Shown here: positions 1 through 64,000 of the stretch, piece by piece
Layout of the letters: the number at the start of each line of letters is the position of its first letter
How positions within the stretch are numbered: position 1 is the stretch's first letter
NCBI RefSeq assembly: GCF_004364155.1
Contig: NZ_SOAZ01000002.1
Span: 1-64,000, forward strand
Length of the DNA stretch: 64,000 nt
Direction of reading: 5' to 3'
Source: Fonticella tunisiensis
GTDB lineage: Bacteria; Bacillota; Clostridia; Clostridiales; Caloramatoraceae
Made by a program: the position numbers and the translations under genes
The notes under the pieces: model-generated
Seen by the model: the letters and a program-made list of their open reading frames with translations, nothing else
Told to the model about the DNA's origin: nothing
Database searches by the model: none

Positions 1-120
1 TAGTAATTAAGATGGGCTTAAGGTTAAGTATGGGCTATCTTACCCTATTCAACATGATTTTTCACTAAGTGTTGCATTTAATATTGCAATTTAAGCCTCA
101 AAAAAATATATTTTAATGTG

Positions 121-149
121 TTGACAGTTTGGCAAAAATCCTGTATTAT
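121..149 (+). promoter_or_regulatory. Promoter of the tRNA operon
   Basis: A consensus -35 box TTGACA (121-126) is separated by 17 bp from TATTAT (144-149), about 40 bp upstream of the first tRNA. This fits a strong vegetative sigma-A promoter driving the four tRNA genes. The 120 bp before it hold nothing I can identify. Confidence 0.75.
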
Positions 150-189
150 ATACAAGTGTCGGGGCGATGAAAGCCTGATAGAAGAGCAT

Positions 190-264
190 GGCCCCTTGGT
201 CAAGTGGTTAAGACACCACCCTTTCACGGTGGTAACAGGGGTTCGAGTCCCCTAGGGGTCACCA
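190..264 (+). tRNA. tRNA-Glu (anticodon TTC)
   Basis: Folds as a cloverleaf: acceptor GGCCCCT (190-196) pairs with AGGGGTC (254-260). The anticodon loop carries TTC and the T-arm has GGTTCGAGTCC. The discriminator base is A and CCA is encoded (262-264). It is the first of four tRNAs in the cluster. Confidence 0.97.
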
Positions 265-268
265 TTAT

Positions 269-344
269 GGGCGCATAGCTCAGCTGGGAGAGCATCTGCC
301 TTACAAGCAGAGGGTCACAGGTTCGAGCCCTGTTGTGCCCACCA
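269..344 (+). tRNA. tRNA-Val (anticodon TAC)
   Basis: Acceptor GGGCGCA (269-275) pairs with TGTGCCC (334-340). The anticodon arm presents TAC and the T-arm has GGTTCGAGCC. CCA is encoded at 342-344. Only 4 bp separate it from tRNA-Glu, so they are co-transcribed. Confidence 0.97.
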
Positions 345-359
345 AATCCAATCTCATAC

Positions 360-436
360 GGCCTAGTAGCTCAGTTGGTTAGAGTGCCGGCCTGTCACGC
401 CGGAGGTCGAGGGTTCGAGCCCCTTCTAGGTCGCCA
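360..436 (+). tRNA. tRNA-Asp (anticodon GTC)
   Basis: Acceptor GGCCTAG (360-366) pairs with CTAGGTC (426-432). The anticodon is GTC in a GC-rich stem, the discriminator is G433 as usual for Asp, and CCA is encoded (434-436). Third tRNA of the operon. Confidence 0.97.
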
Positions 437-441
437 ATAAT

Positions 442-517
442 GCCGGCTTAGCTCAATTGGCAGAGCAACTGACTTGTAATCAGTAGGTTGTAGGTTCAAG
501 TCCTATAGCCGGCTCCA
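442..517 (+). tRNA. tRNA-Thr (anticodon TGT)
   Basis: Acceptor GCCGGCT (442-448) pairs with AGCCGGC (507-513). The anticodon is TGT and CCA is encoded (515-517). Last tRNA of the operon; a terminator hairpin follows within 5 bp. Confidence 0.97.
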
Positions 518-521
518 CAAC

Positions 522-551
522 AAAGATAAGGAGTTTTTCCTTATCTTTTTT
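522..551 (+). terminator. Rho-independent terminator of the tRNA operon
   Basis: Stem AAAGATAAGG (522-531) / CCTTATCTTT (539-548) with a short T-rich loop, followed by a T run. It lies immediately after tRNA-Thr. Confidence 0.9.
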
Positions 552-662
552 ATTTTTCACTCATTACCTCCATTTCCGATTCGTTACAAACTTGCAGAAG
601 CATTAGCCTATTGTACTCTTCTTTTGCTGAGAAGTAGTGAAGATATAAATATATGAAATTAA

Positions 663-1005
663 TCTGTTGTGCTACTCTGAAAAGTACGTTGGAATAAAAA
701 TAGAAAATATTTACAGATCGACGCTGCGATAAAAAATACATTTCATTCACAAGTATGCTTAGCAAAGAAGTTCTAAGGCTCGGGCTGCTGACAAGCCAAG
801 TAAGCTTTTAAAACTCGCTTAGCTCAAACACCACGAACTCTACTTTGACTTCTCAGCTACCCACTCGCCAAGAACCTCTAGTTGCTCGCTAGAATAGTTC
901 GCTTCATATATTTTTTTCACAACGTCTTTTGAAAATAAAACTAGCTGCAGATGAATAATTGTTCACCAATATGAATGAAAATATCTTTCAGAGTAGCACA
1001 ACGCG
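663..1005. mobile_element. MITE-like palindromic element, copy A
   Basis: A 343-bp non-coding element between the tRNA operon and the dnaC terminator. Its ends are inverted repeats: GTTGTGCTACTCTGAAA reads inward from both ends (17 bp identical). It is flanked by TGAAATT at 654-660 and 1006-1012 (8 of 9 bp match if extended), which looks like a target duplication. Internal blocks (GCTGCGATAAAAAATA, GTTCTAAGGCTCGGG) are shared with copies near 16.3, 17.4, 38.9 and 52.5 kb. Its central 43 bp (787-829) are the exact reverse complement of 16471-16513 in copy B. It has no open frame of transposase type, so mobilisation in trans is assumed. Confidence 0.8.
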
Positions 1006-1062
1006 TGAAATTCACATTTGGCGGACGGCTGAGAAGGATTAATGACCTTCGTGTTACTTGTA

Positions 1063-1090
1063 GAAAAAAGCCCGTTATGCACGGGCTTTT
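1063..1090 (-). terminator. Terminator of dnaD-dnaC overlapping the dnaC stop
   Basis: On the minus strand AAAAGCCCGT (1090-1081) and ACGGGCTTTT (1075-1066) form a 10-bp stem with a 5-nt loop, then a T run. The dnaC stop codon (1077-1075) lies across the loop and the downstream arm, so the last codons of dnaC are part of the hairpin. Confidence 0.85.
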
Positions 1091-2067
1091 CTTTTGTTTA
1101 TGCTCTTTTTTATTCTTATGTCATCACCATAAAATTCGCATATCGTAAAATGACCTAGTATTCTTGAGGTGATCCTTTCAGGATAGATTGAGAGCAGATC
1201 CTCAAGTGGGAAGTTTGTCGATATAAGTATCTTTTTTCCCTTGATTATTCTTGTGTTTATAATATTAAAAAGCTCCGACTGCGCATAGGGTGTGTTGGGC
1301 TCGGTTCCGAGATCGTCTATTATAAGAAGGTCACATTCGATGAAATCTTCAATCTGATCCTTAGGTGCATTATCTTCAAACCTTAAACTTCTTAAAATCT
1401 GAATGAGATTTGATGAAGTTTGATAAATTACAACCTTTCCCTTATCAAGAAGCTCCTTGGCAATACAGTTTGAAAGAAAGGTCTTTCCAAGGCCTGAACC
1501 TCCGAAGAAGAAGAGGTTTTCATTTGTATTATCAAAGTTTTTAGTAAAATTAACGCATCTTGTAAATATTTCCTCTATGTTTTTTCTTGGAGAAAGAGGC
1601 TCATCCTTATATTTCTGATCGGAATACAGGCTGAAATCAAAGGTATCAAAGTTTTCTTCATTAAGTATGTCTCTCAGATTTGATTGCTTGTAATGTCTGT
1701 CTATGAGCTTTTGCTTAAAACAGCTGCATTTTTCATTTCCTATATAACCTGTATCCTTGCACTTATTGCATTTATATTGAATTTCAAGGTAATCTACAGG
1801 ATAGTTGTGGGAAGATAGTATTTCTGCCTTCTCTATTTTAAGATCTGTTATTCGCTTTTTTTGCTCCTTTATGTAGTTTTCTATGTCTATTCCCTTAAAA
1901 ATTGAGGAGGCTATTTCAAAACCTGTCCTTGCTATTTCATTATCAATATCCCTTATCCTTGGAAATTTGTTGTAAATTTCTATCTGCCTCTGTCTCTGCT
2001 TGTTCTTGGCTTCATCCTGGAGGCGTTCATACTCTTTAAGCACCTCAAGGGTATATTTATCACTCAT
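1075..2067 (-). CDS. dnaC: DnaC/DnaI-type replicative helicase loader
   Basis: AAA+ ATPase (about 330 aa) that loads the DnaB-type helicase at origins and restarted forks. Seen: an N-terminal coiled region, a Cys cluster (CNKCKDTG...CSC) typical of Firmicutes DnaI/DnaC proteins, Walker A GGSGLGKT near residue 190, Walker B LLIIDDLG near 250, and an ISTN sensor-1 segment. I place the start at ATG 2067 because AGGAAGG lies 10 nt upstream. An in-frame GTG at 2076 would extend it by three residues but is too close to that site. It overlaps the upstream dnaD stop by 8 bp (ATGAGTGA), which indicates translational coupling. Its stop codon lies inside its own terminator hairpin. Confidence 0.9.
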   Translation of the reverse strand: MSDKYTLEVLKEYERLQDEAKNKQRQRQIEIYNKFPRIRDIDNEIARTGFEIASSIFKGIDIENYIKEQKKRITDLKIEKAEILSSHNYPVDYLEIQYKCNKCKDTGYIGNEKCSCFKQKLIDRHYKQSNLRDILNEENFDTFDFSLYSDQKYKDEPLSPRKNIEEIFTRCVNFTKNFDNTNENLFFFGGSGLGKTFLSNCIAKELLDKGKVVIYQTSSNLIQILRSLRFEDNAPKDQIEDFIECDLLIIDDLGTEPNTPYAQSELFNIINTRIIKGKKILISTNFPLEDLLSIYPERITSRILGHFTICEFYGDDIRIKKSINKRKARA

Positions 2068-2995
2068 CCCTATCACCCCTTCCTAATAGTTGTTTTTTAA
2101 GCTCATTTATATCGTACTGCCTTTGACCGCCATAGTTTGCAAATGGATTTGAGTTGTTTCGTTTTGTATTTTTGTTTTTTTTGTTGTGTTTTTTAATATC
2201 ATCAATACTTTTGAATCCGCTTTTGTACCAATCGGTTAGTATGGCATCTATATAGCTGAAGTTAGCTTCGTTTATTCTCATAATACATATCCTTGCAGCT
2301 TCAAATATGATATCAAGTGAGAAGTTATATTTAAAGAGCCATTTTTCAAGTATTTCCTCCTGGGGTTTTGATATATCTGTGTCTTTAATGCCAAGATAGT
2401 TAAGGATTGTTCTATATTTTACCCATTTTTCCTCATGCTTTGTTATATGGTTTTGGGCATCTTCATAGCTTTTAACCCCTGAGTCATGCCATGCAAGGGC
2501 AACCTTTTCAATATATCTTATATCAGTTTTATTCTTGGAGCTGCAGTATTCTACCAGAAGCGTTACCATTTCAGGAGAAAATTTAAAATCCTCAATTATA
2601 TTCATATAAACAGAAACTTCCTTGGAGGATAAAGGCCTTCCAATTAATTTTTCTATATCATCAAACATCTCCTTAATCTGCTTATTAAAAAGAAGGTTGA
2701 AGTTTTGTGATTCGAAGGAATTAACTGAGAATATCTCTATTAACCCTTCAGGGCTTAAGTGTATAATTTTTTCTTCTTCCCAATATTCAAGGGCTTTTAT
2801 AACGTCGGTCTCAAGGAGGCACAGGGCGGAGGCTATCTCCTCTATTGTTATGTCCCTGTTTTCCATTCCGACTCTGAGGCAGTATATGTAGACCTTTATA
2901 AAGTCTCCCCTTGCTTTTGAAAGATATTTGTCTATAAAGGCGTTATCAATAGGTGTAAAGCCCATTGGCGGTATCTTTATTTTAACAGAGGACAT
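2060..2995 (-). CDS. dnaD: DnaD/DnaB-domain primosome protein
   Basis: A protein of about 311 aa that in Firmicutes helps remodel DNA and recruit the helicase loader. Seen: an N-terminal winged-helix-like part (EEIASALCLLETDVIKALEYW) and two DnaD-like helical repeats, around residues 115-180 and 200-275, each with the (Y)-x-x-(I)-x-x-W ending typical of PF07261 (VALAWHDSG, ILTDWYKSG). The start at ATG 2995 follows AAGGAAG at 8 nt spacing; upstream in-frame ATGs lack a site. It is the first gene of a two-gene unit with dnaC, consistent with helicase loading. The pairing supports the DnaD-type call over other DnaB/DnaD homologues. Confidence 0.85.
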   Translation of the reverse strand: MSSVKIKIPPMGFTPIDNAFIDKYLSKARGDFIKVYIYCLRVGMENRDITIEEIASALCLLETDVIKALEYWEEEKIIHLSPEGLIEIFSVNSFESQNFNLLFNKQIKEMFDDIEKLIGRPLSSKEVSVYMNIIEDFKFSPEMVTLLVEYCSSKNKTDIRYIEKVALAWHDSGVKSYEDAQNHITKHEEKWVKYRTILNYLGIKDTDISKPQEEILEKWLFKYNFSLDIIFEAARICIMRINEANFSYIDAILTDWYKSGFKSIDDIKKHNKKNKNTKRNNSNPFANYGGQRQYDINELKKQLLGRGDRDE

Positions 2996-3123
2996 AAGCA
3001 TCACTTCCTTGAGTTTTTTCATAAAAGAAAAGTAAATCAATTTTTAAAAATATATCATTCAAAAAAGATAAAAATTCAAATAGAATTATAAAACATATCG
3101 GTTTTAATGAATTCATTTAACTA

Positions 3124-3151
3124 TTATAACAAAATATAGTATGCCCCTCAA
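3124..3151 (-). promoter_or_regulatory. Probable dnaD-dnaC promoter
   Basis: On the minus strand TTGAGG (3151-3146), a 16-bp spacer, then TATAAT (3129-3124), about 130 bp upstream of dnaD. The 350-bp gap between dnaD and the M23 peptidase gene is AT-rich and appears to hold only the two divergent promoters. Confidence 0.5.
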
Positions 3152-3287
3152 TAACAGCAAAATTGTATAATATAGTAAAAGATGTTATTTATGATATATT
3201 GTTTATAAAATATGTAATAAAAAATACTTTAAATATTTAATAAAATAGATTTAATTATTCAATACGATAATCAGAAGTTAGGCAAAC

Positions 3288-3316
3288 TTGCATTTTTTCT
3301 GACTTTATTGTATATT
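3288..3316 (+). promoter_or_regulatory. Probable promoter of the M23 peptidase gene
   Basis: TTGCAT (3288-3293), a 17-bp spacer, then TATATT (3311-3316), 37 bp before the TTG start codon. Neighbouring AT-rich hexamers are possible alternatives. Confidence 0.5.
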
Positions 3317-3352
3317 ATATTATATACAAATTTAGAGAAAGGAGGCGAACTA

Positions 3353-4759
3353 TTGAATAAGCCGACTGAAATTTTTTACGCTAAAATTTCCAGTATAATC
3401 AGAAAAATACGTCAGAAAATTGGTTATAGTGTTTTATTAGGAACATTATTTGGACTAGCAGTTACAGTAATGGTACTTTATATATATATAAAAAGTCACA
3501 CAGTATACATAGTTAAGATTAATAACAATTCAATTGGCTATGTACAAAATCTCGAAACCTTTAATGAGGTTATTGAAAAAATCAAATCTACCGATGGCAT
3601 TGACATAACTCAAAGCGTTACCGCTGAAAAAACCAGGGATGTTTCATCGAAGCTTTTATCGAGCTATGAGATTGAAAGGATTGCAAGGCAAAGCTTAAAA
3701 CTTAAGATGCCGGCGGTTGCAATGTATGCAAACGGAGAAGAAGTGGTTAAGCTCCCTTCGAAGGAAGATGTGGATAAGGTTTTAGAGAAAGTTAAACAGA
3801 ATTACATTCCGCAGTATAAGGACGCTACTGTATCAATATTATCAAGTAAGATAAAGGAAAATATTGAAACTAAGGATACTCTTGCTAATCCAAGTGAGGT
3901 ACTTGATATTAATGGTGCAGTACAAAAGATTATGGCTGGTAAAAATGAACAAAAGAAGTATGTAGTACAACAGGGAGATACAATATGGGATATTGCACTT
4001 AAAAACGATGTTGAAATTGAAGACATTCAGGAAGCAAATCCTGATATTGATCTCGATAAGATAAAGATAAATCAGGAAATAAAACTAAATGCCATTGTTC
4101 CATATATAAACATTGAAATAGAAGCAGCAGTTTCTTCGGATGAACAAATACCTTTTGAAACGAAGACAATAACTGATAAAAACCTTGCTAGGGGAACAAC
4201 AAAGGTTAAACAGGAAGGAAAATACGGATTAGCCCATGTTGAAAAGAAGATAACCTTGTTAAATAACAGTTTGGTAAAGGAAGAGGTTTTAAAAAATAAT
4301 ATCATAACTGCGGCGGTTGATAAGGTTGTAGTTACGGGTTCGAAGGCACCAACAAGAAACTACTCAGGAACTTTAGTGGCTTCGGCAGCTTCAGGGCGTT
4401 TCGGGTGGCCTTCAAGAGGTCAGATATCATCAGGATTTGGACGAAGATGGGGGCGTTTACACACAGGAGTTGATATAAGAACACCTGTTGGAACCCCCGT
4501 AGCAGCGGCAGACAGTGGAACGGTTACCTTCGCAGGATGGAATGGGTCATATGGTTATCTGGTTAAAATAAGCCATGGTAATGGATACGAAACTTTATAT
4601 GCCCATAACAGTAAGCTTCTTGTAAGCCCGGGACAGATGGTTTCAAAGGGACAGAAGATCTCTTTAAGTGGAAATACGGGAAGATCAACAGGACCCCACG
4701 TGCATTTTGAAGTAAGAAAAAATGGAGTACCTCAAAATCCATTAAGCTATTTAAAATAA
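3353..4759 (+). CDS. Membrane-anchored LysM-G5-M23 peptidoglycan endopeptidase
   Basis: A 468-aa cell-wall enzyme. Order of domains: short cytoplasmic N-terminus, one membrane anchor (about residues 25-47), a linker with repeats, LysM (about 202-245, GDTIWDIA), G5 domain (about 265-330), and C-terminal M23 peptidase (about 345-465). The lysostaphin-type zinc and catalytic residues are present: HTGVD, the LYAH histidine, and HVHFE. The family cleaves peptide cross-bridges in peptidoglycan. The start is TTG 3353, set by AAAGGAGG 7 nt upstream; an upstream in-frame ATG (3308) has no site and would add 15 residues before the anchor. It is monocistronic and converges on the subtilisin gene with a shared terminator. 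Confidence 0.9.
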   Translation: MNKPTEIFYAKISSIIRKIRQKIGYSVLLGTLFGLAVTVMVLYIYIKSHTVYIVKINNNSIGYVQNLETFNEVIEKIKSTDGIDITQSVTAEKTRDVSSKLLSSYEIERIARQSLKLKMPAVAMYANGEEVVKLPSKEDVDKVLEKVKQNYIPQYKDATVSILSSKIKENIETKDTLANPSEVLDINGAVQKIMAGKNEQKKYVVQQGDTIWDIALKNDVEIEDIQEANPDIDLDKIKINQEIKLNAIVPYINIEIEAAVSSDEQIPFETKTITDKNLARGTTKVKQEGKYGLAHVEKKITLLNNSLVKEEVLKNNIITAAVDKVVVTGSKAPTRNYSGTLVASAASGRFGWPSRGQISSGFGRRWGRLHTGVDIRTPVGTPVAAADSGTVTFAGWNGSYGYLVKISHGNGYETLYAHNSKLLVSPGQMVSKGQKISLSGNTGRSTGPHVHFEVRKNGVPQNPLSYLK

Positions 4760-4783
4760 GGAGGAATTTTTCCTCCTTATTTT
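4753..4783. terminator. Bidirectional terminator overlapping two stop codons
   Basis: AAAATAAGGAGGAA (4753-4766) and TTCCTCCTTATTTT (4770-4783) form a perfect 14-bp stem with flanking A/T runs, so it can terminate in both directions. The stops of the M23 gene (4757-4759) and the converging subtilisin gene (4779-4777) both lie in the stem. Confidence 0.85.
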
Positions 4784-5979
4784 ATTATTTTATCAAAAAT
4801 AAAAAGACCTTTACCCTGGGAAAATTTATTCTCTCCTATGCTTATGGTGGAGAGACATAAAATAGATTTTAAATCCTGAGGAGTAAGGCCCGGCGTTTTT
4901 TCAAGTATAAGGGTGCAAATTCCCGATATAAGTGCGCATGAAATGGAAGTTCCCGACATAGTTGTGTAGTAGGTTTTGAGGCTTACATTCTTTCTTTCTG
5001 AAGGTGTATATAAAGTATCTGATAAGAGGGATATAACGTTATGTGCTGGAGCAGAAATGTCGGGTTTTGCAAGGCCCGAAAGGGTGGGGCCTCTTCCTGA
5101 AAAGCTGCATATACTTATATTTTTTATATTTCCATCTAAAGTAGATGCTCCTCCAACGGTTATAACTTCATTTATATTTCCCGGGAAATATATACTGTAG
5201 GGTTGCGGGCCGAGATTTCCTGCAGGAGCAATAACTGTTATACCAAGGGATATAGCTTTTTTTATTATATCCTCCATGGGATTTGTCTTAAGCTTCTCTA
5301 AACCGGGAAGTTCAAAGGGAAGACACAGAACCTTCATATTGTACGTATCTTTGACAGATACTAGTATATCTATAGCTTTAATTATGTCTGAAACAAAGCC
5401 TTTTCCGGCTGAATCGAAGGCCTTAATACAAAGTATATTTGCACCAGGAGCAACTCCGGTATACATTTGAGAAGACATATGACCTGAGGAAGCAATAAGG
5501 CCTGCCATGAACGTACCGTGGCCGTTATCGTCATAAGGGCTGTTATAGCCATTTATAAGATCTTTAAAAAAAGCTATCGCATTTCTTCTAACTGTTAAAT
5601 CAGGATGGGGATAAATCCCTGTATCCACAAGGCCTATCCCTATGCCTTTTCCTGTTAAATTGAATGTAGTTGCATGCTTAATTCCTAACATATCCTTAGA
5701 TTTTCTCAGACATAGGGAGGCCTTATAATCAAAGCATATGAAGGATACTTCGGGAATTTCTGATATTTTGTCAATTGAAAAGGGGGAGAGCTCGCATGAT
5801 ACAGCATTTACATTTTGATATTCATATTTTATTTTTCCTCCAGCTGAAAGTATTTTATTTTTAATTAGTTTAAAATTACTTTTATAACATAAAATAACTG
5901 GAATTGCTCGTCTTGAATTTATATTCAAATATGGCTTTATGTTTTTATCAATTTTGCCGCCAAATCCAAAAAGCCGCAT
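4777..5979 (-). CDS. Subtilisin-family (S8) serine protease, probably intracellular
   Basis: A 400-aa peptidase S8. The triad is complete: Asp in VDTGIYPHPDL, His in NGHGTFMAG, Ser in SGTSISCALISG, with the oxyanion Asn in APAGNLGP. About 90 residues precede the catalytic domain and resemble an inhibitor/pro-region (PVILCYKSN...). There is no signal peptide or membrane segment, so cytosolic or spore-associated action is more likely than secretion. The start ATG follows GAGGTGAT. It is a single gene on the minus strand. Specific substrate unknown. Confidence 0.9.
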   Translation of the reverse strand: MRLFGFGGKIDKNIKPYLNINSRRAIPVILCYKSNFKLIKNKILSAGGKIKYEYQNVNAVSCELSPFSIDKISEIPEVSFICFDYKASLCLRKSKDMLGIKHATTFNLTGKGIGIGLVDTGIYPHPDLTVRRNAIAFFKDLINGYNSPYDDNGHGTFMAGLIASSGHMSSQMYTGVAPGANILCIKAFDSAGKGFVSDIIKAIDILVSVKDTYNMKVLCLPFELPGLEKLKTNPMEDIIKKAISLGITVIAPAGNLGPQPYSIYFPGNINEVITVGGASTLDGNIKNISICSFSGRGPTLSGLAKPDISAPAHNVISLLSDTLYTPSERKNVSLKTYYTTMSGTSISCALISGICTLILEKTPGLTPQDLKSILCLSTISIGENKFSQGKGLFIFDKIIK

Positions 5980-6032
5980 ATTATCACCTCAAAACCTTTA
6001 TGCATTATATTATATGCACTCATTTCTATTGT

Positions 6033-6062
6033 GTGACAAAATTAAAAATTTCGTGATATAAT
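6033..6062 (+). promoter_or_regulatory. Probable promoter of the zinc-ribbon gene
   Basis: GTGACA (6033-6038), an 18-bp spacer, then TATAAT (6057-6062), 20 bp upstream of the start. The -10 is perfect and the -35 is partial. Confidence 0.5.
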
Positions 6063-6082
6063 TATTAAAAGGAGGGAATAAC

Positions 6083-6271
6083 ATGGCGCTCATCGATTTC
6101 AAATGCAAGGAGTGTGGAAATGAATTCTTTGAAATAATAAATGGAGAAAATATTAGCGTTGCATGTTCAAAATGTGGAAGTACAAAGGTTGAGAGAATAT
6201 ATAAAGGAAAATACTACGGCAAGGGTTCAAGCTGCTCTGGAAGCTGCTCAGGGTGCAGCGGATGTCATTAA
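6083..6271 (+). CDS. FmdB-type zinc-ribbon small protein
   Basis: A 62-aa protein starting MALIDFKCKECG, with a second pair CSKCG, giving the four-cysteine zinc ribbon of the FmdB/CxxC-CxxC-SSSS regulatory family. The C-terminus is low-complexity and rich in Ser, Cys and Gly (GSSCSGSCSGCSGCH), adding possible metal ligands. Role unknown; family members are called putative transcriptional regulators without strong proof. AAAGGAGGG lies just upstream of ATG. It has its own promoter and terminator. Confidence 0.8.
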   Translation: MALIDFKCKECGNEFFEIINGENISVACSKCGSTKVERIYKGKYYGKGSSCSGSCSGCSGCH

Positions 6272-6273
6272 AT

Positions 6274-6303
6274 AAAAAAAAGCCAATCGATTGGCTTTTT
6301 TTT
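6274..6303. terminator. Bidirectional terminator
   Basis: The perfect palindrome AGCCAATCGATTGGCT (6281-6296) is flanked by A8 and T8 runs. It serves the zinc-ribbon gene on plus, and the Spo0E-like frame on minus. Confidence 0.9.
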
Positions 6304-6463
6304 ATTTGATCTGCAGCGAAAGTCTTGTATAGGTAACTATGAGTCTGTCAAGTTCCTAGCTTAATCTTAAAACTTCGTCGTATTCATCTGATTTTATACC
6401 GTATCTTAGCATTTCATTCAGCCTGCAGGAGAGTTTATGTATTTTATTTTTAATTTCACCCAT
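6302..6463 (-). pseudogene. Spo0E-like aspartyl phosphatase frame with in-frame amber codon
   Basis: Reading minus from ATG 6463 gives 35 codons ending DEVLRLS, then TAG (6358-6356), then in the same frame ELDRLIVTYTRLSLQIK and TAA (6304-6302). The assembled 53-aa frame has the length and two-helix pattern of Spo0E-like proteins, which dephosphorylate Spo0A~P and delay sporulation. The family signature SxELDxLI is present, but the variable x position is the amber codon. GGGAGG lies 11 nt upstream of ATG. It may be a recent pseudogene (one base change from CAG or AAG) or require readthrough. No tRNA or factor for UAG decoding is in this window. Confidence 0.7.
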
Positions 6464-6551
6464 GTATGTTAATACCTCCCTGCTAAAAAATTATGCAAAT
6501 ACTATTTTATTATCTTATTGGCAAAAAAACAATCAAAACTTTATAAATATT

Positions 6552-7448
6552 TTATGAATTATTGTTAATAAGCTTGGATACTACATGCTGATAAAAGGCC
6601 TTTGTTGATGGAGACAGAGTTCTTTTATTATGAGCAACAAGGTATATTCCCCTTGTAATATTGAAATTTATTACATTATGCTTCCTTATAAGCCCTGCTT
6701 TTATATAATCCTGGCAAGCAAGCTCTGATACTATGGAAACGCCAACGTTGTATTTTACAAGCTGAAGTACCGCTTCAAGGCTGCTTACTTCGGCAAATAT
6801 ATTTAGCTTGTTTAGAGATATTCCATGAAGCTCAAGGGATTTTTCAAAAACGTTTCGGGTGGCAGATCCTTTGTCTCTGAGTATAAACTTCTCCTTTAAA
6901 AGCCTGTCAAAGGCAATATTCTCAGGAAGTTCCTTATTGTTGCTTATAAGCACCAGTTTATCGTCCCCTATCTTTACATATGACAGTTTGTTATCATGTA
7001 TTATTTCCCCTACTATCCCTATATCCGCATTTCCAGATAAAATAAGATCAATAACGTTTCTTGTACTTTCTTCTTTTATGTCAAAGGTTACATTAGAATA
7101 ATCGTTATGGAAACTGCTGAGTATTGACGGCAGCAAAAATCTGCAGGGCGTTGTGCTGGATGCTATAACAAGCTTTCCGGATATTTTATTATCCAGATCT
7201 GCTAGAGTAGTAATGGCAGAGTTTCTGATGTTTATAAGGTTTATTGCATACTCCAAAAAAACTGAGCCTGCATATGTGAGCTTAACTTCCTTACCTGATC
7301 TATCAAAAAGATTAACATTTAATTCATTTTCAAGTGATGATATGTGGGCGCTTACCGTGGGCTGTGAAAGATATATTGCTTCAGCAGCCTTTGAAAAGCT
7401 TCTGTATTTAGCTACGTTTATAAAAGCTTCTATTTGCTTAAAATCCAT
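6552..7448 (-). CDS. LysR-family transcriptional regulator (CysL/CbbR-like)
   Basis: A 298-aa LysR regulator. Residues 1-60 hold the winged helix-turn-helix (FSKAAEAIYLSQPTVSAHISSLE); residues about 90-290 form the type-2 periplasmic-binding-like effector domain (GKLVIASSTTPCRFLLP, GNADIGIVG). GGAGGTGC precedes the ATG. It is divergent from murA, but this is probably positional rather than regulatory. The target and ligand cannot be read from the sequence. Confidence 0.85.
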   Translation of the reverse strand: MDFKQIEAFINVAKYRSFSKAAEAIYLSQPTVSAHISSLENELNVNLFDRSGKEVKLTYAGSVFLEYAINLINIRNSAITTLADLDNKISGKLVIASSTTPCRFLLPSILSSFHNDYSNVTFDIKEESTRNVIDLILSGNADIGIVGEIIHDNKLSYVKIGDDKLVLISNNKELPENIAFDRLLKEKFILRDKGSATRNVFEKSLELHGISLNKLNIFAEVSSLEAVLQLVKYNVGVSIVSELACQDYIKAGLIRKHNVINFNITRGIYLVAHNKRTLSPSTKAFYQHVVSKLINNNS

Positions 7449-7582
7449 TCTTGCACCTCCATCATTTTATCTTATAATATCCAATAAATATTTTCAATAT
7501 TTTACATTTGCTTTTCTATTTAGTTATAATTTTATCATGTTTAAAATGTAAAAAAATGCTATCGAAAAAAATAGAGGTATGT

Positions 7583-7612
7583 TTTACATATAGGGGATAT
7601 AAATGTTATAAT
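7583..7612 (+). promoter_or_regulatory. Probable murA promoter
   Basis: TTTACA (7583-7588), an 18-bp spacer, then TATAAT (7607-7612), about 70 bp before murA. Confidence 0.6.
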
Positions 7613-7684
7613 AAAGACTGTGATATTAAAATGGATACTTTCATTATTGAATATAGATGTGTTTAGAAAAGGATGGGTGCGTTT

Positions 7685-8941
7685 ATGGATAAGCTTTTAA
7701 TTGAAGGTGGAAGAAGACTTGCTGGAAAGGTTTATATAAGTGGAGCTAAGAATGCAGCCCTTGGGATACTGCCGGCTGCAATACTTGCAGATGAGGGAAT
7801 ATGTGAAATAGATAACTTGCCTGAAATTGAGGATATTAGGTGTTATGAGAGTATATTAACAAGCCTGGGAGCTAAAATTTCAAAGGATAGAAAAGGACAT
7901 ATTAAAATAGATCCAAGTGGTGTAAAGTCCCACATAGCAGGTAGTGAAGAAGTTAGAAAGATGAGGGCATCCTACTATCTTCTTGGAGCTCTTCTTGCAA
8001 AGTTCGGAAAAGCAGAGGTTGTATTTCCTGGTGGATGCCATATAGGTGTAAGACCCATAGACCAGCATATAAAGGGCTTTGAAGCTATGGGAGCAAAGGT
8101 TACCATAGAACATGGAATTATAAAGGTTTATACGGAAAATGGACTTAAAGGTGCAAATATATATCTTGATGTTGTAAGCGTTGGTGCTACCATAAATATA
8201 ATGCTTGCGGCAACTAAGGCCGATGGAGTTACAATAATTGAAAATGCTGCAAAGGAACCCCATGTAGTAGACGTTGCAAACTTTCTAAATTCAATGGGGG
8301 CAAACATAAAGGGAACGGGTACTGATGTTATAAAAATAACAGGTGTAAAGCATCTTAAAGGATGCTCATATTCGGTTATACCGGATCAGATTGAAGCAGG
8401 AACATATATGATTGCAGCGGCTGCTACAGGTGGAGATGTAACTGTGTGTAATGTAATACCAAAACACCTTGAATCAATAACTGCAAAGCTCATTGAGATG
8501 GGCGTCAATGTAGAAGAGGGAGAGGACAGCGTAAGGGTAATCTGCACTGAAAGGCCAAGGGGTGTAAATGTTAAGACACTTCCATATCCAGGATTTCCAA
8601 CGGACCTTCAGCAGCCGATGACAACGCTTTTATCCATTTCAAAGGGAAGAAGTATAATGAATGAAAGCATATATGAAGCAAGATACAAACATGTGGATGA
8701 GCTTAAGAGAATGGGAGCAAACATAAAGGTTGAAGGAAGAATAGCGGTTATTGAAGGGATTGAGAAGCTTTCCGGTGCCGAGGTTATGGCAACTGACCTC
8801 AGAGCTGGAGCTGCCATGGTTATTGCAGGTCTTGTGGCCGATGGATATACAACGGTTACCAATATAAGCCATATAGACAGAGGATATGAGAAGATAGAGG
8901 AAAAACTAAGAAGCCTCGGTGCAAATATTAAAAGGATATAA
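7685..8941 (+). CDS. murA: UDP-N-acetylglucosamine 1-carboxyvinyltransferase
   Basis: A 418-aa enzyme that transfers enolpyruvate from PEP to UDP-GlcNAc, the first committed step of peptidoglycan synthesis. Seen: N-terminal [15 protein letters not shown] with the catalytic Lys, the active-site loop [14 protein letters not shown] with the fosfomycin-target cysteine, and repeated EPSP-synthase-type domains to the C-terminus. I chose ATG 7685 (MDKLLIEGG), the usual family N-terminus; the upstream in-frame ATG at 7673 has no spaced ribosome site. It is the first gene of a block with walJ, htrA and rlmH. Firmicutes often carry two murA copies; this one's paralogue is outside the window. Confidence 0.95.
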
Positions 8942-9058
8942 AAATATAGGGATAGAGGCTTGTACCTTAATTTCCTTAAGCCCTTTTGCGATTTAAGATG
9001 CATTCTTATTTGTGTTTGTCATCCTGTGAAATAATGGAATATTGAAAGGAGAATGTGA

Positions 9059-9850
9059 ATGGAGTTTTGTTCGCTTTATAGTGGAAGCAGCGGAAACAGC
9101 CTTTATGTTGCAACGGAAAGAACAAAAATTTTAGTTGATGCAGGGCTGTCCGGCAAGAAGATACAGGATGGACTTAAGGAAATAGGTGTAAATCCATGTG
9201 AAGTAGATGCAATTTTAATTACCCATGAACATGACGACCATATAAAATCTGCAGGGATTTTATCCAGGAGGTTTAATATCCCGATATATGCAAATACTAA
9301 AACATGGGAAGCTATGATAGACTTCATTGGGGATATAAGAGAAGAAAACATAAAGGTATTTGAGTCAAACGTTCCGTACGAGATAAAGGATTTAACCGTT
9401 ATACCGTTTTCAATTCCCCATGATGCTGCGGATCCAACGGGCTACAGTTTCGTCCATGGCAAAAACAAAATTTCCATAGCTACTGATATCGGTCATGCCA
9501 GTGAAGGAGTGAAGAACAACATAAAAGATTCGGATCTAATACTTCTTGAGTCAAACCATGACGTTGAAATGCTGAAGGTTGGACCATACCCATATCCTCT
9601 AAAGCGAAGGGTTTTAGGAGATTCAGGTCATCTCTCAAATGAGGATGCAGGTAAAACCATAGTTGAAATATTAAATAGTAAAATAAAAAAGGTTATTCTG
9701 GGACACTTAAGCAAGACAAACAACTATCCGGAGCTTGCATATAGAACGGTGTTGTCCATTTTGCAGATGAATGGTGTAAGGGATGGAGAGGATGTTGAAA
9801 TCGATCTTGCATATAGAGACAGGGTGGGGAGGATTCAAATCATAAAATAG
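9059..9850 (+). CDS. walJ: WalJ/YycJ-type metallo-beta-lactamase-fold hydrolase
   Basis: A 263-aa MBL-fold protein. Metal ligands are visible in THEHDDH (HxHxDH), with further histidines at IPHDAADP, GDSGHLSN and LGHLSK, and Asp in ATDIGHA. The YycJ/WalJ branch is linked in Firmicutes to the WalRK envelope regulon and to DNA replication/repair phenotypes; the exact substrate is unsettled. AAAGGAG lies upstream of ATG. It is 10 bp from htrA, the same adjacency as walJ-htrC in Bacillus, but walRKHI are absent here. Confidence 0.88.
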   Translation: MEFCSLYSGSSGNSLYVATERTKILVDAGLSGKKIQDGLKEIGVNPCEVDAILITHEHDDHIKSAGILSRRFNIPIYANTKTWEAMIDFIGDIREENIKVFESNVPYEIKDLTVIPFSIPHDAADPTGYSFVHGKNKISIATDIGHASEGVKNNIKDSDLILLESNHDVEMLKVGPYPYPLKRRVLGDSGHLSNEDAGKTIVEILNSKIKKVILGHLSKTNNYPELAYRTVLSILQMNGVRDGEDVEIDLAYRDRVGRIQIIK

Positions 9851-9860
9851 GAGGAAATCC

Positions 9861-10967
9861 ATGAATAGTAATGATTTCAAGATGAGAAAACCATCCTTTT
9901 TCGGCTATTTTGTATCCGGATTGTTCGGGGCTATTATAGGGGCGTTTCTTATTTTAATATTTGGCCCATCTGCACTTTTTACTAAATTTAACCAGCCGGC
10001 CCCATCACAGCAGCAGACGCAGCCCCAGCAGCAACAGCTTGTTCAAAATGTTGGTGTGTCGGATATAAGTATTGCTGCAAATAAGGTTATTCCTTCTGTA
10101 GTTGGAATTAAAACTGTTGAAGTTAATAGAAGCTTTTTTGGAAACGGCAAAATTCAGGGAGTTGGATCAGGAGTAATTGTAGATAGCGGAGGATATATAC
10201 TCACAAACAATCATGTTGCGGGTATGGAAAAGAAAAATATTACTGTTTCCCTCTATGACGGAAGTGAAGTGTCGGGAAGGACAGTATGGGCTGATCCTGT
10301 TCTTGACCTTGCAATTGTTAAGATAGATAGAAGTGATTTAACGCCTGCAGCCCTTGGAGACTCAAAAAATGTAAAGATTGGAGAACAGGCTATTGCCATA
10401 GGAAATCCACTTGGATTTGCCTTTCAGAGAACTGTAACGGCAGGTATTATTAGCGCACTAAACAGAACGATTGAAGTAGACGGAAACCTTATGGAGGATT
10501 TAATTCAGACGGATGCCTCCATAAACCCTGGAAACAGCGGTGGGCCCCTTATAAATATAAGGGGAGAGGTTATTGCCATAAATACTGTAAAGGCTACATC
10601 AGCAGAGGGAATAGGTTTTGCAGTGCCAGTTAATATAGTAAAGCCCGTTGTGAAAAGCATAAAGGAAAAGGGGAGCTTTACTGCACCAACCATTGGAATA
10701 ACCGGTTATGATAGGGAGATGGCTGGATATTATGATAATAAAATCATTGATAAAGGTATATTTGTAACCAGCACTACCAAAGGAGGCCCTGCAGATGTGG
10801 CAGGAATCAGGGAAGGAGATATAATACTATCTGTAAACGATGAGCCTGTAAACACAATGATAGGTCTTAAGGAGGCCCTTTATAAGGCTGGGGTAGGGAG
10901 TACAGTCAAAGTAAGAATAAAAAGGCCCCTTGGTGGAGAAACAGTGGTTGATGTAACATTAAAATAA
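9861..10967 (+). CDS. htrA: HtrA/DegP-type membrane-anchored serine protease
   Basis: A 368-aa quality-control protease. Layout: cytoplasmic start, transmembrane anchor (about residues 13-35), a Gln/Pro-rich linker, trypsin-like domain (about 60-240) with His in TNNHVAG, Asp in DPVLDLAIVK and Ser in NPGNSGGPL, then one PDZ domain (about 270-365). It acts at the outer face of the membrane on misfolded proteins. GGAGGAAATCC precedes the ATG. It is followed by a hairpin and rlmH, as in the walJ-htrC-rlmH order of other Firmicutes. Confidence 0.92.
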   Translation: MNSNDFKMRKPSFFGYFVSGLFGAIIGAFLILIFGPSALFTKFNQPAPSQQQTQPQQQQLVQNVGVSDISIAANKVIPSVVGIKTVEVNRSFFGNGKIQGVGSGVIVDSGGYILTNNHVAGMEKKNITVSLYDGSEVSGRTVWADPVLDLAIVKIDRSDLTPAALGDSKNVKIGEQAIAIGNPLGFAFQRTVTAGIISALNRTIEVDGNLMEDLIQTDASINPGNSGGPLINIRGEVIAINTVKATSAEGIGFAVPVNIVKPVVKSIKEKGSFTAPTIGITGYDREMAGYYDNKIIDKGIFVTSTTKGGPADVAGIREGDIILSVNDEPVNTMIGLKEALYKAGVGSTVKVRIKRPLGGETVVDVTLK

Positions 10968-10979
10968 TATTAGCAATAT

Positions 10980-11015
10980 GCGGTAATTTCCATATGGAGT
11001 TACCGCTTGTTTTAT
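10980..11015 (+). terminator. Terminator after htrA
   Basis: GCGGTAA (10980-10986) pairs with TTACCGC (11000-11006), with the inner TCCAT/ATGGA arm adding to the stem, followed by TTGTTTTAT. Confidence 0.7.
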
Positions 11016-11082
11016 AGGGCGTGTAGAGATAACAGGATATGGCTTAAGTTTAAAAAGAATTTAATTGTAAGTGGAGGATGAA

Positions 11083-11562
11083 ATGAACATAACCATTATT
11101 TCAGTAGGAAAACTTAAGGAAAAATATTTAAGGGAAGGAATAGAGGAATATAAAAAGAGGCTTACCAGATACTGCTCCATAGATATCATTGAGGTTCCCG
11201 ATGAAAAGGCTCCTGAAAACCTGTCCGAAAGAGAAGAGGAGCAGATAAAGGAAAAGGAAGGACAGGGCATATTAAAGCATATTAGGGAAAGTGCGTATGT
11301 AATTGCCCTTGATATTAAGGGCAAGATGCTGTCATCTGAGGAACTATCAGGACTTTTGGGTGAGCTTGCACTATCGGGAAACAGCAGCATAGCCTTTGTA
11401 ATAGGTGGCTCCCTTGGATTATCAAAGGAGGTTTTAAACAGGGCGAACTATAAACTCAGTTTTTCAAAAATGACCTTTCCTCATCAGCTTATGAGGCTTA
11501 TACTTCTTGAGCAGGTATACAGGGGGTTTAAAATTTTGAAGGGGGAGCCGTATCATAAATAG
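11083..11562 (+). CDS. rlmH: 23S rRNA pseudouridine-1915 N3-methyltransferase
   Basis: A 159-aa SPOUT-class methyltransferase that modifies pseudouridine 1915 in helix 69 of 23S rRNA using S-adenosylmethionine. Motifs: [13 protein letters not shown] at the start, the knotted SAM site [13 protein letters not shown], and the near-invariant C-terminus [22 protein letters not shown]...YHK. Start ATG 11083 follows GGAGG at 5 nt and gives exactly the family length; the in-frame GTG at 11071 would add four residues. It is the end of the conserved murA-rlmH block. Confidence 0.96.
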
Positions 11563-11608
11563 CGGGAGATAGATATTAGGCTCGTGACAAGTGACAAATT
11601 GATATTTA

Positions 11609-11645
11609 TATTCATAGAAATACTTTTTCTATGAATATTTTTTAT
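11609..11645 (+). terminator. Terminator after rlmH
   Basis: TATTCATAGAAA (11609-11620) pairs with TTTCTATGAATA (11626-11637), followed by a T-rich run. Confidence 0.85.
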
Positions 11646-11695
11646 TTTTATTAATGTTAAATATTTAGATAAAGAATATTCAAGGTAAAAATAAA

Positions 11696-11787
11696 ATGCC
11701 AAGGAAAAATAGAGTTATCTATGAAGGGGAATATATCACATTTATCAGAGAGGGAAAATAAAGAATACACTTGTCATGAACCTGACA
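11696..11787 (+). pseudogene. Remnant of a REP-associated/IS200-like (Y1) transposase
   Basis: ATG 11696 opens a 21-codon frame beginning MPRKNRVIYEGEYITFIREG, very like the N-terminus of Y1_Tnp/TnpA-REP proteins, then stops at 11759-11761. In a shifted frame the next codons read ENKEYT, matching the (R)GNNKEY continuation of the family. So this is a frameshifted, 3'-truncated fragment of about 30 codons. It marks the left edge of the accessory stretch after rlmH. Confidence 0.55.
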
Positions 11788-11813
11788 CCCCCTCCAGGAT
11801 TATCTGGAGGGGG
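11788..11813. repeat. GC-rich perfect hairpin
   Basis: CCCCCTCCAG (11788-11797) and CTGGAGGGGG (11804-11813) form a 10-bp perfect stem with a 6-nt loop. No T run follows on either strand, so it is not a classical terminator, though it may block 3' decay of the minus-strand oxidoreductase mRNA. Confidence 0.7.
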
Positions 11814-11905
11814 TATCATCATCTAGTAAGTATTTTATTATTTTTCATCAAAGTGCAGCTTGCTTGCGTCTATGGATTTCCTGTCTTTTAGTGGTCTTTT
11901 AAGAA

Positions 11906-13837
11906 TTAAGCATTCATACCTGCAAGGAACCCTTCACGTACCGCATCAAGAGCGTTTCGTATTTTTAAGGCGTCACCGATTACTTTGACTTCGGTTTTGC
12001 CTTCGAGTTCTTTTGCAAGGGAAGAATTTGGCTTTACACCTAACGCAAGGATTATTGTATCAGCATCAAAATCAAAAATTTCTCCGTCTTTTTCAAGCCT
12101 TGCACCTTTTTCGTTTATTTCCACTACTTTGGTGCCTTTCATTACCTGAATTTTTTTCTGCTCTATAAAGTTAAGAAGAAATTCGCGGCGTGTGCTTTCT
12201 TCATCAGTAGCTATTTCAGGAAGAAGTTCTACAATAGCAACCTGTTTACCCTGCATAGCAAAATGAGTAGCCGTTTCACAACCGATCATGCCGCCACCTG
12301 CTACAAGAACTTTTCCTTTAACAGTAACTTTTCCTGCCAGTGCATCCTGTGCAAACACTACGTTAGAACCATCTATACCTGGAATAGGAGGCTTTGAAGG
12401 AGTAGAACCTGTGGCTATTATTACTACATCAGGCTTTTCTTCATCGCAAACAGCAGGAGTATACTCCGTATTAAGTTTGATATTTATACCAAGTTTTTTA
12501 ATTTGCCTTGCCAGCCATGATGGAAGATAGGCCATGTTGCCTTTAAATGGAGGGATAGGAGCCAGACCGAACTGCCCACCCAGTTTGTCAGATTTTTCAT
12601 AAAGAGTCACGTTATGACCTGCTAAAGCTGCAGCTCTTGCTGCTTCCATACCTGCAAGACCCCCACCTACAACTGTTACTTTCTTTGGGGTTTTTGCCTT
12701 CTTTGTTTCATTGAGATATTCAAATCCTAAAGTTGGATTTACTACACAGCGAATAGGCTCATTATTGAACAGTCTTGCAAGACATCCCTGCTGGCAGCCT
12801 ATACAATGTCTTATATCATCGTAGCGGCCTTCAGCAAATTTGTTTGGAAGCTCAGGGTCAGCAAGAGAAGCTCTACCCATTGCTACAAGGTCAGCTTTGC
12901 CTGATGCCAATATAGTTTCCGCCATGCGAGGGTCATTTATACGTCCTACTGTTATAACTGGTATATTTACAACCCTTTTAACTTCTTCTGCGAGGTTTAC
13001 AATCCAGCCGTTAGTCACATTAAGAGGCGGAATTACAGCCCATGTGCTGCCATATACACCTGCGGAAACATGTATAGCATCAACACCTGCTTTTTCAAGC
13101 ATTGCTGCAATAAGCTTTGTTTCCTCAATTGTACGTCCTCCTGGTACATATTCGTCACCTGATATACGGAATATAACTGTAAAGTCTTTTCCGCATTTTT
13201 TACGAATATCTGCAATAATTTCAAGAGGGAAGCGCATACGATTTTCAATAGGCCCGCCATACTCGTCGCAACGTTTATTTGAATAAGTTGACATAAATTG
13301 AGCTATAAGATAGCCGTGAGCTCCGTGAACTTCGACGCCGTCAAAACCGCATTTTTTTGCTCTGAGGGCTGCGTCACCGAATTCGGATACTATTTTCTTT
13401 ATTTCGGGGATGGTAAGCTCACGGGGTATATATCCCATAACAGGGCATGGTATAGGTGAAGCGGAAACAGGCTGCTGTCCGATAACATCATATGAAGCTT
13501 GGCGTCCTGCATGGTAAATCTGTGCTACGATTTTAGCGCCATGTTGGTGAACACGCTGTGTAAGTCTTGCATGTCCTTCCATTTGCTCATCTTTCCATAA
13601 ACCTGCTGTCCAGAAACCTCTGCCCAGAGGGTCAACGGCATAGTCTTCTGTTATAATGAGTCCCCAACCGCCCTTTGCTTTAGCCTCATGATAAGCGATA
13701 TATTGCTCTGTTGCAAAGCCGTCGGGGTCACAGAACACTGTAACCATAGGAGAAACAACTAATCTGTTTTTAAGCTTTATGCTGCCTATTGAGATTGGAG
13801 CAAACACAGGACTTGAATTTAGAGTTTTGACTGACAT
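11906..13837 (-). CDS. NADH:flavin oxidoreductase, old yellow enzyme / 2-enoate reductase family
   Basis: A 643-aa three-domain flavoenzyme like 2,4-dienoyl-CoA reductase, BaiCD and 2-enoate reductase. An FMN TIM barrel (about residues 8-340) carries HGAHGYLIAQFMS; a [4Fe-4S] motif CIGCQQGC...C lies near 345-365; then two Rossmann sites, FAD (VVGGGLAGMEAA, about 390) and NAD(P) (VAGGGMIGCETA, about 515). The family reduces activated C=C bonds of enoates or enoyl-CoAs; substrate unknown. AAGGAGAGG precedes ATG. It is divergent from tetR with two operator-like sites between them, so it is very probably TetR-regulated. Confidence 0.9.
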   Translation of the reverse strand: MSVKTLNSSPVFAPISIGSIKLKNRLVVSPMVTVFCDPDGFATEQYIAYHEAKAKGGWGLIITEDYAVDPLGRGFWTAGLWKDEQMEGHARLTQRVHQHGAKIVAQIYHAGRQASYDVIGQQPVSASPIPCPVMGYIPRELTIPEIKKIVSEFGDAALRAKKCGFDGVEVHGAHGYLIAQFMSTYSNKRCDEYGGPIENRMRFPLEIIADIRKKCGKDFTVIFRISGDEYVPGGRTIEETKLIAAMLEKAGVDAIHVSAGVYGSTWAVIPPLNVTNGWIVNLAEEVKRVVNIPVITVGRINDPRMAETILASGKADLVAMGRASLADPELPNKFAEGRYDDIRHCIGCQQGCLARLFNNEPIRCVVNPTLGFEYLNETKKAKTPKKVTVVGGGLAGMEAARAAALAGHNVTLYEKSDKLGGQFGLAPIPPFKGNMAYLPSWLARQIKKLGINIKLNTEYTPAVCDEEKPDVVIIATGSTPSKPPIPGIDGSNVVFAQDALAGKVTVKGKVLVAGGGMIGCETATHFAMQGKQVAIVELLPEIATDEESTRREFLLNFIEQKKIQVMKGTKVVEINEKGARLEKDGEIFDFDADTIILALGVKPNSSLAKELEGKTEVKVIGDALKIRNALDAVREGFLAGMNA

Positions 13838-13890
13838 AAAAAACCTCTCCTTTGTATATTATTTAACAATGTATTTTAAAAAATAAAAAG

Positions 13891-13942
13891 TAACCGATCG
13901 GTCAACTTAAGTTTATTATACCAACCAGTAACCCGCTGGTCA
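13891..13942. promoter_or_regulatory. Two tandem TetR-type operator candidates
   Basis: Two 14-bp sites of form TAACC-N4-GGTCA occur at 13891-13904 (centre GATC, containing the palindrome ACCGATCGGT) and 13929-13942 (centre CGCT), 38 bp apart. They sit between the divergent oxidoreductase and tetR genes, where a TetR repressor would control both promoters. Confidence 0.7.
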
Positions 13943-14024
13943 AGCTTTAAAGTTTTTTCTTGATAAAATGTTATCAACTGATATAATTAAATATTATATA
14001 TTATAGAAAACAGGTGAGAATATT

Positions 14025-14603
14025 ATGCCTACATCAGCAAAAAAAAGTAAAAGAATACGTGCCGAGCGTCGTAAACAGATATTGGATGCAGCATTGGTGT
14101 TATTTGACGAAAAAGGATATTCTAATACTCGTGTAAGTGATATAGCTCAGGCTATAGGTGTAAGCAAAGCTCTTATATTCAAATACTTTCCTTCGAAAAT
14201 AGATATTTTTAAAGCTATTACAGAATATATAGAAACCTGCCTTGCAGAGGTTTTAAACGGGCCAACCCCTACGGATTCCTTAAGAAATTTTGGGCTTAAA
14301 ATTACTTCTACAACCAAAGACTATATTCCACCCATGAGGATATATATCGCAACTTTTATAAAAGGAGAGCTTCCCACAGACATGAATGAGAATTTTCTCC
14401 GCACTAATTTTGCAAAAAAATGGCTGGCTCCTATAATACGTCAAGGACAGGTAAATGGCGAATTTCGTGAAGGTGACCCGGAAGAACTGGCTAATGCCTT
14501 TTGGCTTTATATATTAGGTGCAGTTGCAAATTATATTCATAACAGGAACGATGCAGCGTCTATACCTAATATTGAAATTCCCCTCAGCATGCTGAAAAAA
14601 TAA
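14025..14603 (+). CDS. TetR/AcrR-family transcriptional regulator
   Basis: A 192-aa TetR regulator. The basic N-terminus and helix-turn-helix (about residues 12-58) read RRKQILDAALVLFDEKGYSNTRVSDIAQAIGVSKALIFKYFPSK; the rest is a helical ligand-binding domain. AGGTGAG precedes the ATG. It is divergent from the old-yellow-enzyme gene with operator-like repeats between, so it probably represses that gene and itself, with release by an unknown, possibly enoate-type, ligand. Confidence 0.9.
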   Translation: MPTSAKKSKRIRAERRKQILDAALVLFDEKGYSNTRVSDIAQAIGVSKALIFKYFPSKIDIFKAITEYIETCLAEVLNGPTPTDSLRNFGLKITSTTKDYIPPMRIYIATFIKGELPTDMNENFLRTNFAKKWLAPIIRQGQVNGEFREGDPEELANAFWLYILGAVANYIHNRNDAASIPNIEIPLSMLKK

Positions 14604-14772
14604 TCAAGGAGACTTATCTCTTTTTATTAACAAGCCTTCTATAAGTGTTTTTTTACAATTGCTTTGAGGAAATTTCATCTTATCAAATAGGATAATACCA
14701 TCTTTATTATAGGTTTTTGTGTACAAAAATATTCATTAAAGGTTTAGTATAATCCTTCTCTTTTTTCCATCC

Positions 14773-14897
14773 TTACACTCTATATGAGGCTTTCAGCTCA
14801 TACGGTGTTTCATCAGTTGGCATTAGTGCATCAGCCTGGTGTGCCAAGGCCTTGACAAAGCCATGTTTGCAGATGTTATACGGGTATTGTCTTCGCG
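14773..14897 (-). pseudogene. Unidentified coding-like fragment next to the IS66 remnant
   Basis: On minus, an uninterrupted frame ends KALAHQADALMPTDETPYELKASYRV and stops at 14775-14773. It looks like the C-terminal end of a real protein (balanced composition), but I do not recognise it, and it has no start or ribosome site. It abuts the IS66 tnpB fragment, so it may be a gene truncated by that insertion. The 170 bp between tetR and this fragment hold nothing I recognise. Confidence 0.3.
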
Positions 14898-15245
14898 ATG
14901 ATAAATAATACTTTAATTGATAGAGTTTATCTTGCATGCGGCTCAACTGACCTGCGTAAATCCATTGATGGTTTAGCTTCGCTAGTAATGGTATATGTTA
15001 TGAGTGAAAAATACGAAACGGCATGCCCCTGTATAGGCAGAAGTTTATACTCCTTGGAATAGATCTGTCCTGTAAGACTCTTACCAATTGGATGGTTCAT
15101 GAGGAGGGTCCCTTAGAAGGAACTATTTCATATATGTGGATATTCCGTACCGGGAATGGGAGGTAGCCTATTGTGCTCTACGATTATCAAACAACAAGGG
15201 CAAGTAAGCATCTACGAAGGTTCTTGTCCGGGTTTAAGGGCTAGC
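14898..15245 (+). mobile_element. IS66-family remnant (tnpB start fused to tnpC interior)
   Basis: ATG 14898 opens a 54-codon frame with RVYLACGSTDLRKSIDGLASLV, the hallmark of IS66 TnpB, ending at TAG 15060-15062. From about 15030, a different frame gives GMPLYRQKFILLGIDLS...TLTNWMVH, then YMWIFRTGNG, a stop, VLYDYQTTRASKH and FLSGFKG: ordered motifs of the IS66 TnpC transposase. The 3' part of tnpB and most of tnpC are deleted and the rest carries stops. It cannot move by itself. No terminal repeats were found. Confidence 0.8.
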
Positions 15246-15312
15246 TGCATGTAGAATAATGATAAATTAATCCCCATCTATATAATAGGTGGGGATTAAT
15301 TTACGCTTACGT

Positions 15313-16167
15313 TTAGATATCAAACAGGAGCGATTTATAGGAAGACACGCAATCCTTTTTCAATACAGCCGATACAACTCTGTGCAGAGGGAATTTTTTG
15401 ATTTCTCGTGCTATAACTCCTTGGCTGCTCATGCTATCTGCTACCATTTTAGGTACTATGGTTATGCCAAATCCCTTTTCTACATAATTAATTAACGACT
15501 CGGTTAGTTCCAATTCAAGTGTTATATTTGGTGTAACACCCATTAAGCTGCAGTGATTGCGGATAGCAGCCCTTATGGGGCAGGGGGCTTTATATAATAT
15601 TAACTTTTCCTTTACTACAGATAAAAAATCAATTTCTTCAGTTTTAACCATAGGGTGAGAAGCTGACATAACCACGAAAAATGGCTCTACCACTAATGGA
15701 ACAATGGCAATATCCGATTCTTGTACAGCATCGGATACAAAAGCAATATTTAAAAAGCCATTCCTTACACTGTTGATCAACTGAGAATTAGTATGCATAG
15801 CTTCTATATAAACTTCATAATTCATCATTTTAAGCTTCTCGATATATTTAGGTAAAAAATATGTTATTAAATTTGGCAGACCGCCAATTCTTATAACATT
15901 TTCTTTATCAAATGATTTTATCTGCTTTATTGTTTCGTTTATTGTTTCCATTATTAAATTGCAACGTTCATAGAAATATCTACCGGCAGGCGTAAGTTTT
16001 ATTCCAGTTGGAGTTCTTAATAATAGGGAACAGCCCAAGGATTTTTCCAATAGACTCAATTGTTTAGTAAGGGCGGGCTGCGAGATAAATAGATATTGTG
16101 AGGCTTTATTTAAACTTCCATATTCTACGATTGCTAAAAAATACTTAATTTGTTCTATGCTTAGCAT
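15313..16167 (-). CDS. LysR-family transcriptional regulator (CynR-like)
   Basis: A 284-aa LysR protein. N-terminal helix-turn-helix: LNKASQYLFISQPALTKQLSLLEKSLG (about residues 18-45); the effector-binding domain follows (about 92-280, IRIGGLPNLITYFLPKY). GGAGGTGC precedes ATG. It is divergent from the flavodoxin-like reductase gene across MITE copy B, so that gene is a possible target, although the insertion may have disturbed the original promoter arrangement. Confidence 0.85.
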   Translation of the reverse strand: MLSIEQIKYFLAIVEYGSLNKASQYLFISQPALTKQLSLLEKSLGCSLLLRTPTGIKLTPAGRYFYERCNLIMETINETIKQIKSFDKENVIRIGGLPNLITYFLPKYIEKLKMMNYEVYIEAMHTNSQLINSVRNGFLNIAFVSDAVQESDIAIVPLVVEPFFVVMSASHPMVKTEEIDFLSVVKEKLILYKAPCPIRAAIRNHCSLMGVTPNITLELELTESLINYVEKGFGITIVPKMVADSMSSQGVIAREIKKFPLHRVVSAVLKKDCVSSYKSLLFDI

Positions 16168-16322
16168 AGGGCACCTCCATCTTCAGATATAACCTATAGT
16201 TATATCTTATATGTTTAATCTATATTATTCAAGTTAATAAAAATAAAGTTAAAATAAAGTTAAGTTGTCTAACTACTTAGATTTCCCATGAAAAACGAGT
16301 TGTTTATTGGGATGTAACTTAA

Positions 16323-16609
16323 CTTGTTGTGCTACTCTGAAAAGTTCATTGGATTATAAGTGGAAAGCATATACAGATCGACGCTGCGATAAAAAATATA
16401 TTTCATTCACTAGTACGCTTAACAAAGAAGTTCTAAGGCTCGGGATTTGAAAAATCAAAAACTTTCGTTTGTTTGAGCTAAGCGAGTTTTAAAAGCTTAC
16501 TTGGCTTGTCAGCTGTCCCGAGCCTTAGAACCTCTGTGCACAAGCGTAGTTGTGAGAGTAATATATTTTTTATCACAGCGTCTTTTGAAAATAAAACTAG
16601 CACAACGAG
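16323..16609. mobile_element. MITE-like palindromic element, copy B
   Basis: A 287-bp element with ends CTTGTTGTGCTA (16323-16334) and, reading inward from the right, CTCGTTGTGCTA (16609-16598). Flanks GTAACTTAA and TTAAATTAA (7 of 9 match) suggest a worn target duplication. The whole element is a long imperfect palindrome: GACGCTG(C/T)GATAAAAAATATATT occurs inward from both ends, and GTTCTAAGGCTCGGGA (16429-16444) pairs exactly with its complement around 16516-16531. The central loop (16471-16513) is inverted relative to copy A. It lies between the LysR gene and the flavodoxin-like gene and ends 40 bp before the latter's start. Confidence 0.82.
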
Positions 16610-16649
16610 TTAAATTAACAAGTTTATTGAAATTAGGAGGGTTTGTACA

Positions 16650-17225
16650 TTGAAAGTAATAGGTATTAATGGAAGTGCACGTAGGGATGGCAATACTTCT
16701 ATTATCATTGGGCGTGTTTTCGATGAATTAAAAAAGAAAGGTATAGAAACAGAAATGATACAGCTTGCTGGTAATAATATTCAGGGCTGTATCGGCTGTG
16801 GAGGATGTTTTAGAAATCAAAATAATCAATGCGTATTTCAAAATGATATTATAAATAACTGTATTGCCAAAATGATCGAAGCAGATGGCATTATATTAGG
16901 TTCGCCAGTATATTTTGGCGATGTCTCAGCCAACATGAAAGCATTTTTAGAAAGAGTAGGCATGGTAGCAAGTGCTAATAATGGGCTTTTTAAGCACAAG
17001 GTAGGAGCTGCTGTTGTGGCGGTTCGCCGAGGAGGAGCAATCCATGCTTTTAATACAATGAATTATTTCTTACACTACATGCAGATGTATATGGTGGGCG
17101 GAACTTACTGGAATATGGTCTATGGAAAAGAAATTGGTGAAGTTGAGAAGGATGAAGAAGGTATGCAAAATATGAAATCTATTGGAGAAAATATGGCCTT
17201 GCTTCTAGAAAAAATTGCAAAATAA
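16650..17225 (+). CDS. NADPH-dependent FMN reductase-like flavoprotein
   Basis: A 191-aa flavodoxin-fold protein. Seen: the FMN phosphate loop GINGSARRDGNTS at the N-terminus, a cysteine cluster CIGCGGC...C (about residues 47-61) of the iron-sulfur flavoprotein type, and SPVYFGDVSANMKAFLERV. It probably reduces quinones, FMN or other electron acceptors; a [4Fe-4S] cluster is possible but the spacing is compact. Start TTG 16650 follows AGGAGG at 9 nt. Its promoter would have to lie in or at the edge of MITE copy B. Confidence 0.85.
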   Translation: MKVIGINGSARRDGNTSIIIGRVFDELKKKGIETEMIQLAGNNIQGCIGCGGCFRNQNNQCVFQNDIINNCIAKMIEADGIILGSPVYFGDVSANMKAFLERVGMVASANNGLFKHKVGAAVVAVRRGGAIHAFNTMNYFLHYMQMYMVGGTYWNMVYGKEIGEVEKDEEGMQNMKSIGENMALLLEKIAK

Positions 17226-17320
17226 AATACCATTGCAAGCGTAAAATAGTCTTATTTAGTAGCTCGGCAGAAAATGAGTAAGGAAATGGAGCGTTAAAGA
17301 GTTTAGTCATAAAAATTAGG

Positions 17321-17354
17321 CTGTGACAAAGGCAATTTCATGACTTTGTCACAG
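17321..17354. terminator. Hairpin after the flavoprotein gene
   Basis: CTGTGACAAAG (17321-17331) pairs with CTTTGTCACAG (17344-17354), an 11-bp perfect stem. The downstream run is AT-rich rather than T-only, so termination is likely but not certain. Confidence 0.55.
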
Positions 17355-17390
17355 CTCTATATATTATTAATTTCGAGTCTACTAACTTAA

Positions 17391-17548
17391 CTCGTTTTTC
17401 TAGATAAATTTACAGAAAGGCGCTGCAATAAAAAACATATTTCATTCACCAGTACGCTTAGCAAAAGAAGTTCTAAGGCTCAGGATTTGAAAAATGTGAA
17501 TTTCATATATTTTTTATCGCCCCTTAGCCCCTGAACTATCACAACAAG
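17391..17548. mobile_element. MITE-like palindromic element, copy C (overlaps pepV)
   Basis: A 158-bp element nearly identical in layout to copy D. Ends are CTCGTTTTTCTAG and, inward from the right, CTTGTTGTGATAG. Flanks both contain TAACTTA. Inside are GCGCTGCAATAAAAAACATATTTC, TACGCTTAGCAAAAGAAG, TTCTAAGGCTCAGG, then GTGAATTTCATATATTTTTTATC, which complements the left block. Its right 35 bp form the 3' end of the pepV reading frame, including the stop codon. Confidence 0.82.
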
Positions 17549-18896
17549 TTAACTTATATATCGCCTTAGCATATATTTCTAAAGCAATAAACATATCCTC
17601 CAATACAATATGCTCATTGGGCTGGTGCTCTGTCTTTGTTCTACCCGGTAGAACTGCCCCAAAGGCTACGCAATTATCAATTGCTCTTGCATAGGTGGCT
17701 CCTCCTGAGGATATAGGCTCGGAAACCATATCCTTTGTTACCTCCCGGTATACACCAAGAAGGGTGCGAACTAAGAAATGATCCTTCGGGATATAGATTG
17801 GTTTCAACCAGTCATATTCTCTATAAGCCAGGCCATATTTATTGGCTGCTCTGCTTATCTTGTTTACTATTTCATCTTTTTCTATCGTCACTGGAATACG
17901 AATGTCGATGGACAGGGTTTCCTTTTCCTTTAAGCTTATCTTTCCAATATTGAATTTAAGCTTTCCGGAATCCTCATCTTCACAGGTGCCAAAAATCTTT
18001 GTAGCGAAAGGATCTTCCTGAATTTCACCAACAATGAATTCAATAGCTTTAGAAGTAATCCCTATGCTCTTCAAAGCTATTGCAAGTCTGTTTATTGCAT
18101 TAATGCCCTTTTCTGCGACCTGTGCATGGGCAGATTTTCCTAATACTTTTACACCTTTTTCTTTCAATTCATATTCATATTCATATCCCAGCTCTATGAG
18201 TTTGGCTTTCAATTCTTCTTGTTTATCTCCGGTATAAACGATGTTGTCCGGTACGGAATTAAAGGCATTACCTCCTTCTAGAAGGAGGTTAGTTTCGTTT
18301 TCTCCCTCCAAAACGATCTGAAGCAGGCCTTTTTCTGCATAAATAAGGGGGAATGTGGAATCAGGCGTGAATCCTGCTGTTGGTTTTTCCTCCTTCTCCA
18401 TATATTTTTTCATATCACGCCACAGGCTTTCCTCGTCAGTTCCAAAGATAAATCTAAGCCTTTTATTGAATGTTACGCCCAGGTTCATGAGGGCTTTAGC
18501 AGCATACACACATGCAAGAATGGGGCCCTTGTCATCCTGAGTTCCTCTTCCATATAACCTTCCATCTTCAATCACGGGATCAAAGGGATCGTGCTTCCAA
18601 ACATCAAGACTGCCAGGAGGGACAACATCAAGATGTCCTAATATACCTATCAGTTCGTCTCCTTGACCAACTTCAGCATATCCATAATAGCCTTCCGGAT
18701 CATAATAGGTTCTAAATCCTAATCCTTTACATATTTCCAGGGTCTTTCTCAATGCCTTATCAATATTTTCGCCAAAGGGATATTTTGTTGAATTTTGATC
18801 GATTATGCTGGGTATACTTACTAATTCCTTGATCGAGTGAATTAAATCACTTTTCAATGCTTCTAATTCTTTTTTTATTGTCCCATCTGTTAACAT
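17514..18896 (-). CDS. pepV: Dipeptidase PepV (M20 family) with repeat-derived C-terminus
   Basis: A 460-aa Zn-dependent dipeptidase of the M20A/PepV group. Metal and catalytic motifs: GHLDVVPPG, YGRGTQDDKGP (bridging Asp), FGTDEES (catalytic Glu), and GGATYARA near the end. A lid domain sits in the middle. It cleaves dipeptides in the cytosol. ATG 18896 is favoured over GTG 18914. The native C-terminus seems to run to AKAIYKL; the last 12 residues or so (LTCCDSSGAKGR) and the stop codon are encoded by MITE copy C, so an insertion replaced the original end. The catalytic core is intact, so activity is likely kept. Confidence 0.9.
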   Translation of the reverse strand: MLTDGTIKKELEALKSDLIHSIKELVSIPSIIDQNSTKYPFGENIDKALRKTLEICKGLGFRTYYDPEGYYGYAEVGQGDELIGILGHLDVVPPGSLDVWKHDPFDPVIEDGRLYGRGTQDDKGPILACVYAAKALMNLGVTFNKRLRFIFGTDEESLWRDMKKYMEKEEKPTAGFTPDSTFPLIYAEKGLLQIVLEGENETNLLLEGGNAFNSVPDNIVYTGDKQEELKAKLIELGYEYEYELKEKGVKVLGKSAHAQVAEKGINAINRLAIALKSIGITSKAIEFIVGEIQEDPFATKIFGTCEDEDSGKLKFNIGKISLKEKETLSIDIRIPVTIEKDEIVNKISRAANKYGLAYREYDWLKPIYIPKDHFLVRTLLGVYREVTKDMVSEPISSGGATYARAIDNCVAFGAVLPGRTKTEHQPNEHIVLEDMFIALEIYAKAIYKLTCCDSSGAKGR

Positions 18897-19066
18897 ACTA
18901 TTTGATCTCACCAACCTTCATAATTATTAGTATATTTTATTCCTTTTCCGAACCTCTATATGTTAACTTATTTTCCATATATTTTTACTTTCTGGGATTT
19001 TAATTTTTAGTTATTCTGTTTTTATTTTATATACTCTGAGTAAATTGTGCAAATGAATATGATTAA

Positions 19067-19177
19067 ATGTTGAGTAAAATTGACCGGATGCAAAGTCATA
19101 AGGAGTTGTTATCGCATTTGGAGAAATTCTATTCTCACTGTTTCCATGTACTGTTATACGATTTCTTTCTGGCTTAA
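19067..19177 (+). pseudogene. Possible IS1634-type transposase fragment
   Basis: A 36-codon frame contains IDRMQSHKELLSHLEKFYS and FHVLLYD, resembling the segment before the first catalytic Asp of IS1634-family transposases, then stops. It lies in the 400-bp gap between pepV and the nitroreductase. There is no ribosome site and no repeat ends. The match is by eye and short. Confidence 0.35.
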
Positions 19178-19312
19178 ATTTTAACGTTGAAACCCTTGAT
19201 ACCTATTCTGTATATGATTTAGCGGTAAAAATAGTTAAGTGGTATAATATAAAAAAATAGAATAAGCTATAAACTTATATATCATATTTTTAAAATCATA
19301 GGAGGCGATGGT

Positions 19313-20050
19313 ATGAACGATGTAATAAATCTTTTAAAATCCCACAGGTCTATCAGAAAATATATGCAAAAGCCCGTTGAGGAGGATAAGGTTAAGGCTA
19401 TAATTGAAGCTGCCCAAAGCGCATCAACCTCAAGCTTCATACAGGCCTATACGATTATCAGGGTTGAGGATAGGGAAAAGAGGAAGAAAATCGCAAAGCT
19501 TGCCGGAGAGCAGTCCTATGTTGAAGAGTGCCCGCTATTCCTTGTCTTTTGTGCAGACCTTAACAGGCACAAGTTAGCCTGCAAAATGAACAAGGTGGAA
19601 ATGGTGGAGGGTTATACTGAATCCTTCATCACTGCAACGGTAGATGCTGCCCTGGCTGCCCAAAATGCAATGGTTGCTGCAGAATCAATGGGCCTTGGAG
19701 GTGTTTACATAGGTGGTATTAGAAATAATCCTGATGAAGTGAGCAGGCTTTTAAACATACCTGTTAATGCTTATCCTCTATTTGGAATGTGCCTGGGGTA
19801 TCCAGATGAAAATCCAGGGACCAAGCCAAGGCTTCCAATGGATTTAGTTTTAAAGGTGGATGAATACACCATTGAGGGAGATGAAGAAAGGCTTAGGGCC
19901 TACGATGAAATCGTCAAAGAATACTATTTGGAGAGAACCGATGGAAAAAGAGAAGATACTTGGACCGGAATGATGGCAAAGATGATGAGTAAAGTAATTA
20001 GACCCCATATGAAAGGCTTTCTTGAAAAACAGGGGTTTAGGATGAAATAG
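19313..20050 (+). CDS. NfsA-type nitroreductase / NADPH-flavin oxidoreductase
   Basis: A 245-aa FMN enzyme of the oxygen-insensitive nitroreductase family (NfsA/Frp branch). Seen: SHRSIRKY (FMN phosphate binding, residue about 12), AAQSASTSSFIQ (about 34-45), a dimer helix AALAAQNAMVAAESMGLGGVYIGGIR (about 118-145) and FGMCLGYP. It would reduce nitroaromatics, quinones or flavins with NAD(P)H; the physiological role is unknown. AGGAGGCGATGGT precedes ATG, and a TATAAT (19243-19248) lies 65 bp upstream. It is transcribed with the exonuclease III gene. Confidence 0.88.
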   Translation: MNDVINLLKSHRSIRKYMQKPVEEDKVKAIIEAAQSASTSSFIQAYTIIRVEDREKRKKIAKLAGEQSYVEECPLFLVFCADLNRHKLACKMNKVEMVEGYTESFITATVDAALAAQNAMVAAESMGLGGVYIGGIRNNPDEVSRLLNIPVNAYPLFGMCLGYPDENPGTKPRLPMDLVLKVDEYTIEGDEERLRAYDEIVKEYYLERTDGKREDTWTGMMAKMMSKVIRPHMKGFLEKQGFRMK

Positions 20051-20099
20051 CAAATTAGTTTAATAGAAAAGAATTATTAAAACGCAAGGGGACGATATA

Positions 20100-20852
20100 A
20101 TGAAATTAATTTCATGGAATGTTAACGGTCTTAGGGCCTGTGTTCAAAAGGGTTTTTTGGAGTATTTTAATAGGATAAATGCAGATATTTTTTGTATTCA
20201 AGAAACCAAATTGCAGAAGGGTCAAATAGATTTGGAACTTGAGGGGTATAATCAATACTGGAATTATGCAGAGAGGAAGGGATATTCAGGAACAGCTGTA
20301 TTCAGCAGGATTAAACCTTTAAATGTCAGCTACGGAATAGATATAGAGGAGCATGATAAGGAAGGAAGAGTTATTACGCTGGAATTTGAAGATTTTTATC
20401 TTGTAACGGTATATACTCCCAACTCCCAGGAAAAGTTGGCAAGGCTTGATTATAGAATGAAATGGGAAGATGATTTTAGAGGCTATATAAAAAAACTTGA
20501 TATGATTAAACCTGTAGTTTTATGCGGAGATTTAAACGTTGCCCATAGGGAAATAGACCTTAAAAATCCAAATAGCAACAGGAAAAATGCCGGATTTACA
20601 GATGAGGAAAGAAATAAATTTACTGAGCTTTTAAATGAAGGTTTTATAGATACTTACCGCTATTTTTATCCAGATAAGGAAGGAGCCTATACCTGGTGGT
20701 CATATAGATTCAATGCAAGGGCTAATAATGCTGGATGGCGTATAGATTATTTCTGTGTATCCGAAAGATTTAAGGATAGGCTCGTAAGCGCTGATATTCA
20801 TTCAGACGTTTTTGGTTCAGATCATTGTCCTATAGAGCTGATTATAGAGTAA
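20100..20852 (+). CDS. xth: Exodeoxyribonuclease III (AP endonuclease)
   Basis: A 250-aa enzyme of the endonuclease/exonuclease/phosphatase fold. It cuts DNA at abasic sites and removes 3' blocks during base excision repair. Motifs: ISWNVNGLRA (residues 4-13), CIQETKLQ with the metal-binding Glu (about 33-40), VYTPNSQ, CGDLNVAHREIDL (about 142-154), and SDHCPI (catalytic Asp-His) at the end. Length matches the ExoA/XthA type. It is 49 bp downstream of the nitroreductase and possibly co-transcribed. Confidence 0.95.
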   Translation: MKLISWNVNGLRACVQKGFLEYFNRINADIFCIQETKLQKGQIDLELEGYNQYWNYAERKGYSGTAVFSRIKPLNVSYGIDIEEHDKEGRVITLEFEDFYLVTVYTPNSQEKLARLDYRMKWEDDFRGYIKKLDMIKPVVLCGDLNVAHREIDLKNPNSNRKNAGFTDEERNKFTELLNEGFIDTYRYFYPDKEGAYTWWSYRFNARANNAGWRIDYFCVSERFKDRLVSADIHSDVFGSDHCPIELIIE

Positions 20853-20932
20853 AAGCTGTATATTATTAAGAATTAAAGACAGGGGAAAGGAGATAATAAG
20901 AATAAAAGTAAGCTTATCAGGAGGACAAGAAT

Positions 20933-21202
20933 ATGGGAAGGATTGAAGATGCAGTTGAAAGAATAAAAGCCCTTGAATGCCCCACAGGGGATGTGGAAAA
21001 TAGGGTTGAAAGAATGCTTGAGGATTATGGAGTTGTAAATAGGGATAAAATAACCGTAATGAGGGATAAGAGTCTTGACAGGGATGGAGCAGAAGCATAT
21101 TGCGCTAAAATTACTGGTAGTGGAGGACAATCTGTTGTGATTCTAACAAAATCGGGAATGGATGATTATGTGGCTAAGGTTGTAGATGCTTATATAGATT
21201 GA
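20933..21202 (+). CDS. Small acidic protein of unknown function
   Basis: An 89-aa protein that I do not recognise. It has an N-terminal helix with heptad-like spacing (IEDAVERIKALE), then VENRVERMLEDYGVV, a mixed central part and GGQSVVILTKSGMDDYVAKVVDAYID at the end. It has no signal peptide, membrane segment or cysteine pair (two isolated Cys). ATG is preceded by AGGAGGACAAGA. It is 80 bp downstream of xth on the same strand and ends at a hairpin, so it may be the last gene of that unit. Confidence 0.65.
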   Translation: MGRIEDAVERIKALECPTGDVENRVERMLEDYGVVNRDKITVMRDKSLDRDGAEAYCAKITGSGGQSVVILTKSGMDDYVAKVVDAYID

Positions 21203-21216
21203 GATTATTAGACAAA

Positions 21217-21238
21217 AGGGATGGATGATTCCATCCCT
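21217..21238. terminator. Hairpin between convergent genes
   Basis: AGGGATGGA (21217-21225) pairs with TCCATCCCT (21230-21238) with a 4-nt loop. T-runs are weak on both sides. It sits exactly between the small protein gene and the converging oxidoreductase. Confidence 0.6.
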
Positions 21239-21240
21239 AA

Positions 21241-22281
21241 TTATTCAAACTTATAAATCTTTGGATTTTCACCCTTAAAACCACTTTCAAGTATTTCTAT
21301 AACCGTAAGTATTTCTTCGTCCTTTACAAGTTTATCTTTTCCGTTAATTATAGCGTCATACAGGTTGTCATAAACCCTTCCGTAATCTCCAAGTGGAGTT
21401 TTTATTGTAATTTCCTTATCCTGTCCGTTTTCATCGACATATGTAACCTTTCCATATAGTTCCTCCGGATCCAACCCAAAGCCTTCATCCCAGGGCATGA
21501 TCCCAGCCTTTAAACATTCTTCTTGTTTGTCTATACCGTACTTTATGAAGCTTCCTTTAGTTCCATGAAGAATGAACTTAGGATAAGGGGATTTAACCAG
21601 ATGGCTTGTTTTAAGTATTACCTTAAAGCTGTCATAGAAAAGTTCAACATGATAATAATCATCGGGATTGTTTTTATTTCTTATGGCCCTTATGTCATAG
21701 TATACCTTTTTAGGTCTTCCAAAGATTGATACAATTTGATCCACTGTGTGTACACCAAGTCCGAAGAAGGATCCATCATAATATTTTCCGTTATAAGTGG
21801 GGGATTCCGGCCTGTAGTAATCAAAGTGTGATTCGATTTCTACGATGTCGCCTACATATTTTTTGTTAATAACTTCCTTTAGGGCCAGGAAATCGCCGTC
21901 AAACCTTCTGTTCTGATAGGGCATTATGATAAGCCCCTTATCTTTAGCGAGGTTTAAAAGCTCCTTTGCTTCCTCTAATGTAGTTGCAAACGGCTTTTCG
22001 ATTAAAACGTTTTTATTGTGCTCTAAACACAGCTTTGCAAATTCAAAGTGAGTGCTGTGGGGAGTGCATATTGTAACAAGCTTTATTTCCTTGTCTTCAA
22101 GCAAGCTGTTTAAGTCGTTAGTAAACTCTATATCATAGTCTTTATATTTGTTTTCAAGCTCTTCCTTCCTTGTTCTGTTATATATCTTCTTTACCTCAAT
22201 ATTTTCCCTTTTTAGGACATAGGGAAGATGGTATCTGTTTGTACTTTTGCCAAACCCAATAAACCCTGTTTTTAATTTCAT
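21241..22281 (-). CDS. Gfo/Idh/MocA-family NAD(P)-dependent oxidoreductase
   Basis: A 346-aa dehydrogenase. An N-terminal Rossmann fold (GFIGFGKSTNRYHLPYV) leads to the conserved EKPFA segment (about residue 95), then an alpha/beta C-terminal domain with HFDYYRPE and the GLGVHTVDQI histidine. It resembles the YdgJ/IolX-type branch that oxidises sugars or inositols; the substrate is not readable. The start ATG 22281 is set by GGAGG 7 nt upstream; two upstream in-frame start codons overlap that site. It lies downstream of a lactonase gene, and the two together would fit sugar oxidation followed by lactone opening, but a terminator separates them. Confidence 0.85.
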   Translation of the reverse strand: MKLKTGFIGFGKSTNRYHLPYVLKRENIEVKKIYNRTRKEELENKYKDYDIEFTNDLNSLLEDKEIKLVTICTPHSTHFEFAKLCLEHNKNVLIEKPFATTLEEAKELLNLAKDKGLIIMPYQNRRFDGDFLALKEVINKKYVGDIVEIESHFDYYRPESPTYNGKYYDGSFFGLGVHTVDQIVSIFGRPKKVYYDIRAIRNKNNPDDYYHVELFYDSFKVILKTSHLVKSPYPKFILHGTKGSFIKYGIDKQEECLKAGIMPWDEGFGLDPEELYGKVTYVDENGQDKEITIKTPLGDYGRVYDNLYDAIINGKDKLVKDEEILTVIEILESGFKGENPKIYKFE

Positions 22282-22329
22282 AGGCATCCCTCCCAAAATG
22301 TACTGTTAACTATATAATAACACAACTGC

Positions 22330-22371
22330 AAAAAGCCTTCCTGATCAAAATAAGCTTTAAGGAAGGCTTTT
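22330..22371 (-). terminator. Terminator after the lactonase gene
   Basis: AAAAAGCCTTCCT (22330-22342) pairs with AGGAAGGCTTTT (22360-22371); on the minus strand it is followed by T5. It separates the lactonase from the downstream oxidoreductase. Confidence 0.8.
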
Positions 22372-22393
22372 ACTATCATTATATTATTTTTGG

Positions 22394-23449
22394 CTAAATA
22401 TTTATAAACTTTATGCACACTGGATTAGGTATTGAAATGGAGTCCCCTATTCTTGTAAGCTTTCCAGTTGAATTATCTATCGAAAATGGAACTATATTGT
22501 TTGTATCCTGGTTTGCTGCTATGAGGAATTTCCCTGTTGGGTCTATTGCAAAATCCCTTGGATGTTCACCACCCGTTGATTCATGGCCGACAACCTCAAG
22601 CCTTCCCGAGGTTATATCTATTCTAAAGATAGCTATGCTGTTGTGGCCGCGATTTGATGCATATAAATAACGCCCGTCAGGTGATACATAAATAGCGCTG
22701 CCCAGGTTTTCACCATTAAAACCCTCAGGAAGGGCTGAAATGTATTGTATTTCTTTAAAGCCATCTGAAGGGGAGTATTCTAATGCTACAATCTCAGAGC
22801 TGAGCTCTGTTATTATATATGCAAATTTACCATTTGGGTGGAAAGCCAGATGTCTTGGTCCGCATCCAGGCCTTAGCGAGAGGGAAAGACCATTAGCCTC
22901 TGACAAACTTCCCCTGTTTAAACTATAAACAGCAAGCTTATCTATACCTAAATCTACAGCGCAGAGATATTTTTCATCGGGGGTCAAGGCTGCATAGTGA
23001 GCATGAGCCTTTTCCTGCCTTTCCTTGTTTGGGCCGGAGCCTTCATGGGTTATAACCGATGAAGGGATATCAATTCCTCCATCTTCCCTTACCGGAAATA
23101 CTTCAATAGTTGCCCTGTGATAGTTTGCTGAAAATACATATTCATTTTTACTGTTAAGGCCTACATAGCATGGCGGCTTTCCCTGTGAAACCTGGTAATT
23201 TATTAATTCAAGGTCGCCTGAATTCTTTATTTTAAATGCAGCTACTCCTCCACCGTCCCCAACCTTTGCTACGGAATAGAGGAGCTTATTATTCTTGTCT
23301 ATTGCAAGGTATGTAGGATTCTCCATCTCACCTGCAAGGCTGACATCCTCAATTTTTCCTGATGATGCATCCATTGTAAATCTATAAATTCCTTTACTTT
23401 CACCGTTGGTATATGTACCAACATATGCAGTAAGCTTATTTGTATTCAT
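22394..23449 (-). CDS. Lactonase, seven-bladed beta-propeller (Pgl/YbhE type)
   Basis: A 351-aa protein of the lactonase family (PF10282). Repeated blade motifs: AYVGTYT at the start, YLAIDKNNKLLYSV, YVGLNSKNEYVFSANYH, HYAALTPDEKYLCAVDLG, GPRHLAFHPNGKFAYIITE, YVSPDGRYLYASNRGHNSI and HPRDFAIDPTGKFLIAANQ. It opens sugar lactones such as 6-phosphogluconolactone in the cytosol. ATG 23449 lies 7 nt after GGAGGA; the ATG at 23464 overlaps the site. Substrate not certain. Confidence 0.88.
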   Translation of the reverse strand: MNTNKLTAYVGTYTNGESKGIYRFTMDASSGKIEDVSLAGEMENPTYLAIDKNNKLLYSVAKVGDGGGVAAFKIKNSGDLELINYQVSQGKPPCYVGLNSKNEYVFSANYHRATIEVFPVREDGGIDIPSSVITHEGSGPNKERQEKAHAHYAALTPDEKYLCAVDLGIDKLAVYSLNRGSLSEANGLSLSLRPGCGPRHLAFHPNGKFAYIITELSSEIVALEYSPSDGFKEIQYISALPEGFNGENLGSAIYVSPDGRYLYASNRGHNSIAIFRIDITSGRLEVVGHESTGGEHPRDFAIDPTGKFLIAANQDTNNIVPFSIDNSTGKLTRIGDSISIPNPVCIKFINI

Positions 23450-23708
23450 AACATATTCCTCCATAAAATATACTTAATAGCCTATACCGATAGAATAAAT
23501 GAATTTTGTATAATTATAGTTTTAATCCGGGTAGAAATCAAATATCAAAAGTGTCCTTTTATTCAGAAAAAAAGAACTCTGCTTTTATTATTTATCATCA
23601 GGTATTGTTTTATAAGGTATTTTACTGTTTGCGCTGAAATGAAATGTATTACAGATGCTTATACAATTTTTACTTTTGGATCATCAATAGGTATTTATAT
23701 GATATATG

Positions 23709-23762
23709 TTGATTTTAAAAAAAAAGGGTAGTATAATATAAATATTTCGTATGCGAAATATT
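23709..23762 (+). promoter_or_regulatory. Promoter and MarR-type operator of the ABC exporter operon
   Basis: TTGATT (23709-23714), a 17-bp spacer and TATAAT (23732-23737) form a good promoter. The perfect palindrome AATATTTCGTATGCGAAATATT (23741-23762) covers the start point, and a further half-site TACGAAATATTT follows at about 23766-23777. This is the expected layout for autorepression by the MarR protein encoded 45 bp downstream. The rest of the 350-bp gap to the lactonase holds nothing recognisable. Confidence 0.75.
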
Positions 23763-23807
23763 TATATACGAAATATTTAGACAGATTGATAAAGAGGAGT
23801 TAATATA

Positions 23808-24242
23808 ATGGAAAATAACAAAGGAACCCGGATATCACTTTTAATTAAGGAAATCAATGGGCTTATGAAACAGAGCATTAAGCAGATGTTTGACGAGACG
23901 GGTCTTACCACCCCACAGATAATGGTTCTGGCAACCTTAAGCAAGTATGGGAGCATGAGGATTAGTGAGTTAAGTGAAAAATTAAGCCTCTCTAACAGCA
24001 CTATATCAGGTATTGTAGACAGGCTTGAAAATCAGGGCTATGTAGAAAGGGTAAGGAGCAGAAAGGATAGGCGTGTTGTGCATGTATCTTTTTCTGAAAA
24101 ATGCCGAAGGATGATGCATGGTGATTTCCACAGAATAATAGAACAAAATCTTGAGAAAAAACTGGCAGGGGCTGATCCTGGACAAATAGATGATATATTA
24201 AAGGGACTTGAAACGTTAAAGAGTCTGCTGGAGTTAAATTAA
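23808..24242 (+). CDS. MarR-family transcriptional regulator
   Basis: A 144-aa winged-helix repressor. Seen: TTPQIMVLATLSKYGSMRISELSEKLSLSNSTISGIVDRLENQGYVERVRSRKDRRVVHVSFSEKC carries the helix-turn-helix and the DRR wing (about residues 33-100), with dimerisation helices at both ends. AGAGGAG precedes ATG. It is the first gene of an operon with two ABC exporter halves, and a perfect palindrome covers the operon start, so autorepression and ligand release by an exported compound is the likely scheme. Confidence 0.9.
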   Translation: MENNKGTRISLLIKEINGLMKQSIKQMFDETGLTTPQIMVLATLSKYGSMRISELSEKLSLSNSTISGIVDRLENQGYVERVRSRKDRRVVHVSFSEKCRRMMHGDFHRIIEQNLEKKLAGADPGQIDDILKGLETLKSLLELN

Positions 24243-24300
24243 TAATGCAATTTATATTGTTTTAAGTAATGCTTTAAACCTAAAAAGGAGGATGATGTTC

Positions 24301-26028
24301 ATGATAAAACTTTTTAGATATCTTAAGCCCTATGCAGCCATCATAGGGGTTGTCATAGTGCTTTTATTCTTTCAAGCTATGGCAGAGCTGTACTTACCAA
24401 CCCTCATGTCTGATATAGTTGATAATGGTATAGTAAATGGTGATACCAATTATATATTAAGGGTTGGAGGGTTCATGCTTCTTGTGGCCCTTGGAAGCGC
24501 CATCTGCATAATTTCGGCCAGTTTTCTGTCGTCGAAAACTGCAATGGCCTTTGGAAGGGATCTTCGCAGGGAAGTTTTTACAAGGGCAGAGAGCTTTTCA
24601 CTGCACGAGTTTGATAAAATATCAACCTCATCCATGGTTACGCGAACTACAAACGATATTAACCAGATTCAGCAGGTAACGGTTATGATGATGCGTTTCA
24701 TGATTACCGCCCCCATAATGGCAGTTGGAGGCCTTATCATGGCAATGTCAAAGGATAAAAAACTCACATTAGTACTTGCCGTTGCCGTACCTCTTCTTGG
24801 TCTTGTTATTTTTCTTGTAGCAAGAAAAGCAATACCGCTGTTTAAGGCAATGCAGGCAAAGATAGATAAGATAAACCTTGTTGTGCGTGAAAACCTTACA
24901 GGCATCAGGGTGATACGTGCATTTAACCGCATTGATGATGAAAAAAAACGTTTTGAAGAGGCGAGCTATGATTTTACAGTCACAGCCATTAAGGTAAACA
25001 AGTTGATGGCCTTTGTGATGCCTGTTATGATGATTATAATGAACTTAACCAGCATTGCAATTATATGGTTTGGAGGTATACGTATAGATAACGGGGATAT
25101 GCAGGTAGGGGATATGATGGCCTTTATCCAGTATGCAATGCAGATCATGTTCTCTTTCCTCATGCTTGCCATGATGTTTGTTTTAATTCCTCGTGCTGAA
25201 GCATCGGCAGACAGAATAAACGAAGTCCTTGAAATGGAGCCTGAAATTACTGATATAAAGCATCCAAGGAAGGCTGATATGCAAAGAGGATATGTTGAGT
25301 TTAGGGATGTCACATTCAGATATCCCGGTGCAGAGCAGCCCGCTATCAAGAATATAAGCTTTATCGCAAGGCCTGGAGAAACAACTGCTATAATTGGAGG
25401 TACAGGTTCAGGAAAGTCTACTCTTATAAGTCTTATTCCACGCTTTTATGACGTTCAAAGCGGAAGCGTTTTAGTTGATGGAGTAGACGTTAGAGAGATG
25501 GCTCAGGAGGATTTGAGGGCTAAAATTGGCTTTGTACCCCAGAAGGCAGTATTGTTTACAGGTACAATTGCTGAAAATATCAGATATGGCAAGGAGGATG
25601 CAACGGATGAAGAGGTAGTGCATGCAGCAGAAGTAGCTCAGGCGGCTGACTTTATTGCCAATATGAAGGAAGGATATGATGCAGTTATCGCACAGGGCGG
25701 CAACAACCTTTCAGGAGGACAAAAGCAGCGTTTATCCATTGCACGCGCCCTTGTAAGAAAGCCTGAGATTTATATATTTGATGACAGCTTCTCAGCCTTG
25801 GATTTTAAAACAGATGCAAAGCTCAGGAAGGCACTTAATGAGGAAACAAAGGATGCAACTGTAATCATTGTTGCCCAGAGAGTAAGCACAGTAATGGATG
25901 CTGATAGAATAATAGTTTTAGATGAGGGTAGAATTGCAGGGATTGGAACCCATAGTTCCCTTTTAAAGACATGTGAGATATATCGCGAAATTTTAGCTTC
26001 ACAGCTCAGTGAGGAGGAATTAATATGA
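24301..26028 (+). CDS. ABC exporter half-transporter with degenerate ATPase site (BmrC/YheI-like)
   Basis: A 575-aa protein: six-helix ABC exporter membrane domain (about residues 10-310) fused to an ATPase domain (about 335-570) with Walker A GGTGSGKST and signature LSGGQKQR. In Walker B (YIFDDSFSALD) the catalytic Glu is Asp, as in the BmrC-type subunit of heterodimeric exporters. ATG 24301 follows AGGAGG at 9 nt. Its stop overlaps the next ATG by 4 bp (ATGA), so the two halves are translationally coupled. Likely a drug or lipid exporter under MarR control. Confidence 0.9.
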   Translation: MIKLFRYLKPYAAIIGVVIVLLFFQAMAELYLPTLMSDIVDNGIVNGDTNYILRVGGFMLLVALGSAICIISASFLSSKTAMAFGRDLRREVFTRAESFSLHEFDKISTSSMVTRTTNDINQIQQVTVMMMRFMITAPIMAVGGLIMAMSKDKKLTLVLAVAVPLLGLVIFLVARKAIPLFKAMQAKIDKINLVVRENLTGIRVIRAFNRIDDEKKRFEEASYDFTVTAIKVNKLMAFVMPVMMIIMNLTSIAIIWFGGIRIDNGDMQVGDMMAFIQYAMQIMFSFLMLAMMFVLIPRAEASADRINEVLEMEPEITDIKHPRKADMQRGYVEFRDVTFRYPGAEQPAIKNISFIARPGETTAIIGGTGSGKSTLISLIPRFYDVQSGSVLVDGVDVREMAQEDLRAKIGFVPQKAVLFTGTIAENIRYGKEDATDEEVVHAAEVAQAADFIANMKEGYDAVIAQGGNNLSGGQKQRLSIARALVRKPEIYIFDDSFSALDFKTDAKLRKALNEETKDATVIIVAQRVSTVMDADRIIVLDEGRIAGIGTHSSLLKTCEIYREILASQLSEEELI

Positions 26029-28073
26029 GCGAAAATAGAAGAAACAGACCAGGGCGAGGCCCCATGGGCCATGGAGGCCCTCCAATGGGAAGGCCGGTAG
26101 AAAAGGCTAAGGATTTTAAGGGAACATCGAAAAGGCTTATTAAGTATTTAATGCCGCGAAAATTTAACCTTATAGCAGTGTTTATAACTGCAATAATAAG
26201 TACCGTGTTTAATATTATAGGCCCGAAAATCATGGGAAAGGCTACAACAAAGCTCTTTGAAGGGCTTATGAATAAAGCCAGGTATGCCATGGATTTGTTT
26301 AAGCCTCAAAACATACCAGAGATTTTAAAAATGCCGGATTTGCCTGAATCAATCAGAAAGATGATAAACGATATGATTGCAAATCCAAAGGCAGCTAAGG
26401 GAGCACTCCCAAAGATGGATATTACGAATATAGATCCTGAGGTATGGCGATTTATAAGCAAGCACGGTCCCAAAATAGATTTTAAATATATAGGAAACAT
26501 CGTTTTAATATTGATAGGTCTTTATATAGTAAGTGCGGCCTTTAATTACATTCAGCAGTATATTATGGCGGGAGTTGCACAGAAGACCGTATTCGATATG
26601 CGCAGGGATGTAAATGAAAAGCTTAACCGCTTGCCCCTCAAGTACTTTGATTCTCGCACCCATGGAGAAATATTAAGCCGTGTTACAAACGATCTTGATA
26701 CTGTTGCAGCTACGCTTCAGCAGAGCCTGACTCAGCTTATTACATCGGTTGTAACAATAGTGGGCATAATAATAATGATGCTGACCATAAGTCCGATTTT
26801 AACCCTTGTAACTATAGTAACCCTTCCGCTTTCTGTTTTAGTAACAATGGCTATAGCTAAAAAATCACAGAAGCTCTTTGCTAAGCAGCAAAAAATCCTT
26901 GGGGAGTTAAATGGACATGTAGAGGAGATGTATACAGGACATAGAATTGTAAAGGCCTTTGGACATGAGGAAAGGGCAATAAATAAGTTCAATGAAATAA
27001 ACGAGAGGCTGTACAGTGTAGGATGGAAGGCTCAGTTTATTTCAGGCATTATAATGCCCATGATGAACTTTATCAACAACATAGGATATGTTCTTGTATC
27101 GGTGGTTGGAGGAATATTTGTTACTAAGGGCAGAATTAATATAGGCGATATTCAGGCCTTTATTCAGTATTCAAGGCAGTTTGGTCAGCCAATAGTTCAA
27201 ACTGCAAACATAGCAAATATCCTTCAGTCAACGGTTGCAGCAGCTGAGCGCGTTTTTGAAATATTGGACGAGGTTGAGGAAATACCCGATAAGGAGGATG
27301 CTAAAGTTATAGAGTTTCCCAAGGGTGGGGTTAGGTTTGAAAACGTTACGTTTGGCTATAAGGAAACTGTTAAACTTATGGAAAATATAAATATAGATGT
27401 AAAACCCGGTCAGATGATTGCAATTGTAGGGCCTACTGGAGCAGGAAAGACAACGCTTGTAAATCTTCTTATGCGATTCTATGAAATTCAGGGAGGAAGG
27501 ATTACCATAGATGGAGTTGACATAAGGGACCTAAGGCGCGGGGATTTGCGAAGGATGTTTGGAATGGTGCTTCAGGATACGTGGCTGTTTACAGGTTCCA
27601 TAAAGGACAATATAGCCTACGGACGAAAGGGTGCAACCTTTGAAGAAGTTGTAAGGGCAGCAAAGGCAGCCCATGCAGACCACTTTATTAGAACCCTTCC
27701 GGAGGGCTATGATACAATATTAAATGAAGAGGCTTCAAATATTTCGCAGGGACAAAAGCAGCTTTTAACTATTGCCCGTGCGATACTTGCAGACCCTGTA
27801 ATACTAATACTTGATGAAGCTACATCGAGCGTAGATACGAGAACGGAGGTTCAGATACAAAGGGCAATGGCAAACCTTATGAAGGGAAGAACAAGCTTTG
27901 TTATTGCCCACAGGCTCTCAACAATCCGTGATGCAGATCTGATACTTGTTATGAATAACGGAAAAATTATTGAACAGGGAAATCATAGGGAACTTCTTGA
28001 AAAGGGAGGTTTCTATGCAGACCTTTACAATAGCCAGTTTACAGGTGGGAAGGATAGCGGCGAAGCTGTGTAA
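26025..28073 (+). CDS. ABC exporter half-transporter with active catalytic Glu (BmrD/YheH-like)
   Basis: A 682-aa partner of the preceding gene. It has a Gly/Pro/Arg-rich N-terminus, a long insertion between the first two membrane helices (about residues 70-150), and an ATPase domain (about 440-675) with GPTGAGKTT and LILDEATSSVD (canonical Glu). The signature is altered to ISQGQKQ instead of LSGGQ. Complementary changes in the two subunits leave one full and one degenerate ATP site, the pattern of BmrCD/TM287-288-type heterodimers. GAGGAGG precedes the ATG. Last gene of the operon. Confidence 0.9.
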   Translation: MSENRRNRPGRGPMGHGGPPMGRPVEKAKDFKGTSKRLIKYLMPRKFNLIAVFITAIISTVFNIIGPKIMGKATTKLFEGLMNKARYAMDLFKPQNIPEILKMPDLPESIRKMINDMIANPKAAKGALPKMDITNIDPEVWRFISKHGPKIDFKYIGNIVLILIGLYIVSAAFNYIQQYIMAGVAQKTVFDMRRDVNEKLNRLPLKYFDSRTHGEILSRVTNDLDTVAATLQQSLTQLITSVVTIVGIIIMMLTISPILTLVTIVTLPLSVLVTMAIAKKSQKLFAKQQKILGELNGHVEEMYTGHRIVKAFGHEERAINKFNEINERLYSVGWKAQFISGIIMPMMNFINNIGYVLVSVVGGIFVTKGRINIGDIQAFIQYSRQFGQPIVQTANIANILQSTVAAAERVFEILDEVEEIPDKEDAKVIEFPKGGVRFENVTFGYKETVKLMENINIDVKPGQMIAIVGPTGAGKTTLVNLLMRFYEIQGGRITIDGVDIRDLRRGDLRRMFGMVLQDTWLFTGSIKDNIAYGRKGATFEEVVRAAKAAHADHFIRTLPEGYDTILNEEASNISQGQKQLLTIARAILADPVILILDEATSSVDTRTEVQIQRAMANLMKGRTSFVIAHRLSTIRDADLILVMNNGKIIEQGNHRELLEKGGFYADLYNSQFTGGKDSGEAV

Positions 28074-28077
28074 AATA

Positions 28078-28120
28078 AAAAAACTGCTGGAAAATGAAAT
28101 TTTTCAGCAGTTTTTTTATT
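28078..28120 (+). terminator. Terminator of the exporter operon
   Basis: AAAAAAACTGCTG (about 28078-28089) pairs with CAGCAGTTTTTTT (about 28105-28117), with A/T-rich inner pairing and a T run. Confidence 0.9.
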
Positions 28121-28145
28121 TTACTCCCATATACTCCAGGCTATT

Positions 28146-28174
28146 TTGACACAAAATTTTGTAATTAGTATAAT
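28146..28174 (+). promoter_or_regulatory. Consensus promoter of the sugar-sensing operon
   Basis: TTGACA (28146-28151), 17 bp, TATAAT (28169-28174): a perfect sigma-A promoter, 79 bp before the response regulator. The spacer begins with the palindrome ACAAAATTTTGT (28151-28162), a possible operator. Confidence 0.75.
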
Positions 28175-28252
28175 TGAAGTATAAATATTTTGTATATTCG
28201 GTTTTTTAAGTAAATACTTCCTTACAAATAATATAAGGAGCAGGGGGATATT

Positions 28253-29875
28253 ATGTACAAGCTTATTTTGGTTGATGATGAGGAAGAAGTAAGAAGGGGT
28301 ATCCTTGAAAAAATAGAATGGGAAAGAATAGGTTATGAAGTTATAGGGGAAGCAGGTAATGGTATAGATGCTCTTGAAATCGCTGAAAAGACCATTCCTG
28401 ATGTTGTAATAACTGATATTAAAATGCCATTCATGGATGGTATAACTCTCTGTGAGAAGCTTAAGGAAAGATTTCCGACAACAAAGATAATAATTTTAAC
28501 CGGTTTTGATGAGTTTGAGTATGCCCAAAGGGCGATAAAGCTAAATGTAGTAGAGTATGTTTTAAAGCCAATCTCATCGAGGGAACTTATAGACATACTT
28601 GAAAAGGTTAAGGCAGCACTTGATAATGAAATTGTCCAGAGAAAGGATATAGAAGCCTTAAGGGAACATTATAAAAAAAGCCTTCCTTTACTCAGAGAAA
28701 AATTCCTTGGATCCCTCATTGATAGCAGGATGAACAGAGATGAAATCCTGGAAAAATCCCGGACATACGGAATAGATATAGATGGAAAAACATTTGCTGT
28801 ATCTGTTATAAGCGTTGGAAGAGGTAGTGAAGGCTTTGAAGAAAATATTGATTTTTCTGAAGCTGACAACAATGAACTCATCAGGGTTGCTGCTTTAAAT
28901 ATATCAGAAGAAATAATTAAAAAACATGGATCGGGAACTGCCTTTCTATATAGAGACTATATAGTTATAATATTCACCTTTGAAAACGACAACAGCGATG
29001 CTCTTGTGAACTGGATATTTACAGTCCTTGAGGAAATACGACAGAATATTGAAAAATATTACGGCGCTGCTGTAACAATAGGCGTAGGAAGTCTTTGTAG
29101 CAGCATTACAGAAATCCCATATTCCTATAAGGGGGCAGTTGCAGCACTTGATTACAGGATGATTTTAAACAGCAGCATTATTTATGTAGACGATGTGGAA
29201 CCAAAATGTACAAGCAGCGTTGTGTTTGATGAGCTTAAGGAACGTTCCCTTATAAGCTGTATAAAGGTTGGTACCGATGAGGAAATCGTTAAAACAATAG
29301 ACAGGCTTTTTGAAGAGATTATAGATAGAAAGGCATCTTTTAAGGATTATCAGATATATTTGCTTGAGATGCTGACGACGATTTTAAAGGTTGCAAGGGA
29401 CTTGAATGCAGATATGGATAGGATTTTCGGCACTAATTATAACCTGTTTGTGGAGCTGTATAAGTTTAGGAGTTTAAAGGAGGTTAAGGACTGGATAAGA
29501 AATATATGTATTCGTATAAGAAGTTATATTTCAAGGGATCGTCAGGATACATGCAAGCTAATTGTAAAAAGGGCCAGGGAATATGTTGAGCAGCACTATG
29601 GGGAAAGCGATATAACAATAGATAAGGTTTGTAAATATCTGCATATCAGCCCGACTTATTTTAGCACATTATTCAAAAAAGAAACAAAGCTTACATTTGT
29701 TAATTATCTTACCCAGGTGAGGATGGAGGCTGCAAAGGAACTATTAAGAACCACGGATTTAAAATCCTTTGAGATAGCAAGGAAGGTTGGCTATTCTGAG
29801 CCAAATTATTTCAGCTACAGCTTTAAAAAGAACTTTAACATGTCCCCATCCCAGTATAGAAAGGCTTTTAAATAA
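28253..29875 (+). CDS. YesN-type response regulator, AraC-family output
   Basis: A 540-aa regulator. N-terminal receiver (about residues 1-120) with phospho-acceptor Asp in DVVITDIKMPFMDG and Lys in EYVLKPIS; a long middle domain; C-terminal AraC helix-turn-helix pair (about 440-540; ITIDKVCKYLHISPTYFSTLFKKE and FEIARKVGYSEPNYFSYSFKK). It is phosphorylated by the downstream YesM kinase and probably activates the adjacent mgl sugar transporter. GCAGGGGGATATT precedes ATG. Confidence 0.92.
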   Translation: MYKLILVDDEEEVRRGILEKIEWERIGYEVIGEAGNGIDALEIAEKTIPDVVITDIKMPFMDGITLCEKLKERFPTTKIIILTGFDEFEYAQRAIKLNVVEYVLKPISSRELIDILEKVKAALDNEIVQRKDIEALREHYKKSLPLLREKFLGSLIDSRMNRDEILEKSRTYGIDIDGKTFAVSVISVGRGSEGFEENIDFSEADNNELIRVAALNISEEIIKKHGSGTAFLYRDYIVIIFTFENDNSDALVNWIFTVLEEIRQNIEKYYGAAVTIGVGSLCSSITEIPYSYKGAVAALDYRMILNSSIIYVDDVEPKCTSSVVFDELKERSLISCIKVGTDEEIVKTIDRLFEEIIDRKASFKDYQIYLLEMLTTILKVARDLNADMDRIFGTNYNLFVELYKFRSLKEVKDWIRNICIRIRSYISRDRQDTCKLIVKRAREYVEQHYGESDITIDKVCKYLHISPTYFSTLFKKETKLTFVNYLTQVRMEAAKELLRTTDLKSFEIARKVGYSEPNYFSYSFKKNFNMSPSQYRKAFK

Positions 29876-29895
29876 ACATAAGGGAGAGGTTATGC

Positions 29896-31716
29896 TTGAG
29901 TCAAAGATTATTTAAATACTTAAAGAATTCCTTTATGGGTATAATTAATTCTTTCAGAATTAAAAGCATACAGTTCATTATTACTGTATCCTTTATGTTT
30001 ATTACTACTCTTGCGATGGTTTTTGTTGGTACTACGATCTATAATAGGATTTCAAATCTTGCAGAGCAGAATGCCTTCATCAATACACGTCAAATAATTG
30101 ACCAGGTTAATTTAAACCTTGATTATTATTTAAGAAGTATGCTTGAGACGTCCAATTATCTGGACAACATCATATATTACAATGAGAGCATACCTAACGA
30201 AAAGCTTACAGAACAGATGAATGTGGTATTAAATTCGAGAAAGGATATAGTTACGCTGGCCGTATTTTCAAGTGAAGGTGAACTTGTTGCCGGAGTACCT
30301 CCCTTTAAGGTTAAAAATACTGTTGATATTACCGAGCAGGACTGGTTTAAGGTGCCTCTGCAGGAGCCAGCGAACCTTTTTTTTTCATCACCCCACGTAC
30401 AAAATCTATTTGAGGGTCAGCACAATTGGGTTGTATCCCTCAGCAGGCAGGTAACGTTTAATAAAGATGGAAAAAAGGTCAAGGGGGTTCTGCTGGTTGA
30501 TATGAACTTCAATGTTATAGACCAGCTCTGTCAGAAGGTAAGCCTTGGTAAAAGAGGATATATATATATAATAGATTCAAAGGGCAACATAGTTTATCAT
30601 CCTCAGCAGCAGCTTATAAACATAGGACTTAAACGAGAAAATATAGAAGAGGTACTTGAACATGTATTTGGCAGATATATTGACAATTTTGGAGGGGAAG
30701 AGAGGCTTGTTACTATTCAAACCGTTAATTACAGCAGATGGAGGATAGTTGGCATTGCCTACATGGATGAAATTGTAGGTATTAAAAAAGATATAGGAAA
30801 CTATGTTCTGTGGATTTCTGCTTTAGGAATGCTCATTGTAATTTCCATATCCGCATTTATATCTGCAAAAATTTCAAAGCCAATAAAACAGCTTGAAAAG
30901 TCTATGAAGCTGGTTGAAGAAGGCCAATTTGATATAAACATTGATGTTAAAGGTGAAGCAGAGGTTGCACAACTGTCAAAAACCTTTAATCTTATGGTAA
31001 CAAGGATAAGGCAGCTTATGAAGCAGATTGTTCATGAGCAGGAGGCAAAGAGGATAAGTGAAATTAATGCACTTCAGGCTCAAATAAATCCCCATTTCTT
31101 ATATAATACCCTGGATTCAATAGTCTGGATGGCAGAGCATGAAAAGAGTGAAGACGTAATAACTATGGTAACGGCCCTTGCAAAGCTCTTCAGAATAAGC
31201 ATAAGTAGAGGGAAAAATATAATAACCGTTAGAGAGGAGCTTGAGCACGCGAAAAACTATCTGGTTATTCAAAAGAAAAGGTATAAAAACAAGTTTGAGT
31301 TTGAGATAGAAGCTCAGGGGGAAGTACTTGACTTAAAGACGCCGAAGCTAATTCTCCAGCCTATAATTGAAAATGCCATTTATCATGGAATCGAATATAT
31401 GGTGGATAAAGGGTTTATTAAAGTTTCAGTATCCATAGCTGATGGAAAGCTTCTATATCAGGTAATGGATAATGGTCTTGGTATGGAACCGGAAGTACTT
31501 AACAATTTATTGATTAATGAACCAAAGAGTAAGAAGGGATCAGGTGTTGGAGTAAAGAATGTGCATGAAAGAATACAGCTTTACTTCGGCAGAGAATATG
31601 GGCTTCAAATAGAGAGTGAGCTGGAAGAAGGGACAAATGTAAAGATATGGCTTCCAATAGTAAGGGATGAGAATCCGGAGGGGTTGCTTCATGAGAAAAA
31701 TGATAAAGCTGTTTAG
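29896..31716 (+). CDS. YesM-type sensor histidine kinase
   Basis: A 606-aa membrane kinase. Layout: membrane helix (about residues 23-45), extracytoplasmic dCACHE-like sensor (about 50-295), second helix (about 300-322), HAMP (about 325-375, ISKPIKQLEKSMKLVEEGQ), His_kinase domain with INPHFLYNTLDSI (phospho-His), then HATPase with PIIENAIYHGIE and DNGLGM. Start TTG 29896 is set by GGGAGAGG 6 nt upstream. Its 3' end overlaps the next gene. Together with the sugar-binding lipoprotein it forms a three-component sensor. Confidence 0.92.
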   Translation: MSQRLFKYLKNSFMGIINSFRIKSIQFIITVSFMFITTLAMVFVGTTIYNRISNLAEQNAFINTRQIIDQVNLNLDYYLRSMLETSNYLDNIIYYNESIPNEKLTEQMNVVLNSRKDIVTLAVFSSEGELVAGVPPFKVKNTVDITEQDWFKVPLQEPANLFFSSPHVQNLFEGQHNWVVSLSRQVTFNKDGKKVKGVLLVDMNFNVIDQLCQKVSLGKRGYIYIIDSKGNIVYHPQQQLINIGLKRENIEEVLEHVFGRYIDNFGGEERLVTIQTVNYSRWRIVGIAYMDEIVGIKKDIGNYVLWISALGMLIVISISAFISAKISKPIKQLEKSMKLVEEGQFDINIDVKGEAEVAQLSKTFNLMVTRIRQLMKQIVHEQEAKRISEINALQAQINPHFLYNTLDSIVWMAEHEKSEDVITMVTALAKLFRISISRGKNIITVREELEHAKNYLVIQKKRYKNKFEFEIEAQGEVLDLKTPKLILQPIIENAIYHGIEYMVDKGFIKVSVSIADGKLLYQVMDNGLGMEPEVLNNLLINEPKSKKGSGVGVKNVHERIQLYFGREYGLQIESELEEGTNVKIWLPIVRDENPEGLLHEKNDKAV

Positions 31717-32665
31717 ACTTGTCTTTCTAACTATATTTACAGTTTTTTTAATTTCCTGTACAAAAAATAATGATATAAACAACACATCAAGGAAAAACAT
31801 TTCACTTATTTTAAGAACAAGCTATGGATATCACTGGGGGACTATAAAAATGGGCGCCTATGCGGCTGCAAGGGAATTCAATGTAGATATTGATTATACT
31901 TCCCCCTATGATGAAGACGATGTAAATGAACAAATAAATCTTGTCAATCAGGCAATAGAAAAAAAGGTGGATGCATTGATACTGGGGGTTAGCGATTACG
32001 AGGCTCTTTCCGAGTCTATAGAAAGGGCCTATAAACAGGGCATCCCCGTAATCGTAGTAGACTCTGAAGTAGATACGGAAAAAGTAAACAGCTGTATTTT
32101 AACAAATAATTATGAGGCTGGAAAAAAAGCCGGTGATGTACTTGCTGATATTATAGGAAAGGAAGGAAAAGTAGGTATTATAAATTATGATAAGGAGGAC
32201 AGGAATGCACAGTTGAGGGAGGAGGGGTTAATTAGCGCTATAAAAAAATACCCTGAAGTTAAGGTTGCTGCAAAGGAGTATTGCTTCTCGGATATGAAGC
32301 AGGCCTATAACCTTGCAAAGAAGATGCTTTCAGAGAACCCTGATATAGACGCAATTGTAGCTTTAAATGAGGTAGCCTCTGAAGGGGTAGCTCAGGCAGT
32401 TGATGAAATGAAACTTAAAGGAAGTGTTAAAGTAATGGCCTTCAACAGTACTTTTCAGGAAATTGACTACATGGATAAGGGCATAATTCAGGCAACAATA
32501 GTTCAAAACCCATTTAATATGGGTTATTTGAGCGTTAAATATGCCCTTGATTCCATAGAAAAGAAGGAGATCGATAAACGCATATATATAGACTCCAGGG
32601 TCATTTATAGAGACAATATGTATCTTCCAGAAAACCAAAAACTTCTATTTCCATTTATAAAGTAA
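31691..32665 (+). CDS. Sugar-binding lipoprotein of the sensor system
   Basis: A 324-aa periplasmic-binding protein type 1 (RbsB/XylFII-like). Lipoprotein signal: basic start, hydrophobic core, LISC lipobox (Cys about 21). The two-lobe fold shows NQAIEKKVDALILGVSD, GIPVIVVDSEVD and DAIVALNEVASEGVAQAVDE. The start at ATG 31691 follows CGGAGGGG and overlaps the kinase gene by 26 bp, showing tight coupling. Placed with the kinase rather than the transporter, it likely presents bound sugar to YesM, as XylFII does for LytS in Clostridium beijerinckii. Confidence 0.85.
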   Translation: MRKMIKLFRLVFLTIFTVFLISCTKNNDINNTSRKNISLILRTSYGYHWGTIKMGAYAAAREFNVDIDYTSPYDEDDVNEQINLVNQAIEKKVDALILGVSDYEALSESIERAYKQGIPVIVVDSEVDTEKVNSCILTNNYEAGKKAGDVLADIIGKEGKVGIINYDKEDRNAQLREEGLISAIKKYPEVKVAAKEYCFSDMKQAYNLAKKMLSENPDIDAIVALNEVASEGVAQAVDEMKLKGSVKVMAFNSTFQEIDYMDKGIIQATIVQNPFNMGYLSVKYALDSIEKKEIDKRIYIDSRVIYRDNMYLPENQKLLFPFIK

Positions 32666-32899
32666 AGCCTTTTTATGGATTTAATTTATACTCCTCGATT
32701 ATTATTCCAAAAATATCCATAGAATACAGTAGGATTTTTATATATTATAATAGGATTTTGTATTCATTTATTGTCTGAATTGAATAATAATTGAATTGTA
32801 ACATGGAATTTGAGTATGATATTATGATATTTTTGCTTCAATAATAGTATATATATATATTAAATATATATATAATTCAATAATTTAGGGGGGATCTTT

Positions 32900-33931
32900 A
32901 TGAAAAAGGTTATTTCAACCTTGCTGGCCGGAGCTTTAATATCAACAATGCTTTCAGGCTGCGGCAGCACAAATACCTCAAGTGGAGGAGGTTCATCCGA
33001 CAAACCGCCTGTAGGTGTTGCAATTTACAAATTTGACGACACCTTTATGACAGGAGTACGTAATGCTATTTCCGATGCTGCAAAGGACGTGGCAAACGTT
33101 GAAATCGTTGACAGCCAGAATTCACAGTCAACTCAGAACGATAAGGTAGACCTCTTTATTACAAAAAAGGTAAAGGCCCTTGCAATTAACCCTGTTGATC
33201 GTACAGCAGCAGGTGCAATCATTGATAAAGCGCAGAAAGCTAACATACCTGTTGTATTCTTTAATCGTGAACCTCTTCCAGAGGATATGAAAAAATGGGA
33301 TAAGGTTTACTACGTTGGTGCGAAGGCAGAAGAATCCGGAACCATATCAGGACAGCTTATTGTTGACTACTGGAAGTCACACCCCGAAGCCGATAAGAAT
33401 AAGGACGGAGTTTTACAGTATGTTATGTTAAAGGGAGAGCCGGGACATCAGGATGCAGAACTTCGTACAAAGTATTCAATAAAGGCCATTGAAGATGCAG
33501 GTATAAAGGTTGAAAAGCTTGCTGAAGATACAGCTATGTGGGATAGAGTAAAGGGACAGGACAAGATGCAGACATTCCTTGCTGCACATGGAGATAAGAT
33601 TGAAGCTGTTCTTGCAAACAATGACGATATGGCACTTGGAGCTATTGAGGCTTTAAAGGCTGCTGGATATTTTAAGGATGGCAAGTACATTCCTGTTGTT
33701 GGTGTTGATGCAACTGCACCTGCACTTCAGGCACTTGAAGAAGGAACGCTTCTTGGAACCGTATTAAACGACGCCAAGAACCAGGGTAAGGCAACATTAA
33801 ACATTGCAGTTGCACTTGCAAAGGGACTGACGCCATCAAAGGATAACGTTGGATATGATATTACAGATGGAAAATATGTATGGATACCTTATAAGAAGAT
33901 AACAAAGGAAAATATAAACGATGCTAAATAA
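32900..33931 (+). CDS. mglB: Galactose/glucose-type sugar ABC substrate-binding lipoprotein
   Basis: A 343-aa MglB-like lipoprotein. The signal ends at LSGC (Cys about 21), followed by a Ser/Gly linker. Binding-fold motifs: GVAIYKFDDTFMTGVRNAI, VKALAINPVDR, IPVVFFNREP, GEPGHQDAELR and NNDDMALGAIEALK, very close to galactose-binding MglB including the NREP and NNDDMA signatures. It captures sugar outside the membrane for MglA/MglC. GGGGGGATC precedes ATG. The 234-bp AT-rich gap upstream should hold the promoter and YesN sites. Confidence 0.9.
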   Translation: MKKVISTLLAGALISTMLSGCGSTNTSSGGGSSDKPPVGVAIYKFDDTFMTGVRNAISDAAKDVANVEIVDSQNSQSTQNDKVDLFITKKVKALAINPVDRTAAGAIIDKAQKANIPVVFFNREPLPEDMKKWDKVYYVGAKAEESGTISGQLIVDYWKSHPEADKNKDGVLQYVMLKGEPGHQDAELRTKYSIKAIEDAGIKVEKLAEDTAMWDRVKGQDKMQTFLAAHGDKIEAVLANNDDMALGAIEALKAAGYFKDGKYIPVVGVDATAPALQALEEGTLLGTVLNDAKNQGKATLNIAVALAKGLTPSKDNVGYDITDGKYVWIPYKKITKENINDAK

Positions 33932-33952
33932 TGAGAAATAAATTATCTATGG

Positions 33953-33993
33953 AAAGCAAGGGGATAATGAGCGCTGTACTCAACCCTTGTTTT
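33953..33993 (+). terminator. Intra-operon attenuating hairpin between mglB and mglA
   Basis: AAAGCAAGGG (33953-33962) pairs with CCCTTGTTTT (33984-33993) with one G-T pair. It probably lowers transporter-component expression relative to the binding protein. Confidence 0.6.
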
Positions 33994-34049
33994 CTAATAT
34001 ATTAAAATATATAAAAATGCCATAAATGTCAAAGGCAGGAGGCGGTAAC

Positions 34050-35567
34050 TTGAGGGAAACCGAATTCGTACTTGAAATGAATAATATCTCTAAGGAATTT
34101 CCCGGGGTAAAGGCACTCGATAACGTAACCTTAAAGGTACGCCCAGGAACTGTACATGCCCTTATGGGAGAAAACGGAGCAGGAAAATCAACCCTTATGA
34201 AATGCCTTTTCGGGATATATAAACAGGATTCAGGGGACATAATCCTGGATGGTGAAAAAGTTGAAATAAATAACTCAAAAATTGCCCTTGATAATGGAAT
34301 TTCAATGATACACCAGGAGCTTCACCCGGTGCCCCTAAGAAGTGTAATGGAAAACATATGGCTTGGAAGATTTCCTATACGTAGATTAGGACCATTAAAA
34401 TTTGTTGATCATAAAAAAATGTATAAAGATACGGAGAAGCTCTTTAAAGAGCTTAACATGGATATAAAGCCCGATACAATAGTAGGAAGTATGTCTGTTT
34501 CAAAGATTCAGATGATGGAAATTGCAAAGGCTGTATCCTATAATTCAAAGGTTATAATAATGGATGAGCCAACCTCATCATTAACCGAAAACGAAGTAGA
34601 ACATTTATTTGCAATAATCCATAAATTGAAAAGCAAGGGAGTTGCAATCATTTATATATCTCATAAAATGGAAGAAATACTTAAAATTTCTGATGAAGTA
34701 ACCATAATGCGTGATGGCAGGCGTATAGGCACATGGCCCGCTTCAGAGCTTACAACCGATATGATAATATCTAAAATGGTAGGACGAGAACTTACAAACA
34801 GGTTTCCGGAGAGGAGAAATACACCTGGTGAGGTGTTACTTAAGGTTGAAAAACTTACATCACCCAACCCCAGGTCCTTTAAAGATGTGTCCTTTGAACT
34901 TAGAAGGGGTGAAATACTTGGAATAGGGGGGCTTGTTGGCGCCCAGCGTACGGAGCTTGTAGAGGCAATATTTGGTTTGAGAGCTGTGCAGTCTGGACAA
35001 ATTTATATAAACGGAAAGGAAGTTAAAATTAAATCTCCAATAGATGCTAAAAACCACAGGATTGCCCTTCTTACTGAAGAAAGGCGTGCAACAGGGATAA
35101 TACCCGTTTTATCAGTCCTTGAGAACACACTTATTGCCAATCTAAAGAACTATGTAAAGCCCTATTTTCTTCTAGATGAGAAGAAGAGGAGGGAAGATGG
35201 AGAAAAAATTATAGAAAGGCTTAAGGTAAAGACGCCTTCTTCAAATACGCTTATAAAGGATCTTTCAGGTGGAAATCAGCAGAAGGTGTTAATTGCAAGA
35301 TGGCTTCTTACCGAGCCTGAAATATTAATACTTGATGAGCCTACCCGTGGTATTGATGTTGGTGCAAAATATGAAATATATACTATAATGGCAGACCTTG
35401 CAAAGCAGGGTAAAAGCATTATTATGATATCATCTGAAATGCCCGAGCTTATGGGAATGTCTGACAGGATAATGGTTATGTGCGAAGGACGTCTTTCAGG
35501 GTTTGTTGATGGAAAAAATGCAACAGAGGAAGAAATAATGCGACTTGCTACGCGGTTTATTGCCTAA
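34050..35567 (+). CDS. mglA: Sugar ABC transporter ATP-binding protein (tandem NBDs)
   Basis: A 505-aa CUT2-family ATPase with two nucleotide-binding halves. First: Walker A GENGAGKST (about residue 39) and MDEPTSSLTENE, with the signature position reading MSVSK. Second: EILGIGGLVGAQRTEL (the usual degenerate Walker A), signature LSGGNQQK and LDEPTRGIDVG. Start TTG 34050 follows AGGAGG at 7 nt; an upstream in-frame ATG (34026) overlaps poorly. It energises import with MglC. Confidence 0.92.
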   Translation: MRETEFVLEMNNISKEFPGVKALDNVTLKVRPGTVHALMGENGAGKSTLMKCLFGIYKQDSGDIILDGEKVEINNSKIALDNGISMIHQELHPVPLRSVMENIWLGRFPIRRLGPLKFVDHKKMYKDTEKLFKELNMDIKPDTIVGSMSVSKIQMMEIAKAVSYNSKVIIMDEPTSSLTENEVEHLFAIIHKLKSKGVAIIYISHKMEEILKISDEVTIMRDGRRIGTWPASELTTDMIISKMVGRELTNRFPERRNTPGEVLLKVEKLTSPNPRSFKDVSFELRRGEILGIGGLVGAQRTELVEAIFGLRAVQSGQIYINGKEVKIKSPIDAKNHRIALLTEERRATGIIPVLSVLENTLIANLKNYVKPYFLLDEKKRREDGEKIIERLKVKTPSSNTLIKDLSGGNQQKVLIARWLLTEPEILILDEPTRGIDVGAKYEIYTIMADLAKQGKSIIMISSEMPELMGMSDRIMVMCEGRLSGFVDGKNATEEEIMRLATRFIA

Positions 35568-35583
35568 GGGGGGAGGATTATAG

Positions 35584-36621
35584 ATGAGCAATTTAAAATT
35601 AAAAAATGATGAAGTAAAAAATGCCATAAAACCCAAGAAGATAAAGGAGTTAGTATCACAAAATGCAATATATGTAGTTCTTGTAGTTCTCATAGTAGCC
35701 ATTGCAGTAGTAAATCCCAGATTTATATCATTTGCAACTTTTAAAGATATATTGCTTCAAAATTCAACGAGGGCTATTATAGCTTTAGGTATGTCATTTA
35801 TACTTATAACGGGAGGAGTTGACCTTTCAGCAGGGCGTGTCGTTGGACTTGCAGCGGTTCTCTCTGCCTCAATGCTTCAAAAGGCGGATTATTCAAGAAG
35901 ATTTTTTCCTGATATGCCGAATTTGCCACTATGGCTGCCCATTGTAATTGCTGTGGCAGCGGGACTTGCATCAGGCCTTCTGAATGGATTTATTATTTCA
36001 AAATTTAATGTTCCACCGTTTATTGCAACGCTTGGAACAATGGTAATTGTATATGGAGCCAATTCCATATACTTTGACCTGCCTCCAAACGACTCACAGC
36101 CTATAGGTGGGCTTAGAAGTGACTTTACCAATCTTGGTTCGGGTTCTATCCTTTCAATACCTATTATAATATTGATAGCTATTATTGTAACACTTATTGT
36201 GTGGGTAATTCATAATAAGACACGGCTTGGCAAAAACATGTTTGCGATAGGTGGAAATGCTGAGGCTGCGAAGGTTTCAGGAATTAACGTCGGGCGTACC
36301 CTTTTGATTTTGTACGGAATTGCAGGTGCACTCTTTGCACTGGGAGGAGTCCTGGAGGCAGCAAGAACAGGCGGTGCAACCAATAACTATGGCAACATGT
36401 ATGAGCTTGATGCCATTGCAGCCTGCGTCGTTGGCGGGGTGTCAAACCTTGGAGGTATAGGAACAGTACCTGGAGTAATAACTGGCGTTTTAATATTTGG
36501 AGTAATAAACTATGGTTTAACATATATCAATATAAACCCATACTGGCAGCTTATAATAAAGGGTCTTATCATTGTAGCGGCTGTTGGATTTGATATTAGA
36601 AAGTATCTGGCTAGAAAGTAA
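35584..36621 (+). CDS. mglC: Sugar ABC transporter permease
   Basis: A 345-aa CUT2 permease with about eight to ten membrane segments. Family motifs: ALGMSFILITGGVDLSAGRVVGLAAVLSA, NGFIISKFNVPPFIATLGTM, GLRSDFTNLGSGSI, IGGNAEAAKVSGI, and AACVVGGVSNLGGIGTVPGVITGVLIFG. It is 16 bp after mglA with GGGGGGAGG, completing mglBAC. Substrate probably galactose or glucose, judged from MglB. Confidence 0.92.
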   Translation: MSNLKLKNDEVKNAIKPKKIKELVSQNAIYVVLVVLIVAIAVVNPRFISFATFKDILLQNSTRAIIALGMSFILITGGVDLSAGRVVGLAAVLSASMLQKADYSRRFFPDMPNLPLWLPIVIAVAAGLASGLLNGFIISKFNVPPFIATLGTMVIVYGANSIYFDLPPNDSQPIGGLRSDFTNLGSGSILSIPIIILIAIIVTLIVWVIHNKTRLGKNMFAIGGNAEAAKVSGINVGRTLLILYGIAGALFALGGVLEAARTGGATNNYGNMYELDAIAACVVGGVSNLGGIGTVPGVITGVLIFGVINYGLTYININPYWQLIIKGLIIVAAVGFDIRKYLARK

Positions 36622-36630
36622 AATTCGTTT

Positions 36631-36663
36631 AAAAAAGATGCAGGTTTATCTGCATCTTTTTAT
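36631..36663 (+). terminator. Terminator of the mglBAC operon
   Basis: AAAAAGATGCAG pairs with CTGCATCTTTTT across a 6-nt loop, followed by TATTT. Confidence 0.9.
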
Positions 36664-36842
36664 TTACCTTGACTTTTTCGTTTTTAGTATTGCCAGGGCC
36701 TTAGGTAAATATGCAGATTTTGAAGGAAAATGTGAACTGTCCCTTGATTATTATAAATTCTTACTTTATTAAGGCATTTGTGTATATGATAGTCCCTTTA
36801 GGAGAAAACTTTATTTAGTGAAACTATAAGGGAGGTATAAAA

Positions 36843-38756
36843 ATGAGTGAAACCATTTTGGAAAGAACTGAGGGACGCATAAGCTATCATGATTCCGTGG
36901 AGGAGATGGTAAAAAGAATAAGGGAAGATGGAATGTCTAACGTCTTTGATAGATGGGCCTCTCAGGAAAAAATAAGATGTAAGTTCTGCCTTGAGGGAAT
37001 GAGCTGTCAGCTTTGTTCTCAAGGACCCTGCAGGATAAACCTTAAGGGTGAACAGCAAAAGGGAGTGTGCGGGATTGGACCAGACGCTATGGCAATGAGA
37101 AACATGCTCCTTAGGAATATAATGGGGGCAGGTACATATGGACACCATGCATATGAGGCATTCAGGACCTTAAAGGCGACAGGAGAGGGAAAAACTCCTT
37201 TTAAAATTAAAGATGTTGATAAGCTAAAGTGGATGTGTGAAAAGGTAGGGATTAACATTAACCAGGATATAAACAGGATGGCTGTAGAGCTTGCAGACTT
37301 TTTAATGACAGAGATGAGAAGGGGTTCAAATGAATCCAGCGTAATGGTTGATGTTTTTGCACCCAGGAAGAGAAAACAGATCTGGAAGGACCTTGGGATA
37401 TATCCTGCTGGTGTTGAACATGAGGAGCAAAATGCTGTGGCAAGCTGTCTTACAAATGTAGATGGAGATTATGTTTCCCTTGCTAAAAAGGCCTTAAGGC
37501 TTGGACTTTCAACTATATATACAGCGCAGATAGGGCTGGAAATGGTGCAGGATATACTATTTGGAACTCCAACTCCCCACGAGGTAAATGTAGACCTTGG
37601 AATTATGGATCCGGATTATGTAAATATAGTATTTAACGGACATCAGCCCTGGGCAGGAGTTGCTACACTTCAAAAAGCAAGAACAAAGGAGGTTCAGGAC
37701 AGGGCAAAGGCTGCAGGTGCAAAGGGTTTAAGAATAGTAGGTTCAATAGAAACAGGACAGGAGCTTCTTCAAAGGTTTGAGATTGATGATGTTTTTGTTG
37801 GGCTTATGGGTAATTGGCTTGCAATAGAACCTCTTCTTGCAACAGGTACAGTTGACGTATATGCAATGGAGGAAAACTGTTCACCGCCTTCAATAGACCA
37901 TTATGCAGAAAAGTATCAGGTAACTTTAGTTGGTGTAAGCACAATAATAGGAATACCTGGACTAAACCACATGATTCCATATCATCCTGATAAAGTAGAT
38001 GAAATGGCAGATAAGCTTATAGATCTTGCAATCGAAAATTTCAAAAAGAGAAAAGATAAGGTAAAACCTATGGTTCCAAAACATATTCAAAGGGCAATAT
38101 CAGGTTTTTCAACTGAAGCATTGCTTAATGCCCTTGGAAATAAGCTTGATCCACTTGTTGATGTTATAGCAGCAGGCAAAATAAAGGGAGTCGTAGCCCT
38201 TGTAAACTGTTCAACGCTTAGAAACGGGCCACATGACTGGAATACAATAAATCTTGTGAAGCAGCTAATTAAGAAGGATATTTTAGTTGTGGCGGGAGGA
38301 TGTGGAAACCACGGACTTGAAGTTGCGGGGCTCTGCAATTTCGATGCAATAGAGATGGCAGGACCGGGGCTCAAGGAAGTATGCAATATGCTTAAGATTC
38401 CTCCTGTGTTAAGCTTTGGAACCTGCACAGATACAGGAAGAATTTCCATGCTTGTTACAGAGATTGCAAACCATCTTGATGTTGATATTCCTGACCTTCC
38501 AATAGCAGTAACTGCACCTGAATGGATGGAGCAAAAGGCAACAATAGATGGGGTATTTGCCGTTGCATATGGCGCATATACACATCTATCTCCAACTCCA
38601 TTTTTAACAGGAGGCAGAGATCTTGTTAAGCTTCTCACAGAGGATGTGGAAGGTCTTACAGGAGGCAAGATTGTACTTGGAGATGACCCTGTGGAGGCTG
38701 CAGACAACATAGAGGCTCACATAATAAGTAAGAGAAGGAAATTAGGGCTTGGATGA
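36843..38756 (+). CDS. CooS-family protein with altered active-site ligands (CooS-V-like)
   Basis: A 637-aa homologue of anaerobic CO dehydrogenase catalytic subunits. N-terminal Fe-S ligands are Cys46, Cys49 (CX2C, D-cluster position) and Cys55, Cys58, Cys63, Cys76 (B-cluster). Of the six C-cluster ligands of CODH-II, His267 (NGHQP), Cys346 (ENCSPPS), Cys456 (VNCST), Cys487 (GGCGNHG) and Cys528 (GTCTDTG) are present. The usual GICCTGNE reads GSIETGQE, so the Cys295 equivalent is Glu303 and its neighbour is Ile302. The HEPVLSE region is also changed. No cooC, cooF or acs gene is nearby. In Carboxydothermus a CooS-V lacking a canonical cysteine was reported to hold an Fe-S-O cluster and not to oxidise CO. 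AAGGGAGG precedes ATG. Confidence 0.85.
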   Translation: MSETILERTEGRISYHDSVEEMVKRIREDGMSNVFDRWASQEKIRCKFCLEGMSCQLCSQGPCRINLKGEQQKGVCGIGPDAMAMRNMLLRNIMGAGTYGHHAYEAFRTLKATGEGKTPFKIKDVDKLKWMCEKVGININQDINRMAVELADFLMTEMRRGSNESSVMVDVFAPRKRKQIWKDLGIYPAGVEHEEQNAVASCLTNVDGDYVSLAKKALRLGLSTIYTAQIGLEMVQDILFGTPTPHEVNVDLGIMDPDYVNIVFNGHQPWAGVATLQKARTKEVQDRAKAAGAKGLRIVGSIETGQELLQRFEIDDVFVGLMGNWLAIEPLLATGTVDVYAMEENCSPPSIDHYAEKYQVTLVGVSTIIGIPGLNHMIPYHPDKVDEMADKLIDLAIENFKKRKDKVKPMVPKHIQRAISGFSTEALLNALGNKLDPLVDVIAAGKIKGVVALVNCSTLRNGPHDWNTINLVKQLIKKDILVVAGGCGNHGLEVAGLCNFDAIEMAGPGLKEVCNMLKIPPVLSFGTCTDTGRISMLVTEIANHLDVDIPDLPIAVTAPEWMEQKATIDGVFAVAYGAYTHLSPTPFLTGGRDLVKLLTEDVEGLTGGKIVLGDDPVEAADNIEAHIISKRRKLGLG

Positions 38757-38780
38757 TTTTAAAGTTTATTAAATAAAATT

Positions 38781-38813
38781 AATAGCCTCTGCATAGAGAG
38801 TAGAGGTTATTTT
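38781..38813 (+). terminator. Terminator of the cooS-like gene
   Basis: AATAGCCTCTGC (38781-38792) pairs with GTAGAGGTTATT (38800-38811), then a T run. Confidence 0.85.
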
Positions 38814-38848
38814 TTATTCTGTTATATCATAAATATAATTAATATTAA

Positions 38849-39005
38849 CTCGTTTTGCTGGATAAATTTACAGATCCGCGCTGCGATAAAAAATATATTT
38901 CATTCACCAGTACGCTTAGCAAAGAAGTTCTAAGGCTCGGGATTTGAAAAATGTGAATTTCATATATTTTTTATCTGCGCTCAGCCCTTGAACTAGCACA
39001 ACGGA
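38849..39005. mobile_element. MITE-like palindromic element, copy D
   Basis: A 157-bp element with ends CTCGTTTTGCT and, inward from the right, TCCGTTGTGCT. It is flanked on both sides by the identical 10-mer TTAATATTAA (38839-38848, 39006-39015), the best target duplication of the family. Subterminal arms GCGCTGCGATAAAAAATATATTTCATTCAC-like and its complement (GTGAATTTCATATATTTTTTAT...GCGC) make a long hairpin around TTCTAAGGCTCGGG. It sits between the cooS terminator and the liv promoter and appears not to disrupt either. Confidence 0.85.
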
Positions 39006-39081
39006 TTAATATTAAATATTACATAAAGTTCTAAAAATGAAATCATAAAAATAAAAACTTGCAAAAATCTTTAAAAAAGTA

Positions 39082-39110
39082 TTGACAGGGAATTTTAATT
39101 GTGGTAATTT
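39082..39110 (+). promoter_or_regulatory. Promoter of the T-box/liv operon
   Basis: TTGACA (39082-39087), 17 bp, TAATTT (39105-39110). It is followed directly by the T-box leader. Confidence 0.75.
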
Positions 39111-39116
39111 ATACAC

Positions 39117-39417
39117 AATAATATTTCGCTAAAGGGAATAATAAGTTAATATGATAATGACGATGACGAAGACAAAACTATCGGTAAATCAATCACAGAG
39201 AGCCGGGTATGCTGAGAGCCGGTATTGATTTGATAGATAATGATCACTTCAGAGTCGTATAGCCGAAGCTTAGTAGGCTATAACGTGGGGGCCCCGTTAA
39301 AAGGCCAGGGTTTTATTGAACCTGATGAGATAATTATCGTGAGATAATTATGAAGTAGAGTGGTACAGCGTTTTATACGCCTCTACATGTATATTTATAC
39401 ATGTAGAGGCCTTTTTA
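39117..39417 (+). promoter_or_regulatory. T-box leader, probably isoleucine-specific
   Basis: A tRNA-sensing transcription attenuator upstream of the branched-chain amino-acid transporter. Stem I features: AGAGAGCCGGG and GCTGAGAGCCGG (distal loop region), and the specifier ATC (39243-39245) directly before ACTTCAGAG. The T-box sequence AGTAGAGTGGTACAGCG (39354-39370) can pair with CTCTAC of the following terminator. Terminator: GCCTCTACATGTATA / TATACATGTAGAGGC (39379-39410) then T5. Uncharged tRNA-Ile would favour antitermination and raise expression of livKHMGF. Specifier assignment is by position; the other elements are clear. Confidence 0.88.
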
Positions 39418-39446
39418 TATATTAAAAAAGCTAAGGGGGGATTTGG

Positions 39447-39530
39447 TTGGGAATTTCCACTGGACAGGATGAAGATGGTATTATTACTGGCATTTTATTA
39501 AATAAAAAAATATTTGATGGAAAGGGTTGA
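39447..39530 (+). CDS. Possible 27-aa upstream open frame before livK
   Basis: TTG 39447, with AAGGGGGG 6 nt upstream, opens a 27-codon frame (GISTGQDEDGIITGILLNKK, then IFDGKG) that stops 4 bp before the livK ATG. The good ribosome site and proximity would allow translational coupling with livK. It contains two Ile-Ile/Ile-Leu pairs but no strong regulatory codon run. No homologue recognised. Confidence 0.35.
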   Translation: MGISTGQDEDGIITGILLNKKIFDGKG

Positions 39531-39534
39531 GAAT

Positions 39535-40701
39535 ATGAGTAAAAAGGTGTCTTTATTCATGTCACTGATTCTCATGTTAAGCTTATTTGCGGGGTGTTCT
39601 TCAAAGGCCACAGGCGGAAACTCGGATAAAATAAAAGTAGGACTTAACTATGAGCTTTCAGGAAACGTTGCAACATACGGACAGGGCCTTGTGGAGGGCA
39701 TTGAACTTGCATTTGAAGAGATAAATAAAAATAGCGGAGTTCTCGGAAAACAGATAGAGATGATTAAAGTTGACAACAAATCAGACAACGCTGAGGCTGC
39801 AAATGTATCAACAAGGCTTGCAACAAGGGATAAGGTAGTTGCAATTTTAGGAGCTGCAACCTCAGGAAACACAAAGGCTGCTACTCCTGCAGCAATGCAA
39901 AATAAAGTTCCATTGATATCCGCTTCAGCCACTGCAGACGACGTAACAGTGGACAGCAACGGAAAGGTTAGAGAATTTGTATTCAAAACCACATTTAGTG
40001 ATTCCTTCCAGGGGGTTATGATGGCTAACTTTGCTTATAACGATTTAGGACTTAAAAAGGCAGCAGTTTTAATCGATACAACCAGCGATTACAGCAAGGG
40101 GCTTTCAAAGAATTTTCAGGATACCTATAAAAAACTTGGGGGAACTATAGTAACTGAAGAGGCCTATCAGGCTAAGGAAACTGACTTTAAGGCCGTTTTA
40201 ACAAAGATTAAGGGAACTAATCCAGATGTACTGTTTGTGCCGGGATATTATGAAGAGGTTGGACTTATAGTTAAACAGGCAAGAGAACTTGGACTTAACG
40301 TACCTATACTTGGAGGAGATGGATACGATTCTCCAAAGCTTGCTGAGATAGCAGGAAGGGATGCATTGAACAACGTATACTACTCAAATCATTATTCATC
40401 GCAGGACAACACCCCGGAGGTTGTAGAGTTCAAGGAGAAATTTAACAAAAAGTATGGAAAGGATCCCGATGCCTTCAATGCATTAGGTTACGACCTGGCA
40501 TATTTCCTTGCAGATGCTCTTAAGAGAGCGGGGGCTGCAGATCCTGTAAAGCTTAAGGATGCACTTGCCGCAACAAAGGATTTTGAAGGAGTAACAGGAA
40601 AAATAACAATAGATGATAAGCATAATCCTGTAAAATCCATTACGATAATTCAAATGAAAGATGGAAAACCAACCTTCTTAAAGAAGCTTGATCCACAATA
40701 A
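39535..40701 (+). CDS. livK: Branched-chain amino-acid ABC substrate-binding lipoprotein
   Basis: A 388-aa lipoprotein of the LivK/LivJ family (type 1 binding fold). Lipobox LFAGC with Cys at about residue 20. Motifs: KVGLNYELSGNVATYGQG, ILGAATSGNTKAATPAAMQNKVPLISASATADDVT (ligand-binding Ser/Thr), FVPGYYEEVGLIVKQARELG and YDLAYFLADALK. ATG 39535 is chosen over 39514, since the lipoprotein signal starts there. It is controlled by the upstream T-box, which agrees with Ile/Leu/Val import. Confidence 0.92.
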   Translation: MSKKVSLFMSLILMLSLFAGCSSKATGGNSDKIKVGLNYELSGNVATYGQGLVEGIELAFEEINKNSGVLGKQIEMIKVDNKSDNAEAANVSTRLATRDKVVAILGAATSGNTKAATPAAMQNKVPLISASATADDVTVDSNGKVREFVFKTTFSDSFQGVMMANFAYNDLGLKKAAVLIDTTSDYSKGLSKNFQDTYKKLGGTIVTEEAYQAKETDFKAVLTKIKGTNPDVLFVPGYYEEVGLIVKQARELGLNVPILGGDGYDSPKLAEIAGRDALNNVYYSNHYSSQDNTPEVVEFKEKFNKKYGKDPDAFNALGYDLAYFLADALKRAGAADPVKLKDALAATKDFEGVTGKITIDDKHNPVKSITIIQMKDGKPTFLKKLDPQ

Positions 40702-40707
40702 TAATAC

Positions 40708-40738
40708 GAATTCTCAGGTGTTTTTCACCTGAGAATTC
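40708..40738 (+). terminator. Intra-operon hairpin between livK and livH
   Basis: GAATTCTCAGGTG (40708-40720) pairs perfectly with CACCTGAGAATTC (40726-40738). Only a weak T run follows, so partial attenuation or 3'-end protection of livK mRNA is likely. Confidence 0.65.
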
Positions 40739-40783
40739 AATAATTTTCTATAACATCAATTAAAAATAAAAAGGAGTGATGGG

Positions 40784-41668
40784 ATGAAAGAATTACTTCA
40801 GCAGGTTATAAACGGATTATCCCTTGGAAGCATATACGCCCTAATTGCCCTTGGATACACTATGGTGTATGGAATAATAAATTTAATCAATTTTGCACAC
40901 GGTGATATATATATGGTAGGGGCATACGTTGGTTTTGCCGTAACAACATCTCTTCACCTTGGATTTTTCCCATCCCTTGTTATATCAATGGTAGTGTGCA
41001 GCATACTCGGAGTTATTATTGAAAAGGTTGCATATAAGCCAATACGAGGATCTAGCAGAATAGCTGCGCTGATTACTGCAATTAGCGTTTCTCTTTTTCT
41101 TGAATATGGAATGATGTATTTTGTAAAGGCAGAAACAAGGACTTTTCCAAATGTGCTGGGGAAAAACAGCTTAAAGCTTTTAGATGGAAGTGTAGTAATT
41201 GATTATAAAAACATTTATATTGTTGCAATAACCATAATTTTAATGGTGGCACTTCAATATATAATTCGTAGAACAAAAGCAGGAAAAGCAATGAGGGCTG
41301 TATCTTTGGACAGGGAAGCAGCACAGTTAATGGGAGTAAACGTTGACAGGACAATATCCTATACCTTTGCAATAGGTTCCGCCCTTGCAGGAGCAGCGGG
41401 GGTTCTTGTTGGAGTTTATTATACAACTATCAATCCTCTTATGGGCATAGTACCCGGGCTTAAGGCATTTATAGCAGCAGTTATCGGTGGAATAGGAGTA
41501 ATACCCGGGGCTGTATTTGGAGGTTTATTCCTTGGAATGATAGAAACGATGGTCAGTGCATATGGTGGTTCATTATACAAGGACGCAGTTGCCTTTGCCA
41601 TACTAATTCTTGTTCTTTTACTAAGACCAAGTGGACTCTTAGGGCGCAATATAAAGGAAAAGGTATAG
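40784..41668 (+). CDS. livH: Branched-chain amino-acid ABC permease LivH
   Basis: A 294-aa inner-membrane permease with about eight hydrophobic segments. The family start LLQQVINGLSLGSIYALIALGYTMVYGIINLINFAHGDIYMVGAYVG is clear, as are AVSLDREAAQLMGVNVDRTI (ATPase-contact loop) and PGLKAFIAAVIGGIGVIPGAVFGG. AAAGGAGTGATGGG precedes ATG. Second structural gene of the T-box-controlled livKHMGF operon. Confidence 0.94.
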   Translation: MKELLQQVINGLSLGSIYALIALGYTMVYGIINLINFAHGDIYMVGAYVGFAVTTSLHLGFFPSLVISMVVCSILGVIIEKVAYKPIRGSSRIAALITAISVSLFLEYGMMYFVKAETRTFPNVLGKNSLKLLDGSVVIDYKNIYIVAITIILMVALQYIIRRTKAGKAMRAVSLDREAAQLMGVNVDRTISYTFAIGSALAGAAGVLVGVYYTTINPLMGIVPGLKAFIAAVIGGIGVIPGAVFGGLFLGMIETMVSAYGGSLYKDAVAFAILILVLLLRPSGLLGRNIKEKV

Positions 41669-41678
41669 GGGTGATAAT

Positions 41679-42644
41679 GTGAATACGAATTTGTTTAGAA
41701 GAAGAAATATATTGAGTTTGTTTATCATAGTTTTTCTATATATTGCAGTTCAATTAATGAGCAATTTGGGTATTATAGATTCATATATAATGCTTAATTT
41801 GATAATCATTGGTATTAACATAATACTTGCAGTAAGCCTAAACCTTATAACGGGATTTACAGGACAGTTTTCTCTTGGACATGCAGCCTTTATGTCCATA
41901 GGTGCCTATGCCTCAGCAATTGCAACGACAAAATTAGAACAGCCATTTATAGTTGGAATACTGATGGCTGCTGTTTCCGCTGCTGTGGCTGGTGTTATAA
42001 TAGGCATTCCAACCCTGAGATTAAAGGGAGACTACCTTGCAATTGCAACCCTTGGCTTTGGGGAAATAGTAAGAATTATAGGACTTAACGTTGACTACGT
42101 AGGAGGAGCGACGGGATTAAATGATATACCCCAGTATACAAACTGGACATGGATATATTTTATGGTCATTGCAACTGTTTTAATTATAAAGAATTTCATT
42201 AACTCCTATCATGGAAGGGCATGTATAGCAATAAAGGAAGACGAAATTGCAGCAGAGGCAATGGGAGTTAATACTACCTATTATAAAGTACTTGCCTTTA
42301 CAATTGGGGCACTGTTTGCAGGAATTGCAGGAGCACTTTATGCAAACTATTTTTATTTTATAAAGCCTGATTCCTTTGGATTTATGAAATCCATTGACAT
42401 ACTTGTAATTGTCGTATTTGGAGGAATGGGAAGTATACTGGGATCTATAGCTGGAGCTGTGGTTTTATCAATTATATCAGCATTTCTTCAAAGCATACCG
42501 GAACTTCGCATGGTGGTTTATGCAGTAATCCTCTTTTTAATAATGGTATATAGGCCTAATGGACTTCTTGGAAAATTTGATTTAAAGGATTTGAAGCTTT
42601 TTAGAAAAGGAGGGAAAGTAAATGCCGGTATTAAGGGTGAGTAA
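41679..42644 (+). CDS. livM: Branched-chain amino-acid ABC permease LivM
   Basis: A 321-aa permease with about nine membrane segments. Motifs: NLITGFTGQFSLGHAAFMSIGAYASA, TLRLKGDYLAIATLGFGEIVRI, AIKEDEIAAEAMGVNTTYYK (coupling loop), and VVFGGMGSILGSIAGAVVL. It starts at GTG 41679 after a short AGGGGTGAT site, 11 bp after livH, and overlaps livG by 23 bp. Confidence 0.94.
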   Translation: MNTNLFRRRNILSLFIIVFLYIAVQLMSNLGIIDSYIMLNLIIIGINIILAVSLNLITGFTGQFSLGHAAFMSIGAYASAIATTKLEQPFIVGILMAAVSAAVAGVIIGIPTLRLKGDYLAIATLGFGEIVRIIGLNVDYVGGATGLNDIPQYTNWTWIYFMVIATVLIIKNFINSYHGRACIAIKEDEIAAEAMGVNTTYYKVLAFTIGALFAGIAGALYANYFYFIKPDSFGFMKSIDILVIVVFGGMGSILGSIAGAVVLSIISAFLQSIPELRMVVYAVILFLIMVYRPNGLLGKFDLKDLKLFRKGGKVNAGIKGE

Positions 42645-43392
42645 TTTATCGATGTCCTTCGGAGGAATAAAGGCTTTGTCGAATATAAATCTCGAGGTTG
42701 AAAGAGGAGAAATAATAGGGCTTATTGGTCCAAATGGGGCGGGTAAAACAACCTTTTTTAACCTTTTAACGGGCATTTACTCTCCAACGGAAGGAGAAAT
42801 AGAATATAACCTCAAGAAAAGGGGAACATCAAAAAATATAAAGCCCCACAAGATCATAGGCTATGGAATTTCAAGAACCTTTCAGAATATAAGACTATTT
42901 AAAAACATGACGGTTTTAGAAAATGTACTCATAGGATTTCATAACAATTTTAGATATGGTTTAGGGGCATCAGTTTTAAGGCTTCCTTTCTTTTATAAAA
43001 ATGAAAAAGAAGCATATATTGAGGCCATGAACCTATTAAGTATATTTAGTCTTTCAGATAAGGCAGATGAATTTGCAGGCAACCTTCCCTACGGAGAGCA
43101 GAGAAAACTTGAAATCGCAAGGGCCCTTGCTGCGGAACCTCAGCTTCTTCTTCTTGATGAACCTGCTGCAGGCATGAACCCAAGGGAGACACAGGAGCTT
43201 ATGGAACTTATAAAATGGATAAAGGATAGGTTTAATTTAACAATTATACTTATAGAACATGACATGTCTTTAGTTATGAATGTATGTAAAAGAATATTCG
43301 TATTTGACTATGGAATACTTATAGCTCAGGGTACTCCACAGGAGATTCAAAACAATCCTGCAGTTATTAAGGCTTATCTTGGAGGTGAATGA
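42622..43392 (+). CDS. livG: Branched-chain amino-acid ABC ATPase LivG
   Basis: A 256-aa ATPase: Walker A GPNGAGKTT (about residue 34), SRTFQNIRLFKNMTVLENVL typical of LivG, signature region LPYGEQRKLEIARALA and Walker B LLLLDEPAAGMNPRE. AAAGGAGGG precedes ATG. It overlaps livM at its 5' end and livF at its 3' end, so these are translated as a coupled set. Confidence 0.94.
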   Translation: MPVLRVSNLSMSFGGIKALSNINLEVERGEIIGLIGPNGAGKTTFFNLLTGIYSPTEGEIEYNLKKRGTSKNIKPHKIIGYGISRTFQNIRLFKNMTVLENVLIGFHNNFRYGLGASVLRLPFFYKNEKEAYIEAMNLLSIFSLSDKADEFAGNLPYGEQRKLEIARALAAEPQLLLLDEPAAGMNPRETQELMELIKWIKDRFNLTIILIEHDMSLVMNVCKRIFVFDYGILIAQGTPQEIQNNPAVIKAYLGGE

Positions 43393-44099
43393 TGATGATT
43401 GAACTTATAAATGTGAATGTATATTATGGCATTATTCATGCACTGAAGGGTATAAGTTTTCATATAGATGAAGGAGAAATAGTTACAATAATAGGTGCCA
43501 ACGGAGCAGGAAAGACAACAACACTTAAGGCTATATCAGGAATCCAGAGGATAAAAAGCGGCAGCATAATGTTTAATGGGAAGGATATAAGCAAATCTTC
43601 AGCCACGGATATAGTGGGCCTTGGTATTTCACATGTACCCGAAGGAAGAAGGATATTTTCAAACATGACAGTTATGGAAAATTTGGAGATGGGTGCCTTT
43701 TTAAGAAAGGACAAGGCTGAAATAAAAAAGGACTTCAACAAAGTTTTTGAGCTGTTTCCAAGGCTTCTCGAGAGAAAGAACCAGCTTGCGGGAACCCTGT
43801 CTGGAGGTGAACAGCAGATGCTTGCAATAGGGCGTGGACTAATGTCAAAGCCAAAGCTTCTACTGCTTGATGAACCTTCCATGGGCCTTGCACCAATAGT
43901 TGTTAAAGAAATATTTGAAATAATAAAGGATATAAATAAAGAGGGAACAACAATACTTCTCGTTGAACAGAACGCCAACATGGCTCTCCAGACGGCAGAC
44001 AGGGCATATATTATAAGGAACGGAGAAATAGATATAGAAGGCAGGGCAGAGGACCTTCTAAAGGATGAAACAGTAAGGAAGGCCTATCTTGGAGGGTAA
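43392..44099 (+). CDS. livF: Branched-chain amino-acid ABC ATPase LivF
   Basis: A 235-aa ATPase paired with LivG: Walker A GANGAGKTT, SHVPEGRRIFSNMTVMENLEMGAF, signature LSGGEQQML and LLLLDEPSMGLAP. Three consecutive ATGs (43389, 43392, 43395) follow GGAGGTGA; 43392 or 43395 give better spacing. The livG stop is embedded in this start region. Last gene of the operon. Confidence 0.93.
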   Translation: MMIELINVNVYYGIIHALKGISFHIDEGEIVTIIGANGAGKTTTLKAISGIQRIKSGSIMFNGKDISKSSATDIVGLGISHVPEGRRIFSNMTVMENLEMGAFLRKDKAEIKKDFNKVFELFPRLLERKNQLAGTLSGGEQQMLAIGRGLMSKPKLLLLDEPSMGLAPIVVKEIFEIIKDINKEGTTILLVEQNANMALQTADRAYIIRNGEIDIEGRAEDLLKDETVRKAYLGG

Positions 44100-44135
44100 A
44101 AATAAATATACAAAAACAGGTTTTTATGGAAATGT

Positions 44136-44168
44136 AGCAAGGGGCTTTACAACAGCCCCTTGCTTTTC
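44136..44168 (+). terminator. Terminator of the liv operon
   Basis: AGCAAGGGGCT (44136-44146) pairs with AGCCCCTTGCT (44154-44164), then TTTT. Confidence 0.9.
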
Positions 44169-44316
44169 AATTTTTTGACGTGGAACATGCTGCTATACGA
44201 TTATGAATTTTTTTATAGAATTATGATTAAAATAAAAACAATATAAGCTAAAAATATGCTCTTATCTTATTAAAAAATTCATCTTAGAATTAATAGAAAT
44301 TTATTATTTTTAGATA

Positions 44317-44345
44317 TTGAAATTCTTTATCAAGTAGAATATAAT
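44317..44345 (+). promoter_or_regulatory. Promoter of the NADH oxidase gene
   Basis: TTGAAA (44317-44322), 17 bp, TATAAT (44340-44345), 44 bp before the start codon. Confidence 0.7.
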
Positions 44346-44388
44346 TATTGTTAAGTTAGTAATTTATCAAATGAAGGGAGTAATACAT

Positions 44389-45717
44389 ATGAAGATAGCT
44401 GTTATAGGATGTACACATGCTGGAACAGCAGCTATAACTAATGCGGCAAAATTATATCCTGAAGCTGAAATAACTGTATATGAGAGGAATGACAATATAT
44501 CATTTTTATCCTGCGGTATAGCGCTTTACGTAGGAGGAGTAGTTAAGGATCCTAAGGGGCTTTTCTACTGCTCACCAGAAATACTTGCAGAAATGGGAGT
44601 AAAGACAAAGATGCTCCATGATGTGCTTGAAGTGGATACCGACGGGAAGAAGCTAAAGGTTAAGAACTTACAAACCAATGAAGTATTTGAGGATACCTTT
44701 GATAAGCTTATTATAACGACGGGTTCATGGCCGATTGTTCCAGGGATTGAGGGGATAGATTTAGAAAATATAGTCCTTTCCAAGAATTATTCCCATTCAA
44801 ACACTATAATTGAAAAGTCAAAGGAAGCTAAAAATATTGTGGTAGTTGGCGCCGGCTATATAGGCGTAGAGCTTGTTGAGGCCTTCCAGGTAAATGGAAA
44901 GAACGTGACTTTAATTGACAGCATGGATAGAATACTCAGCAAATATCTTGATAAGGAATTCACAGATATGGCGGAAAAGGCCCTTTCTGATAATGGAATA
45001 AAGCTTGCCCTTGGACAGACGGTTGTTAAATTCGAAGGCAAAAATGGAAGGGTATCAAAGGTTATTACAGACAAGGGTGAATATGAAGCAGATCTTGTAA
45101 TACTCTGCATAGGGTTCAGGCCAAACACGGAGCTATTTAAAGGACAGCTTGATATGCTTCCAAACGGTGCAATTATAGTTGATGAATATATGCAAACAAG
45201 CAAGAAGGACGTGTTTGCAGCAGGTGATAGTGCAACTGTAATATATAACCCAACTGGAAAAAGGGAATATATCCCCCTTGCAACAAATGCCGTTCGTATG
45301 GGAACCCTTGTTGCTAGAAACCTCGTAAAGCCAACCACCAAGTATATTGGAACCCAGGGAACTTCAGGAATTAAGATATATGATTACAATATAGCCTCAA
45401 CAGGCCTTACTGAAAGCGCTGCTAAAGCCCAGGGAATTGATGCCCTGGCAGTAACAGTTAAGGACAGCTACCGTCCTGAATTTATGCCAACATATGATGA
45501 GGCTACATTAAAGGTTGTATATGAAAAGGATTCAAGAAGGATACTGGGTGCACAGATTATATCAAAGGCAGATTTAACACAGTCGATAAACACTATGTCA
45601 GTATGTATACAGAACAGAATGACAATAGATGAACTTGCATTTGTTGATTTCTTCTTCCAGCCACACTACAACAAACCATGGAACCTCCTAAACATTGCGG
45701 GATTGAATGCAAAGTAA
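44389..45717 (+). CDS. NADH oxidase / CoA-disulfide reductase family flavoenzyme
   Basis: A 442-aa FAD enzyme with a single active-site cysteine (FLSCGIALYVGG, about residue 42), as in water-forming NADH oxidases (Nox) and CoA-disulfide or NADH peroxidases. FAD site at the N-terminus (IAVIGCTHAGTAA, somewhat unusual), NAD site VVVGAGYIGVELVEA (about 150), FAD ribityl site VFAAGDSATV (about 278), and a dimerisation domain to the end. It probably removes oxygen or reduces disulfides in an anaerobe. AAGGGAG precedes ATG 44389. It has its own promoter and terminator. Confidence 0.9.
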   Translation: MKIAVIGCTHAGTAAITNAAKLYPEAEITVYERNDNISFLSCGIALYVGGVVKDPKGLFYCSPEILAEMGVKTKMLHDVLEVDTDGKKLKVKNLQTNEVFEDTFDKLIITTGSWPIVPGIEGIDLENIVLSKNYSHSNTIIEKSKEAKNIVVVGAGYIGVELVEAFQVNGKNVTLIDSMDRILSKYLDKEFTDMAEKALSDNGIKLALGQTVVKFEGKNGRVSKVITDKGEYEADLVILCIGFRPNTELFKGQLDMLPNGAIIVDEYMQTSKKDVFAAGDSATVIYNPTGKREYIPLATNAVRMGTLVARNLVKPTTKYIGTQGTSGIKIYDYNIASTGLTESAAKAQGIDALAVTVKDSYRPEFMPTYDEATLKVVYEKDSRRILGAQIISKADLTQSINTMSVCIQNRMTIDELAFVDFFFQPHYNKPWNLLNIAGLNAK

Positions 45718-45750
45718 ATATAACAGAAAACCCGTATCCTTGATATATGT

Positions 45751-45788
45751 AAGGCTGTTGACATATATATTATGTCAGCAGCTTTTTT
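45751..45788 (+). terminator. Terminator after the NADH oxidase gene
   Basis: AAGGCTGTTGACATA (45751-45765) pairs, with G-T pairs, with TATGTCAGCAGCTTT (from 45771), ending in T6. Confidence 0.8.
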
Positions 45789-45880
45789 CCTTATGTTACA
45801 TTGATAATTATTGATATGATACAAACCCCGGGGTTAAACTATATATAAGCAGGATTTTAATTCCAAAAAGGGTGAAGAAA

Positions 45881-46200
45881 ATGAAGGATTATAAATATAT
45901 GATACATAACTATAAAATCATTGGAGATAAATATTTAAAAGAAGGTAAGCCTTTAAGAGCCCTCAGATTTTACAACAAAGCCTATATCTATGAAGGATAA
46001 AAAATCCAGGATATCCATACAGTTTTCCAAATCTGGCTGTAATGTATAAAGAAGATGGGGAATATGAAAAGGCCCTGAGGGATGTAATAAAAACTGTTAA
46101 ACTAAACCCGGAATTTATTAAATATATAAAGAAGGATGAGGAACTTGAGCCCATTAAAAAATTAGAAGCATATAAAATCATGTTTGAAAATGAAAGATGA
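45881..46200 (+). pseudogene. TPR-repeat protein gene broken by a frameshift
   Basis: ATG 45881 opens a frame MKDYKYMIHNYKIIGDKYLK... with YLKEGKPLRALRFYNKAYIYEG, a typical TPR helix pair, and stops at 45998-46000. In the -1 frame, reading resumes at once as IKNPGYPYSFPNLAVMYKEDGEYEKALRDVIKTVKLNPEF, a second TPR pair, running to TGA 46198-46200. The join lies at GGATAAAAAATCC, a run of six A. One missing base (real or a sequencing error) explains it; the intact product would be about 106 aa. GGGTGAAG precedes ATG. Confidence 0.75.
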
Positions 46201-46274
46201 AAACTAATGGTGACTAACAAAGAAATGGAAGTGGAATAATAAGCAGGGAAGGAATTTTGAAGGAGAGGTATTTT

Positions 46275-47204
46275 ATGAAAAAGCTTTCTATGCTTATCCT
46301 GCTTATGTTATTTACTTTAACAGTCGGATGCAGTAAAAACGATAAACTGAATAATATAAACGCTAATATATTAAACGAAAGGCCATACGATGTTGCTATG
46401 AAGCAGGACCTTCTCTGCCTTATGATGGCGTATCCGGATCATGCAGTTAATGTTGAGAAAAGCAGTGATGGGAAGGTTTACCTGGTTATGAAATCAGGCA
46501 ATAAAATTCTTTATGATGATAAAAAGCAAAAGAGCTTTAACGAAAAGCTTCAAAACCCTGATCTTCAGGATATGATGGAGCAAGTTTACCCCCTTGATAA
46601 TCTTAATAAACTGATGGATGAAAACTTTGACCCGGGGCGTTTCAGGGTATATCCTCTGCTTAAAGAGGTATATGGTGGAACAAAGGAACAGGTTCAGAAA
46701 AACCTTGTAAATGTAAATATAGGAGTACAGTTTAACAAAAACAATGGCGCTGCTGAGGCTCTAAATTCTGTTATGAAGGAGCTTATACCCCTTGCTCAAA
46801 GGCGTAAGGATGTTGCGTCATGTGTATTTCCAAGCAGTGGGACCTTCAATTACAGGGTAATTTCAGGAACGAACCAGTTAAGTCCCCATGCCTTTGGAAT
46901 TGCAATAGATCTTGCAAGGGATAAGCGTGACTATTGGAAATGGGCTTCAAGGGAGCAGGGAGAGGAGAGAATAAAATCCTATCCTCCTGAAATTCCAAAA
47001 ATATTTGAGAAGTACGGGTTTGTATGGGGTGGCAAGTGGGGCCATTTTGATACGCTTCACTTTGAATACAGGCCGGAAATAATACTTAAGGCAAGATATT
47101 TCAGCGACAGGTATGACATAAATAAGCCCTGGTATGGAGATTTACCGGTTGAAAGTTTGGATAGTCAGAGATATATAGAAATCATTGACAATATCTTTGA
47201 TTAA
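46275..47204 (+). CDS. M15-family D-Ala-D-Ala carboxypeptidase-like lipoprotein
   Basis: A 309-aa lipoprotein with lipobox TVGC (Cys about 19). The C-terminal half is a peptidase M15C/VanY-like domain: VISGTNQLSPHAFGIAIDLA (zinc His and Asp, about residues 195-215) and WGGKWGHFDTLHFEYR (catalytic Glu/zinc His, about 255-275). It would trim peptidoglycan peptides outside the membrane. ATG 46275 follows GGAGAGG at 7 nt; the ATG at 46257 overlaps it. The N-terminal 100 residues have no recognised domain. Confidence 0.85.
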   Translation: MKKLSMLILLMLFTLTVGCSKNDKLNNINANILNERPYDVAMKQDLLCLMMAYPDHAVNVEKSSDGKVYLVMKSGNKILYDDKKQKSFNEKLQNPDLQDMMEQVYPLDNLNKLMDENFDPGRFRVYPLLKEVYGGTKEQVQKNLVNVNIGVQFNKNNGAAEALNSVMKELIPLAQRRKDVASCVFPSSGTFNYRVISGTNQLSPHAFGIAIDLARDKRDYWKWASREQGEERIKSYPPEIPKIFEKYGFVWGGKWGHFDTLHFEYRPEIILKARYFSDRYDINKPWYGDLPVESLDSQRYIEIIDNIFD

Positions 47205-47234
47205 ATAGGATGAAGAAAATTCATCCTATTTTTT
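47204..47234 (+). terminator. Terminator after the M15 peptidase gene
   Basis: AATAGGATGAA (47204-47214) pairs with TTCATCCTATT (47220-47230), then a T run. Confidence 0.88.
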
Positions 47235-47340
47235 ATAAAGGATTTCATTTTACATTAATAACTAATAGAATAAATAGTGAGGATATGGTATACTGTAATG
47301 ATAACAATTTAATTATCTTAACAATATGGAGATGGTTGAT

Positions 47341-49659
47341 ATGAAACTGTGTTCAATTTGTAATAAAAATATAGCTACAGTATTTGCAACAAAAATAGAA
47401 AATGGAAAGACGGAGGTTGTTGGCGTATGTATTCAGTGCGCTAAAAAGATGGGCTTTCCGGTAATAGACCAGATAATGCAGCAGGCAGGTATTTCCCAGG
47501 AGGACTTTGAAAATCTAACCGAACAGATGAACAGCATGCTTCAGGATATTGATTTGGAAAACATGAATGTAGAAAATATAGATATGGGAACAATGAGTAT
47601 AGATAATGATGATAAGAACAATTTCTTTTCAAAGCTTTTCGGAGGTGTCTATAGTTCAAAGAATGAAAATAAAAATGAAGCAAAGGAAGGTAATAAAGAC
47701 CAGAACTTTAAGGTAAGGGAAAAGGGAAAGCACGAAGGTAAAAAAAAGAAAAGGAAGTATCTCGATATCTATGGCACAAATTTAACTGAAAAGGCAAGAA
47801 ACAACCTTGTTGATAGAGTTATAGGAAGACATAGGGAGATAGACAGGGTAATACAAATATTAAATAGAAGAACTAAAAATAATCCTATTCTTATTGGTGA
47901 ACCTGGTGTTGGAAAAACAGCCATTGCAGAGGGCCTTGCGGTCAGAATAGCAGAAAAACAGGTTCCTGCAAAGCTTTATGATGCAGAGGTATATCTTTTA
48001 GACCTTACTTCAATTGTTGCTGGAACTCAGTTTAGGGGCCAATTTGAGGGAAGGATGAAAGCCATAATAGACGAGGCAAAGGAAGATGGCAATGTAATAC
48101 TTGTAATAGACGAGGTACACAACATTATAGGTGCAGGTGAAGCTCAGGGAGGGGCGCTAAACGCAGCAAACATTCTAAAGCCTGCCCTGGCTCGCGGTGA
48201 AATACAGGTGATAGGGGCCACAACCCTTGAAGAATATAGAAAATATATTGAAAAGGATTCAGCCCTTGAAAGAAGATTCCAGCCCGTTCTTGTTGATGAG
48301 CCTACTGTTGAAGAGACCATCGAGATACTTAAGGGTATTAAACATTATTATGAGGAATATCATAAGGTTGTAATATCCGACGAAGTGATTGAGGCCGCTG
48401 CAAAGCTTTCAGAAAGATACATTACAGACAGATATCTTCCCGATAAGGCAATAGACGTTATAGACGAGGCAAGTTCAAGGGCAAACTTAAAAAACAAAGG
48501 GCTTGTTGAACTTAAGGCACTTAGAGAGGAACTTGAGAATGTTGAATTTCATATGCAGGAGGCTGCAGATAGGGGGGACTATGAAAAGGCAGCAGAGTAT
48601 AAGACGGAAAAGTTCAGAATTGAAGCAAAGATAAGGGATATCGAGAAGGAATGGGGAGAGATAAGGCTAACCGTTGAGGATATTGCCTTTGTAATAGAAT
48701 CCTGGACTAAAATCCCCGTTCACAGCATCACCGAGGAGGAGTCAGAAAAGCTTTTAAACCTTGAAAACAGGCTTCATAGAAGGGTTATAGGGCAGCATGA
48801 GGCAATTGTTGCCCTGTCAAGGGCAATAAGAAGAAATCGCCTTGGTTTTAGAAGGAAGAGAAAGCCGTCATCCTTTATATTTGTAGGTCCAACGGGAGTT
48901 GGTAAAACGGAGCTTGCAAAGTCCATTGCAGTGGAGCTCTTCGGTAGCGAAGAGGCGCTTATTAGAATTGACATGACGGAGTATATGGAAAAGCATACGG
49001 TATCAAAATTAATTGGGGCTCCTCCGGGATATGTTGGATATGATGAAGGTGGACAGCTTACTGAAAAGGTTAGAAGAAGGCCCTATTCGGTAATACTCCT
49101 TGATGAAATAGAGAAGGCCCATCCTGATGTGTTTAATATGCTTCTTCAAATACTAGAGGATGGAAGGCTTACTGACAGCCAGGGAAGAACGGTATACTTT
49201 GAAAACACCGTAATTATAATGACTTCTAACGCAGGAACCAACTTTAAATCAAGCGGAATGGGCTTTGCAAAGGAAAGCTATAACGCACTTGAAAGTCATG
49301 TAAAGGATGCACTTAAGGAGTTCTTCAGGCCTGAATTTTTAAATAGAGTGGACGAAGTCATCGTGTTTAAGCCCCTTGAAAGGGAGGAGCTTTATAAGAT
49401 AATCGACCTTATGATCAGGGAGGTTTCAGATGAGTTAAGGGAAAAGAACATGTCCCTTGAGGTTTCTGATGAAGCTAAGGAGTTTATACTCAAGAAAGGA
49501 TATGACGAAAAGTACGGAGCCAGACCCCTTAGAAGGGCAATTCAGAGGTATATTGAGGATGAAATAACAGAACAGTATCTCCTTAAGAGGTTTAAGGAAG
49601 GTGATCATATTAAAGCCGCAGTTAAGGATGATGGCATAACCCTTGAAAAAGTTAGATAA
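47341..49659 (+). CDS. clpE: ClpE-like AAA+ unfoldase with N-terminal zinc finger
   Basis: A 772-aa Hsp100 protein. N-terminal CSICN...CIQCA zinc finger (residues 3-35) in place of the Clp-N repeat; a variable acidic/Lys-rich linker; first AAA domain (about 160-340) with [12 protein letters not shown]-like coiled segment (about 395-440); second AAA domain (about 480-690) with [12 protein letters not shown] in [10 protein letters not shown] is at the position of the ClpP-docking loop. This order matches ClpE. It feeds unfolded proteins to ClpP. No CtsR-type operator was recognised upstream. ATG 47341 follows GGAG at 9 nt. Confidence 0.88.
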
Positions 49660-49712
49660 AGCAATTCTTAAGGTTAGTAGTTCCATAGGCACAAATCAAG
49701 TTGATTTATAAA

Positions 49713-49752
49713 AACAAAAACCACTGTCAAATTTGATGGTGGTTTTTGTTAT
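49713..49752 (+). terminator. Terminator after clpE
   Basis: AACAAAAACCAC (49713-49724) pairs with GTGGTTTTTGTT (49739-49750). Confidence 0.8.
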
Positions 49753-49912
49753 ATGTTTATTCGATTCTTCAGCGATAATTCATATATTATATATCAATAG
49801 TTAATTTTTGATAATATCCTTAGCTATATTTATATGTTATATTGTTTTATATAACTATTTATGTAAACAGAGATAGAAGGAAAATACAGAGTAATATTAA
49901 GAGGTGAAGCAT

Positions 49913-51487
49913 ATGTTAAAGCCCGGGGATATTCTAGACGGGAAGTATGAGGTCATTAGAGTTCTTGGCCAGGGTGGTATGGGTATAGTTTATCTATGCG
50001 TCAATAAAAGGCTTGGAAATCTGTGGGCAATAAAGGAAATAAAAAATGAGCTCAAGGAAAGGATTGATTTTCTAGCGGAGCCTAACATACTTAAAAAGCT
50101 AAGTCATCCAGGCATACCGAGGATAGTTGACATATTTAATGAAGGGGATAACCTTTATATAGTTGAAGACTACATTGAAGGAGAGACCCTTGAAAAGCTG
50201 GTTTTAAGGGAAGGAAGGCTCAGCAGAGAAAGAATATACGATATTGCCAGTGAACTTTGCGATATATTATCATACCTTCACAGCTTTAATCCTCCTATTA
50301 TATACAGGGATTTAAAACCATCCAACATAATCATATCACCCGATGGAAAGGCTAAACTTATAGATTTTGGTATATCAAGGATATATAAGGAAAATCAAAG
50401 CAGCGATACGATTCTTATGGGCTCGAGGGGATATGCTGCCCCTGAGCAGTATACCGGAGTTCAGTCAAACAAGCAAACGGATATATATGGTCTTGGGGCA
50501 ACCCTTTACTTTATGGCGTCTGGAGAGGTTCCCCCTATGGTAATAGATATTTCACGTGATAAGAATAACATAGATGAAAATTTGGGCAAAATAATAGAAA
50601 AGGCTATGAGAACAAATATAAGCGAAAGATATTCCACCGTAGAGGAATTAAAGCATGAACTGAATGTTCTTAAGGATGAAAATAAAACATTTTTTATCGA
50701 TGATTACAAAAAAACTGAAACTAAAACAATGGTTATGGAAGATAATAGTCCTTTTGAACTTAAGAAAAAAAGAGATAAAAAGGGACTTGTAAAGGCCCTT
50801 GCAGGTTTTGCAGCTTTAGTTTTTATAATCTATTCTCTGCTGCATGTTATACCTTGGCAGGATAAAAAGGAAAAAACGGCTTCTATGGATAACAAAAATT
50901 CTATCTCAGATAACAAACCTCAGGAAAGCAGTCAGCAAAAAGAGTCGCCTTCAGTTAACAAGAATAATGAAGTTAAACATGTGGCATCGGATGCCAGTGT
51001 TGAAGGATTATTTTACTGGGATTCCCCTGTAGTAAAAAAAACCTCCGATAAGGATGATGACAGATCAAAGGGAAGGGGGAAATACAAATACCTGGAAGAC
51101 CATGAAACAGAAAGCCTTTTATACAAATTGAACCCAGCCGCGCTTAACGGCAAGTATGATAACAAGGTTACACTTAAACTGGAATATATGGAGTTTACAG
51201 AGAAACAGATAATTGCCTACTGTGTAGTTGAAAGCAGTTTATTAAATGGATTAATAATTTCCAGGGATAAAACATACCTGATGGGAGATGATGGCAGGTA
51301 TTCGAAGGCAAGCCTTATATCCCCAGGTGGAACCTCTATCTCTGGAGGTTTAAAAAAGCAGAATATAAAAATTGTTTTTAATAGGCTTGATCTTAATACA
51401 GACAGAATAATTTTAAAGAGTACAATAAGCTTAAAGGATGTTCCAGATAGCACAGAAAACATAAACCTTGTGGTTAATGTAAAGTGA
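49913..51487 (+). CDS. Membrane-anchored Ser/Thr protein kinase without PASTA domains
   Basis: A 524-aa Hanks-type kinase. The kinase domain (about residues 8-260) has LGQGGMGIVYL, the Lys in WAIKEIK, IYRDLKPSN (Tyr replaces the His of HRD, common in bacterial kinases), IDFGISR and GSRGYAAPEQY. A Lys-rich segment precedes one membrane helix (about 290-308, KALAGFAALVFIIYSLL). The extracytoplasmic part (about 310-524) is Lys/Ser-rich and then folds into an unrecognised domain; there are no PASTA repeats and no adjacent PP2C phosphatase. Start ATG 49913 follows AGAGGTGA. An orphan sensor kinase. Confidence 0.88.
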   Translation: MLKPGDILDGKYEVIRVLGQGGMGIVYLCVNKRLGNLWAIKEIKNELKERIDFLAEPNILKKLSHPGIPRIVDIFNEGDNLYIVEDYIEGETLEKLVLREGRLSRERIYDIASELCDILSYLHSFNPPIIYRDLKPSNIIISPDGKAKLIDFGISRIYKENQSSDTILMGSRGYAAPEQYTGVQSNKQTDIYGLGATLYFMASGEVPPMVIDISRDKNNIDENLGKIIEKAMRTNISERYSTVEELKHELNVLKDENKTFFIDDYKKTETKTMVMEDNSPFELKKKRDKKGLVKALAGFAALVFIIYSLLHVIPWQDKKEKTASMDNKNSISDNKPQESSQQKESPSVNKNNEVKHVASDASVEGLFYWDSPVVKKTSDKDDDRSKGRGKYKYLEDHETESLLYKLNPAALNGKYDNKVTLKLEYMEFTEKQIIAYCVVESSLLNGLIISRDKTYLMGDDGRYSKASLISPGGTSISGGLKKQNIKIVFNRLDLNTDRIILKSTISLKDVPDSTENINLVVNVK

Positions 51488-51660
51488 TATAACTTATAAC
51501 TGCTTCCATCCATACTTAAAACACTTTTTATGGGGGTTGAAACAAAGTTAGCGCAGCTTGATGGAGAGTGGAATTATATATTTCTCTTCATCATATAATT
51601 TGATATTTACAACTGGTATTAGTACCTGGTATTATTTATATATATGATGGAGGGATTTAT

Positions 51661-52488
51661 ATGAGTAAAATTAAATTTGTTACTGACAGTACGGCATATA
51701 TAGAGAAGGAGTTTGCAGATAAAAACCATATAGAGATAGTGCCTTTAAAGGTGGACTTTCTTGGTAAAATAGAAAGTGAAGGGTTTCCTGGAGAGTTTGA
51801 AGAGTTCTTTGAAAGGCTTAAGGAATCAAAGGATTTTCCAAAGACATCCCAGCCTGCCATAGGGGAATTTGTAAAAGTATTTCAAGAGGCAGTTGAAGAT
51901 GGGTACGAGGTTATAGGAATATTCCTGTCATCAAAGCTTAGCGGTACCTACAGCACCGCTTGTATAGCAGCTGAGATGGTGGATCCTGACAGGATATCGG
52001 TTATAGACTCCGAGACTTCGGTTTCAAACCTCAAGCTTTTGGTAGAAAGGGGTATGGAACTTGCTGATGAAGGAAAAAGCCGCAAAGAGATAGTAGAAAT
52101 ATTAAACCTTGAAAAGAAAAACATGGGAATAAATTTAACAGTTGATACACTTGATTACCTGAGAAAAGGAGGAAGGCTTTCGGGGGCAAAGGCATTTATA
52201 GGAAGCATGTTAAATATGAAGCCTATAATAGCCCTTATAGATGGAAAGCTTGAATCCATAGGAAGGGTAAGAGGTAAAGCTAAGGCAGTTGAAACTATGA
52301 TATCAAACATACCTGAAAACGTTAAGCATATTTGCATATGCCATATATTCAGCATTGATGAGGCAGAGGGTATAAAAAATAGACTTGAAGAAAGGTTTAA
52401 AGGAGTTCCAATTTCAATTGATGTCATAGGGCCTGTAATAGGGGCACATCTTGGGCCAAAGGCACTTGGTATATGCTTCAAATGGTAG
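51661..52488 (+). CDS. DegV-family fatty-acid-binding protein
   Basis: A 275-aa DegV protein. The start KIKFVTDSTAYI and the ligand motifs TSQPAIGEF and SSKLSGTYSTA are typical; the C-terminal lobe has LDYLRKGGRLSGAKAFIG and GPVIGAHLGPKALG. Some family members (FakB) hand fatty acids to the kinase FakA for phosphorylation; fakA is not in this window. TGGAGGG lies upstream of ATG. It is followed immediately by a decayed MITE copy. Confidence 0.92.
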   Translation: MSKIKFVTDSTAYIEKEFADKNHIEIVPLKVDFLGKIESEGFPGEFEEFFERLKESKDFPKTSQPAIGEFVKVFQEAVEDGYEVIGIFLSSKLSGTYSTACIAAEMVDPDRISVIDSETSVSNLKLLVERGMELADEGKSRKEIVEILNLEKKNMGINLTVDTLDYLRKGGRLSGAKAFIGSMLNMKPIIALIDGKLESIGRVRGKAKAVETMISNIPENVKHICICHIFSIDEAEGIKNRLEERFKGVPISIDVIGPVIGAHLGPKALGICFKW

Positions 52489-52514
52489 AATCTCTTGTGG
52501 TGTTTTTGGATTTT

Positions 52515-52575
52515 AAAGGCGCTGCGATAAAAAATATATTTCATTTCACTAATACGTTTGTGCAAGGAAGTTCTA
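52515..52575. mobile_element. MITE-like element, decayed copy E
   Basis: GGCGCTGCGATAAAAAATAT-ATTTCAT at about 52518-52544, then AATACGTTTGTGCAAGGAAGTTCTA, match the left arm of copies A-D. The right arm and recognisable terminal repeats are missing. The surrounding 400-bp gap between degV and the M16 peptidase holds only this fragment and AT-rich sequence that I cannot assign. Confidence 0.6.
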
Positions 52576-52896
52576 GATGAAGGGATGGCTGATAAGGCCT
52601 CCCGTTATTTTTTTGGCCTATATCTGTATTTTACGATCTTTTCAATTTGATCATTTTGTTTTCAAGCAAACAAATCTTAAAATCACCTGCTTTATTTTAA
52701 AATGAATAGAAATATGCAATCGATGTTTGCATACCATTATATGGAGGATTTTCTATGAACGTATAGAATATAAATATTAATTCTCCAATTTGATAAAAAT
52801 ATTAATAATTAGGTTTATAATTAATTTGAATTGTTGTTTTGGAGAATTATATATCATGAATAGATCCAGTTATATTTTGAAAGGAGTAGTGCAGAA

Positions 52897-55824
52897 ATGT
52901 ATTTTGAAGTTGGTAAGACATACCATGGATTCAAACTAATTGAACAAAAGGAAGTTAAGGAGCTAAACTCCACAGCAAGGCTCTTTGTACACGAAAAGAG
53001 CGGCGCAAGGCTTTTTAGCCTCCAAAACGATGACGACAATAAGGTGTTTTCAATAAGCTTTAGAACTCCACCGGAAAACAGCACGGGAGTTCCACATATT
53101 ATGGAGCATTCAGTGCTCTGCGGCTCAAGGAAATTTCCTGTAAAAGAGCCGTTTGTTGAGCTTGCTAAAGGTTCACTCAACACCTATTTAAATGCCATGA
53201 CATTTTCCGATAAGACCATGTACCCCGTTGCCAGCAAGAACGATAAGGACTTTTTAAACCTTATGGATGTTTATCTGGACGCTGTTTTTTATCCAAACAT
53301 ATACAAATATCCTGAAATACTAATGCAGGAAGGCTGGCATTATGAGCTTGAAAATAGGGATGATGAGCTTACATATAAGGGTGTTGTATATAATGAAATG
53401 AAGGGTGCCTTCTCATCCCCCGAGGGCGTTCTTATGAGAAAGGTTCAGGAATCTCTGTTTCCAGACACAACCTACAGGTATGAATCAGGGGGAGACCCGG
53501 ATGTAATTCCTGAGCTTACTTATGAGGAGTTCATTGATTTTCATAAAAAATACTACCATCCATCAAACAGCTACATATACCTTTACGGAAATGGAAACAT
53601 AGATGAGCTGCTTAAATTTATAGACGGGGAGTATCTGAAAAATTTTGATAAAACTCTTGTAGACTCAAGGATTGAAGTGCAGAAGCCCTTCTCTCAAATG
53701 AGGGAAATGGCTGTTGAATATCCAATAGCTCCAAGTGAGAGGGAGGAGGATAGGACCTTCCTGAGCCTTAATTTTGCAGTTGGAAGATCTACGGACCCTG
53801 AAATTTATTTAGCCTTTGACATACTTGAACACCTTCTCCTTGAAACTCCTGCAGCACCGCTTAAGAAGGCCCTGAATGAGGCTGAAATTGGAAAGGACGT
53901 ATTTGGAAGTTTCGATTCAAGCATTCTTCAACCTGTATTTACAGTGGTTGTAAAAAATTCCAGCGAAGAAAAGAAGGATAAGTTTAAGGAAGTAGTGTTC
54001 GATACGCTTAAAAAACTGGTTAAGGAGGGTATAGATAAAAAGCTTATTGAGGCTTCAATAAATGCAAAGGAGTTCATTTTAAGGGAAGCAGAGTTTCAGG
54101 GGTATCCAAAGGGGCTTTTATACAATATAAAATGTATGGACAGCTGGCTGCATGATGAGGATCCTACACTGCATTTAACATATGAATCAACGCTTAATAA
54201 GATAAAGAAGGCCCTTATAACTAACTATTTTGAAGAACTCATTGAAAAATATATTTTAAACAATAATCACAGCTCTCTGCTTATAGTTAAGCCAAGGAAG
54301 GGGCTTGCTGAAGAAAAGGCGGAGGAGCTTAGAAAGAAACTCGCAGATTATAAAGGAAGCCTGTCTGAGGAGGAGATAAAGAATATAATAGAAAATACAA
54401 GAAAGTTAAGGGAGAGGCAGGAGGCTGAAGATTCTCCTGAAGATCTTGAAAAAATTCCTCTGCTTTCACTAAAGGATATAAATCCAAAGGCCGATGTTCT
54501 GCCCTTTGAAGAAAGGGAAGAGGGAGGAATCAAGGTCCTTTTCCATCCTATATTTACAAACAACATAGCCTACATCGACTTATATTTTGATACAAGAACC
54601 GTTCAGCAGGATATGATACCATATATTACCCTTTTAGCAGGCGTTCTTGGAAAGGTAAGCACTGAAAGATATGAACTTCAGGACTTGTCCAATGAAATAA
54701 ATATCCATACAGGTGGAATAAGATTCAGCGCAGAGGCCTATTCTAAAAACGAATCCGATGAGATTTATTATCCAAAGTTTATAGTGAAATCAAAGGCCCT
54801 TGTAGATAAGCTTCCAAAGCTTTTGGATCTTGTGGGAGAGATTGTTGGGCACACAAGGTTTGATGATAAAAGGAGGATAAAGGAAATAGTTCAGGAGATG
54901 AGATCCAGGATTGAAATGACCATATTTGACCATGGGCATGTTGTTGTACAAAACCGTGTTGCATCCTATTTCTCCCCTGTTGGAAAGTATGTTGAAGTTT
55001 TAAGCGGCCTCAGCTTCTATAAATTTCTTTCAGACCTTGAAAAGAACTTCGATGCAAGGTTTGAGGAGATTAGGGATAACCTTATAAAGGTTTCAAAGGC
55101 CATATTCAATAAAAAACACCTTATTGTAAGCGTAACAACCGATGGTGAAGACTATAAAGCCTTTAAGAAAAGCTTTAAAAACCTTTATGATCATCTTGGA
55201 AACGAGGAGCTTGAGCTTAATGAATATGATCTTGAGCTTGAGAAGTTAAATGAAGGCCTTATGACATCTGCCAAGGTTCAGTATGTTGCAAAGGCATACA
55301 GCTTTTTAAAGCTTGGCTATAAATATACTGGAAGCCTTCTGGTTCTAAAGACCATTTTAAGCCTTGACTACCTCTGGAACAAAGTAAGGGTTCAGGGAGG
55401 TGCATATGGCGGTTTTGCAAGGGTAGATAGGAGCGGCAATATATCCTTCGGTTCCTACCGTGATCCTAACCTTAAGGAAACTCTGTCAACCTATGATAAT
55501 GTATACAAATACCTTTTAAACTTTGACGCAAGCGAGAGGGAGATGACCAAGTATATCATAGGAACCTTCAGCGGAATAGATTATCCTTTAACTCCTGCCA
55601 TGAAGGGCCAGAGGTCAACGATAAACTATATAAGGCAGCTTACCCAGGAGGACATACAGAGGGAAAGGGAAGAGGTTTTAAACACAAAGAAGGAGGATAT
55701 AAAGGGCTTTGCAAAGCTTGTTAAGGATGCAATGGAACAGGGGTATATATGCGTCCTTGGAAACGAGGATAAGATAAAATTAAATAAGGACCTGTTTAAT
55801 AATCTTGTAACAGTATTTGAATAG
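52897..55824 (+). CDS. M16C-family zinc metalloprotease (presequence-protease type)
   Basis: A 975-aa insulinase-like protease. The inverted zinc motif HIMEH (HxxEH, residues about 68-72) lies in the first of four roughly 230-residue domains, with the distal Glu in YNEMKGAFSSPE (about 165-175). The hinge lies near residue 500, with a charged region EERKLRERQEAEDSPEDLE-like before it. The two halves close around short unfolded peptides. No signal peptide is seen, so it is cytosolic; Firmicutes homologues are probably peptide scavengers. AAAGGAG lies 11 nt before ATG. Confidence 0.92.
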   Translation: MYFEVGKTYHGFKLIEQKEVKELNSTARLFVHEKSGARLFSLQNDDDNKVFSISFRTPPENSTGVPHIMEHSVLCGSRKFPVKEPFVELAKGSLNTYLNAMTFSDKTMYPVASKNDKDFLNLMDVYLDAVFYPNIYKYPEILMQEGWHYELENRDDELTYKGVVYNEMKGAFSSPEGVLMRKVQESLFPDTTYRYESGGDPDVIPELTYEEFIDFHKKYYHPSNSYIYLYGNGNIDELLKFIDGEYLKNFDKTLVDSRIEVQKPFSQMREMAVEYPIAPSEREEDRTFLSLNFAVGRSTDPEIYLAFDILEHLLLETPAAPLKKALNEAEIGKDVFGSFDSSILQPVFTVVVKNSSEEKKDKFKEVVFDTLKKLVKEGIDKKLIEASINAKEFILREAEFQGYPKGLLYNIKCMDSWLHDEDPTLHLTYESTLNKIKKALITNYFEELIEKYILNNNHSSLLIVKPRKGLAEEKAEELRKKLADYKGSLSEEEIKNIIENTRKLRERQEAEDSPEDLEKIPLLSLKDINPKADVLPFEEREEGGIKVLFHPIFTNNIAYIDLYFDTRTVQQDMIPYITLLAGVLGKVSTERYELQDLSNEINIHTGGIRFSAEAYSKNESDEIYYPKFIVKSKALVDKLPKLLDLVGEIVGHTRFDDKRRIKEIVQEMRSRIEMTIFDHGHVVVQNRVASYFSPVGKYVEVLSGLSFYKFLSDLEKNFDARFEEIRDNLIKVSKAIFNKKHLIVSVTTDGEDYKAFKKSFKNLYDHLGNEELELNEYDLELEKLNEGLMTSAKVQYVAKAYSFLKLGYKYTGSLLVLKTILSLDYLWNKVRVQGGAYGGFARVDRSGNISFGSYRDPNLKETLSTYDNVYKYLLNFDASEREMTKYIIGTFSGIDYPLTPAMKGQRSTINYIRQLTQEDIQREREEVLNTKKEDIKGFAKLVKDAMEQGYICVLGNEDKIKLNKDLFNNLVTVFE

Positions 55825-55870
55825 AAAATTAGTTAATATCACTTTATATTAAAAATTCATATGGATTTGA

Positions 55871-55903
55871 ATGGCTGCAAAACGTGGGTTTTGCAGCCAT
55901 TTT
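55871..55903 (+). terminator. Terminator after the M16C protease
   Basis: ATGGCTGCAAAAC (55871-55883) pairs with GTTTTGCAGCCAT (55888-55900) around a 4-nt loop, then TTT. Confidence 0.88.
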
Positions 55904-55977
55904 CAGTAGAAGTGTATGCTTAATATATTTTCCATATATTGTTACATAAAATTTTTTTGCATTTTTTATTTTAATAC

Positions 55978-56006
55978 TTTACTATGGTAAATTAATAAAG
56001 TATAAT
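55978..56006 (+). promoter_or_regulatory. Promoter of the polar amino-acid ABC operon
   Basis: TTTACT (55978-55983), 17 bp, TATAAT (56001-56006), 40 bp before the binding-protein start. Confidence 0.65.
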
Positions 56007-56045
56007 AGATATTGTTAGAAATGAAAATAGAAAGGGAGAGTTAAT

Positions 56046-56846
56046 ATGAAAAAGTTTTTGGCGATAATAATTTCAATTTTAGTATTATCAAGTTTGCTTG
56101 CAGGATGCGGTAAAAGCAAGGCATCCAGCACACCTGTAAATGAAATTAAACAAAAGGGCAAGTTTATAGTAGGGCTTGATGACAGCTTCCCTCCAATGGG
56201 ATTCAGGGATGAAAAGGGAGAAATAGTAGGCTTTGATATTGACCTTGCAAAGGAAGCTGCAAAGAGAATGGGGCTAGAGGTTGAATTTAAGCCAGTTGTA
56301 TGGGATGGGGTTTTACTCAGCCTTAAGAATAAGGATATAGACGTTATATGGAATGGACTTACAATAACGGAAGAAAGAAAAAAGCAAATAGACTTTACAA
56401 AGCCATATCTTGAGGATAGGCAGATTGTTGTTGTAAAGGGAAATTCAAATATAGCTTCTAAAAAGGATTTGGCAGGAAAGGTGATAGGACTTCAGCTTGG
56501 AAGTACCTCTGAACAAGCACTAAACTCCGATGCTGAAACAGCAAAATCAATTAAGGAGTTAAGAAAATATAGTAATAATACAGAGGCTTTAATGGATTTA
56601 AAGGCAGGACGAATTGATGCTGTGGTTGTTGATGAAATAAGTGGAAGATACTATGTTGCAAAGAATCCAGGAGATTATAAAATTCTTAATGAGGACTTTG
56701 GAAAGCAGATAGTTGGAGTAGGCGTCAGAAAAGAGGATACTGCCTTTAAAGAAGAATTGGACAAAGTTCTTGATGAGATGAAAAAGGATGGTACAGCCGC
56801 AGAAATTTCTAAGAAATGGTTTGGGGCTGATATATTAACGAAATAA
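56046..56846 (+). CDS. Polar amino-acid ABC substrate-binding lipoprotein
   Basis: A 266-aa type 2 binding protein. Lipobox LLAGC (Cys about 21). Motifs: KFIVGLDDSFPPMGFRDEKGEIVGFDIDLAKE, VWDGVLLSLKNKDIDVIWNGLTITEERKKQIDFTKPY, and VIGLQLGSTSEQ, typical of the glutamine/cystine family. GAAAGGGAGAG precedes ATG. Ligand not assigned; the Asp in DIDLA and Arg in EER fit alpha-amino-acid binding. Confidence 0.9.
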   Translation: MKKFLAIIISILVLSSLLAGCGKSKASSTPVNEIKQKGKFIVGLDDSFPPMGFRDEKGEIVGFDIDLAKEAAKRMGLEVEFKPVVWDGVLLSLKNKDIDVIWNGLTITEERKKQIDFTKPYLEDRQIVVVKGNSNIASKKDLAGKVIGLQLGSTSEQALNSDAETAKSIKELRKYSNNTEALMDLKAGRIDAVVVDEISGRYYVAKNPGDYKILNEDFGKQIVGVGVRKEDTAFKEELDKVLDEMKKDGTAAEISKKWFGADILTK

Positions 56847-56860
56847 TAGGAGGGCTTAAG

Positions 56861-57502
56861 TTGCAATACATCCTTGATGTTACAAGTTTTATTTTAAAGG
56901 GCAGCGTTATAACATTTAAATTATATTTGGTAACAGCGATTTTTTCCGTTCCACTTGGTGCCTTATGTGCTCTGGGTAAAATATCGAGATTTAGGATATT
57001 AAGATGGTTTCTTGGGCTATACACATGGGTGTTCAGGGGAACACCCTTAATGTTTCAGCTATTCTTCACTTATTATGCTCTTCCTGTTTTCAATATAAAG
57101 TTGGAACCCTTTACAGCGGCAGCAGTAACATATTCTATAAACTATGCAGCTTATTTAACAGAGATTTTCAGGGCCGGTATAGAGTCAATAGACAAGGGAC
57201 AATACGAGGCAGCAAAGGTTTTAGGTATGAATTATGCACAAACAATGTGGAGGATAATACTGCCTCAAACAATAAAAAGAGTTATTCCACCTGTGTCAAA
57301 TGAGGCAATAAGTCTTATTAAGGATACCGCCCTTATAGCCGCAATAGGAATGCCGGATCTTTTAAGAGCTGCAAAGGAGGTCCTTGTAAGGGACTTTACC
57401 ATAACTCCATTTTTTATTGCATCAGTACTTTATCTAATTATAACATCCTTTATAGTTCTTATATTTAGAAAGATTGAGAAAAGATATTCTGTACACGAAT
57501 AG
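56861..57502 (+). CDS. Polar amino-acid ABC permease
   Basis: A 213-aa permease of the HisM/GlnP type with about five membrane helices. Motifs: [51 protein letters not shown] (EAA loop), [23 protein letters not shown]. Start TTG 56861 follows AGGAGGG. It is 14 bp after the binding protein and 8 bp before the ATPase. Confidence 0.92.
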
Positions 57503-57510
57503 GTGATTTT

Positions 57511-58266
57511 ATGGATATGATAAGAGTAGTTAATGGATATAAAAGATTTGGAAAGGATGAAGTTTTAAAGAATATAAATTTAGAGGTTAAAAAAGGGGAA
57601 GTAGTTTCCATTATTGGGCCTTCAGGCTCAGGTAAGAGCACCCTCTTAAGATGTATCAGCAGGCTTGAAAAAATGGATGATGGAATTATTGAAATTGAAG
57701 GAGTTAAGATAGATAACCACAGTGAAGGAGGTATATTAAGAAGGTTAAAGGGAAATTCAAATAAAAATTCTTCAAAGGTAGGAATGGTATTCCAAAATTT
57801 CAACCTCTTTCCGCACAAAACGGTACTTGAAAACATCATAGAAGCACCTATTATTGTAAATAAAATGAAGAGGGATGAAGCTGTTGAAATAGCAGAAGAG
57901 CTTCTTAAGAAGGTTAATCTTTTTGATAAGAAGGACTTTTATCCTTCAAAAATTTCAGGGGGTCAGAAGCAAAGAGCGGCCATAGCAAGGGCCCTTGCCA
58001 TGAAGCCGGATATAATGCTCCTCGACGAGCCAACCTCAGCCCTTGACCCTGAGCTTGTGGGAGAGGTTTTAAACGTTATAAAGGATTTAGCAAAGGAAAA
58101 TCTTACAATGGTTATAGTAACCCATGAAATGGCCTTTGCCAGGGAAGTTTCAGACAGGGTAATATTCATGGACAGGGGAGAGATAATAGAGGACGCCCCA
58201 CCGGAAAAAATATTTGAAAACCCGGATAACCAGAGGATAAGAGCCTTTTTGAGTAAAGTTATGTAA
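57511..58266 (+). CDS. Polar amino-acid ABC ATPase (GlnQ type)
   Basis: A 251-aa ATPase: GPSGSGKST (about residue 34), [18 protein letters not shown], signature [15 protein letters not shown] and [18 protein letters not shown], followed by [25 protein letters not shown], diagnostic of the GlnQ/HisP subfamily. A short insertion after LEKMDDG ([19 protein letters not shown]) is longer than usual. Last gene of the three-gene importer. Confidence 0.93.
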
Positions 58267-58267
58267 T

Positions 58268-58310
58268 AAAGCAATAAGTCATGCACAGTGCACATGACTT
58301 ATTGCTTTTA
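58268..58310 (+). terminator. Terminator of the amino-acid ABC operon
   Basis: AAAGCAATAAGTCATG (58268-58283) pairs perfectly with CATGACTTATTGCTTT (58293-58308), followed by T-rich sequence. Confidence 0.92.
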
Positions 58311-58471
58311 CTTTTTGCATGCCATCCTTCAAAGGTTTAAATATATCCCTTTAGCAAAAATTGTAGATATAGCTCTGAAAATTTTGCACATCCTATGAGT
58401 ATGATATTTTTAATTCTACAGTTTTGAATTTCTTCATATAATCTTATGAGTAAGGTACAGGGAGAGATGGT

Positions 58472-59584
58472 ATGTATTTATTTAGCGCTATAAAAAAATC
58501 AACACTTATTTATATTCTGTCCTTTACAGTTATCACCATACTTCTAGTATGTCTATATATTTTCGAGCCACTTGCAAAGGATGTAGTTGTTAATGAAGAA
58601 TTTACTGCCAGGGTTGAGGAGCTTTTTCAGATTAGAAATATGGCTATGCTTAAGAACAATTTAAAAGCCCTTGAACCGCTGTATGACAGGGGAACAAGAA
58701 ATGGGCAGTGGGCCTATGAACATGAAGTTAAAAAGACAAAATATCTTCACAAATGGGCTGATAAACAGGGTATAAAATTTATAGATATAAAAACCAAAGT
58801 ACTCGTAAGGAATGCGAAGCAAAAGGGAGATGGATATTATATAAACTATATAGCTTCAACGGAGTATAAATATGTATATGAAAACGACCCTGGAACTATA
58901 AACATGTTCAGAATAGGCACATATCATTCCCTGGATGTTAGAGATAACGAGGAAAACTGGGTAATAAAAAGGGAGTGGTATACCGACCCCTTTGCAGATT
59001 CTTTAAATCTCGATGAAATAAAGGCTTTGGACATAGAACAGTATATTACATCACAGCCCCCCAGGGATTTTTCCGGAATAAGTGAAAGGAGAAAAAACGC
59101 TGTAAAATATGCAGATCAGTACTGCGGTGCTGCAGGAAATGAGGAGACGGGTTATAAATACAATAAACAGTACAGGGATTATAATCCACAGGGAGGGGAT
59201 TGTGCAAACTTTGCGTCCCAGATCCTTTATGAGGGTGGAAAGTTTAAAAAAACAGCTGCATGGAACTACACTAAAAGGGATGCAAGCAGAGCATGGGTAA
59301 ATGCGCAGGGTTTCAAGGATTACATGATAAACAGCGGAAGGGCATCACTTATAGCCTATGGAACCTATAATCAGGTATATAAAGCCTCATATAAGCTGCT
59401 GCCTGGAGACTTTGTTGCATACGAGAAAAATGGCAAGGTAACCCATATATCGGTGGTAACGGGAGCAGATTCAAAGGGCTATGCCCTTGTCAACTGCCAC
59501 AACACTGATAGATACAGAGTTCCCTGGGACCTTGGATGGAGCGATAGGGGAATTAAATTTTACCTTGTAAGGGTGCACTATTAA
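58472..59584 (+). CDS. Membrane-anchored putative amidase (Amidase_6 domain)
   Basis: A 370-aa protein. One membrane helix at the N-terminus (about residues 11-32), an unassigned 170-residue extracytoplasmic domain, and a C-terminal putative amidase domain (about 205-370, PF12671-like): AVKYADQYC, GGDCANFASQILYEGG with the probable catalytic Cys (about 245), LPGDFVAYE, and THISVVTG with His. This group has an NlpC/CHAP-like papain fold and may act on wall peptides. GGGAGAG precedes ATG. Monocistronic. Confidence 0.82.
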   Translation: MYLFSAIKKSTLIYILSFTVITILLVCLYIFEPLAKDVVVNEEFTARVEELFQIRNMAMLKNNLKALEPLYDRGTRNGQWAYEHEVKKTKYLHKWADKQGIKFIDIKTKVLVRNAKQKGDGYYINYIASTEYKYVYENDPGTINMFRIGTYHSLDVRDNEENWVIKREWYTDPFADSLNLDEIKALDIEQYITSQPPRDFSGISERRKNAVKYADQYCGAAGNEETGYKYNKQYRDYNPQGGDCANFASQILYEGGKFKKTAAWNYTKRDASRAWVNAQGFKDYMINSGRASLIAYGTYNQVYKASYKLLPGDFVAYEKNGKVTHISVVTGADSKGYALVNCHNTDRYRVPWDLGWSDRGIKFYLVRVHY

Positions 59585-59595
59585 AATTTGATGCG

Positions 59596-59634
59596 CAGCT
59601 ATTTTGGTGTAATTCGTCAAAATAGCTGTTTTTT
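59596..59634 (+). terminator. Terminator after the amidase gene
   Basis: CAGCTATTTTG (59596-59606) pairs with CAAAATAGCTG (59618-59628), then T6. Confidence 0.9.
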
Positions 59635-59702
59635 GTTTTGTAACAAATCAGGTTTGAATAAAGTATTATATATAGTGATTTTAGCATTTCGGAGGGGAAT
59701 AT

Positions 59703-61088
59703 ATGAAGGATATGTCCGGATATTTAAAGGAGTATATTAGAAGCTCAATAAAAAGGGATTTTAAATCCTCCGAAAATATAAAGGGTTTTCATAAAGAAAA
59801 AATGAGTGTTTACAATTTAAAACCTTTAAATATGACTTCTACCTTTGAAAGAATGCCGTTTATATCTGCAGAGATCAGTGGTTTCGAAATTTTAAGTGCC
59901 AGGATGTTTCTAGATGGTAAGGAGGTTTGTCCACTTATATCTAATTTTAGGATGGAGTATAAGCCCCTTGAGCCTATGGATTTCGGTGAACATAAAGTAC
60001 AAATTGAAATGGAGGATATATATGGAAATATAAAGAAGTTAGAATGGGGTTTTATAGTTCAGGATAGGGAGGCTAAGTATAACTTCTATTTTGGAGTGCC
60101 ACACTGCCATACCTCCTATTCCGATGGAAGGGGGAGGCCATATGATGCATGTGCGCATGTAAGAAAAAATAATCTTGATTATATAATCATAGCCGATCAT
60201 TCAAATTTTTTGGATGGGGTAATGAATAACAACTACGAGTATGATAAGGAAAGGGATGAGTATGTTGAAAGGAAGGGTTCAAGATGGTATAAAACCAGAA
60301 AGGAGATAGAGAAGATTAACAGAATATATGATGGATTTCTTGCCATTAGAGCATTTGAGATGAGCTCAAGCAGATGGGGCCATATAAACGTCATTGGCAG
60401 TGAAACATACGTAGAGGCAAATAGGCAGGCAATGGATATAAACAAATTTTTTGCATGGCTCAAAAAGCAACGTAATATAGCTGTGGTTATAAACCATCCC
60501 CATAAACATTTCAAGTACATTAACTATATGGAGGATATGGACGGAATTATAAACTTAATAGAAGTTGCAAACGGGGCGCCTCCCCGAAAGTATAGGAGGC
60601 TCGAAGAACATTATTATAGAATGCTTGATATGGGCTGGCACCTCGGAGCAGTAAATGGCCAGGATAATCATAGAGCTAACTGGGGAGATAATGATAACCT
60701 TACTGTTATACTGGCAAAAGAGCTTAATAAAGATGCTTTTATTGAAGCCCTTAGAAATAGAAGGACATATTCAACGGAAACGAGAAATTTGAAGCTTTAT
60801 TTTAAAGCAAATGGCTTTTATATGGGAAGTATAATAGGTCTGAATGAGGGAGACAAGATTAATTTTAATATTAACGCCCAGGATGAAAGGGTACCCATAA
60901 AAAAGATTCAACTCATATCAAATGGAGGCAGGGTAATAGATGAAATCAGGTTTAAGGGGGATAATAATGTACGATGGAACCCGGTCCTAAAAGCTCAAAG
61001 GGACAGAACATGGTATGTGGTTAAGGTTACTCATATAAACGGAAGGCAGGGTATTTCATCTCCAGTGTTTATAAAATTTAACAGCTAA
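59703..61088 (+). CDS. PHP-domain metallohydrolase (CehA/McbA type)
   Basis: A 461-aa protein. The N-terminal 120 residues form a beta-rich Ig-like region. The PHP domain (about 128-360) has HCHTSYSDGRG (metal His pair and Asp), IIADHSNF, FEMSS with Glu, NHPHKHF and GQDNHRANWG, giving a full set of metal ligands. A short C-terminal beta domain follows. CehA/McbA homologues include phosphoesterases and carbamate/amide hydrolases; the substrate is not predictable. GGAGGGG precedes ATG. It converges with the EamA gene. Confidence 0.85.
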   Translation: MKDMSGYLKEYIRSSIKRDFKSSENIKGFHKEKMSVYNLKPLNMTSTFERMPFISAEISGFEILSARMFLDGKEVCPLISNFRMEYKPLEPMDFGEHKVQIEMEDIYGNIKKLEWGFIVQDREAKYNFYFGVPHCHTSYSDGRGRPYDACAHVRKNNLDYIIIADHSNFLDGVMNNNYEYDKERDEYVERKGSRWYKTRKEIEKINRIYDGFLAIRAFEMSSSRWGHINVIGSETYVEANRQAMDINKFFAWLKKQRNIAVVINHPHKHFKYINYMEDMDGIINLIEVANGAPPRKYRRLEEHYYRMLDMGWHLGAVNGQDNHRANWGDNDNLTVILAKELNKDAFIEALRNRRTYSTETRNLKLYFKANGFYMGSIIGLNEGDKINFNINAQDERVPIKKIQLISNGGRVIDEIRFKGDNNVRWNPVLKAQRDRTWYVVKVTHINGRQGISSPVFIKFNS

Positions 61089-61102
61089 ATATAAAGTATA
61101 TG

Positions 61103-61951
61103 TTAACGTTCTCCAATGAAGGTAGAACCTAAAATTAAAAACCCTCCAATTATCTGATAGAGATTTAAAGGCTCAGCTAAAAATATCGTTCCAAAAATAA
61201 TCGCTGCAATAGGGTCAATATAGCTGAGTATTGCAGCCCTCTGAACTTCAAGCTCCTTTATTCCGGAGAAGTAGAGAAGGTATGCAAGTCCCGTATGAAC
61301 TATTCCTAAAACAGCAATGAGCAAAAGATTTTTAAGATTTGTGATTGTTAAAGCACTCCTGTATATTATAAAAGGCAGAAGAACAAGGGCCGAGGTAGAA
61401 ATCTGTATTAGCGTCATCATATATCCTGAAATACCCTTTATATATTTGTTAAGAAGGACAACACTTCCATAGAGCCCTGCTGCCATAAGCCCGAAGGCAA
61501 TTCCCTTTAAATGGTTTGGAGAGCTGACGGAGGCTTGTGATTGGTTATTTACAATAAGGAAAAGCCCTATCATTGCACCTGCTGCTGCAATTAATCTGGA
61601 TTTAGTAAGCTTCTCCTTAAAAACAACTGGCGACAGAAGTATTACGAAAACAGGGGCAAAATAATAGCTTAGTGTTGCATTTGAAATCGTTGTGTAGTTA
61701 TATGCTTTAAAGAGAAGTATCCAATTTGCACCTATTGCGCCGCCTGACAGTATCAAAAGCAGTATATTTTCCTTTAAATTTTCTGAGTCCCTTTGGGATT
61801 TGAACATCGGATAAACAAGGGCAAGAACAGTACTTGCAATAACTGCCCTTAAAAAGGCAAGTTCCACTGAAGGAAGATTTATATTTTTAACGAAAATTCC
61901 TATGCTTCCCCATATAACCATAGAGATTATGATTTTAATAATTGACGGCAT
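61103..61951 (-). CDS. EamA/DMT-family transporter
   Basis: A 282-aa membrane protein with about ten helices arranged as two EamA repeats (about residues 5-135 and 145-280). Motifs: VIWGSIGIFVKNI near the start, ELAFLRAVIAS, AYNYTTISNATLSYYFAPVFVILLSPVVFKEK, and LSYIDPIAAIIFGTIFLAEPLNLYQIIGGFLILG. It probably exports small metabolites such as amino acids. CAGGGGG lies upstream of ATG. Specific substrate unknown. Confidence 0.9.
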   Translation of the reverse strand: MPSIIKIIISMVIWGSIGIFVKNINLPSVELAFLRAVIASTVLALVYPMFKSQRDSENLKENILLLILSGGAIGANWILLFKAYNYTTISNATLSYYFAPVFVILLSPVVFKEKLTKSRLIAAAGAMIGLFLIVNNQSQASVSSPNHLKGIAFGLMAAGLYGSVVLLNKYIKGISGYMMTLIQISTSALVLLPFIIYRSALTITNLKNLLLIAVLGIVHTGLAYLLYFSGIKELEVQRAAILSYIDPIAAIIFGTIFLAEPLNLYQIIGGFLILGSTFIGER

Positions 61952-62111
61952 AGCAGTTTTCCCCCTGGTTTGTTTTGATATTGTCGATATTGGTTCCTTT
62001 TAGTATAAAATAAATTTTTTTCAATATCAATTCTTGAATACCACTTTTAGACATACCCTACTTATTTTGTGGAGAATATACTGTTTAGTAGTGGAAAATG
62101 GGGGAATGCCT

Positions 62112-63251
62112 ATGATATATGTAGTTAGAAAAGGTGAACCTTTGGGGCTTATTGCAAGGCAGTTTGGAGTAAGCCCTGAGGAAATAATAGAGGAAAACGA
62201 ACTTAGATTTATTTCTTATCCTGTTCCGGGACAATCGGTTATTATACCTGAAGGAGAGCTTTCCAAGCAGCATGTATATAGAAATATACACACAAATGGA
62301 TATATAATACCTTCATCAATAAATAGTGACTTTTATATCCTTGAAGATGGAAGGGAGGTATTAACCTGGGCTTGTCCCTTAACCTGCTTTTCAGCTGGAG
62401 ATGAAGGGGACAGCTATGACAAGAATATTGCATTGAGGTCAAAGGAAATTAAAATCAGCCCGATGCTTTATGTTTCAAATGGAAAGGAAAATCAATTCGA
62501 CGGCAATATGGTTCATGATATATTAATAAATCCTGATAGACAGGCAAAGATTATAGAAAATATATTAAATATTTTAAAAAACAATGGCTATTACGGAATC
62601 AATATCCACTTTGAAAGGGTTTTTCAGGAGGATAGGGAAGCACTGAGCAGCTTTTTTAAAAGACTTTATTATTCACTAAAACGTGAAGGATACTATCTTT
62701 TTATATCCCTTCCACCGAAGCAATTTGATACGGACTCAGGACAGTGGTTTGGAGCCTTTGACTATGAAGAGATAGGAAGAAATTCAGATGCGGTTATAAT
62801 TATGCCTGGAGAGTGGGGATGGCACGAAGGACCTCCCATGTCGCTGCTTCCAATGGAAAAGCTGAAAAACGTTATTGAATATGCCGTTTCCCTTATAAAT
62901 TCTAATAAAATCATGATATCAATGCCTCTGTATGGATATGACTGGATTATGCCCTACTGTCCCGGCGGGCCCCCCGCGAGGAGGATTACAACTTATCAGG
63001 CATTTATGATTGCGGCAAAATATCATTCGGAAATACTTTATGATGAAAAAAATCAGTCCCCATATTTTGATTATAGCGACGATAAAAATTCCCACAGGGT
63101 GTGGTTTGAAGATCTTAGAAGCTTTGAGGTAAAATTAAAGCTCATATGGGAGTACTCACTTAAGGGATTGAGTTTCATATTTTTTGAAAAGGTTTATACT
63201 CCATTTTTTAAAGTTTTAAATGATATATTTAAAGTTCAAAAAATAGTTTAA
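62112..63251 (+). CDS. LysM / GH18-like protein with degenerate catalytic motif (YaaH-like)
   Basis: A 379-aa protein. One LysM (residues 2-46, YVVRKGEPLGLIARQFGVSPEEI) precedes a GH18-like barrel resembling the spore-cortex hydrolases YaaH/SleL. The catalytic strand, normally DGVNIDFE, reads YGINIHFE: residues Tyr161 and His166 replace two acids and only Glu168 remains. No signal peptide, as in YaaH, which reaches the spore via the mother cell. ATG 62112 is chosen because GGGGGA lies just upstream and LysM begins here; an in-frame ATG at 62034 adds 26 residues without a site. It may bind rather than cut glycan. Confidence 0.82.
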   Translation: MIYVVRKGEPLGLIARQFGVSPEEIIEENELRFISYPVPGQSVIIPEGELSKQHVYRNIHTNGYIIPSSINSDFYILEDGREVLTWACPLTCFSAGDEGDSYDKNIALRSKEIKISPMLYVSNGKENQFDGNMVHDILINPDRQAKIIENILNILKNNGYYGINIHFERVFQEDREALSSFFKRLYYSLKREGYYLFISLPPKQFDTDSGQWFGAFDYEEIGRNSDAVIIMPGEWGWHEGPPMSLLPMEKLKNVIEYAVSLINSNKIMISMPLYGYDWIMPYCPGGPPARRITTYQAFMIAAKYHSEILYDEKNQSPYFDYSDDKNSHRVWFEDLRSFEVKLKLIWEYSLKGLSFIFFEKVYTPFFKVLNDIFKVQKIV

Positions 63252-63273
63252 AGGGATGCTTAATGGCATCCCT
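63252..63273. terminator. Hairpin between convergent genes
   Basis: AGGGATGC (63252-63259) pairs with GCATCCCT (63266-63273). It lies between the converging GH18-like and ferritin genes; T runs are weak. Confidence 0.5.
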
Positions 63274-63278
63274 ATATG

Positions 63279-63797
63279 TTATTCAGCCGAATCTGCAGCT
63301 GGAGGTGTGAAGGCCCTCTGTGCAAGTTGGGAATCCAGCATATATATAGCAGCGGGATCATTTTGAATTCTCTCAAGCTTCTTTATAATTCCATTGAAAA
63401 GATCCTGTTCCTCAATTTGTTCATCTACAAACCATTTTAAAAAGCTTATTGTAGCATACTCCCTTTCTTCCGCAGCAATGTCCATAAGATTATATATTTT
63501 AGTAGTTAGGGCCTTTTCATGCTCAAAGGCATGGTTAAAGGCATCCAATATGGATGAAAAATCGTTTTTGGGGGCTTCAATCCCGCCTATTTTTATTCTT
63601 TCATTTATTTGGTTTATGTAGTTAAATATCTTCATTGCATGAAATCTCTCTTCATCAGACTGAACCATAAAGAAGTTGGCAAATCCAGGAAGATCCTCCG
63701 AGTGGAAGTATGCCGATATTGCAATATAGGTATGAGCTGATTCTAATTCCCTTGTAAGCTGTTTATTAAGTTCGTCAATAAGCCTTTGGCCTATCAT
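63279..63797 (-). CDS. ftnA: Bacterial non-heme ferritin
   Basis: A 172-aa four-helix-bundle ferritin. Ferroxidase ligands: Glu in LTRELESAHTY (about residue 17), Glu and His in SDEERFHAMK (about 50-53), Glu in AEEREYATISFLKWFVDEQIEEQ (about 94 and 127-130). It stores iron and protects against Fenton chemistry. AAGGAGG precedes ATG. Monocistronic, converging on the LysM/GH18 gene. Confidence 0.94.
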   Translation of the reverse strand: MIGQRLIDELNKQLTRELESAHTYIAISAYFHSEDLPGFANFFMVQSDEERFHAMKIFNYINQINERIKIGGIEAPKNDFSSILDAFNHAFEHEKALTTKIYNLMDIAAEEREYATISFLKWFVDEQIEEQDLFNGIIKKLERIQNDPAAIYMLDSQLAQRAFTPPAADSAE

Positions 63798-63930
63798 ATG
63801 TTATTACCTCCTTAGTATTTAATACTATCGCATTAAATTAATCTAATATAAATATAGTTTTACCAGAAAGAGAAATTTAATTAACAGTTTATGTATTAAA
63901 ATATTGCTTATATTTTCCCAGAAAATCGGT

Positions 63931-64000
63931 GGTCGGGCATGTAAACCCGACCAAATTGCAAGGGAGGAGGTTCGCCAACACAGGGAAATAAACATCATTT
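63931..64000 (+). ncRNA. Possible structured RNA or leader cut by the window end
   Basis: GGTCGGG (63931-63937) and CCCGACC (63946-63952) form a 7-bp GC-rich hairpin, followed by a purine-rich stretch CAAGGGAGGAGGTTCGCC. This GC-rich, non-coding block stands out from the very AT-rich surroundings. It could be the 5' part of a regulatory or structural RNA; I do not recognise the family, and it runs off the end. Confidence 0.35.

Follow-up and report, generated by a model that had tools for sequence, protein, structure and literature searches.

The window analysed here, the first 64 kb of contig C2 in a genome of 3.10 Mb (64 contigs), contains a palindromic sequence repeated at several places, and it raises the question of what kind of element this is, which transposase moves it and whether its interior has the same origin as its ends. 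An earlier note on this DNA had described five dispersed, MITE-like copies with shared internal blocks; all five were found, with the blocks present (Table 1). One left arm is common to all of them, and their differences in length come from a differing inside.

Table 1. Copies of the palindromic repeat in the 64-kb window
Feature	Position	Strand	Description
Copy A	662..1006	+	345 bp; ends ATCTGTTGTGCTA / TAGCACAACGCGT; flanks GAAATTA/GAAATTC (6/7)
Copy B	16322..16610	+	289 bp; long form, near-complete palindrome; flanks TAACTTA/TAAATTA (6/7)
Copy C	17390..17549	+	160 bp; apex-less, 157 class; perfect 7-bp duplication TAACTTA (7/7)
Copy D	38848..39006	+	159 bp; apex-less, 157 class; 8-bp duplication TAATATTA (8/8)
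Left arm of the conserved body in copy D	38878..38941	+	GCGCTGCGATAAAAAATATATTTCATTCAC...GCAAAGAAGTTCTAAGGCTCGGG; stretch matched in other genera
Copy E	52495..52575	+	decayed remnant; left arm of body retained

Copies in the window and forms in the genome

Each copy had been thought to fold into one long hairpin. The RNA fold is strong for copy B (z = -11.2) and moderate for copies A (z = -3.9) and D (z = -2.1), but the claim does not extend to copy C (z = -1.5). The apex module of copy A (782-830) is inverted with respect to that of copy B (16470-16518), over 49 nt that are 96% complementary and with the outer arms in the same orientation; either an inversion inside the palindrome or an exchange of arms could account for it. 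Copy C runs with its right end into the 3' end of ORF 17514-18914 (minus strand), and the last codons and the stop of this peptidase-like ORF come from the repeat. About 150 bp downstream of copy D begins a T-box leader (RF00230, 39154-39387, 97.7 bits), located ahead of the ORF at 39514.

Copies B and D, together with the 12-nt end, served as queries against the whole genome, and the neighbourhoods were then re-searched. At least 109 stretches of the family were found in 372 kb of sequence, 46 of them two-ended, and since later searches gave further copies outside these 372 kb the total for the genome is above 110. The 12-nt end alone was found at 97 sites (up to one mismatch), against 3 for the reversed-pattern control. 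The further copies for which the earlier note had suggested a search are present, more than 100 of them in 3.1 Mb. All 46 two-ended copies lie between genes and none interrupts an ORF. When the element and one duplication were excised in silico, we found only ORFs ending near the junction and no clearly disrupted gene.

Instead of the two size classes proposed before, there are three forms. Fifteen of the 46 two-ended copies have about 157 bp and 19 have 251 bp (the commonest class), the rest being mostly mosaics of 187-483 bp, and terminal and apical modules have been swapped among the copies. The 157-bp form is the 251-bp form minus the apical ~94 nt. As this apex is conserved in other genera (see below), the short form is the derived one, which supports the internal deletion, with loss of the body apex, already suggested in the earlier note.

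Boundaries and target duplication

Terminal inverted repeats and AT-rich flanking direct repeats had been recognised before, and both are real, but their limits have to be moved. Outside CTCG all 46 copies have A, and outside the right CGAG 44 of the 46 have T, so that the element is ACTCG...CGAGT and begins one base further out at each end. The next seven bases were identical on both sides in 23 of the 46 two-ended copies and agreed in at least six of seven in 39; randomly re-paired flanks gave 5.4 perfect 7-mers on average, with a maximum of 13 (2000 trials). The duplication has therefore 7 bp, with the consensus TAAWTTA. Because this consensus is palindromic it could be confused with an extension of the inverted repeat, and the test was made on the middle base, which is equal in a duplication and complementary in an inverted repeat. 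It was equal, i.e. in direct register, in 40 of the 46 copies. Besides, non-consensus duplications (for example TAAAGCA, TAATTCA or TAATTTT) flank both sides of single copies. The 10-bp repeat TTAATATTAA once assigned to copy D is actually the 8-bp duplication of Table 1, lengthened by TTA/TAA symmetry.

An IS982-family partner in the same genome

At C36:1174-2324 two convergent ends are found 1151 bp apart, with a transposase gene between them. This 1.15-kb IS has two more full copies (C1:1070-2212 and C39:503-1654, 97% identical) and two pieces at contig ends. The transposase frame is open in the C39 copy (315 codons, L093:611-1558), frameshifted in the C36 copy and degenerate in that of C1, and it belongs to the IS982 family (NF033520, E = 2e-75; PF13612). 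The IS is flanked by 7 bp as well, TAATTTA in C36 and TAACCTT in C39, and ACTCGTTGTGCTAGTTCA is common to the right end of the MITE and to one end of the IS. From the shared ends and the shared duplication we infer that this transposase would act in trans and move the MITE copies. Relatives that are 55-63% identical over the full length are found, for example, in Tissierella praeacuta, Clostridium punense, Clostridium sp. C2-6-12 and Defluviitalea phaphyphila, and those related IS982 elements with readable ends have ends of the same kind. None of the other genomes of the family that were searched, G016 (see below) included, contains a relative of this transposase.

The repeats are short, with 157 and 251 bp as the main sizes, and contain no ORF for a transposase, as stated before; they have the terminal inverted repeat ACTCGTTGTGCTA at both ends, they number more than 100, and their target duplication is of constant length (7 bp), in direct and not in inverted register. 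An autonomous partner with the same ends, the transposase source that the earlier note had suggested looking for, is provided by the 1.15-kb IS at C36, C1 and C39. All this supports the reading as MITEs.

The hairpin body in other genera

When copy D was compared with 226 genomes of the order, only G016, of another genus in the same family, gave a match, in the form of short matches at 81-83%. This genome carries at least 40 dispersed copies of a palindromic element in which the body is homologous and the ends are different. A covariance model of the core gave weak single matches in other genomes, with the same layout. The left-arm model (A4/R2), which is sequence-only, found 13, 8, 14, 20, 10, 11 and 4 matches in G042, G043, G053, G061, G072, G081 and G032 (genus g10), 7 and 17 in G129 and G130 (g22), and 4 and 16 in G156 and G160 (g30), that is, at least four copies in each of 11 further genomes besides G016, with best E values from 2e-6 to 3e-13 and leaving out of the count the single order-wide matches at E 0.001-0.01.

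We compared the body with a sample of 80 copies from other genomes. In four other genera of the order, repeats with multiple copies contain a homologous stretch of ~200 nt, which aligns throughout, from the outer stem (GATAAA...) through TTCATAAG, GCAAAGAAGTTCTAAGGCT and the apex AAACTCGC..CGCTCAAACAAAC to the returning arm CCAAGAACTTCTAATTGCTCGCT and the closing stem. For most genus pairs the scores were between 6.8 and 42 SD above dinucleotide shuffles (z 6.8-14.8 for the own body against other genera, up to 42 between other genera). Some one-to-one pairs were weak (z 1.2-2.3), namely some with the AT-rich form of g30 and copy B against g10, and these are connected via the remaining genera. 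The body is not derived from the IS982 element of its own genome and is distributed more widely than its ends.

The common structure obtained with RNAalifold has 39 pairs, of which 26 show changes in both partners; 91% of the cells are paired. As it was fitted to the same data, folds of single copies from the own genome were tested on the other genera only. With these, 67.7% of the cells pair for the fold of the C4 copy and 66.1% for that of copy B. The best of 200 shuffles reached 62.9% and 61.1%, respectively, and slid folds gave 32-48% (39-48% for the C4 copy). The excess over the shuffles is modest because of the AT-rich sequence, but it is consistent for folds from five different copies. 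Pairing in the body is kept through compensatory changes; part of the covariation may reflect arm-to-arm correction at the DNA level in palindromes, and not selection on an RNA. Rfam gave no credible match for copies from this genome and from nine others, no copy of the element appeared in plasmid and phage records (PLSDB, INPHARED), and three exact core patterns had no match in IMG/VR contigs.

Ends in other genomes

The ends joined to this body are of several kinds. In G129 (g22) the end is ACCTCTTGTGCTAGTTCA, of IS982 type, and one copy is flanked by a perfect 7-bp duplication, TACCTTA. G130, of the same genus, has GGGGCTGTCTCAAAATAT, of type GGGGCTGTCTCAAAAT, and no clear duplication. The end in G160 (g30) is ACTCAACTTTCGCAG, and most copies there have perfect duplications of 5-7 bp. 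G016 has CTGTAATTCGTAATTTA (71 sites, against 1 for the control) and duplications of ~9 bp, such as TTAAATTAT, perfect in L226. Finally, genus g10 has a TTTATAAATTGCGAATATAA-like end of weak symmetry and no clear duplication.

Ends were alike above shuffles among the own family, the own IS982 element and G129, between G160 and an IS4-family element, and, within a genome, between the two ends of G130 and between those of G016; the score of 19 for G130_L against g10_R, with a limit of 18, was taken as chance. The IS4-family element is located on an Enterococcus faecium plasmid (L358:782-2301; transposase NF049925, E = 1e-108), and it has the G160 end exactly on one side and with one mismatch on the other. 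The same end is found in a relic in a viral contig. For the end types of G130, G016 and g10 we found no autonomous elements. Two G016 ends 1291 bp apart were considered as one and rejected, since they enclose ordinary genes and no transposase. The G130 end GGGGCTGTCTCAAAAT presumably resembles those of IS1182-type elements; its one match in IMG/VR was in unrelated sequence, and a literature search gave nothing relevant. The outer ends of these different types are non-homologous, while the structured body persists.

Origin of the element

In the usual description a MITE depends on one parental transposon. In the present case the ends appear to be exchanged and the body to persist across genera and transposase families, and with this the switching of carriers and the retention of the body become testable questions. 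We consider it highly probable that the repeats are MITEs moved by an IS982-family transposase and that they carry as their body a structured, portable module which on more than one occasion has been joined to different IS ends. The transposase would recognise ACTCGTTGTGCTA(GTTCA), the end common to IS and MITE, by binding it, and would insert the element at AT-rich palindromic targets, of which 7 bp would be duplicated (TAAWTTA). The body would travel as a passenger between the ends, amplified by whichever transposase the host has. Template switching or gap repair, acting among abundant copies during transposition or replication, would most likely exchange the ends. With so many copies that resemble one another, such events could place the body between new ends, and the exchange of modules and the inverted apex among the own copies indicate that they occur. 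As an RNA structure the body may render insertions beside genes harmless, as an extruded DNA hairpin it may aid mobilisation, or it may be neutral. Over all genomes, insertions in sense downstream of a gene were in slight excess (38 vs 22), a weak and not significant bias that does not settle why the body is retained.

The likeness across genera would also be explained by vertical descent of an ordinary IS982 MITE whose ends diverged along with the transposases. The host genomes are indeed related (same order), IS982-type ends occur both in the own genome and in G129, and simple IS982 MITEs exist, as MITECca01 illustrates. We regard this as quite improbable, however, because the end classes are unrelated (one of them an IS4-family end, and with duplications of 7, 5-7 and about 9 bp) and because G129 and G130, within one genus, differ in the type of end while their bodies align closely; ends that co-evolve with one transposase are not expected to turn into those of another family.

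Other alternatives concern the body. Its conserved length of ~200 nt, the conservation of unpaired blocks (GCAAAGAAGTTCTAAGGCT, AAACTCG..CTCAAACA), the compensatory changes and the intergenic position of 46 of 46 copies would fit a structured RNA with a function, or a regulatory element (at transcript ends, for instance, or an insulator), that is kept by the host and only secondarily mobile. This seems unlikely to us, given that no shared gene neighbours were noticed, the orientation bias is not significant, apex-less forms are common in several genera and Rfam has no match, and the purging of harmful insertions predicts an intergenic location too. Somewhat less unlikely, although still doubtful, is that a functionless body, being an abundant repeat, was trapped again and again between IS ends as passive filler. 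The capture of filler is a usual account of how MITEs originate, and the body is very abundant in the genomes that carry it, but in that case decay would be expected, and conservation between genera is seen in the paired arms as well as in the unpaired blocks.

Returning to the portable module, we would tentatively see in it a class of mobile structured elements, with a hairpin body of ~200 nt whose fold is under selection and which repeatedly acquires unrelated IS ends (IS982, IS4, others), a proposal that falls short of being probable. To the same limited degree we can imagine that the body of this class is tied to no single transposase and spreads through related genomes, by analogy with the IStrons and their group I introns.

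Comparison with known elements

The precedent for the family in the window is MITECca01, an IS982-derived MITE that comes from ISCca4 and has 169 copies in a Cardinium endosymbiont (PMC9769881). In the same way, the repeats described here are short, have no ORF, carry the ends of an IS982 element of the same genome, exceed 100 copies and are mostly intergenic, and on that precedent the window family as such is one more IS982-derived MITE family. MITECca01, however, is confined to one strain and retains the subterminal bases of its parent (PMC9769881), whereas the body found here is unrelated to the IS and common to several genera with other ends.

The closest analogy for this are the IStrons, in which a group I intron body has been joined to IS200/IS605 and to IS607 ends, with multiple origins (PMC4227781). 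In both cases one structured body has ends from different transposon families. Unlike IStrons, the copies matched no group I intron in Rfam, and they contain neither a transposase nor an ORF for an IS200/IS605 or IS607 protein; their ends are those of DDE-type IS, with duplications, and they have only 150-350 bp. Similar in another sense are bcr1 of the Bacillus cereus group and the clostridial stem-loop families Clop-1 and Clot-1, dispersed repeats of ~70-170 bp with conserved secondary structure and, for bcr1, a mobile-element character (PMC2267715). The first was reported to be specific to one species group (PMC2267715), whereas the body here spans genera. The body may be identical with Clop-1 or Clot-1. 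With the terms tried, the literature search gave no MITEs described as having the same interior and different ends, and the apex sequences tested were absent from the full-text papers searched. The present analysis supplies an annotation model for a multi-copy repeat undescribed in Rfam, in PLSDB and INPHARED records and, under the terms tried, in full-text papers.

Variation at the apex

The apex of the body is occupied in many copies of G016 (L154, L155, L158, L162, L165) by a second palindromic repeat (GTAGGGAACGGTCTTGACCGTTCC...), always at a constant place. Some bodies of G130 (L325, L326, L329) have an extra insert of ~70 nt beside the apex (CACGGGGCAACT...AAGTTGCCCG...AAAAGCCATTTAGGCTTTTAA). 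In many copies (e.g. L297, L309 and L324) the unpaired apex AAACTCGC..CGCTCAAA is a mirror repeat, not an inverted one, and it is conserved across genera.

Follow-up and report, generated by a model that had tools for sequence, protein, structure and literature searches.

The question raised by this locus is whether a gene that family models name as a CO dehydrogenase catalytic subunit encodes an enzyme of CO metabolism at all. The gene lies at positions 36843 to 38756 on the + strand of the window, by which is meant the whole 64,000-nucleotide stretch of DNA that was analyzed. Its reading frame is intact, and the product of 637 amino acids is assigned to Pfam PF03063 and scores 905 bits on the NCBIfam CO dehydrogenase model TIGR01702 (cut-off 478). 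On the basis of reading frame, family models, alignment and tree, the gene is designated cooS-V (clade D, structural group D-1).

A sequence-only reading had proposed that Glu303 stands at the position of an active-site cysteine, Cys295, that the other five canonical C-cluster ligands are visible, and that annotation as a functional CO dehydrogenase is likely wrong. The codon at 37749 to 37751 (+) was read as GAA. Phmmer alignments with CODH-IV (6elq) and with 6t7j pair Glu303 with the second Cys of the GICCTG/GMCCTG motif, which is the position of Cys295 in CODH-II and of Glu295 in CooS-V from Carboxydothermus hydrogenoformans. Alignment with the latter protein, performed as that reading had proposed, gave Glu and no alternative Cys at this position. 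The C-cluster set of Ni,Fe-CODH (His plus five Cys) is incomplete, with His267, Cys346, Cys456, Cys487 and Cys528 present and Cys295 changed to Glu, and the acid–base pair is only half kept, catalytic Lys565 being retained and the His being replaced by Tyr99. The CX2C D-cluster was also borne out. Translation and family alignment place Cys46-X2-Cys49 of the bridging cluster and B-cluster residues Cys55, 58, 63 and 76 at 36978 to 37070 (+); with Ser54 at the second usual Cys, the D-cluster motif reads Cys46-X2-Cys49-X5-Cys55, the “type III” motif of Inoue 2019. Two residues had gone unmentioned, Tyr99 and Glu563 (codon 38529 to 38531, +). The latter aligns with Glu556 of CooS-V, a cluster ligand (PMC9311411), and corresponds to the second carboxylate ligand of HCP type.

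CooS-V (PDB 7b7q) is the best solved relative of the window protein at 870 bits, the next solved CODH chain scoring 434, and 381 of 624 aligned residues (61%) are identical. Paired residues (window protein/CooS-V) are His267/His259, Glu303/Glu295, Asn345/Asn337, Cys346/Cys338, Cys456/Cys449, Cys487/Cys480, Cys528/Cys521 and Glu563/Glu556, so that besides Glu303 all hybrid-cluster ligands (His267, Cys346, 456, 487, 528 and Glu563) are kept. Structural group D-1 is defined by the change of Cys to Glu at the first C-cluster Cys, a C-X2-C-X5-C D-cluster and Tyr in place of the acid–base His (Inoue 2019; PMC6344411), and all of these are found in the window protein. It also has the Glu two residues ahead of the catalytic Lys, and no difference from this group was noted in the protein. 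Membership in the CooS-V family is close to certain. This is a known family, described in 2019 and 2022, and the substitution, although correctly observed, represents a new member, not a new observation or an oddity. The comparison to CooS-V, offered originally as an analogy, is firmer than that, since the same Cys has been lost to the same Glu.

CooS-V contains an Fe/S/O cluster without Ni, and neither CO oxidation nor CO2 reduction has been seen with it (PMC9311411). The same study reports hydroxylamine reduction at 0.13 per second, a hydrogen bond from Asn337 to a cluster water and, for the C295E variant of CODH-II, Ni deficiency and lack of activity with CO (PMC9311411). The cluster, fold and lack of CO activity are thus published for CooS-V, and we infer them for the window protein. 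Because the hybrid-cluster ligands are conserved, an Fe/S/O cluster and no CO chemistry would be expected, and we predict with high confidence that the window protein lacks CO activity. The resemblance of group D-1 to HCP was noted by Inoue 2019 (PMC6344411); Hcp (TIGR01703) would share with the window protein a hybrid Fe/S/O cluster with a Glu ligand, in addition to PF03063. The window protein differs from Hcp in having CODH-type length and a D-cluster and in scoring only 46.3 bits on TIGR01703 (cut-off 360.8). With the Ni,Fe-CODHs (CODH-II, CODH-IV and AcsA) it shares fold family, B-cluster and five C-cluster ligands, and it differs from them in Glu303, Tyr99, Glu563, the altered D-cluster motif and an identity of only ∼30–40%.

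Relatives were collected by scanning one genome per GTDB species. This yielded 243, of which the best 80 are 76–87% identical to the window protein and come from Clostridium, Desulfosporosinus, Terrisporobacter, Acetivibrio, Mobilitalea and others. An alignment of 155 sequences with at least 50% identity, including the window protein and CooS-V, was assembled with the addition of whole-genome searches; it contains a few duplicate rows, since some genomes were reached by two routes. Glu is present at 303 in 155 of 155, so the residue is not there by chance. Cys46, Cys49, the four B-cluster cysteines and Tyr at 99 are likewise invariant, and position 54 is Ser or Thr throughout. In a tree of 69 sequences (a quick tree, LG+G4, no bootstrap), a kind of analysis that the sequence-only reading had also proposed, the window protein lies inside a Glu group that forms one branch with SH-aLRT 100, and Glu arose once. 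The next groups out keep Cys at the 295 position and already have Glu563, except for one protein with Asp (GSMDTGQE; L115, G278:C14:17590-19452). This sister-group CooS, whose genome also carries a CooS-V, apparently represents an independent loss of the ligand at this position. Another deviating sequence is a CooS-V (L220, G464:C21:59435-61324) that has Glu303 and has lost all four hybrid-cluster cysteines (to Ser, Gly, Ser and Ser), with Glu563 changed to Asp; its ORF and its D- and B-cluster cysteines are intact.

The gene had been described as standing alone without cooC, cooF or acs, and none of these was found among its neighbors in the window. Terminator-like hairpins were located by scanning at 36632 to 36661 (+), where one follows mglC and divides it from cooS-V, and at 38781 to 38811 (+), after cooS-V. 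Because these hairpins flank both sides, transcription as a single-gene unit is probable. The genes upstream encode a sugar transporter of mglBAC type, for which MglC exceeds its cut-off and MglB and MglA fall short of theirs; downstream are a T-box leader and liv-type transporter genes. An Rfam scan of the cooS-V leader gave nothing at gathering score, and two sub-threshold sRNA hits overlap the hairpin after mglC. Across 80 loci with flanks of up to 10 kb, neighbors recur only sporadically outside the genus, and none is conserved there.

The host genome (3.1 Mb, 99.5% complete) contains no CdhC/acetyl-CoA synthase domain and no second CooS gene other than a relic, which is a point absent from the sequence-only reading. 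It does contain a separate true HCP gene (L003, G000:C2, about 132,970–134,650; 797 bits on TIGR01703), ∼95 kb from cooS-V on the same contig. When all candidates were scored, 22 of 50 other CooS-V genomes had no second CooS (E≤1e-20), several of the 22 being draft metagenome assemblies. An order-wide search gave ∼28 of 61 with CooS-V alone, with only five candidates scored for some genomes. The claim in the literature that the group is always accompanied by other CODHs therefore no longer holds, and the frequent absence of other CooS genes shows that CooS-V is retained independently of CO metabolism. This lone occurrence, together with the forespore-type promoter described below, appears to be what is new about the locus.

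Short words enriched upstream of cooS-V align as a two-part element ∼30 bp before the start codon, consisting of TACATA or GCATA, a spacer, and then GGGAAAACTT, GAGCAAACTT or, in other lineages, GGACATATTA. This element, which the sequence-only reading had not mentioned, looks like a forespore sigma-F/sigma-G promoter; promoters of these two factors are closely alike (PMC3789822). To score it, a two-block matrix was seeded from the textbook consensus and trained on SASP and spoIIR promoters only (59 sequences). On 71 cooS-V upstreams the mean score was 5.40, versus 2.66 in Markov-shuffled copies (sd of mean 0.20). Scores of at least 8 were found in 29 of 116 cooS-V regions, versus 4.6% of 646 upstreams of neighboring genes from the same loci (Fisher p=1e-10) and 0 of 22 other CooS genes; A+T content is alike in the cooS-V and control sets (68% and 69%). 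The form [AG]CATA-N17-22-AAACT, which was picked after seeing the data, is present in 35 of the 116 cooS-V regions and absent from all 646 controls. The strict B. subtilis sigma-F consensus matches only 2–3 of the 116, and its -10 part alone matches 23 of 116 versus 20 of 646 controls. Note that the sequences are related, and the p-values therefore suggest more independent events than there are.

In the window, the putative forespore promoter is TGTATA-N14-GGAGAAAACTT at 36781 to 36811 (+), 31 bp before the ATG. Its score of 7.63 is modest alone, being reached by ∼3% of the null; it is the enrichment across the family that carries the argument. A scan of the + strand from the mglC terminator to the cooS-V ATG gave no sigma-70-type promoter, and no palindromic regulator site upstream of the gene stood clearly above shuffles. 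Members with 50–70% identity, taken as a set, are not above controls (p=0.49), with 5 of 25 scoring >9, and a locus identical to Carboxydothermus CooS-V scores 2.45. Forespore control would thus apply to only some of the family. The window protein differs from CooS-V itself in this promoter, in being the sole CooS of its genome, and in belonging to a mesophile-type subfamily whose members are ∼75–87% identical among themselves. A stronger forespore-like site, TGCATA-N14-TGGCAATACTA with a score of 10.3, lies in the same intergenic region on the - strand, from window position 36715 downwards; it faces back towards mglC, and no gene is known behind it.

Association with sporulation was assessed at the level of the phylum using SpoIVA. 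An association with the sigma-F gene within the order had been considered and was uninformative, nearly all genomes there carrying that gene. In the phylum sample, SpoIVA accompanies CooS-V or its close sister group in 73 of 75 genomes, versus a presence in 264 of 323 genomes that have neither (p=1.4e-4, uncorrected for kinship), and in a separate set of CooS-V genomes it is found in 31 of 34. The exceptions in these two sets are a metagenome assembly and two genomes that are only 80% and 61% complete. Because spore-formers are the majority of the phylum sample, the association is weak once relatedness is considered. Group D-1 is also present in Methanosarcina, which does not sporulate, according to work cited in PMC6344411, so sporulation cannot be its only setting. 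A literature search, with supplementary tables beyond its reach, found CooS-V in no spore data set.

Our reading as a whole, to which we assign a probability of roughly 80%, is that the gene encodes a CooS-V hybrid-cluster protein that performs no CO chemistry and is made in the forespore of spore-forming clostridia. It draws on the sequence, ligand set, family membership, lack of another CooS or ACS and promoter enrichment obtained here. The window protein would be a homodimeric iron–sulfur protein of CODH fold in which a redox-morphing [4Fe-3S-nO] hybrid cluster, rather than a Ni,Fe C-cluster, is bound by Glu303, His267, Cys346, Cys456, Cys487, Cys528 and Glu563, and for this reason it would not interconvert CO and CO2. 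The entry route for electrons would be a bridging [2Fe-2S] cluster, built from Cys46 and Cys49 of both subunits, together with the [4Fe-4S] B-cluster; a small substrate would be reduced at the reduced hybrid cluster, hydroxylamine serving only as a slow surrogate. In spore-forming clostridia the single-gene unit seems to depend on sigma-F and/or sigma-G for transcription in the forespore, which judging from the promoter matches we consider somewhat favored. The protein would then probably act in the spore, developing or dormant, for instance by removing reactive nitrogen or oxygen species, a protective role that we infer along with forespore expression. Since a true HCP is encoded in the same genome, any role with hydroxylamine or NO would be shared. 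More generally, we lean towards the view that in endospore-forming clostridia CooS-V is a forespore hybrid-cluster reductase of CODH fold that belongs to the sigma-F/sigma-G regulon, is made for or packaged in spores, and is independent of CO metabolism. The forespore-type promoter ties the question of its role to a particular cell type and stage of development and makes it simple to test.

A competing account, which we regard as possible and hold only tentatively, is that the same hybrid-cluster protein is a stress reductase produced in vegetative cells and that the upstream element belongs to another regulator or to sigma-B. The idea of sigma-B comes from C. difficile, where the cooS gene CD0174 is strongly induced by this factor together with nitrosative and oxidative stress genes (PMC7494833); CD0174 sits in an operon with two oxidoreductases and is probably of another clade. 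The sigma-B consensus WGWTT-N13-17-[G/T]GGTWA (PMC7494833) mismatches both GGGAAAACTT and GGACATATTA, and sigma-B was set aside for the cooS-V promoter because of this misfit. Repressor- or Crp-type palindromes are not enriched upstream of cooS-V, and a matrix derived from SASP and spoIIR genes only is what detects the element. Vegetative expression would agree with the lack of a strong forespore site at the Carboxydothermus-identical locus and with the expression of cooS2 of C. ljungdahlii/autoethanogenum in growing cells (PMC4895105). The latter gene is relevant to CO activity as well. C. autoethanogenum cooS2 (CAETHG_3899) is, like the window gene, an orphan cooS, although its species also has two true CODHs. 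Inoue et al. place a genetically tested C. autoethanogenum CODH in group D-1 (PMC6344411), and from its orphan status this is very probably cooS2. Inactivation of cooS2 did not significantly affect autotrophic growth on CO, and cooS1 and cooS2 are unable to oxidize CO without acsA (PMC4895105), which fits a protein without CO activity.

These acsA mutant data, the absence of Ni and CO activity in CooS-V, which has the same residues, and the behavior of CODH-II C295E (PMC9311411) together make it very improbable that the window protein is a true Ni,Fe-CO dehydrogenase tolerating Glu for Cys295; the locus is also without CooC, CooF and ACS, and the genome without ACS. What speaks for such an enzyme is the TIGR01702 score well over cut-off, the five of six C-cluster ligands with catalytic Lys565, and Methanosarcina genetics that hint at a part for group D-1 in CO oxidation, as cited in PMC6344411. 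Still less probable is that the gene is a decaying, functionless paralog kept by chance. It does stand alone with no conserved neighbor, and the second copy in the genome is already a relic, but strong selection is indicated by invariant ligands together with identities of 75–87% across Clostridium, Desulfosporosinus and others. For CooS-V as a hybrid-cluster protein, a practical consequence is that the CO dehydrogenase name carried by many clostridial members is likely wrong and may mislead surveys of CO users; Glu was checked in part of the 243 relatives from the species-level scan.

Several minor observations were made at this and related loci. The relic in the host genome (L002, G000:C3:141435-141602) corresponds to a CooS-V C-terminus with 66% identity over 56 residues and three stops; a CRISPR-like repeat, GTTTCAATTCCAATATGGTTTGATTAAAAC, is present in two copies ∼1.2 kb away. 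The T-box leader (RF00230) at window positions 39154 to 39387 scores 97.7 bits (gathering 93) and precedes the liv-type branched-chain amino acid transporter genes at 39514 to 44099. The gene order mglB-mglA-mglC-cooS-V, in which the stretch ahead of cooS-V is window 32900 to 36842, recurs with a gap of ∼200–240 bp in C. peptidivorans, Clostridium sp. BSD9I1 and C. pascui (L042, L052 and L056), three species that sit in another family. An ArsR/CadC-like regulator is encoded within 5 kb downstream of cooS-V at six loci (L026, L030, L031, L043, L053 and L054), accompanied at four of them by a heavy-metal P-type ATPase, both being named by sequence appearance only.
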